From a virus, in IMG/VR virus record IMGVR_UViG_3300047381_000077, positions 1 through 23,136 of that record: 23,136 nt of DNA; one strand, 5' to 3'. Both the position numbers and the translations under genes were made by a program. Below the pieces are notes generated by a model. The model saw only the letters and a program-made list of their open reading frames with translations, was not told the origin of the DNA and did no database searches. Every line of letters starts with the position of its first letter. The first letter of the stretch is position 1. Positions 1-23,136 of this stretch are shown here, piece by piece.

Positions 1-1133
1 ATAAGGGAGCGGTTGCCAAGAGCACGAGGACCGAACTCAGCCCGTCCACTAGCAATTCCACAATAGCGATGTTCAAGTAAATGATCGACGATACTGCTAG
101 GATTAACATCCCTTTCGATATTATGCCCCGCATAAGGACTCCATATTAATTTGTCTTTTCCGGTTGCCTTTGCCCATGATCGGGCTGCTGTCCCCAAACC
201 AGACCCCGCGTCGGTCGGAGATACTGCAATATGTACCTCATCAAACAGTTCAAATAATCTGGAGTTGATCACAACGTTTTGTGCACACCCGCCAGAATAA
301 CATAACTTATTACCGTATTTAGACGCTTCGCGCATTATACCCATGATCGCATAATCAGCAAAGTCTTGGGTTGCTCGTGCAGCGACTTTATCTTCTACAG
401 ATAGAATACGTCGTTTGAATTCTCGCCGGAACTTTTTACGATCTTGTTCACGTTTAGATTCTGGGGCGCCTACTGCAATACCTAGAGAAACTTCCGGAGC
501 GATGTCAGACAGGTTTTCGTACCATCGAATCAACCAATCGGTGATTGCGCTTGACTTAGGACACGTTTCATGGTACGCAGACAACCCCATTACCACGTAC
601 TCATCTTCGAGTGGACGTAGACCTAGGAACTTAGTTGTGAGGGTATAGACTAGACCTACCGACTTAGGGTAGTGCCATTCTTTGATTAGATTGAACTTGT
701 GATCCATGATGCAGGCGGTCTGCAACTCACCAACACCATCGATAGAGACTAGGACAGTATCTTCAGATGAATCCCACGGACGCGTGTAGAACGCAGAGGC
801 GCAGTGTGACTCGTGGTGTAGATGGTGTGCGTCGTAGACTGACGCTTCTGGATAAGGAAACTTCTCGAATGCCTCAGATTTTTGAATCGTCTCTGGAGTT
901 CTACCCGTTGCATCAACTCCGCCACGCATATCAAACTTGATACCGTGATCTTCATAAAAAGACACATGGTCATCATCATTTATCATGTCCCAGAGTACAT
1001 CGGGAATATTCGGGTCGTTTTTCTTTTTGGAGTAACGTTCGCCATGAGTCGCGAACTCTACTGTACCATCTTCATTGATGATAGCAAATCCTGAGTCGTG
1101 ATAAAATTCACTGTAACCTACATATCTCATCAT
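1..1133 (-). CDS. Carbamoyltransferase (NodU/TobZ/CmcH family), 3' end cut off by the window
   Basis: The reading frame runs off the left edge; about 377 codons are visible. The family transfers a carbamoyl group from carbamoyl phosphate via carbamoyl-adenylate to a hydroxyl on a sugar, antibiotic or, in some phages, a modified base. Signatures seen: N-terminal YSEFYHDSGFAII, a His-rich metal motif HHLHHESHCASAFY near residue 102, GGCAQNVVINSRL, and GRAEFGPRALGNRSL at the left edge, which opens the C-terminal domain. Two ATGs stand in tandem (1133 and 1130); AGGTGA lies directly before the first, so the second has the better ribosome spacing. A terminator and a T4-type late promoter lie just upstream, so late expression is expected. 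The substrate cannot be read from the sequence. Confidence 0.93.
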   Translation of the reverse strand, partial: MMRYVGYSEFYHDSGFAIINEDGTVEFATHGERYSKKKNDPNIPDVLWDMINDDDHVSFYEDHGIKFDMRGGVDATGRTPETIQKSEAFEKFPYPEASVYDAHHLHHESHCASAFYTRPWDSSEDTVLVSIDGVGELQTACIMDHKFNLIKEWHYPKSVGLVYTLTTKFLGLRPLEDEYVVMGLSAYHETCPKSSAITDWLIRWYENLSDIAPEVSLGIAVGAPESKREQDRKKFRREFKRRILSVEDKVAARATQDFADYAIMGIMREASKYGNKLCYSGGCAQNVVINSRLFELFDEVHIAVSPTDAGSGLGTAARSWAKATGKDKLIWSPYAGHNIERDVNPSSIVDHLLEHRYCGIASGRAEFGPRALGNRSL

Positions 1134-1159
1134 TCACCTGTATTGTCAGATTAAATAGT

Positions 1160-1167
1160 TATTTATA
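1160..1167 (-). promoter_or_regulatory. T4-type late promoter TATAAATA
   Basis: An exact match to the T4 late -10 box read on the minus strand, about 27 nt upstream of the carbamoyltransferase start. T4 late promoters have no -35 element and are used by a phage sigma factor with a sliding-clamp coactivator. It directly follows the T-tract of the upstream terminator, giving a clean switch from the upstream unit to a late unit. Confidence 0.8.
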
Positions 1168-1168
1168 T

Positions 1169-1194
1169 AAAAAAAAGGGGGACCGAAGTCCCCC
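1169..1194 (-). terminator. Rho-independent terminator with a UUCG tetraloop
   Basis: Read on the minus strand, GGGGGAC-TTCG-GTCCCCC forms a perfect 7-bp GC-rich stem closed by the very stable C(UUCG)G loop, followed by eight T. It ends the small-gene/HAD unit 22 nt after the HAD stop codon. Confidence 0.95.
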
Positions 1195-1215
1195 GACATG
1201 CTACCTTGAGCGGGA

Positions 1216-1788
1216 TTAAATTCCTGTTATGTACTCGTATATATCTTTCCAGTTACGCATACGTGGGAAGTCACAATCGGTGTTATAGTCATGTTCGATC
1301 ACAAGTGACTCAAGACCAACCTTTGCACCAGCGATGGCGTTCTCTACTTTATCTTCTATCCAGATACATCCAGTACCGTGATAGAATTCTAGCTCTTCGT
1401 CTTTGTCTGCGCCTGTATCGAGATAGACGTACTTCTCAAACACAGTCGGACCAAACATCTCACACAGATTCTTGGTACGTAGGTGTTGTGCGTATTCATC
1501 GTTACTTAAAGAAGTGATTGCGTGGAATACGTAACCTTGTTCTTCGTGTAACTTTCGAACATACTTGATGGCATCTCGCAATGGAGGCAGTTTACGAATA
1601 GTTGCACTCTCATTGAACATGCGACAGAGTCGTCGCTTCTCATTACGTTCTAGACCGTACATGACACCTACGTCGTATACGTCTGGATTCTTCATGATGT
1701 ACCCGTGGCGTTTCATCCACTGCTTAAATCCGTACATCCAGTCTAGTAGAACACCATCACAATCTACTAGTATGACTTTATCTCTCAT
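1216..1788 (-). CDS. HAD-family phosphatase, 5'(3')-deoxyribonucleotidase-like
   Basis: A 190-residue protein with the HAD signatures in order: motif I DCDGVLLDW (nucleophile D9, acid/base D11), a motif II Thr/Ser in AITSLSND (T92/S93), and motif IV IWIEDKVENA (E145, D146) for Mg2+. The compact size and an inserted helical cap fit phage nucleotidase-like HAD proteins, which remove phosphate from (deoxy)nucleotides or DNA ends; the substrate here is inferred. The ATG at 1788 is preferred over the GTG at 1791 because it follows GGAGGGG at good spacing. The start overlaps the upstream stop by one base (TGATG), implying translational coupling. Confidence 0.82.
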   Translation of the reverse strand: MRDKVILVDCDGVLLDWMYGFKQWMKRHGYIMKNPDVYDVGVMYGLERNEKRRLCRMFNESATIRKLPPLRDAIKYVRKLHEEQGYVFHAITSLSNDEYAQHLRTKNLCEMFGPTVFEKYVYLDTGADKDEELEFYHGTGCIWIEDKVENAIAGAKVGLESLVIEHDYNTDCDFPRMRNWKDIYEYITGI

Positions 1789-1982
1789 CACCCCTCCGTT
1801 AGAAACTGGACATCTCCAGTTCCACCTTGCCTAATATCATTTAAAATCTCAAACACTTGACCTGAAGTAAACCCATAATCAGCAAGGGCGACTTGAATAC
1901 CTCCCCAATCTGGATTGCCAGAAGGGTGTTGATAGATGTAATGATAAACTAAATCTTCTACTAACTGTTTACTTGCTCGCAT
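1788..1982 (-). CDS. Small phage protein of unknown function (64 aa)
   Basis: Starts with MRASKQLVEDLVYHYIYQ and is probably mostly helical, with no motif I recognise. The ATG at 1982 sits seven bases after GGGAGG, much better than the GTG further upstream. It is the first gene after a strong sigma70-type promoter (2009-2037) and is coupled to the HAD phosphatase by a one-base stop/start overlap, so the two form a small early-type operon. No function can be assigned. Confidence 0.75.
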   Translation of the reverse strand: MRASKQLVEDLVYHYIYQHPSGNPDWGGIQVALADYGFTSGQVFEILNDIRQGGTGDVQFLTEG

Positions 1983-2008
1983 AAAAAAACCTCCCACATT
2001 GAATAGAT

Positions 2009-2037
2009 ATTATAACAATATATGAGAGGTCTGTCAA
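2009..2037 (-). promoter_or_regulatory. Sigma70-type promoter TTGACA-17-TATAAT
   Basis: On the minus strand TTGACA (2032-2037) and TATAAT (2009-2014) are both perfect consensus with the ideal 17-bp spacer, about 27 nt upstream of the 64-aa gene. It lies just after the glycosyltransferase stop and gives host-polymerase transcription of the small gene and the HAD phosphatase. Confidence 0.92.
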
Positions 2038-2055
2038 TACTTATTTTGAAAATAT

Positions 2056-2901
2056 TTACGGAAATAGTGCTCTTGTGAATTTGGAAGTCTTATAACGATT
2101 GTCATTCCAATGCTTTACCATATCGACTTTCCACTCACCACCAGTGTAGTGACAGAACTTTGCGTTATCAAAGAACTCTTGTTCGGTCTCATAGTGAGGA
2201 GAATCATTCCAAGTGGTGTCGATAGTCTCTACATCAAACTCATGTTTCATCAACTGTGCAGAGATGTAAGGCTGATCGTTCATGATAGACATATGGAAGT
2301 CACCAGTGTAGCACCAGTCTTCCCACGCCATGAACAGTTCACGTGCACGTAGACGCGCCTCCTTGGACCACAGGACCACCCCTGTATTCATAATGGTTAG
2401 TTTAGATGGTCGGTTAGGTGGCATTACAGGGACGATAGGACAGTCATGCATCTCGAACTTGCGACAGAAGTCTCGATAGTTATCGTCTTTGTAATCCCAT
2501 GAATTGTACCCACCACCATTGGCGGTAACGAAGTCTGACTCTAGGACACCGTAGACTTCGGCACCAGACTCCATCTGATCAAAGATATTTTCTTCAGTGT
2601 TGACTACAATGTCTGTGTCAACGAATAATAGGTTGTAGTATTGATCGAACATAGGATCTAGCCATACACGTGCGCATTCATGCAGCAACGATGTAGAACA
2701 ACCATGACCTTTGGTTGCAACTCGTTCATCTGAGTAAACGTGTTCTGCACCAATCTTCTTTGCGTATTGTTCGAATGATGTACGGGATATATCCGCAACT
2801 TCTTTATAGAGGGAAGAACGCGAACCGTCCCAGCCCGGAATATCACCGCGAGCATCTACTGCGTCACTCACGATCATATATTGAAAAATCACATTAGACA
2901 T
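2056..2901 (-). CDS. Glycosyltransferase (GT-A fold, GT8-like)
   Basis: A 281-residue protein with a GT-A layout: an N-terminal nucleotide-binding half, then a hydrophobic strand ending in the DxD metal motif LLFVDTDIVV (D95, D97), which holds Mn2+/Mg2+ and the nucleotide sugar. Later parts include NTGVVLWSKEARLRARELF and a His-containing FCHYTGGEWK near the C-terminus, typical of retaining GT8-like enzymes. It is the last gene of the late lysis-type operon, overlapping the lysozyme stop by 8 nt. It may glycosylate DNA, virion protein or a host surface sugar; the sequence does not decide. Confidence 0.75.
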   Translation of the reverse strand: MSNVIFQYMIVSDAVDARGDIPGWDGSRSSLYKEVADISRTSFEQYAKKIGAEHVYSDERVATKGHGCSTSLLHECARVWLDPMFDQYYNLLFVDTDIVVNTEENIFDQMESGAEVYGVLESDFVTANGGGYNSWDYKDDNYRDFCRKFEMHDCPIVPVMPPNRPSKLTIMNTGVVLWSKEARLRARELFMAWEDWCYTGDFHMSIMNDQPYISAQLMKHEFDVETIDTTWNDSPHYETEQEFFDNAKFCHYTGGEWKVDMVKHWNDNRYKTSKFTRALFP

Positions 2902-3388
2902 TCTCTAACCTTGTCATCAAGCGTTCTGCTCGATTTGTCACTTGTCGATACCATTTCGAATCACGGCCTTCAACTGCCGCGTTCACCCAATCCTCATTTT
3001 GTAAATGAAGATACATGTTCTTGAACTTACTTAGTCTTGGTCTACCTAGGTTAAACATCATGTTAACCAAGATTTGCTGTACCTCATCTGGCCAACAGTG
3101 GAACCCGTCTCCGTATAGTACAGCACATTCGTAGATTGCGACGTTGAGGTCGTGGTCGAATGCCTCGCTAACTCTTTCGGGGGAAATTTTCGTTCCGACT
3201 GAAGCGCCGTACTCGCCGTCACTTTCCTTGATGAGATGCCCAACACCGAACGTGGGATAGTTGAGATGGTCGAGGTAAATCTCATAGACGACTCCTTCGT
3301 CAATCTTTAATTGTTCGAATACTGCTTCTCTGTTCATGATCGGTTTCACTTTAGGTTTGCACCATAGTTTACGAATTAGTTCTATCAT
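2894..3388 (-). CDS. e: T4-type lysozyme (endolysin, glycoside hydrolase family 24)
   Basis: This enzyme cuts the N-acetylmuramic acid-N-acetylglucosamine bond of peptidoglycan. After a 17-residue extension the protein aligns with T4 lysozyme: LKIDEGVVYEIYLD and YPTFGVGHLI give E31, D40 and T46, the same spacing as T4 E11, D20 and T26. C-terminal matches include NMMFNLG and SKWYRQVTNRAERLM. There is no clear signal peptide, so it should need a holin for access to the wall. The ATG at 3388 overlaps the stop of the upstream single-TM gene (ATGA). An internal ATG at 3337 would match the T4 start but has no visible ribosome site. The extension is short and basic (RKLWCKPKVKP). Confidence 0.95.
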   Translation of the reverse strand: MIELIRKLWCKPKVKPIMNREAVFEQLKIDEGVVYEIYLDHLNYPTFGVGHLIKESDGEYGASVGTKISPERVSEAFDHDLNVAIYECAVLYGDGFHCWPDEVQQILVNMMFNLGRPRLSKFKNMYLHLQNEDWVNAAVEGRDSKWYRQVTNRAERLMTRLENV

Positions 3389-3579
3389 AACTTGATGGCA
3401 AGTACCACCAAGATAGCTGCCAACAAAATATTAGTTGTCAAAATTTCAATAGCAAGTATAGTATGATACCATACCCACCTTGTTTTATATGCATTTGCTA
3501 CAGTTACTTCGTCAGGATTTGGGTCTCCAACTGGGTCGGCCGACGATGGACCTGAACCCAACCATTTAAAAAAATTCAT
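3385..3579 (-). CDS. Single-TM membrane protein, candidate holin or lysis accessory
   Basis: A 64-residue protein with a soluble, Pro/Asp-rich N-terminus and one strong C-terminal hydrophobic segment at about residues 38-62 (YHTILAIEILTTNILLAAIL onward), ending in a lone Lys-Leu. AAAGG precedes the ATG. It is translationally coupled to the lysozyme by an ATGA overlap. Position and topology fit a small holin or antiholin, but no holin family is recognised and no T4 gene t homologue is seen, so the lysis role is inference. Confidence 0.7.
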   Translation of the reverse strand: MNFFKWLGSGPSSADPVGDPNPDEVTVANAYKTRWVWYHTILAIEILTTNILLAAILVVLAIKL

Positions 3580-3583
3580 ACTA

Positions 3584-3826
3584 CTAAACCTTTATTGTGC
3601 TTTGTACCCCTGCATTCTTCTTGATTGCAGTTAGTTTATTCTCCCATTCCTTTCCTGCTATTCGCATGGTTGACTTAACACCCGTCACCATTTTAGGTGC
3701 TGATGAAGGTGGAAAGTAACGCACCCATTCGGGATTGTCAATTAACCATTGGTCGTACTCAGAAATCCGGAGAGACAATTCCTTGCACTCTCCGGTTTCC
3801 TTATTCTTGAAATCATACTGTGGCAT
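3584..3826 (-). CDS. Conserved small phage protein (FmdB-like N-terminus without zinc cysteines)
   Basis: An 80-residue protein beginning MPQYDFKNKETGECKELSLR and followed by SEYDQWLIDNPEW and a basic C-terminal part. The opening strand pattern resembles FmdB-type zinc-ribbon proteins, but only one Cys remains, so metal binding is unlikely. Similar proteins occur in marine T4-like phages with no known role. The ATG at 3826 is chosen over the in-frame TTG at 3853 because it matches the usual start of this family; only a weak GGA lies upstream. The gene follows a possible 39-aa ORF in the late operon. Confidence 0.72.
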   Translation of the reverse strand: MPQYDFKNKETGECKELSLRISEYDQWLIDNPEWVRYFPPSSAPKMVTGVKSTMRIAGKEWENKLTAIKKNAGVQSTIKV

Positions 3827-3932
3827 AATATATCCATTCCAAATCTTTTTCAATCACTACGACAGGCATCTCACAAAATGCACCTGAAGAGATAATCACC
3901 CCCTTATCGAGAAAGTTGTTGAGTAGACGCAT
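3813..3932 (-). CDS. Possible 39-aa overlapping small protein
   Basis: The frame starts at ATG 3932, inside the end of the upstream 55-aa gene, and reads MRLLNNFLDKGVIISSGAFC onward to a TGA at 3813 inside the start of the next gene. An alternative GTG start at 3899 lies within AAGGGGGTG, so it has a good purine-rich stretch but poor spacing. The translation looks protein-like (beta-strand pattern VIISSGAF and MPVVVIEKDLEWIYYATV) and fills an otherwise empty gap of about 77 nt in a tightly packed operon. This is weak evidence; it could be chance. Confidence 0.4.
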   Translation of the reverse strand: MRLLNNFLDKGVIISSGAFCEMPVVVIEKDLEWIYYATV

Positions 3933-4071
3933 TTAGTATCGTATAATACTGATTAAGACTTTTCGTTTGATAATTCGAATTGCCTTGAGAATATATTGCT
4001 TGGCGTCTGGTATCGTGCACGAACTTTTGTAATTCGTTAATTTGGTTCAACTGCTTTTCTTGACTCGACAT
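3904..4071 (-). CDS. Small phage protein (55 aa)
   Basis: The frame reads MSSQEKQLNQINELQKFVHD and on to NASTQQLSR, a hydrophilic, Gln-rich, helical protein. A strong ribosome site TAAGGAGA stands eight bases before the ATG, which is the main support. It lies 42 nt downstream of the preceding late-operon gene. No domain is recognised; a coiled-coil or tail/baseplate accessory role is possible but not shown. Confidence 0.7.
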   Translation of the reverse strand: MSSQEKQLNQINELQKFVHDTRRQAIYSQGNSNYQTKSLNQYYTILNASTQQLSR

Positions 4072-4112
4072 TGTGAATTCTCCTTAGAAGTTATAGTTAA
4101 TTGTCGAAAAGA

Positions 4113-4544
4113 TTACTCGCTTATCAGATTTGGAAATGCCTCCTGTACTAGTTTTTTGGTTATGTAACGACAAGGTGGTTTCTTTGCCACCATTTTCAGA
4201 ACGTACTCAGCATCCTCCGGATGAACGGATTCTAGAAGCTGGACGAATTGATTCTCGCGTTTAAACGCTGGGGTATTTTCACCCTTACCTCCCTTCACGA
4301 AGTTTCCAAATTGCTTGTGCTGCTTCGTTAGGGTAGAGGGTGCCGACTCCGGTCTGTTCGGAGTGAAAGGTGGGCGTCCTGCTGGAAGTAAAAATTCCAA
4401 AGAATCGTCGAAGGAACCCCGAAGGATATCTTTGAACGCCCAGTTGTCTTCATATTTTTTCAAAACATCTAATCGGGCTTCACGGGAATCTGCTTCTTTG
4501 TATTCCTCGAACACCTCAAAGACTTCTTTACGAAACGTAATCAT
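4113..4544 (-). CDS. Conserved marine T4-like phage protein of unknown function
   Basis: A 143-residue protein with an acidic helical N-terminus (EVFEEYKEADSREARLDVLK), a hydrophobic LRGSFDDSLEFLLPAGRPPF segment with a Pro-rich turn, and a C-terminal QLLESVHPEDAEYVLKMVA followed by ITKKLVQEAFPNL. I recall this arrangement from unnamed cyanophage and marine myophage proteins (tentatively DUF6433). The ATG at 4544 is one base after the upstream TAA (TAAGTAATG). It is the second gene behind the late promoter, so late expression is expected. Confidence 0.75.
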   Translation of the reverse strand: MITFRKEVFEVFEEYKEADSREARLDVLKKYEDNWAFKDILRGSFDDSLEFLLPAGRPPFTPNRPESAPSTLTKQHKQFGNFVKGGKGENTPAFKRENQFVQLLESVHPEDAEYVLKMVAKKPPCRYITKKLVQEAFPNLISE

Positions 4545-4547
4545 TAC

Positions 4548-4817
4548 TTACACCTTATCAATTTTGTAACACACATAAGTTTTTTTCATTATGATGATGT
4601 CTTCTTTGAACTGACATCTCCAAACAAGATCTCTTAATACTTGCTCATGGTTGTTTATCTTAATTCTACTTCTTCTGAGCTCGTTATCTTTCTGACTGAT
4701 TTGGAACTCTTTTATTTGTACTACCTTTATATATTCATCAATTATAACTGCTGTGCTGCCAATCCAGAGTAAAGAGCACAGCAGGGCGGTTATCGCCACT
4801 GAGTGAAAGGTACTCAT
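4548..4817 (-). CDS. Membrane-anchored coiled-coil protein, candidate inner spanin or lysis regulator
   Basis: An 89-residue protein with an N-terminal hydrophobic anchor at about residues 7-27 (SVAITALLCSLLWIGSTAVI) and a charged, helical remainder (EFQISQKDNELRRSRIKI) carrying two Cys near the end. That topology matches Rz-type inner spanins, which bridge to the outer membrane, but an embedded outer-spanin lipoprotein was not found, so the role is inference. AAGGGAGAA precedes the ATG at 4817. It is the first gene of the late unit with lysozyme. Its ribosome site lies in a strong hairpin (4811-4870) whose loop contains the late promoter. Confidence 0.72.
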   Translation of the reverse strand: MSTFHSVAITALLCSLLWIGSTAVIIDEYIKVVQIKEFQISQKDNELRRSRIKINNHEQVLRDLVWRCQFKEDIIIMKKTYVCYKIDKV

Positions 4818-4870
4818 TAGATTCTCCCTTATGTCAAGGGTATTTATAAATGGGGAGAACCCAATGAGTA
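4811..4870 (-). promoter_or_regulatory. RNA stem that would sequester the ribosome site and start codon of read-through mRNA
   Basis: On the minus strand TACTCATTGGGTTCTCCC (4853-4870) can pair along all 18 positions with GGGAGAATCTAATGAGTA (4811-4828), using two G-U wobbles. The 24-nt loop holds the late promoter TATAAATA. The 3' arm contains the ribosome site GGGAG and the ATG of the 89-aa gene. Transcripts reading through from upstream would fold and hide the start. Transcripts begun at the late promoter lack the 5' arm and stay open. T4 gene e and I-TevI use the same principle. Confidence 0.85.
4841..4848 (-). promoter_or_regulatory. T4-type late promoter TATAAATA
   Basis: An exact late -10 box on the minus strand, 24 nt before the start of the 89-aa membrane gene. 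It should drive the late operon containing lysozyme and the glycosyltransferase. It lies in the loop of the 4811-4870 inverted repeat, so initiation just downstream removes the 5' arm of that hairpin. Confidence 0.85.
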
Positions 4871-4872
4871 AA

Positions 4873-5175
4873 TTATCTTAAACTATTCCACTCTTCTGGA
4901 GTAACGTCGTTTAATCTGCCGCGTTGGTCATTTGGTAGGTTTGGTTCTGGGGGAGTGAGTTCTTCGATACAATCACCAAATGTATCAAACAACCTATTAA
5001 ATTTCATGCCATACACATGGCAGAGACCCATGAGAATATTAGCAAGGTCATCGGTATCACTGGGAGACAATGAATCATATTTCCCTTCATCGACTAATCT
5101 TAACAACAACTGGAGATCGTCCGTGATCCCCCAGCAGTTCATGATGTCTTGTTCTAGATCAAATCGATCTTTCAT
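4873..5175 (-). CDS. Conserved small acidic phage protein (unknown function)
   Basis: A 100-residue acidic protein: MKDRFDLEQDIMNCWGITDD at the N-terminus, then helical LANILMGLCHVYGMKFNRLF, an acidic DTFGDCIEEL and a Pro-rich tail. Similar small proteins are common in T4-like and other tailed phages, but I know of no function. The start overlaps the stop of the DUF932 gene (ATGA), so it is probably co-expressed with it from the sigma70 promoter at 6162-6191. Its stop lies only three bases before the 5' arm of the 4811-4870 hairpin, so this gene's mRNA is the source of read-through into the lysis operon. Confidence 0.75.
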   Translation of the reverse strand: MKDRFDLEQDIMNCWGITDDLQLLLRLVDEGKYDSLSPSDTDDLANILMGLCHVYGMKFNRLFDTFGDCIEELTPPEPNLPNDQRGRLNDVTPEEWNSLR

Positions 5176-6131
5176 GCCGCCACCGCCATTTCGACGGCAA
5201 GTTCAGCAGCTTTCTTCTTCTTGACTTGGTTTGCACCGTACCATGCAGAAGTCATTCGACCGTCGGCAGTACGACCCAACTGGTGATCAGTAAGGTAAGT
5301 CACAGAGTTGAATGCCTGCCACCATGAACCACGACCGAAGTTTGCGCCTGGTTGAGTCTCTAACAACTCGTATGCTTTCTTTGCATTAGGTGCGAGGTCT
5401 TTGTAACCACGTACTTCTGCGGCAGGTGCCTGTGAAGGGAACAGAGAGTTGTAGTACTGAATCAGAGTGTCAGCAGTGAACTGTCGCTTAGACAACAACT
5501 GTGCCATCTCTTTATACTGGTCAAACTTCTCGTGTGCAAGACCTAGGTGCTCTTTAACCATCTGTGGGTCAAACGCACGTCGGTGGTTTACTTTGATACC
5601 GTTGGTTGCAGAACCTTTTAGAGCGAGGGACAGAGTGTTCATGCAAGTCACACGAACTGGAGTGAATCGAATGTCGATCGACTTACCATACTCGTGTGGG
5701 TTAGAGAACAGAAGGTATGAATCGACTTGATCACCCTTCAGGATGTCGAACGACTCTTTGATGCGAGCCATTGCGTATACGATCTTACCGTCTTTGAGTG
5801 AACCCGCAGAGTTCATCTCCATGTCACCCGCAGAGCAGTAGTCATTGAAGAAAGTAAATGCCTCTTCATTCTGGCATGGTGACCATGCACCACCCACCTG
5901 AGTAAGTACAGAGTTGTCGGATGAACGCACAAGTGCCTCCATACCAGTGGCGATTTTCTCACCGTTGTAATCAGCGTAAGTAGGAACTTTCTCGACCGAC
6001 CAGTCGACACCAGCTTTCTGCATCATCTGTACGGGAGTTAGGTCATTGTTGACTTCGGTACCAATACCCCAAGGGCATTTACCGACAGTCGCAGAAGTTT
6101 CGATTTGTAGTACATTGTTCATGGAAGACAT
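5172..6131 (-). CDS. DUF932 / phage-plasmid-like protein (TIGR03299 type)
   Basis: A 319-residue protein with features of the DUF932 family: PWGIGTEVNNDLTPVQMMQK, then VDWSVEKVPTY, DNSVLTQVGGAWSPCQNEEA, and a middle region ending IRFTPVRVTCMNTLSLAL. The C-terminal part GRGSWWQAFNSVTYLTDHQL and MTSAWYGANQVKKKKAAELA also fits. Such proteins are frequent in phages and plasmids. Their role is unproven, though links to DNA replication or repair have been proposed. AAGGA stands nine bases before ATG 6131. A sigma70-type promoter of the shared leader class drives it. Confidence 0.88.
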   Translation of the reverse strand: MSSMNNVLQIETSATVGKCPWGIGTEVNNDLTPVQMMQKAGVDWSVEKVPTYADYNGEKIATGMEALVRSSDNSVLTQVGGAWSPCQNEEAFTFFNDYCSAGDMEMNSAGSLKDGKIVYAMARIKESFDILKGDQVDSYLLFSNPHEYGKSIDIRFTPVRVTCMNTLSLALKGSATNGIKVNHRRAFDPQMVKEHLGLAHEKFDQYKEMAQLLSKRQFTADTLIQYYNSLFPSQAPAAEVRGYKDLAPNAKKAYELLETQPGANFGRGSWWQAFNSVTYLTDHQLGRTADGRMTSAWYGANQVKKKKAAELAVEMAVAA

Positions 6132-6161
6132 AATATAGATTCCTTATTCAATTGAGTAGCC

Positions 6162-6191
6162 ATTGTATCATATGTTTTGATTACTTGTCAA
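6162..6191 (-). promoter_or_regulatory. Sigma70-type promoter TTGACA-18-TACAAT with GGCTAC leader
   Basis: On the minus strand TTGACA (6186-6191) and TACAAT (6162-6167) are 18 bp apart, followed immediately by GGCTAC, the leader element shared with other promoters in this region. It lies between the 66-aa gene and the DUF932 gene. Confidence 0.88.
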
Positions 6192-6208
6192 GGCGTTTTT
6201 AAAATAAA

Positions 6209-6409
6209 TTACAAATGATCTGGGCGGTATTTATTTTGCAGTTCTAACGACTCATCTTCGAGCCCCATCTTTTTGAGACGACCCATCATGACGCGAATCT
6301 TTTGAGCCTCATCGCGCCCTCTAACATATGCACGATGGTCATCACTGAAGTGATAGGTCCAATCATGACTTTGAAGCATATGTTCTAGCAATTCCATTTC
6401 TGGTCTCAT
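6209..6409 (-). CDS. Small phage protein (66 aa), unknown function
   Basis: A charged, helical protein: MRPEMELLEHMLQSHDWTYH, then a DDHRAYVRGRDEAQKIRVMM helix and a C-terminal QNKYRPDHL. No domain is recognised. Its ATG overlaps the stop of the preceding gene (ATGA), placing it third in a coupled early cluster transcribed from the promoter at 7015-7043. Confidence 0.72.
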   Translation of the reverse strand: MRPEMELLEHMLQSHDWTYHFSDDHRAYVRGRDEAQKIRVMMGRLKKMGLEDESLELQNKYRPDHL

Positions 6410-6708
6410 GCTACAAACTCCGACTTGGGTGAGAATCTAGGGTAGAGTCGGAAGTGTGCCAACTCAGTAAGAGTCTGAGTGTACATGATGGGTTCTTGTA
6501 AGAACTTCGCATCAAGGGCATCATAGAACAGAGAAGCATCATTGTTCATCTCTAACCAGAAGAAGTCATCATTGAAGAATGAATTCTCAGAGATTTTATT
6601 GATCTCTACGTTCAGATTGTTGATAACACGAACGGGAACCTTCAGGAATGACGCTGAAGGATCAGTGATGTACGTAACTGCGTTGGCAGGGTTAGTATTG
6701 AAGCTCAT
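6406..6708 (-). CDS. Phage protein of unknown function (100 aa)
   Basis: The protein reads MSFNTNPANAVTYITDPSAS followed by a strand-rich part with LKVPVRVINNLNVEINK and an aromatic FFNDDFFWLEMNN stretch, then helices. I recognise no family. It overlaps both neighbours by one to four bases, so it is translated within the 6980-6209 cluster. Confidence 0.72.
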   Translation of the reverse strand: MSFNTNPANAVTYITDPSASFLKVPVRVINNLNVEINKISENSFFNDDFFWLEMNNDASLFYDALDAKFLQEPIMYTQTLTELAHFRLYPRFSPKSEFVA

Positions 6709-6980
6709 TACACTGACTCCTTTACTTTGAGGTTTTGAGAAGACGTATCGATGATAAGGTCACGAACACGTTCACGATCGAGAGAGTCGCCTTGACCCCA
6801 AGTTTCATGACGGATAGTACTAGAGCAGATTTCTAGGTACTGCATAATTGCACGTTCTACAACGGAGACTGACAAACCTTCTACAGGGTAGAGGCCGTCG
6901 TAGGCATAAAAGGATAACACGTAGTTTCGGAATCGAACTAGGTCGGGGTTAGAACGTAATGCAATATAGTTAGTAGTCAT
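6708..6980 (-). CDS. Phage protein of unknown function (90 aa)
   Basis: The protein reads MTTNYIALRSNPDLVRFRNY, then YPVEGLSVSVVERAIMQYL, and ends in a helical, charged part. No domain is recognised. The ATG at 6980 is used rather than the in-frame TTG six bases upstream because AGAGAG sits eight bases before the ATG. Start codon, leader and promoter belong to a 66-bp block repeated exactly upstream of the gene at 7277-7798. The stop overlaps the next start (TAATG). Confidence 0.75.
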   Translation of the reverse strand: MTTNYIALRSNPDLVRFRNYVLSFYAYDGLYPVEGLSVSVVERAIMQYLEICSSTIRHETWGQGDSLDRERVRDLIIDTSSQNLKVKESV

Positions 6981-7043
6981 AATCAAATCTCTCTTTTCAT
7001 TAATTTATGTAGCCATTATACATCTTTTGGAAACATCTGTCAA
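6978..7043 (-). repeat. 66-bp exact direct repeat, copy 1 (promoter, leader and start codon)
   Basis: Base-for-base identical to 7796-7861. The copy spans the -35 box, -10 box, leader, ribosome site and ATG of the downstream gene. The sequences on either side differ at once, so only the expression cassette is duplicated. Confidence 0.95.
7015..7043 (-). promoter_or_regulatory. Sigma70-type promoter TTGACA-17-TATAAT with GGCTAC leader
   Basis: On the minus strand TTGACA (7038-7043) and TATAAT (7015-7020) are perfect boxes 17 bp apart, followed by the conserved leader GGCTACATAAATTAAT. It drives the three-gene cluster 6980-6209. Confidence 0.93.
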
Positions 7044-7050
7044 GGCATTT

Positions 7051-7067
7051 AGCTAAATAATTTAGCT
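7051..7067 (-). other. Small AT-rich hairpin between two early units
   Basis: AGCTAAA and TTTAGCT form a 7-bp palindromic stem with a 3-nt loop. It overlaps the stop codon of the 71-aa gene and lies just before the next promoter. No U-tract follows, so it is at most a weak terminator or an mRNA 3'-end stabiliser. Confidence 0.4.
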
Positions 7068-7277
7068 TATTTCTTCTACCGTGATTCGGTACTGTTTACC
7101 ATTGAAGTCAACAACTTCTAATCGCTTGGCGGTAGATAACATATAACCTTCTTTAGGTTCCAAGTCCATCTTCACGTGACCGACTTGTCGAATGATGCCA
7201 CCATCATCTTTACCATCCGCAACCATTGCGGGTCTAACGATTGTGTGTGCGATATAATCGCAGTATGCCATACTCAT
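7062..7277 (-). CDS. Small phage protein (71 aa), unknown function
   Basis: The protein reads MSMAYCDYIAHTIVRPAMVA, then a strand-rich half with VGHVKMDLEPKEGYML and VDFNGKQYRITVEEIS, suggesting a small beta-sheet fold. No family is recognised. AGGAG stands eight bases before the ATG at 7277, which overlaps the preceding stop by one base (TAATG). It is co-transcribed with the 173-aa protein. Confidence 0.75.
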   Translation of the reverse strand: MSMAYCDYIAHTIVRPAMVADGKDDGGIIRQVGHVKMDLEPKEGYMLSTAKRLEVVDFNGKQYRITVEEIS

Positions 7278-7798
7278 TATACAACTCCTAATAGTGATTC
7301 TAATTCATCGAACTGTTCTTCGATACCATACATACCCGCCTCTTTCTGGACACGCCAGTCCTCACTGACAGCCTCGTCAAGGTTGGTAAGCGAACATGCG
7401 TCTTTACCCATAGAGTCCTGCTCCCAGCGACGGACACCGACAACCTCGTTTTCGAAATTGAGAACTTTGTTCTCACAGTACAACTTACCGGAGTCTACCG
7501 ACGCGTAGATCGCGGACTCCCAGAAATCGATGTGGTCTTCCTCACGGAAGTCAATCATGTCGATAATCGACTCAGAGATGATGTACTCTTCAGCGTACGC
7601 AGATGAGTGCTCAATAGATTGCTTAACATCGGCCCACCACTTAGTGCTGGCGATATCCGCCGCAGAGGCGTTGATGAAATAGGTGTCACCCCCTTTAGGC
7701 TTCCAGGCCTGAGGACAGTAACCCGTGCCGTCCCAATCGTGGGCACCATAGTTCTCACGAAACTGAGTGGAAACAACAACAATAATTGAATTAGACAT
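7277..7798 (-). CDS. Conserved phage protein of unknown function (173 aa)
   Basis: The N-terminus IIVVVSTQFRENYGAHDW is followed by GTGYCPQAWKPKGGDTYFIN, a signature I recall from unannotated proteins of large phages. A central acidic helical part follows (SIIDMIDFREEDHIDFWESA), then VLNFENEVVGVRRWEQDS and an acidic tail. No catalytic motif is evident. The ATG at 7798 lies inside the 66-bp repeated cassette; the in-frame TTG six bases upstream is less likely given the ribosome site spacing. Confidence 0.75.
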   Translation of the reverse strand: MSNSIIVVVSTQFRENYGAHDWDGTGYCPQAWKPKGGDTYFINASAADIASTKWWADVKQSIEHSSAYAEEYIISESIIDMIDFREEDHIDFWESAIYASVDSGKLYCENKVLNFENEVVGVRRWEQDSMGKDACSLTNLDEAVSEDWRVQKEAGMYGIEEQFDELESLLGVV

Positions 7799-7861
7799 AA
7801 TCAAATCTCTCTTTTCATTAATTTATGTAGCCATTATACATCTTTTGGAAACATCTGTCAA
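7796..7861 (-). repeat. 66-bp exact direct repeat, copy 2 (promoter, leader and start codon)
   Basis: Identical to 6978-7043. The two copies are 818 bp apart in the same orientation and flank exactly the 71-aa and 173-aa genes, so recombination between them would remove those two genes and leave one intact cassette. Confidence 0.95.
7833..7861 (-). promoter_or_regulatory. Sigma70-type promoter TTGACA-17-TATAAT with GGCTAC leader
   Basis: TTGACA (7856-7861) and TATAAT (7833-7838) on the minus strand, spacer 17 bp, followed by GGCTACATAAATTAAT. It drives the 173-aa and 71-aa genes. Confidence 0.93.
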
Positions 7862-7892
7862 CGACTAAGCGTGACTTATTTTTGGTAATTAG

Positions 7893-8063
7893 TCACACCT
7901 CTCGAACCTTACAGTACGAGTCTGTGAGGCGGATTACCTCAAGTGTTGCGGTACCACCTGAGTTACTTGATGCGGGAACGTCCCGCACTACGACAGCGGT
8001 GCCCACTGCCATACCAGCACATGTAGGAAAGTTTTGTAAAACGCATTCGTAAGATAAAGTCAT
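7893..8063 (-). CDS. Small phage protein (56 aa)
   Basis: The frame reads MTLSYECVLQNFPTCAGMAV, then GTAVVVRDVPASSNSGGTAT, and ends in TDSYCKVREV. It is strand-rich with three Cys and a Gly/Ser/Thr loop; no family is recognised. AATGAGG and AGGT precede the ATG at 8063. A sigma70-type promoter with the conserved leader ends about 27 nt upstream, and this promoter is the main support for a real gene. Confidence 0.72.
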   Translation of the reverse strand: MTLSYECVLQNFPTCAGMAVGTAVVVRDVPASSNSGGTATLEVIRLTDSYCKVREV

Positions 8064-8090
8064 TAGGTAACCTCATTAATTTATGTAGCT

Positions 8091-8118
8091 ATTATACCTG
8101 TTTTTAAAATAAAGTCAA
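8091..8118 (-). promoter_or_regulatory. Sigma70-type promoter TTGACT-16-TATAAT with AGCTAC leader
   Basis: TTGACT (8113-8118) and TATAAT (8091-8096) on the minus strand, spacer 16 bp, followed by AGCTACATAAATTAAT, one base different from the cassettes at 7015 and 7833. It is divergent from the plus-strand promoter at 8184-8212. Confidence 0.88.
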
Positions 8119-8183
8119 CACTTTTCTTAGAACATTTTGGCATAAGAACTTTTTGTATATGCTAAAATAATCTAACCATGCCC

Positions 8184-8212
8184 TTTACATCTGTTTCAAA
8201 AACATGTACAAT
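8184..8212 (+). promoter_or_regulatory. Plus-strand sigma70-type promoter TTTACA-17-TACAAT with GGCTAC leader
   Basis: TTTACA (8184-8189) and TACAAT (8207-8212), spacer 17 bp, then GGCTACATAAATTAAT. Even the spacer resembles that of the minus-strand cassettes, so this is an inverted relative of the same promoter block. It drives the only plus-strand gene. Confidence 0.9.
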
Positions 8213-8242
8213 GGCTACATAAATTAATAAAGGTATCAATAT

Positions 8243-8551
8243 ATGAAAGTTGCTGTTATCCACACCGCGTTTGAAGATTCGCCCCGAACTGTTGCCTTTG
8301 TTGCCGTCGGCAATCGTACTGGTGATGAAGCCCTTGAGTATGCATATCACCGCACCCAGAACCTTGGTGGTTCATGGAGTCGTGATGACATCGAAAATAA
8401 CCCAGACTATTCAGAAGATGTGACTGTGATGGCAGACCTTCCGGTTCACGAAGGTGTGACGTATGGTTTGCGGTCTACCTCGATGGGTGACCAGATGCTT
8501 CTTGGTAATGAGAAGTACAAAGTTGCAATGTGCGGTTTCGACCGCATCTAA
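8243..8551 (+). CDS. Plus-strand phage protein of unknown function (102 aa)
   Basis: The protein reads MKVAVIHTAFEDSPRTVAFV, then ALEYAYHRTQNLGGSWSRDD, an acidic segment, and LRSTSMGDQMLLGNEKYKVA before a final CGFDRI. The alternation of strands and helices suggests a compact alpha/beta fold, but no family is recognised. AAAGG stands upstream of the ATG. It is the only gene here read rightward, behind its own early-type promoter, and it converges on the GIY-YIG gene with a 4-bp overlap of stop codons, leaving no room for a terminator between them. Confidence 0.8.
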   Translation: MKVAVIHTAFEDSPRTVAFVAVGNRTGDEALEYAYHRTQNLGGSWSRDDIENNPDYSEDVTVMADLPVHEGVTYGLRSTSMGDQMLLGNEKYKVAMCGFDRI

Positions 8552-8964
8552 TCTTTGGGTAGATGCTTCGCGTGGATCTTGCATCCAATGAACGCGTTGT
8601 AGAAATCATCCCTGAGTAGAACGTCGTACTCGAACTGTAGTTTTGCTTCGTAGTACGAACACTCCCCTTTGGTGCGGCAGAGTTTCAGAATCTCTCTTTT
8701 GAAATTCTCTGCACCTTTCTCTTCAACTAGGGATTTTACTTCCTGACTTGAACCAAAATATTTCTTCCAGTCTGACACTACTCGCGTCTTAACTTTGCGC
8801 TTTCGTGTCTTGGTCACTGGCAGTGTTTTAGGCTTCCAAAAGAACTTCTTACCGATATACTTTTTACCAGTACTAAGTTCAGTGATGAGGTAGACGAACC
8901 CTTGATAGTCTTCTAAAAAGGATTCTTCGGGATCGAACAATGTGTCTTCAAATAGCCATTCCAT
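8548..8964 (-). CDS. SegE-like GIY-YIG endonuclease (free-standing)
   Basis: A 138-residue protein whose GIY-YIG core is seen as GFVYLIT (residues 22-28) and KKYIGKK (34-40), followed by a basic KTRKRKVKTR stretch, the conserved SDWKKYFGSS, and the likely catalytic Glu in SYYEAKLQFEYDVL (about E106). A C-terminal FYNAFIGCKIH completes the SegE-type layout. Such enzymes cut DNA and in T4 act as mobile, intron-less homing endonucleases; whether this copy homes is not known. It ends the NrdA-NrdB-APRT-nucleosidase operon, 4 nt after the nucleosidase stop. Confidence 0.82.
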   Translation of the reverse strand: MEWLFEDTLFDPEESFLEDYQGFVYLITELSTGKKYIGKKFFWKPKTLPVTKTRKRKVKTRVVSDWKKYFGSSQEVKSLVEEKGAENFKREILKLCRTKGECSYYEAKLQFEYDVLLRDDFYNAFIGCKIHAKHLPKD

Positions 8965-8968
8965 GCAC

Positions 8969-9526
8969 CTACTTATAGGTCATGTAAGTCCGTATGAAAT
9001 ATGGTTCACCTTGGGATACTGTCTTGGACCATTCTTGTGCTGCTTCATCATCCGCTTGGTCACTGACATATTTGTAACAATGAAATTCTACATCTGCATC
9101 CTGACAGACTTTTGCGATAGCATATGCTTCCATCTCTACTAGGTCAGCAGGAATCTCAAGATTTGGATCTGCAACAAAGTTGTCTCCCGTACTGCAAATC
9201 TTTCCGGTTTCCCACTCTATATCATGAACGTGACCTAAGATGACTCCGTCCTCGAATGGTGTCTGGCCAGGACTGTATCCTAGACCCGCACATGACATAT
9301 CGCGTTGCACGAACTTGTCTACTCTATGCAGACCACCGTCTATTGTGATACCTCCGGCAGTACCGAAGTTGAATACCCTCTCTGGTTTATGTCTCTCGAT
9401 TAGTTTTGCAGCAGTCATCGCTGCATTTACTTTACCGACTCCAGTGAAGAATACATTGTTCCACTTAGACATCCTAGGTGCTTCTAGTTCTAGGGCGATG
9501 AGAATAAGGTCCTTAATTTCAGTCAT
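8969..9526 (-). CDS. MTA/SAH nucleosidase-like phosphorylase-family enzyme (Pfs-like)
   Basis: The family splits 5'-methylthioadenosine, S-adenosylhomocysteine or 5'-deoxyadenosine to adenine and the sugar. Seen in order: ALELEAPRM (E13/E15, matching the catalytic acid E12 of E. coli), VGKVNAAM, NFGTAGGI, GLGYSPGQTPFE, TGDNFVAD, LVEMEAYAIAKVC (substrate-binding M132-E133) and YVSDQADDEA (D156, the adenine N7 proton donor). At 185 residues it is about 45 shorter than the bacterial enzyme but keeps the active site. The start overlaps the APRT stop by 8 nt, so adenine release and adenine salvage are translationally linked. Confidence 0.88.
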   Translation of the reverse strand: MTEIKDLILIALELEAPRMSKWNNVFFTGVGKVNAAMTAAKLIERHKPERVFNFGTAGGITIDGGLHRVDKFVQRDMSCAGLGYSPGQTPFEDGVILGHVHDIEWETGKICSTGDNFVADPNLEIPADLVEMEAYAIAKVCQDADVEFHCYKYVSDQADDEAAQEWSKTVSQGEPYFIRTYMTYK

Positions 9527-10034
9527 AGGTTACTACACTAAAAGTGTCCATATCTAATTTTGATGACCCACCAAGAAAGGCAAGGTCGATAACAGACGCA
9601 TAACACATGTTTTCAACACCAAAGGTTTTCAACAACTCAGAGACTGCAAGTGCTGTACCTCCGGTCGCATTGACATCATCGATGATACATACGTTACTAT
9701 TAGAGTTGAGTTTTGCGTCAGCTTTAATTTGTAACACCCCGCTAGCGTACTCGTAGTCGTACGACTTAGACTTTCGTGGGGGTGGTAGTTTGTTTGGTTT
9801 GCGTATCATATGGAGCGGTACCCCCAGTAGAAACGCTATAGGAGAACTCCAAAGGAATCCCCTGGCGTCCGGTGACACTATATCGGTGATACCTCGTGTA
9901 GTACAGAATTTCATCAGACTTTCTATACTATATTCAAACGCACGAGGGTTCACCAATATACCGCTTATATCTTTATACTGAACACCCTTGATAGGATAGT
10001 CCGGTACATTTCTAATCACATCTTTAAGATCCAT
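9519..10034 (-). CDS. apt: Adenine phosphoribosyltransferase
   Basis: This enzyme converts adenine and PRPP to AMP. The N-terminus DVIRNVPDYPIKGVQYKDIS is classic APRT, followed by VSPDARGFLWSSPIAFLLG and RKPNKLPPPRK, and the PRPP loop VCIIDDVNATGGTALA (about residues 115-130) with both acidic residues. At 171 residues it matches the normal length. The usual Glu in the ESRGF motif is Asp-Ala here (PDARGF). It precedes the MTA/SAH nucleosidase, overlapping it by 8 nt, and follows a mini zinc-ribbon gene by two bases; its own ribosome site is weak, so coupling is likely. Confidence 0.93.
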   Translation of the reverse strand: MDLKDVIRNVPDYPIKGVQYKDISGILVNPRAFEYSIESLMKFCTTRGITDIVSPDARGFLWSSPIAFLLGVPLHMIRKPNKLPPPRKSKSYDYEYASGVLQIKADAKLNSNSNVCIIDDVNATGGTALAVSELLKTFGVENMCYASVIDLAFLGGSSKLDMDTFSVVTYD

Positions 10035-10036
10035 AA

Positions 10037-10174
10037 TTAATATTCATCTTCCTGTACTGCGTCTGCATCTGCGCCACACATAGGACAATGACGGGGCACC
10101 TCATCTTCATAAGGTACCCGTATCACAGTTTCAATATCGCAGATAGGACACTCAATGGTGTACTCTTTATCCAC
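10037..10174 (-). CDS. Mini zinc-ribbon protein (45 aa)
   Basis: The frame begins with GTG directly after the NrdB stop (TAGGTG) and reads VDKEYTIECPICDIETVIRV, then CPMCGADADAVQEDEY. The two CPxC knuckles, 18 residues apart, form a typical zinc ribbon. The tail is acidic. No ATG start is possible upstream because the in-frame codon before GTG is TAG. It sits between nrdB and apt. Very similar mini zinc ribbons occur in marine phages; the function is unknown. Confidence 0.72.
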   Translation of the reverse strand: MDKEYTIECPICDIETVIRVPYEDEVPRHCPMCGADADAVQEDEY

Positions 10175-11149
10175 CTATGCTACCTCTGCTTCCAACTCTT
10201 CCCATCCGTAGTCTTCACCTTCCATACCGGCTACTGAATATTCGGTTACACGTTTCTCAAAGAAGTTGTCGTGTGATGCTCCATTCAGTACCCAATCCAA
10301 CCACGGTAGAGGATTTGTTTTTTGTTTGAACAATGGCTTCAGACCTAACTGAAGTAGTCGACGGTCAGCAATGTGACGTATGTAGTCGCGTACTTCCTTC
10401 TTGGTTAGACCCTGTACATTGTTACCTTTAAACGCAAGTTGAATGAACTTGTCTTCTAGTGCGACAGCATTCTCTGCCATCTGATATATCTTTGACTTGA
10501 GTTCATCATTGATGATACGTGGGTGTTCATCCGTAAACTCACGGAACAACTTTGCGTTACCCTGTACGTGGATAGTTTCATCACGGATGGACCATTCCAC
10601 GATTGTCGCCATACCCTTCATCTTTCCAAAACGTTGGAAGTTTAGTAGCATGACAAACGATGCGAATACTGACATACCTTCGTTGAACACAGACTGTGCC
10701 AACGCAAGTGCAAGACCCATATGACTAGAGACGTTACCGTCTTTCATGAAATTGATCTTGTCTGCCATCTCAGTATATTCTAAGAATGCATGGTACTCTT
10801 CATCTGGTAGACCTAGAGTATCATTAAGAAGAGCATACGCACGTTGGTGTACCCCTTCACGGTTTGCGAACGAGGACAGCATGTTACGCACCTCGTTATT
10901 CTTGAACTTTGGTATTAATAGTTCGTGGTAGTTCTCACCTACCTGTACGTCTGACTGCGTGAACAATCGTAGTACATGTGTGATGAATACTTTCTCATCT
11001 TCAGACAGTTTGGTTTTCCAATCCTGTACGTCTTCGGACAATTCTGCTTCATCTTCGATCCAATGGATCTCTTCGTGTTTCTTTGTTAGTTCAACCGCCC
11101 AAGGATATAGGAACGGTTTATATGTTTCTGAAAATTTAAGTAACGACAT
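10175..11149 (-). CDS. nrdB: Ribonucleotide reductase small subunit, class Ia type
   Basis: A 324-residue R2 protein that builds the di-iron/tyrosyl radical used by NrdA. Metal ligands are recognisable: D67 in FTQSDVQVG, E98 and H101 with the radical tyrosine Y105 in REGVHQRAY, E157 in FNEGMSVFA, and E191/H194 in RDETIHVQG. The spacing E-x2-H-x3-Y matches E. coli E115/H118/Y122. The acidic C-terminus (DYGWEELEAEVA) should dock on NrdA. AGG lies seven bases before the ATG. The gene follows nrdA after 40 nt; a TATAAT in this gap has no matching -35 box. Confidence 0.97.
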   Translation of the reverse strand: MSLLKFSETYKPFLYPWAVELTKKHEEIHWIEDEAELSEDVQDWKTKLSEDEKVFITHVLRLFTQSDVQVGENYHELLIPKFKNNEVRNMLSSFANREGVHQRAYALLNDTLGLPDEEYHAFLEYTEMADKINFMKDGNVSSHMGLALALAQSVFNEGMSVFASFVMLLNFQRFGKMKGMATIVEWSIRDETIHVQGNAKLFREFTDEHPRIINDELKSKIYQMAENAVALEDKFIQLAFKGNNVQGLTKKEVRDYIRHIADRRLLQLGLKPLFKQKTNPLPWLDWVLNGASHDNFFEKRVTEYSVAGMEGEDYGWEELEAEVA

Positions 11150-11189
11150 AATAGACCTGTATTATAAGTTGTATGTAAGGCATCTGCCC

Positions 11190-13184
11190 CTATCCTTCAC
11201 AAGCTCGACATTCGTCTCCATCATCTACAGACAGTGTGATGTCCGTTTTCAATTGGAGCATAAGATCTTCATAACCACCAATGTATCTTCCTTCTATGTA
11301 AATCTGAGGGACCGTCGTAACATCTTTTCGACCAGTGACCTCTGAGGCCGTCTTCTTGATGACCTCAAGGTCTATGTAATCGAATGGTACTCCCTGTAAG
11401 AGTAACTCTTCTTTGGCTTTGGTACACCAAGGACAGTTAGCCTTTCCATAGATTATCGTCCGGTTGTCATCCATTAATGCAACCCGTTCGACTTTGTCTG
11501 ATACCGTCTCCGCACGAGAACTTGCCTCTGTGCGCAAATAGTATAGACCTTTCAACCCTTTTCTCCACGCGTTAAAATGCACCTTATTGACGTATCGCTT
11601 AGGGGCACCGGAAGGGAAAAAGAGATTGACTGACTGACCCTGACAAATAAATGGTTGTCGGTCTGCCGCGTGTGTCACCACCCAATTCTGGTCTAGTTCT
11701 TGTGCGGTCTTGTAGATTGCCTTCTCACCTTCGTTAAGGAAAGGTAGGTGTTGCACCGACCCTTTCTTGGTGATAATGCTGGACCACGTAGATTCGTTAT
11801 CATGACCCTTCTCTTTGAGGAGTTGGGTCAGATAAACATTCTTCACTAGGAAAGAACCAGCACGAGTTCTATGCGTATAAGCACATGCCTTCAGTGGTTC
11901 AATCGATGGTGACGTTGATAAAATGACTCCCGACGACGCGTTTGGTGCTATTGCTATTAGATGCGCATTACGCATTCCTGAACCTAAACCGTCTGAGTAT
12001 TCACCTCGCTCTTTCGCAAGGAGCCGTGACTCTTCTGTTGCTTGTTTGTTGATATTCTGAAAGACAACCTTATTTATCTCTCGTGCTTTATCAGACTCCC
12101 AAGCGACAGAGTGTTTCTGTAAGAGTGAATGGAATCCCATTGCACCCAATCCAATCGAGCGTTCACGAGCAGCAGAGTATCTTGCACGTGAAATGCTGTC
12201 TGGTGCGTTCTCGATAAAGTACTCAAGAACATTATCCAACATGCGAATAAGGTCTCGCACGATGTTGGTATCTTTCCACTCATCATAGTATTCTAGATTG
12301 AGTGATGAGAGACAACATACCGCAGTCCTGTCTGGACCTGTCGGCAAGTGAATCTCGTTACATAAGTTTGACCCGTGAATCTTGAGACCCTTTTCCTTCA
12401 GTGGCATCGGGAGTGCACGATTCGCAGTGTCAATGAAATTCAAGTACGGTTCACCCGTACGGAAACGTACCTCAAGGATTCGTTCCCACAACTTACGTGC
12501 ATTGATGGATTCTTTTACTATGCCATCTTTCGGATCACGCAAGTCAAAATTTGTGTTGTTTAAGACCGCAGCCATAAACTCATCTGTGATATTTATAGCA
12601 TTGTGAATGTTCAGAGCTTTCCGTTGAACGTCACCTGTCGGTATACGGATATTTAGGAATTCTACAATGTCTGGATGATGCACATCTAAGTATGCCGCAT
12701 AAGACCCCTTACGTGTCTTACCCTGACGATACGCAATCATGTCCGCATCTACAGTGTGCATGAATGGAATGGGTCCAGGCGCGATGTCAGAGACCGTACG
12801 CACGTCTCCCCAGTGTCCACCGACACCACCACCCATCACAGATAACCATCTTAGTTCGGATGAATGCTCAATGAGTCCTTCTAGAGTATCTGGTACATAG
12901 GTAAGAAAACATGAGATGGGTAGTCCCTTCGATTTACCTTCATCGGAAGGAGCATTAGACAGTACAGGTGAAGCAAACATAAACCACTTCTTAGAAACAT
13001 ACTCATAAAGTCGTCGTGCAAGTACTTCGTCTAGTTGCCCTTTGTACATTGACCATGCGGTTGATGCTCTCGCATATGCATCTTGTGGTGAGTCTTCACC
13101 ATCGGTCATGTAAAAATCTTTTAACATTCCTACTGCATAGTCAGTAAGCAGTTCGTCTCTATCATAATCTACATCAACTGTCAT
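11190..13184 (-). CDS. nrdA: Ribonucleotide reductase large subunit with inserted glutaredoxin domain
   Basis: A 664-residue fusion. Residues 1-560 are a class I NrdA core: C92 and C290 (matching E. coli C225/C462), N273-x-C275-x-E277 in GSNLCNEIHL (thiyl radical site), Tyr pair Y548/Y549, and SPSIEPLKACAYTHRT. There is no N-terminal ATP cone, so dATP shut-off should be absent. Residues about 575-650 are a glutaredoxin with CPWC (584-587), TVPQIYIEGRYIGGYEDL. The last residues DECRACEG carry C659/C662, the redox pair normally at the NrdA tail, so the glutaredoxin lies between catalytic core and swinging tail. The start overlaps the preceding stop (TAATG). Confidence 0.97.
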   Translation of the reverse strand: MTVDVDYDRDELLTDYAVGMLKDFYMTDGEDSPQDAYARASTAWSMYKGQLDEVLARRLYEYVSKKWFMFASPVLSNAPSDEGKSKGLPISCFLTYVPDTLEGLIEHSSELRWLSVMGGGVGGHWGDVRTVSDIAPGPIPFMHTVDADMIAYRQGKTRKGSYAAYLDVHHPDIVEFLNIRIPTGDVQRKALNIHNAINITDEFMAAVLNNTNFDLRDPKDGIVKESINARKLWERILEVRFRTGEPYLNFIDTANRALPMPLKEKGLKIHGSNLCNEIHLPTGPDRTAVCCLSSLNLEYYDEWKDTNIVRDLIRMLDNVLEYFIENAPDSISRARYSAARERSIGLGAMGFHSLLQKHSVAWESDKAREINKVVFQNINKQATEESRLLAKERGEYSDGLGSGMRNAHLIAIAPNASSGVILSTSPSIEPLKACAYTHRTRAGSFLVKNVYLTQLLKEKGHDNESTWSSIITKKGSVQHLPFLNEGEKAIYKTAQELDQNWVVTHAADRQPFICQGQSVNLFFPSGAPKRYVNKVHFNAWRKGLKGLYYLRTEASSRAETVSDKVERVALMDDNRTIIYGKANCPWCTKAKEELLLQGVPFDYIDLEVIKKTASEVTGRKDVTTVPQIYIEGRYIGGYEDLMLQLKTDITLSVDDGDECRACEG

Positions 13185-13519
13185 TAGTATTCCAAAAGTT
13201 TGGGCCCATCCTCGTTCAGGGAGAAGAAACCGCTTTCAAGTAATTTATGTTCTGGGAAAAAATCATGGACCCAGTTATTATATTCATCTTCAGTAAAGAT
13301 AGAAAACTCTAAGACGACACCCTTATCTATACAATGTTCTTTTGCAAGATTCCAGTCATTTCTTGTCTTTTCGCTATCACCTATAATGATGAAGAAAACT
13401 ATATTGCTTTCATATGTGCAATACGGTACATTATACTCTGTATAGACCCTTTTGTCAATACCTGACAGAGCATCATACAAAACTTTATTGTTCTTTAAGT
13501 GAGAAGGAAGAGTGTTCAC
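13184..13519 (-). CDS. Phage protein of unknown function (111 aa)
   Basis: The protein reads MNTLPSHLKNNKVLYDALSG, then ESNIVFFIIIGDSEKTRNDW and an acidic, aromatic half with FSIFTEDEYNNWVHDFFPEH. The strand-helix pattern suggests an alpha/beta fold; no motif is recognised. It overlaps the upstream gene by ATGA and the nrdA start by TAATG, so it is locked into the nucleotide-metabolism operon. Confidence 0.75.
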   Translation of the reverse strand: MNTLPSHLKNNKVLYDALSGIDKRVYTEYNVPYCTYESNIVFFIIIGDSEKTRNDWNLAKEHCIDKGVVLEFSIFTEDEYNNWVHDFFPEHKLLESGFFSLNEDGPKLLEY

Positions 13520-13854
13520 TTGCTATAGTCGTAGAACGGTTCGTCTTCCTGATAGTCGTAATCTTCTATTATCATCTGCTTTCCGGTCTCCCAGAACTTC
13601 TTACAGCACCTTTCAAGGTACAGTGACTGTTCTTCGGGGTCAAAGAGACCCTCCCATAATAGATGATTTCTAAATGAGCTCTGAGGATTTTTTACTAGGA
13701 ATCTTTCGGGATTAAGTTGGGATGTAGACTCACCGTCCATTGGGACGTAGATGCACTTGTCCTCATCAAACATGCTTTGCAGCCTGTCGTAATCAGTGTC
13801 AAGAAGGTCTTCTAGCAAGACTATGAAATAGTCAACTTGGTCTATTACCAACAT
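13516..13854 (-). CDS. Phage protein of unknown function (112 aa), first gene of the nrd operon
   Basis: The N-terminus is MLVIDQVDYFIVLLEDLLDT; the middle contains LLWEGLFDPEEQSLYLERCC and the tail is very acidic (IEDYDYQEDEPFYDYSK). The phrase LFDPEE recurs near the N-terminus of the GIY-YIG protein at the other end of this operon, possibly by chance. AAGG precedes the ATG at 13854, and a consensus-spaced sigma70 promoter lies 27 nt upstream. No function can be assigned. Confidence 0.75.
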   Translation of the reverse strand: MLVIDQVDYFIVLLEDLLDTDYDRLQSMFDEDKCIYVPMDGESTSQLNPERFLVKNPQSSFRNHLLWEGLFDPEEQSLYLERCCKKFWETGKQMIIEDYDYQEDEPFYDYSK

Positions 13855-13880
13855 AATACAATCCTTAATTTAAGTGTAGA

Positions 13881-13909
13881 ATTATATAGTATTATGTTGG
13901 GTTTGTAAA
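13881..13909 (-). promoter_or_regulatory. Sigma70-type promoter TTTACA-17-TATAAT of the nrd operon
   Basis: TTTACA (13904-13909) and TATAAT (13881-13886) on the minus strand, spacer 17 bp. The leader TCTACACTTAAATTAAGG keeps a CTAC and AAATTAA core like the other early promoters. It should start the transcript through nrdA, nrdB, apt, the nucleosidase and the nuclease. Confidence 0.88.
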
Positions 13910-13928
13910 GGGGTAAATCGAACTTTTT

Positions 13929-14108
13929 TTAAAATTTATTTGGAAACACTCGTTTCAATACTGCGGCGGCATCCTTGCGCTTCTTTTTGCGGTCATGCTT
14001 TTTTCGTACGATTACAGTATCGGAATCTTCCCCTGTGCCTGCGACACCAGAAGTGTTGTTCGTTATCTCTTCTTGGAACTGCTTCATGAATTCTTTATAT
14101 GTTTTCAT
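13929..14108 (-). CDS. Small basic protein with a T4-like capsid-targeting N-terminus (59 aa)
   Basis: The frame begins MKTYKEFMKQFQEE, close to the T4 internal-protein targeting sequence MKTYQEFIAE, and continues through a Ser/Thr/Gly linker to a very basic tail (VRKKHDRKKKRKDAAAVLKR). A short, DNA-binding, internal-head type protein is the simplest reading; this is inference from the N-terminus, charge and position at the end of the virion gene block. The ATG overlaps the upstream stop (ATGA). Confidence 0.75.
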   Translation of the reverse strand: MKTYKEFMKQFQEEITNNTSGVAGTGEDSDTVIVRKKHDRKKKRKDAAAVLKRVFPNKF

Positions 14109-14698
14109 TTTCGTATCTCGTTTGATGAGAATAATATGCGTTTACCTGTGCGTAGGTGAGTACCCTCGAATACAGGTATACCTAGAATATCGTGACATAA
14201 ATTGTCTTCGGTGACCCGTACTTGATCCCCTTTACGTACCATATCTTCTCCACCCGATAGTACAGAGTTTTCTGCCATACGGTACATACCTTGACCTAAG
14301 TTACCATTGTCCAGTACATACCACTGAGAGTTTTCAAGTAGCACATCCATGATATCGACACCAGTCTCTTCATGAATCTTTTGAATCTGTTTATCAGACA
14401 GATCACCGTCTTCTTTGATTAGTGCAAGTGCAGCACCATACCGTGCGACAATAGAGGAACCGCCTGGGACCTTAGCCATAAGTTTCTTTAGATTAAACAC
14501 GAGACGATGGAACGAGGTGTAGTGAGTACGGTATGCATCGCGCTTATCCATATCCCCCATGTCATAATCTTTGACTTTATTTCCGTCTGCATCGATGATC
14601 CCTGCCTTGAATGCACCAGTATCTTCTATCTTGGTGACCAGCAGTTTCAGAAAACGAATTGTATAGACTACATCTGCAGCCGACTTTAGGATGCCCAT
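14105..14698 (-). CDS. Conserved marine T4-like phage protein, probably virion-associated
   Basis: A 197-residue protein whose N-terminus (AADVVYTIRFLKLLVTKIED, then AFKAGIIDADG) and middle (LVFNLKKLMAKVPGGSSIVA) match proteins I recall from cyanophages and other marine T4-like phages, where they sit among structural genes. The C-terminal third is strand-rich (VRKGDQVRVTEDNLCHDILG, then GKRILFSSNEIRK), suggesting a small beta-barrel. Exact role unknown. It overlaps the upstream gene by 13 nt and the next by 4. Confidence 0.8.
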   Translation of the reverse strand: MGILKSAADVVYTIRFLKLLVTKIEDTGAFKAGIIDADGNKVKDYDMGDMDKRDAYRTHYTSFHRLVFNLKKLMAKVPGGSSIVARYGAALALIKEDGDLSDKQIQKIHEETGVDIMDVLLENSQWYVLDNGNLGQGMYRMAENSVLSGGEDMVRKGDQVRVTEDNLCHDILGIPVFEGTHLRTGKRILFSSNEIRK

Positions 14699-15054
14699 CT
14701 TATTTCTCTCAATTTATCTATTACGTATTTATCCATTTCGATACCTGTAATGTCATCATTTCTTATTGCTTGGAGAAAAACAAGGAAGGGTTTGATAGTC
14801 GGCCACTGTTCTAACGGTATTTTTACTGCCAACATCTCCACACCTGCTTCATTTCCAAACACATTAAAGATGACGATCAAATGGTTTAGGATAAGTCTTT
14901 CTGCAAGGTCTCCGTTCTGGTGGTATCGATTCACCAATCTCTTCACATACTTGAACCTCTTCAGATCGTCGAAGAATTCTTCTCCGTCGATGTGGGTGGG
15001 ATTATAGTAGTGCTTTGCAGCATAGACGACAAGATTATTTTTATTCAACTTCAT
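14686..15054 (-). CDS. Conserved marine T4-like phage protein of unknown function (122 aa)
   Basis: An almost all-helical protein: MKLNKNNLVVYAAKHYYNPT, FDDLKRFKYVKRLVNRYHQN, AERLILNHLIVIFNVFGNEA and a C-terminal DKYVIDKLREIRWAS. This pattern is strongly conserved in cyanophage and related genomes beside the preceding family, which suggests that the two act together, but I know of no assigned role. It overlaps the glycosyltransferase stop by 14 nt. Confidence 0.8.
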   Translation of the reverse strand: MKLNKNNLVVYAAKHYYNPTHIDGEEFFDDLKRFKYVKRLVNRYHQNGDLAERLILNHLIVIFNVFGNEAGVEMLAVKIPLEQWPTIKPFLVFLQAIRNDDITGIEMDKYVIDKLREIRWAS

Positions 15055-15994
15055 AATATGGATCTTTGAATCTCCTTAACCTGTATCCGCTTGGATACAT
15101 TTCAATCTTATTTAGGTGGTCAATAAGATCTGCTATCCAGTATAGGTCAAGGTTACCACTCCGTGTTGTACTGGCAGAATCTTGCATATACAGATAGGAG
15201 TACTTGGGCCTCTCGTCGCGCACTTGCATATCCAGAACCCCATCATATGAGAGTTTCTTTAACTTGTAGTACTGTAGAACATCCTCACCTATCCTGTGGT
15301 CGGGGTCAAATCTAGTATGCTGTGCACCCTTACGTGAGTAAAACACCAGTCTATTCAGAGTGTTCATCATATCGCCATAGTCCACAGTATATTCCTCCAA
15401 AACCTTTCGGTTCGACATCCACTCTCTTGCGATGTCTTCGGGAATATTGTGTCTCATAAGTTTACGTATTTCCTGCTCATTGACTTTAGGAACATGGGTA
15501 TTACGAGTTCTTTTATTTAAATCATGGGTCCAGTGAGCAGTATGTTTTACGGGTATAAAGAAATGATCTTTCTTCACGCTCCTGCTATCTACCTGTTTTG
15601 AAAACAGATCAAAGAACCCGTCTTGAGGAGTCTGGACTGAGAGTTGATTTGCGAGACATATGATGTCTGGGGGAGAGTCGCCTAGCGCAACTGTGCGGTA
15701 AAGGTTTCTACCGTAGGGAGTGATATAATCATCACCGTCGACTTGGACCATATACTCGTTATCGCTTTCTAAGAACTTATCGAGTAACGAGTTTTTACCT
15801 GTCGATGGTGTGCCGTCTGATTCTGTGACGTAGTGCTCTATATCATTGGACACACAAAAACGCGTGGCGATTTCAGAGTACTCTTCATTTAGAGTATTGA
15901 TAACAACCACGGTCTCATTAGGTTTCAGAGCAATAAACTGACGTTCTAGTGTCTTTATATTACCACTAGTTAATACGTAGTATTTGAAAGACAT
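15041..15994 (-). CDS. GT2-like glycosyltransferase (GT-A fold)
   Basis: A 317-residue protein with an N-terminal Rossmann-like part (KYYVLTSGNIKTLERQF, then ETVVVINTLNEEYS), the family-2 stretch PSTGKNSLLDKFLESDNEYM and the metal motif QVDGDDYITPYG (D86, D88, D89). A GEDVLQYYKLK further on supplies the expected acidic pair before a helix. These fit an inverting GT2-type transferase. Donor, acceptor and target (virion protein, DNA or host glycan) are unknown. It lies within the virion gene block, unlike the second glycosyltransferase in the lysis operon. Confidence 0.72.
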   Translation of the reverse strand: MSFKYYVLTSGNIKTLERQFIALKPNETVVVINTLNEEYSEIATRFCVSNDIEHYVTESDGTPSTGKNSLLDKFLESDNEYMVQVDGDDYITPYGRNLYRTVALGDSPPDIICLANQLSVQTPQDGFFDLFSKQVDSRSVKKDHFFIPVKHTAHWTHDLNKRTRNTHVPKVNEQEIRKLMRHNIPEDIAREWMSNRKVLEEYTVDYGDMMNTLNRLVFYSRKGAQHTRFDPDHRIGEDVLQYYKLKKLSYDGVLDMQVRDERPKYSYLYMQDSASTTRSGNLDLYWIADLIDHLNKIEMYPSGYRLRRFKDPYYEVE

Positions 15995-15997
15995 AAT

Positions 15998-16219
15998 CTA
16001 TCCGTGATAGATTCCTGCTTCCTTTAATTTTGCAATCAGAACTTCTTTCTTACGTCTACGGTCCAATCTAACGCCGTTCTCTCGACCTAATGTATCCAAC
16101 TCTTTCTTCGACATATCTTCGATCATACGAGAAGATGTGCGAGGGTCTCCACAGACCACCCTATCTGGACGGTCCTGGCGAAAGAGATTTAGAATGTAAT
16201 GAAATATATCCGAAAACAT
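15998..16219 (-). CDS. Small basic protein with a SAP/HeH-like C-terminal motif (73 aa)
   Basis: A hydrophobic N-terminal helix (MFSDIFHYILNLFR) is followed by a basic linker and MSKKELDTLGRENGVRLDRR followed by KKEVLIAKLKEAG. The latter is the helix-extended-helix pattern seen in SAP/LEM/HeH and Rho-N-like motifs, often DNA- or RNA-binding. AGGA stands seven bases before the ATG. Its role in the phage is unknown; position suggests a virion or packaging accessory. Confidence 0.7.
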   Translation of the reverse strand: MFSDIFHYILNLFRQDRPDRVVCGDPRTSSRMIEDMSKKELDTLGRENGVRLDRRRKKEVLIAKLKEAGIYHG

Positions 16220-16236
16220 AATATATCCTGTTTCAT

Positions 16237-17160
16237 TTATTTTGGAGACTTGTCTCCGTTCTTCAGATTATCAGCGCCACCACGAGCAGGAGACTGTTTC
16301 ATATCCTTACCACCCGCTTTAAAAGTAACATCATGACTTTCTTCTTCAGCATCTTCAATCTTTTTATCAGACTTCTTATGCATTGCAATGACTTTCTTGT
16401 CATGTTCAGATGAATGGTCATCGTGTTTCTCACCAGAAGCTGCATCTTTCTTAGGTTCTACTGCTTCAACGATGTCTGACCACATCTTCTCAAATGCAGA
16501 ACGTGTGTCTACACTTTCAATCTTAGAAATCTCTGCTTTCTTATCAGCAGTCTTAGGATTCTTTTTAATATCCGAATCTCCGTCTGCCTCTGGTTCTTCC
16601 CCATCGTCTTTCTTAGGCGGGAAAGGTTTCTTCTTCTTGTCCTTTGGTTCTTCGTCGGACTCTTCTTCGTCTTTCTCTTCCTTAACAGCAGGTTTCTTAC
16701 CACCATCAATAGCGTCATCTGTAGCTTTACGCTTCTTGTGTAAGAACTCATCCGAAGAATCTACATCGCCATCATTATCGATGTCTTTGTCTTTACGATT
16801 CTTGAACTTCTTGTCGTTCTCTGCGTCGTCTACTGGGTCTAAACCTTCTTCAACTTCATTCTCGCAGTAGTCGCAACCTTTGTTTTCGCACTTAGGACAG
16901 TCTTCGCCTTCTTTGACTTTCTTGTACCCACATGCTTCTTCAAGGTCAGCCTCTTCGAACATCTTTGCTGCTTGCTTAAAACTAACTGTTTTGAAATCAC
17001 CAAATTCGTTAGTTAATTTGAAAGATACCTTACCTTTATCTTGGTTCATCTGGACAGTATATCGCTTACCGTCCTTACCTTGAATACCTTTCTTATCACG
17101 AATTTTCGCTTCGGAGACCATTCCCAAATACGCCTCCATAATTTTATTGATATCTGACAT
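16237..17160 (-). CDS. Highly charged core-like protein with zinc and EF-hand-like motifs
   Basis: A 307-residue, largely disordered protein. Order: amphipathic N-terminus MSDINKIMEAYLGMVSEAKI; a folded part YTVQMNQDKGKVSFKLTNEF; a CPKCENKGCDYC double knuckle (C88/C91/C96/C99); an EF-hand or dockerin-like calcium loop DKDIDNDGDVDSSDEF (about 124-139); then long Lys/Glu/Asp runs and a conserved VDTRSAFEKMWSDIVEAVEP. Composition and context fit a prohead core or internal-head protein. Two ATGs are in tandem (17163, 17160); GGAGA favours the second. Confidence 0.75.
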   Translation of the reverse strand: MSDINKIMEAYLGMVSEAKIRDKKGIQGKDGKRYTVQMNQDKGKVSFKLTNEFGDFKTVSFKQAAKMFEEADLEEACGYKKVKEGEDCPKCENKGCDYCENEVEEGLDPVDDAENDKKFKNRKDKDIDNDGDVDSSDEFLHKKRKATDDAIDGGKKPAVKEEKDEEESDEEPKDKKKKPFPPKKDDGEEPEADGDSDIKKNPKTADKKAEISKIESVDTRSAFEKMWSDIVEAVEPKKDAASGEKHDDHSSEHDKKVIAMHKKSDKKIEDAEEESHDVTFKAGGKDMKQSPARGGADNLKNGDKSPK

Positions 17161-17178
17161 CATAGTCTCCGTTAAATA

Positions 17179-17505
17179 TTATGCGTCAAAGAATACTTTG
17201 ACAACTAAACCAGCAAAGATAGTAGCAGTTAGAGTAATGATGTACTGCATTACCTTGACGGTTTTACCTTGCTCTTGAACAACATCATCGATATCATCCA
17301 TACGCATGGAGAATCGATTCATTCTTTCGAAATGTTGTGAATTCGCTTTTTCTATGTTAATGAGTTTTTCTTCTGCCCTGGCCAAATCGATCATTGCATC
17401 GGAAAGCTTGTCTATCTTGTCCTCGATTCTTGCGAGGCGTTGTTCTTCACGTTGCACATGATCTGTAATTATTTGGTTATTATCTGGCATTTTCGAGTAG
17501 CCCAT
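17179..17505 (-). CDS. Coiled-coil protein with C-terminal TM segment (XhlA-like topology)
   Basis: Residues about 15-70 form a heptad-rich coiled coil (REEQRLARIEDKIDKLSDAM), followed by a C-terminal membrane segment near residues 85-105 (MQYIITLTATIFAGLVVKVF). This layout matches XhlA-type and other small phage membrane proteins linked to lysis, but the location inside a virion block leaves a structural or membrane role open. The start is uncertain: ATG 17505 and ATG 17490 both lack a clear ribosome site. A TATAAATA late box lies about 90 nt upstream. Confidence 0.72.
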   Translation of the reverse strand: MGYSKMPDNNQIITDHVQREEQRLARIEDKIDKLSDAMIDLARAEEKLINIEKANSQHFERMNRFSMRMDDIDDVVQEQGKTVKVMQYIITLTATIFAGLVVKVFFDA

Positions 17506-17529
17506 AAATGTTTATAATATAAGTCGTAT

Positions 17530-17560
17530 TTGATATAATTAATATAAGTTGATATAATTA
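17530..17560. repeat. 12-bp tandem-spaced repeat TTGATATAATTA (two copies, 19-bp period)
   Basis: Copies at 17530-17541 and 17549-17560 within an AT-rich 106-bp gap between two genes, with related ATAAGT blocks alternating. They lie between the late box at 17596-17603 and the start of the coiled-coil gene. Possibly a binding site or leader structure; no function known. Confidence 0.6.
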
Positions 17561-17595
17561 TTCTGTGTTGACTTATTAATTGAGTTTACGTGGTC

Positions 17596-17603
17596 TATTT
17601 ATA
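17596..17603 (-). promoter_or_regulatory. T4-type late promoter TATAAATA
   Basis: An exact late box on the minus strand in the gap below the 105-aa gene. It lies in the loop of a short inverted repeat (CGTGGT 17589-17594 with ACCACG 17614-17619) that overlaps that gene's stop codon. It would give a leader of about 85 nt for the coiled-coil membrane gene and the downstream core-like genes. Confidence 0.68.
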
Positions 17604-17611
17604 ATTTTAAA

Positions 17612-17929
17612 TTACCACGCCCTACATGACCAATAACGTGCTTTCCATTTAGGGCCAGGATTTGCACAATTATGCCTTGCCCTAAAACTTTTACGACGAG
17701 CCGGGTTGTCTTTCTTGATTTCCATATTCGGATCACCGAATGAAACCTTGACTACATTACCCGATTCGTTCTTTGTATATACGTAAAACTTCTTAGAACC
17801 ACCACGTACAGGTTTGTTCAAAGTAACTTTTCTACCTTGATGTTCTGCTTCGGTGATCTCTAATTCTTCGTCGAGAGACTTACACGCCTCACAACAACCT
17901 TCTTCTATGTACTGTTTAAACTTTTTCAT
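17612..17929 (-). CDS. Virion-type protein with capsid-targeting-like N-terminus and ARHNC/ARYWSC domain
   Basis: A 105-residue protein. The N-terminus MKKFKQYIEEGCCEACKSLD resembles T4 capsid-targeting leaders. The rest contains GRKVTLNKPVRGGSKKFYVY, VVKVSFGDPNMEIKKDNPAR and a basic, Cys-containing RKSFRARHNCANPGPKWKAR ending in YWSCRAW. I recall this C-terminal domain as a recurrent module at the ends of marine T4-like virion proteins; its function is unknown. The ATG overlaps the upstream stop (ATGA). Six Cys are present, three of them in the first 16 residues. Confidence 0.8.
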   Translation of the reverse strand: MKKFKQYIEEGCCEACKSLDEELEITEAEHQGRKVTLNKPVRGGSKKFYVYTKNESGNVVKVSFGDPNMEIKKDNPARRKSFRARHNCANPGPKWKARYWSCRAW

Positions 17930-18804
17930 TTTGCAAGTAATGCTTTTGCCTTGGCGCTATCGTGGAAAGAGAATGTATAAGACTTACCGTCTTTTTCGTC
18001 CTTGACCACATAACCAGATTTGGTCATCTTAGTGATCTTGCCCATTCTCTTATCGCCATTCTTAGGTTCGTAGAAATCAACACCTCTTCCAACGTTGATT
18101 GAGTTCTTTGTCTCTGCGCCCATGCCTTTAGTTGCAAGAGTTCGGTAATTTTCATCAAGCGATTCTACTGAGTCCTCTAACCCTTCACGCATAAGTTTAC
18201 CACCTTTTACCCTGAATCCGTTATCTTTTAGGATTTTAGTAATAGTGGTCTTCTTTACCAAGTCGTCCATATCCTTGAGCAACTTAGTCAAACCCATGAA
18301 TGCCTTATCCTGTACCCTTAAAGAAGAATTCATAAACATAACACGTGCGAATGCCGCGGCCTTCTCGAACTCAATACCCTTACTCTTATGTTTCAAGAGT
18401 TCATTAGATATCTTTTCAAAATCTGCGGCTTCGTCAAGTTCGACCGACTCATTAGTACCTAAAATCTTATATGATTTGATACTCGCAGCCATATTACCTA
18501 GTGCAAGAGTCGCGTCCTTACCATTACGACTGTATAGATGGTACTTACCTTTACCATCAATGGTCATATTAATCTTGTCGACATTGTACTTTGCACTACG
18601 GGATGTACTCTTTACAGTGAAAACTCGCTTCTGACTAGAACTAATAGAAGAACCGAAATCAATCTCAATTCGCATTCCCTTCTTTAACTTCTCAAAGTCA
18701 GACCGTGATACTGTTGCCTCTGTTAGACCAAGCTGTACCGACTCTTCGACAGACTCAAGCGCAGCAGTGACCTTACCTTCTCTTAATTCCTGAAATGTTT
18801 TCAC
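17926..18804 (-). CDS. Probable internal-head/core protein with capsid-targeting-like N-terminus
   Basis: A 292-residue, Lys/Ser-rich protein starting MKTFQELREGKV at a GTG codon, with AGGA seven bases upstream and no better start. The first residues resemble the T4 MKTYQEFIAE leader, and several L-x-E sites of the kind cut by the T4 prohead protease follow (LRE 7-9, LTE 27-29, and LDE twice later). The middle is helical (FEKAAAFARVMFMNS). The C-terminus is a small SH3-like strand set (GKITKMTKSGYVVKDEKDGK). Function inferred from position and leader; no family name is known to me. Confidence 0.72.
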   Translation of the reverse strand: MKTFQELREGKVTAALESVEESVQLGLTEATVSRSDFEKLKKGMRIEIDFGSSISSSQKRVFTVKSTSRSAKYNVDKINMTIDGKGKYHLYSRNGKDATLALGNMAASIKSYKILGTNESVELDEAADFEKISNELLKHKSKGIEFEKAAAFARVMFMNSSLRVQDKAFMGLTKLLKDMDDLVKKTTITKILKDNGFRVKGGKLMREGLEDSVESLDENYRTLATKGMGAETKNSINVGRGVDFYEPKNGDKRMGKITKMTKSGYVVKDEKDGKSYTFSFHDSAKAKALLAK

Positions 18805-18805
18805 T

Positions 18806-18988
18806 TTAACTTCCTCTGGATGCGCCTCGAAATACCTTAGACGGAGCGCGGTTTGTATTATTTAATTTGAGACTGGGGCCTTGCGACCCCGTCATGTTAA
18901 ACTTATTATTTTCAGAACTAGTAGACTGCAACCTTTCTCGTTTCTCTTGAGACATCTTTTTGTTGCGAGGTTTCTTAGTCTTACTCAT
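18806..18988 (-). CDS. Small basic disordered protein (60 aa)
   Basis: The protein reads MSKTKKPRNKKMSQEKRERL, then a Ser/Asn-rich half ending SKVFRGASRGS. It is basic and probably disordered, as expected for a nucleic-acid-binding or scaffold-type phage protein. AAGGA precedes the ATG. It lies between the adhesin gene and the 292-aa core-like gene, two bases before the latter's GTG. Confidence 0.65.
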   Translation of the reverse strand: MSKTKKPRNKKMSQEKRERLQSTSSENNKFNMTGSQGPSLKLNNTNRAPSKVFRGASRGS

Positions 18989-19011
18989 ATTTATTCCTTA
19001 TGATACCTTAG

Positions 19012-20982
19012 TTAGAATGGATGATCACTGTCTGGTGTAATATTGACTGGTGTTGCCGTAGTTAACGTTTCTTTGTTCAGAGTTAACAGTTCAGTGTCAG
19101 CGTCTGATATGAAAGCTGCAGCTGGCGGAGTAAAGTCTGCACTATAACGCGCAGCAGAACTTATACGGAAGTCAAACAACATTCCACCGAAGAATGCACC
19201 AATCTTGTGAGTTCCGGTAGTGCCGTAGTTCCTATCGTGTCCGTAACTTCCACCATATCCGCCTTGCTTAACACCATTCAGGTATAAGTCTACGGAAGCT
19301 GTTGGGTTTCCATTGACCGTAATCGCTGGAGACTTAACGATAGCCCAGTGGTTCCACCCTGCTTCTTGCCATATTTGTCCGTCCCACGTCATGTTGACGT
19401 CTCCACTGCCGCCATCACGGAACATTATTTCAGTTCCGCCATCCCAACCACTTATAGCGATAGTGTGTCCGTTAGAGAATTCTATCAGATTATCGTTGCC
19501 TGGGTTAACACCATCGGTGTTCGCCCAGAATTCAATCGTCCATCCAGCATCACCGTTGCTGTGAGATAGAGAACCACCTTCATAAGTTGCATATGAAGAT
19601 CCATTATCACCGAACTGCCATGCGAAAGATGGAGCTGGTGGAGCTGGCGGTGGTGGGAATGGGAATTGAACCATATGTAATCTAGTGCTGAATTGTTGAA
19701 CGTGTTCTGATCGGTCAACATTAGGTTCGTCAATTCTGTAAGGTGTCGCAGATAGGTCACTTAGGTCATATTTCCATATGTATGATCCTGCAGCATTCCA
19801 TACCTGATAAACAGATCCTGCACCTGCACTTCCTCTATCCGAAACATATAGATAATCTCCATCTGAGACCATCGATGCACCAAATCGATCGGAACCTTGA
19901 TCAGTATTATTAGATAACGGTGCTGTTATTATCTGACTAGGGGAAGACAAGTTTGACTTATCATATACATAAACCCTACCCTGTTGATTGTCACTCCCTA
20001 CTTTTTCAAGCATAGCACTTATGATAAACTTATCATTAGTTTCTACTACTTGAGAGGCAAATGCAGACCAGTCATTATTTGGAGATGGATAGTTTATAGT
20101 AGATACAAGGTTTCCGGTTGTTATATCTCGTATCTGCATCTGACCATAATGATTAGTCGAATTATCAGGATTGTACGACGCATTTACGCCCACATAGATC
20201 TGACTTCCATCATTTGAAATACGTAGACCCATATAATCACAATTTCCTTGAAGATCTTGATCAGTTAGGTGTATTGGTGATGATAGGTCGGATAAATCAT
20301 ATATAGAAACATTTCCATAATTAGAATTAGGACTGGAATTATCATTGTAGGCTTCGTCACCTATAACTAGATGATTGTCATTGGCAGACATATATCTACC
20401 AAAATCGTATTGTGTGTTGACTGTAGGCCTGGTGTCCGTAATAATTGTTGGTGCCGCAGATAAATCACTAACGTCATAAACATAAATTTGACGACGACCT
20501 CTTGCAGAAACAAACAGGTGTGTATCATTGGCCGCTATAGAATTACCAAAATAACCATACTCTTGAGGTGATGGTTCTGTTAATGTTGCGACAGGAGTGG
20601 TTAAGTCGGACTTATCGTAAGCATATACTACACCTTGATTGATAAATCCACCAAGATCCTCATAATCAGCTGAAATAAATAATTGAGTATGGTTGGATGC
20701 TACGACACTCTCCCCGAACCGATCACTATATCCACCCCACGGGTCAGTATCGCTGCCGTTAGGGTTATGGATTATGATAGGGTCCGCATCGATGTCATAT
20801 ACGTCAAACAAGTACAGTCTTTCCAGATATTTGTTAGTACCAGAAGTTCTGTTACCTTCAGCCACTCGTGCCATCAAATAGGTCGGAATTGGTGGTCCTA
20901 CGTATGGTGGGTTGTCTGCGTCTACACCGGCAATTACTTGACCGGCATTAAACACCGCACCCGCTAAAATTTGATTTGCCAT
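19012..20982 (-). CDS. Tail-fibre/adhesin-like protein: beta-propeller plus LamG-type lectin domain
   Basis: A 656-residue protein. Residues about 40-430 hold six clear repeats of the pattern FG-x3-(A/S)-N/D-(x)-LFVSA-...-VYVYDxSDL (starting near 87, 143, 193, 249, 305, 365) plus a partial N-terminal blade, which together suggest a seven-bladed FG-GAP/integrin-like propeller. A Pro-rich hinge PFPPPPAPPAPSF (441-453) leads to a concanavalin/LamG-like domain (about 454-615: WTIEFWANTD, WNHWAIVKS, VDLYLNGVK, KIGAFFGGMLFDFRIS). The domains point to glycan or receptor binding, so a receptor-binding or head-decoration protein is likely. No chaperone gene follows. Confidence 0.82.
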   Translation of the reverse strand: MANQILAGAVFNAGQVIAGVDADNPPYVGPPIPTYLMARVAEGNRTSGTNKYLERLYLFDVYDIDADPIIIHNPNGSDTDPWGGYSDRFGESVVASNHTQLFISADYEDLGGFINQGVVYAYDKSDLTTPVATLTEPSPQEYGYFGNSIAANDTHLFVSARGRRQIYVYDVSDLSAAPTIITDTRPTVNTQYDFGRYMSANDNHLVIGDEAYNDNSSPNSNYGNVSIYDLSDLSSPIHLTDQDLQGNCDYMGLRISNDGSQIYVGVNASYNPDNSTNHYGQMQIRDITTGNLVSTINYPSPNNDWSAFASQVVETNDKFIISAMLEKVGSDNQQGRVYVYDKSNLSSPSQIITAPLSNNTDQGSDRFGASMVSDGDYLYVSDRGSAGAGSVYQVWNAAGSYIWKYDLSDLSATPYRIDEPNVDRSEHVQQFSTRLHMVQFPFPPPPAPPAPSFAWQFGDNGSSYATYEGGSLSHSNGDAGWTIEFWANTDGVNPGNDNLIEFSNGHTIAISGWDGGTEIMFRDGGSGDVNMTWDGQIWQEAGWNHWAIVKSPAITVNGNPTASVDLYLNGVKQGGYGGSYGHDRNYGTTGTHKIGAFFGGMLFDFRISSAARYSADFTPPAAAFISDADTELLTLNKETLTTATPVNITPDSDHPF

Positions 20983-21004
20983 TTGTTCTAAATTCCTTTA
21001 AGTT

Positions 21005-21277
21005 TTATGCTAAGTCTTTGTCATGGTTGAGGCCGCCTTTCTTCTTCTTGACGATGAAAGCGTTAACCCTTGCCATTCCCCATTGTTGTGGTGTGGTGCC
21101 TGGGCGGTGACCCGTTTTCCATGCAGCAACCCCTCTATTATATACTTTACGCAAAGTGTCCGATGATATACCAGACTTCTTTGACTTCGCTGCGATACCA
21201 TCTGGACCTTCATCAAGATCTAGGGTATCATACATTCCATATCTCTTTTCACTGAGATATTGTTTAAATTTTATCAT
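21005..21277 (-). CDS. DUF5824-like phage protein with capsid-targeting-like N-terminus
   Basis: A 90-residue protein. The leader MIKFKQYLSEKRYG resembles T4 capsid-targeting sequences, with an L-S-E protease-type site at residues 8-10. The body SGISSDTLRKVYNRGVAAWK, GHRPGTTPQQWGMARVNAFI and the basic VKKKKGG match a small domain common in marine phages (DUF5824 from memory), of unknown function. The ATG overlaps the stop of the nucleotidyltransferase gene (ATGA). Confidence 0.8.
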   Translation of the reverse strand: MIKFKQYLSEKRYGMYDTLDLDEGPDGIAAKSKKSGISSDTLRKVYNRGVAAWKTGHRPGTTPQQWGMARVNAFIVKKKKGGLNHDKDLA

Positions 21278-22974
21278 GCCAAATCTCCGATCATTTGTGC
21301 AAGTGCTTTGCGATCCATATCCAGTCCAAATTTACGAATTGCATTCGCGGCATGGAATTCATGAGACCTTCCGTCACCAGACTTCTTCAATTCTTTTTTG
21401 ATATACTGTGCAACTTTAGTGTATTTATTCTTATTAACAGTCTTGGCTCCGATCTTATGCATTAAATCAGTTACCCAGTTTTCTAGTATATCGTTTTCTT
21501 CTGCAACACAATTAGGGACCATCTTGTTCCCTTTCTTCTTCATACCAACTTCTTTGTACCCATCCCAACAATCTTCATCGTACATGTCTTTAAATGACTT
21601 GGTGTACTTGGATGGTTTAGTCTTAGCGGTCTTATCTCCAGGCGCTGGTTTATATGCAGATGAATCGTCGTCTGCTTTCTTACCATGTTTCTTGAAGTGT
21701 GCATCACGCTTTACCTTAGTAGACTTTTCAAGTCCCTTGTGGTAGCGAGATGGTTGAGTACCCTCACGGTCTTTGATATCTGGATCCTGTGACTCATACC
21801 TGATTATAGGACCATCTGTCCTATAATCTTTTTTACGCATGATACTTTTACCATATACTTGAAACTTACCGTCATCATATTTCACAACAACGGGGATGTT
21901 TATATCAGACTGTATATCTTTCAATACTGGCTGGATATCGGTATCTCCATATTGCTTAATGCCTTTGCCCTTATTCTTTACAATTTTCTTAAGCAGACGT
22001 TGGAGTTCTGTTACCTTGATAGCAGGGTCATTTCTCTTATCGTTCATACGGTCTGCAAAGTGTGGTGTAAATTTAATGTCAATGTTGAACTTCTTCAACA
22101 TACGATCACTGAACTTTTTTAAATCGTTAAGTTGCGCTTGGGACACATTTTCGGAGATCAACTCCACAGCCTCTAGCCACTTGCGCATCTTCTTACCATC
22201 GTTGGTTTCAACGATAACGTAGTTTGCACCTAGGACGGATATAGTAGCAACCTCATCACTTTCTTTGATTACTACCATATCCCCTACCTCGAACAATTCA
22301 CCTTGCACGAACTTCTCTCGTGTTTCGGATACTGTCTCTAGTTCTAGGTGATTACGGAATTCACTGGCTTCCTTTAATCCCATACCTCTACGCACGTCGT
22401 TGAATAGCTTACGTGTGTCTGGATTGGACATGGATTTAGGAACACCCTGTGAGAAAGAAACGAAATCATTATTAGATGCGTTCTCTCTTTGTTTTGAAGC
22501 TGACATACCTTCAATACCAATAGAATCTGGATCTCTCTTACCGGCAGATACTATTCTGATATTCTTGAAATTATAAAAACCATGTCTTGCTTTCTGTCCG
22601 TTGTACTTGTTCAACAGGACTTCGAATTCTGTAATTCTGTCGTCACCGACAACCATAGTTACTGACTTATAACCTTGGTCATACAGTGCGACCATGGCGT
22701 TGATAGCGGTCTTAACAGACTTATCTACCATGATATTCCGTGCATGTTTCGGAAACATCTTACGAGTGTGTTTGATTTTATCGGAGTACGATAGCGGATT
22801 CTTCTTTGCGTCCTGTGATTGTGACGCAAATACTTTATAGTCTGATTTCCCAGACTTCATCGCTAACGCATCCATTACCTTGCCGTGTCCCACCGTAGGT
22901 GGATTCATACGACCAAACGTGAAATATACTTCGCGTTCCTCTTCAACAAGGTATTGACTGAAATTTTTAATCAC
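21274..22974 (-). CDS. Modular nucleotidyltransferase fused to virion-type domains
   Basis: A 566-residue mosaic. Residues 1-14 (MIKNFSQYLVEEER) look like a capsid-targeting leader. Residues 15-165 are a cytidylyltransferase/NMNAT-like domain with FTFGRMNPPTVGHGKVMDAL (TVGH, the HxGH site) and GMSASKQR (the ISxxxxR-type motif). Then follow a KOW/SH3-like strand set (230-270), a FTPHFADRMNDKRNDPAI domain (302-380), a basic PSRYHKGLEKSTKVKRDAHF block (408-470, DUF5872-like from memory), a DCWDGYKEVGMKKKGNKMVP motif (468-487) and a C-terminal helical part. The start is GTG, in a GTGA overlap. The substrate is unknown. Confidence 0.8.
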   Translation of the reverse strand: MIKNFSQYLVEEEREVYFTFGRMNPPTVGHGKVMDALAMKSGKSDYKVFASQSQDAKKNPLSYSDKIKHTRKMFPKHARNIMVDKSVKTAINAMVALYDQGYKSVTMVVGDDRITEFEVLLNKYNGQKARHGFYNFKNIRIVSAGKRDPDSIGIEGMSASKQRENASNNDFVSFSQGVPKSMSNPDTRKLFNDVRRGMGLKEASEFRNHLELETVSETREKFVQGELFEVGDMVVIKESDEVATISVLGANYVIVETNDGKKMRKWLEAVELISENVSQAQLNDLKKFSDRMLKKFNIDIKFTPHFADRMNDKRNDPAIKVTELQRLLKKIVKNKGKGIKQYGDTDIQPVLKDIQSDINIPVVVKYDDGKFQVYGKSIMRKKDYRTDGPIIRYESQDPDIKDREGTQPSRYHKGLEKSTKVKRDAHFKKHGKKADDDSSAYKPAPGDKTAKTKPSKYTKSFKDMYDEDCWDGYKEVGMKKKGNKMVPNCVAEENDILENWVTDLMHKIGAKTVNKNKYTKVAQYIKKELKKSGDGRSHEFHAANAIRKFGLDMDRKALAQMIGDLA

Positions 22975-23136
22975 TTTTTATCGCCTTTGCCTCGGTTGCG
23001 TTTACGTTCCATCTCTTGCTTTCGAACGACTTTTATAAGCTTACGAGCATTACGATCTATTCTTGCTTGTATGGCAGGCTTCTCCATTCTCTTCTCGATA
23101 TCTTTCTTACGAGAGAATGACATCTCACCCTTATCT
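22971..23136 (-). CDS. Small basic phage protein, possibly continuing beyond the window
   Basis: The frame is open to the right edge. An ATG at 23123, preceded by AAGGGTGAG, would give a complete 50-residue protein reading MSFSRKKDIEKRMEKPAIQA and ending RNRGKGDKK. It is strongly basic and helical, like small core or DNA-binding proteins in T4-like phages. Its TGA overlaps the GTG start of the nucleotidyltransferase. Whether the true start lies outside the window cannot be told. Confidence 0.6.
   Translation of the reverse strand, partial: DKGEMSFSRKKDIEKRMEKPAIQARIDRNARKLIKVVRKQEMERKRNRGKGDKK

Follow-up and report, generated by a model that had tools for sequence, protein, structure and literature searches.

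A T4-type late promoter enclosed by a hairpin over the start of a small phage membrane-protein gene, a probable RNA switch kept among relatives

Results

Organization of the locus

The window analysed here is the whole of a virus record of 23,136 bases, and all hairpin coordinates refer to its minus strand. Along this strand the order is a DUF932 gene, a small gene, the hairpin, a gene for an 89-aa protein (M89), a DUF6433 gene, a 55-aa gene, phrog_385, a 64-aa membrane-protein gene, the lysozyme gene, and a 281-aa gene. The order from the DUF932 gene to the 281-aa gene is kept in most of the loci long enough to show it. The features of the window that bear on this study are as follows:

7015-7043, minus strand: sigma-70-like promoter, TTGACA-17-TATAAT, 12/12 match
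6162-6191, minus strand: sigma-70-like promoter, TTGACA-18-TACAAT, 11/12 match, with TG before the -10; just before the DUF932 gene and the presumed source of read-in RNA
5172-6131, minus strand: DUF932 gene (PF06067), presumed early, reading toward the hairpin
4873-5175, minus strand: 100-aa gene, with 2 nt between the end of its stop codon and the 5' arm
4853-4870, minus strand: 5' arm of the hairpin (anti-Shine-Dalgarno, anti-SD), not part of RNA begun at the late promoter
4829-4852, minus strand: hairpin loop of 24 nt, from the fold
4841-4848, minus strand: T4-type late promoter box TATAAATA, inside the loop
4811-4828, minus strand: 3' arm of the hairpin, containing the Shine-Dalgarno (SD) GGGAGA (4823-4828) and the AUG (4815-4817) of the 89-aa ORF
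4548-4817, minus strand: M89 gene, 89 aa, start predicted to be hidden on read-in RNA
4113-4544, minus strand: DUF6433 gene (PF20025), 3 nt past M89, with an SD-like AAGGTG within the end of M89; possibly coupled
3904-4071, minus strand: 55-aa gene with its own strong SD, AGGAGA, predicted open
3584-3826, minus strand: phrog_385 'transcriptional regulator', start taken as the ATG at 3826
3385-3579, minus strand: 64-aa protein with a C-terminal hydrophobic segment
2894-3388, minus strand: T4-lysozyme-type muramidase (PF00959), the sixth gene counted from M89

Structure of the hairpin

The arms TACTCATTGGGTTCTCCC (4870-4853) and GGGAGAATCTAATGAGTA (4828-4811) form 18 consecutive pairs, two of which are G-U. 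A preliminary description of this DNA had given the length of the stem, its two G-U pairs and the 24-nt loop; these were correct to the base on the minus strand, the strand having been left unspecified. The exact T4-type late box that it placed in the loop was found at 4848-4841, and the SD and AUG that it considered to be covered by the stem both lie inside the 3' arm and belong to M89. A 101-nt fold had a minimum free energy of -26.9 kcal/mol, compared with -18.66 +- 3.38 for shuffled sequences (z = -2.44), and three of 200 shuffles were as good. When the 40 nt upstream of the box were subjected to dinucleotide shuffling, none of 2000 shuffles equalled the SD closure of the window. Late RNA was taken, following the T4 rule, to start about 6 nt downstream of TATAAATA, near position 4835. 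By folding, opening of the M89 SD in the window would cost about 15.4-15.8 kcal/mol on RNA reading in from upstream and 3.7 kcal/mol on late RNA.

The late box

The window has four exact copies of TATAAATA, each of them on the minus (gene) strand; 1.3 would be expected over both strands. Among annotated phages C48C1 (OQ984149, filed under Kyanoviridae) is the nearest, with 74% identity over 68% of a 3.2-kb query. Its genome has 22 copies of the box on one strand, compared with 3.6 in shuffles, and 3 on the other, compared with 2.6. Counts for the main and the other strand were 21/1, 25/4, 32/4, and 31/3 in the contigs of four relatives, and the pattern read backwards gave 4/1, 6/4, 7/2, and 7/1 in the same four contigs. 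C48C1 also encodes members of the late sigma (phrog_234), late promoter regulator/co-activator (phrog_254), and clamp (phrog_223) families, which we equate with T4 gp55, gp33, and gp45. Because of the strand bias, these late-factor families and the late box of S-PM2, given as NATAAATA in a cyanophage review (PMC2984593), we consider it very likely that TATAAATA is a real late promoter in this phage group.

The gene at 3584-3826 was considered as a possible gp33 family member and rejected; its only PHROG match was phrog_385, and the late-promoter regulator of C48C1 (phrog_254) is another gene. The rejection stands at the level of the PHROG family. In five relatives (L023, L026, L030, L038, and L053) TATAAATA sits immediately before the ATG of the phrog_385 gene (TGTATAAATAATGCC), and RNA from that box would have its start within the gene; the corresponding sequence of the window is TATATTATGCC.

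Conservation among M89 homologues

Homologous loci were found by means of the DUF932 protein and by means of M89, and C48C1 and the window's own piece (L001) were added. An M89 match at E 1e-5 or better was present in 77 loci; several contigs were present twice, and identical leaders were merged. Six loci (L064 and L047-L051, with two distinct leaders), in which the match started after residue 1, were set aside, and 33 distinct leaders were analysed. The box was located 28-34 nt before the AUG in 33 of the 35 distinct leaders, which are all of the 33 analysed. The exact-box hairpin was absent from two homologue lineages, L064 and L047-L051, whose M89 proteins are 32-34% identical to that of the window over the alignment; the other 31 aligned homologues have 40-81% identity to it. 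A tblastn search of 50,697 phage records gave an M89 relative in one, namely C48C1.

The 33 leaders were folded both as read-in RNA and as late RNA starting 6 nt past the box. Opening of the SD cost 3.4-16.1 kcal/mol (median 8.8) on the read-in RNA and 0.06-3.3 kcal/mol (median 1.0) on the late RNA, and was costlier on the read-in RNA in all 33. With the start assumed anywhere between +2 and +9, the late-RNA cost was still low, with medians of 0.75-2.3. Folding supports the claim that read-in RNA would hide the start of M89 and that RNA from the late box would leave it accessible.

Variation of the arms without compensation in homologous phages had been named beforehand as an observation that would speak against a switch. 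The consensus of a MAFFT column alignment (25 of the 33 leaders) contained 8 pairs, three with double changes, and had a covariation term of -0.41; the pairing registers seem to slide among leaders. Because this consensus fold is weak, permutation tests were used. For eight cluster representatives, the summed arm pairing was -162.1 for native and -129.1 for permuted arms, with 6 of 20,000 permutations as good, and the SD closure was 86.8 for native and 68.2 for permuted arms, with 86 of 20,000 as good. Leader by leader, the native 5' arm ranked best in just four of the eight representatives in a swap test on SD closure, and the native partner was best by arm pairing against dissimilar 3' arms in just 8 of the 33 leaders. 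Five or fewer of 100 upstream shuffles matched the native closure in just 15 of the 33, and for six (L034, L046, L041, L091, L093, and L025) 22-41 of 100 did so. The arms co-vary on the whole, with these six leaders as a reservation. Several pair types occurred at one and the same stem position (in one example C-G 12, U-A 10, and A-U 5), counts that are biased because they were taken from each leader's own fold. The SD core positions were paired in 31, 32, 25, and 21 of the 33 leaders.

Specificity and T4 controls

An SD opening of at least 5 together with a difference of at least 3 was found in 29 of 32 M89 contexts from the fetched relatives, compared with 3 of 34 other late-box contexts. 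With values of at least 6 and 4, M89 was the sole context to pass among 13 in the near-identical 96.9-kb contig G001, where contexts came from pieces around all 22 boxes of the contig; in C48C1 two of 17 passed, one of them M89. At the looser threshold (5 and 3), three of 17 contexts passed in C48C1 and two of 13 in G001; the counts for both were made by hand. A hairpin of this kind is thus missing from most of the other late promoters tested in this group.

The same calculation was applied to T4 as a control. Read-in and late SD opening were 11.6/0.3 for I-TevII, 14.5/3.6 for e, 12.5/0.5 for I-TevI, and 8.7/1.5 for 49, the last two genes being recovered by the best near-match to the box (one mismatch each). 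In the near-match scan segB was less marked (9.4/5.2). Five of 22 T4 contexts passed the thresholds of 6 and 4 by hand count: I-TevII, e, and 51, 26, and 4 of divergent pairs. The published case soc was missed (2.9/2.8), and T4 mobE and the defective I-TevIII likewise did not stand out in the near-match calculation. The principle had been ascribed beforehand to T4 e and I-TevI, with its occurrence here on an unrelated membrane protein, and both T4 cases were recovered.

Upstream genes and read-in RNA

Of 44 distinct regions preceding DUF932, 32 have a sigma-70 match of at least 10/12 close to the gene (hand count). Among the hairpin-bearing loci, 22 of 31 upstream regions have such a match before DUF932 and nine have none (hand count). 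Between 6131 and 4870 of the window there is a single weak minus-strand terminator-like match, at 5131-5112 inside the 100-aa gene. Judging from these signals, read-in from the upstream promoters across the hairpin is plausible, and we infer that DUF932 and the neighbouring upstream genes are early.

Downstream genes

The hairpin had been proposed to keep the lysis genes silent early and perhaps to act on the whole coupled operon, and neither proposal was supported. M89 has no lysis annotation, and the lysozyme gene lies five genes downstream of it, with a start about 1.4 kb downstream of the hairpin gene in the window; in C48C1 the lysozyme gene is 11.4 kb downstream of M89, beyond large intervening genes. 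On read-in RNA the SDs of the next four genes were predicted to be open, with costs of 2.1 (DUF6433), 3.4 (55-aa gene), 0.6 (phrog_385), and 3.9 (64-aa gene). When the region from SD to AUG was considered, the costs on this RNA were 19.3 for M89, 2.9 for DUF6433, 7.3 for the 55-aa gene, 4.1 for phrog_385, and 5.3 for the 64-aa gene. Because these next start sites are predicted to be open, the expected targets of the hairpin are M89 and at most DUF6433; lysozyme would be affected only by way of coupling or polarity. The lysozyme gene overlaps the preceding gene; it lacks a good SD and its start region is structured (12.5 kcal/mol from SD to AUG), so that little lysozyme may be made early for a reason other than the hairpin.

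The M89 protein

M89 has a hydrophobic N-terminal segment, and its AlphaFold2 model (mean pLDDT 86.2, pTM 0.45) predicts a helix from residue 2 to 69 followed by a small hairpin that carries the conserved Cys68 and Cys83. Pfam, PHROGs, and Foldseek gave no name for M89 above noise; against viral models no Foldseek match reached E 0.001, the best being 3.8. Of 34 homologues, 21 matched phrog_10423, a family with no known function (best E 0.00054), and one matched phrog_9841, 'Rz-like spanin' (E 0.011). An Rz-like i-spanin would combine an N-terminal membrane segment with a periplasmic coiled coil and would have an outer-membrane lipoprotein as partner. In a simple screen of the 23-kb window for such a partner, no ORF of 35-160 aa with a lipobox passed. 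The predicted shape of M89 agrees with a spanin-like role, but no other test does.

In a relative, about 11 kb downstream of M89, a late box precedes a lipoprotein-like gene (MLRDTLAKIIIGFTVLLLVSCEPSP...; L225 1-285, G001 about 7950-8234). The 95 residues scanned had no PHROG match, and the gene product is a possible outer-membrane lysis partner.

Discussion

The element at M89 is probably an RNA switch that acts in cis, is under selection, and forms part of a late promoter. The computed features behind this reading are the hairpin, the position of the box, the conservation of both, the overall co-variation of the arms, their specificity, and the likeness to T4. RNA from the sigma-70 promoters upstream of DUF932 would carry both arms and fold, and the folded read-in RNA would keep 30S subunits from the SD and AUG of M89. 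Late in infection, the phage late sigma factor would start RNA about 6 nt past TATAAATA; this RNA would be missing the 5' arm, its SD would be open, and M89 would be translated. The main effect would be that M89, and perhaps also the closely following DUF6433 protein, is not made early. In this scheme we infer that read-in RNA exists, where late RNA starts, that translation is blocked, and why the gene is kept silent.

The main rival, and a live one although we regard it as unlikely, is that M89 is coupled to the upstream stop codon: a ribosome stopping beside the 5' arm would open the hairpin, and M89 would be made early in step with the upstream gene. In 29 of the 33 leaders 4-15 nt separate that stop codon from the anti-SD, a distance at which a ribosome terminating there could shield some of the arm; in the other four the distance is 20-33 nt. 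In the hairpin-less L064, the first ATG of M89 (5387) overlaps the upstream stop codon (5388-5390). In the window, however, the anti-SD core begins 15 nt past the stop codon, which is the edge of the ribosome footprint. Coupling also leaves unexplained that all 33 leaders have the late box within the hairpin and that RNA started at the box is predicted to be open.

A stable stem beside a promoter can shield a 5' end or halt transcription that comes from upstream, and the inverted repeat could accordingly be a transcript-processing, mRNA-end, or termination element in which hiding of the SD is incidental. To this we give little credence: no terminator-like U run follows the stem on the minus strand, the scan giving just a 5-pair match on the other strand, and it is the pairing of the SD that the lineages keep, as the core positions listed above indicate. 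Still less credible is an origin in chance or geometry, by which A/T-rich boxes and purine-rich SDs yield palindromes, as between divergent late genes with facing SDs. The divergent T4 pairs 51/26 and 53/4 do score in the same scan, C/U-rich upstream DNA alone closes the SD somewhat, and 11 of the 23 strong contexts among the pattern-selected matches listed (see below) have an opposite-strand frame of at least 50 aa starting upstream. At M89, however, a same-strand frame of at least 65 aa ends upstream of the arm in all 33 leaders, whereas an opposite-strand frame of at least 50 aa within 90 nt upstream of the box was found in 3 of 33, starting from GTG or TTG and in no case from ATG. Divergent-gene geometry is thus an unlikely cause of the M89 hairpin. 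Nor is the hairpin a chance palindrome, given that upstream shuffles never reached the closure of the window and that native arms fit better than permuted ones.

Two papers describe hairpins on early RNA that hide the ribosome-binding site of T4 e, soc, 49, I-TevI, I-TevII, I-TevIII, and segB and of Aeh1 mobE (PMC3014915, PMC2988022). The closest likeness to the M89 element is that of T4 gene e. According to the former paper, the longer early RNA of e has SD and AUG in a helix, the late promoter or promoters lie between the arms, and late RNA is without the 5' strand (PMC3014915); at M89 folding predicts the same of SD and AUG. The computed SD openings of e and the window are nearly equal (14.5/3.6 and about 15.4/3.7), and in the window a lysozyme gene lies within the same cluster. 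The two differ in that the hairpin here is on M89, which has no named family, and not on the lysozyme gene, and in that the phage belongs to another group, whose nearest named member is C48C1; here, moreover, the element is known from computation on sequence. The same source includes syn9, S-PM2, PSSM2, and PSSM4 among phages without an apparent gene e (PMC3014915). T4 I-TevI, I-TevII, and segB and Aeh1 mobE resemble M89 in having, as these papers describe, a late box and a hairpin over the ribosome-binding site on early or middle polycistronic RNA (PMC2988022, PMC3014915). However, these hairpins serve homing endonucleases, whereas M89 is a phage protein found in the same neighbourhood in most of the relatives found. 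T4 soc and 49 share with M89 a late-gene ribosome-binding site hidden on early RNA (PMC3014915), but are different genes. Among titles and abstracts in the open literature, none was found on an element at M89 or in this phage group; subscription papers were outside this scope. The view that the element would work by a mechanism of the T4 gene e type, at a new gene and kept in many relatives, is well supported by the computations above.

The textbook T4 device would thereby be extended to a distant phage group and an unrelated gene. The 33 distinct leaders, with arms co-varying on the whole, provide evolutionary evidence of selection on a T4-type switch, and the timing of M89 becomes testable. 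The findings also suggest that the combination of hairpin and late box could be used to search phage metagenomes for late genes situated behind early ones.

A pattern scan of viral contigs covered at least 120 stretches chosen for CTCC and GGAG around a box. Among the matches listed (at least 120 stretches) there were 107 contexts, 23 of them strong (19 of 61 fitting the pattern and 4 of 46 others), a count to be read as a lead and not as a frequency because the contigs were selected by that pattern. By hand count, the 23 strong contexts among the matches listed comprised 11 with a divergent frame upstream, 7 with a same-strand frame only, and 5 with neither. A second family of late-promoter hairpins was seen at a tail-fibre-assembly gene (phrog_3304/1084; L099 3694-4047, corresponding to C48C1 153094, and L172 6187-6528, with a stem of about 16 pairs in L172). 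Other late-box hairpins lie over the starts of genes for a head maturation protease (L180 5400-6095), an HNH endonuclease (L145 4139-4762), and, by reading, a candidate tail sheath protein (L197, box 1915). A hairpin at a spanin-like gene (L199) was set aside; it faces a divergent gene. The examples that lie behind a same-strand gene, beyond M89, are the tail-fibre-assembly gene (C48C1 and L172), the L180 protease, and the L197 candidate tail sheath. Tentatively, hairpins at late promoters may have evolved repeatedly in the T4 superfamily of phages and may serve there as a general insulator wherever a late gene sits behind early genes.

Two further late boxes were noted. At 1130-1195 of the window, the late box of a carbamoyltransferase-like gene is directly behind an intrinsic-terminator-like hairpin (GGGGGACTTCGGTCCCCCTTTTTTTT), and in L233 a late box lies, by reading, just upstream of a candidate tRNA-Ala gene.
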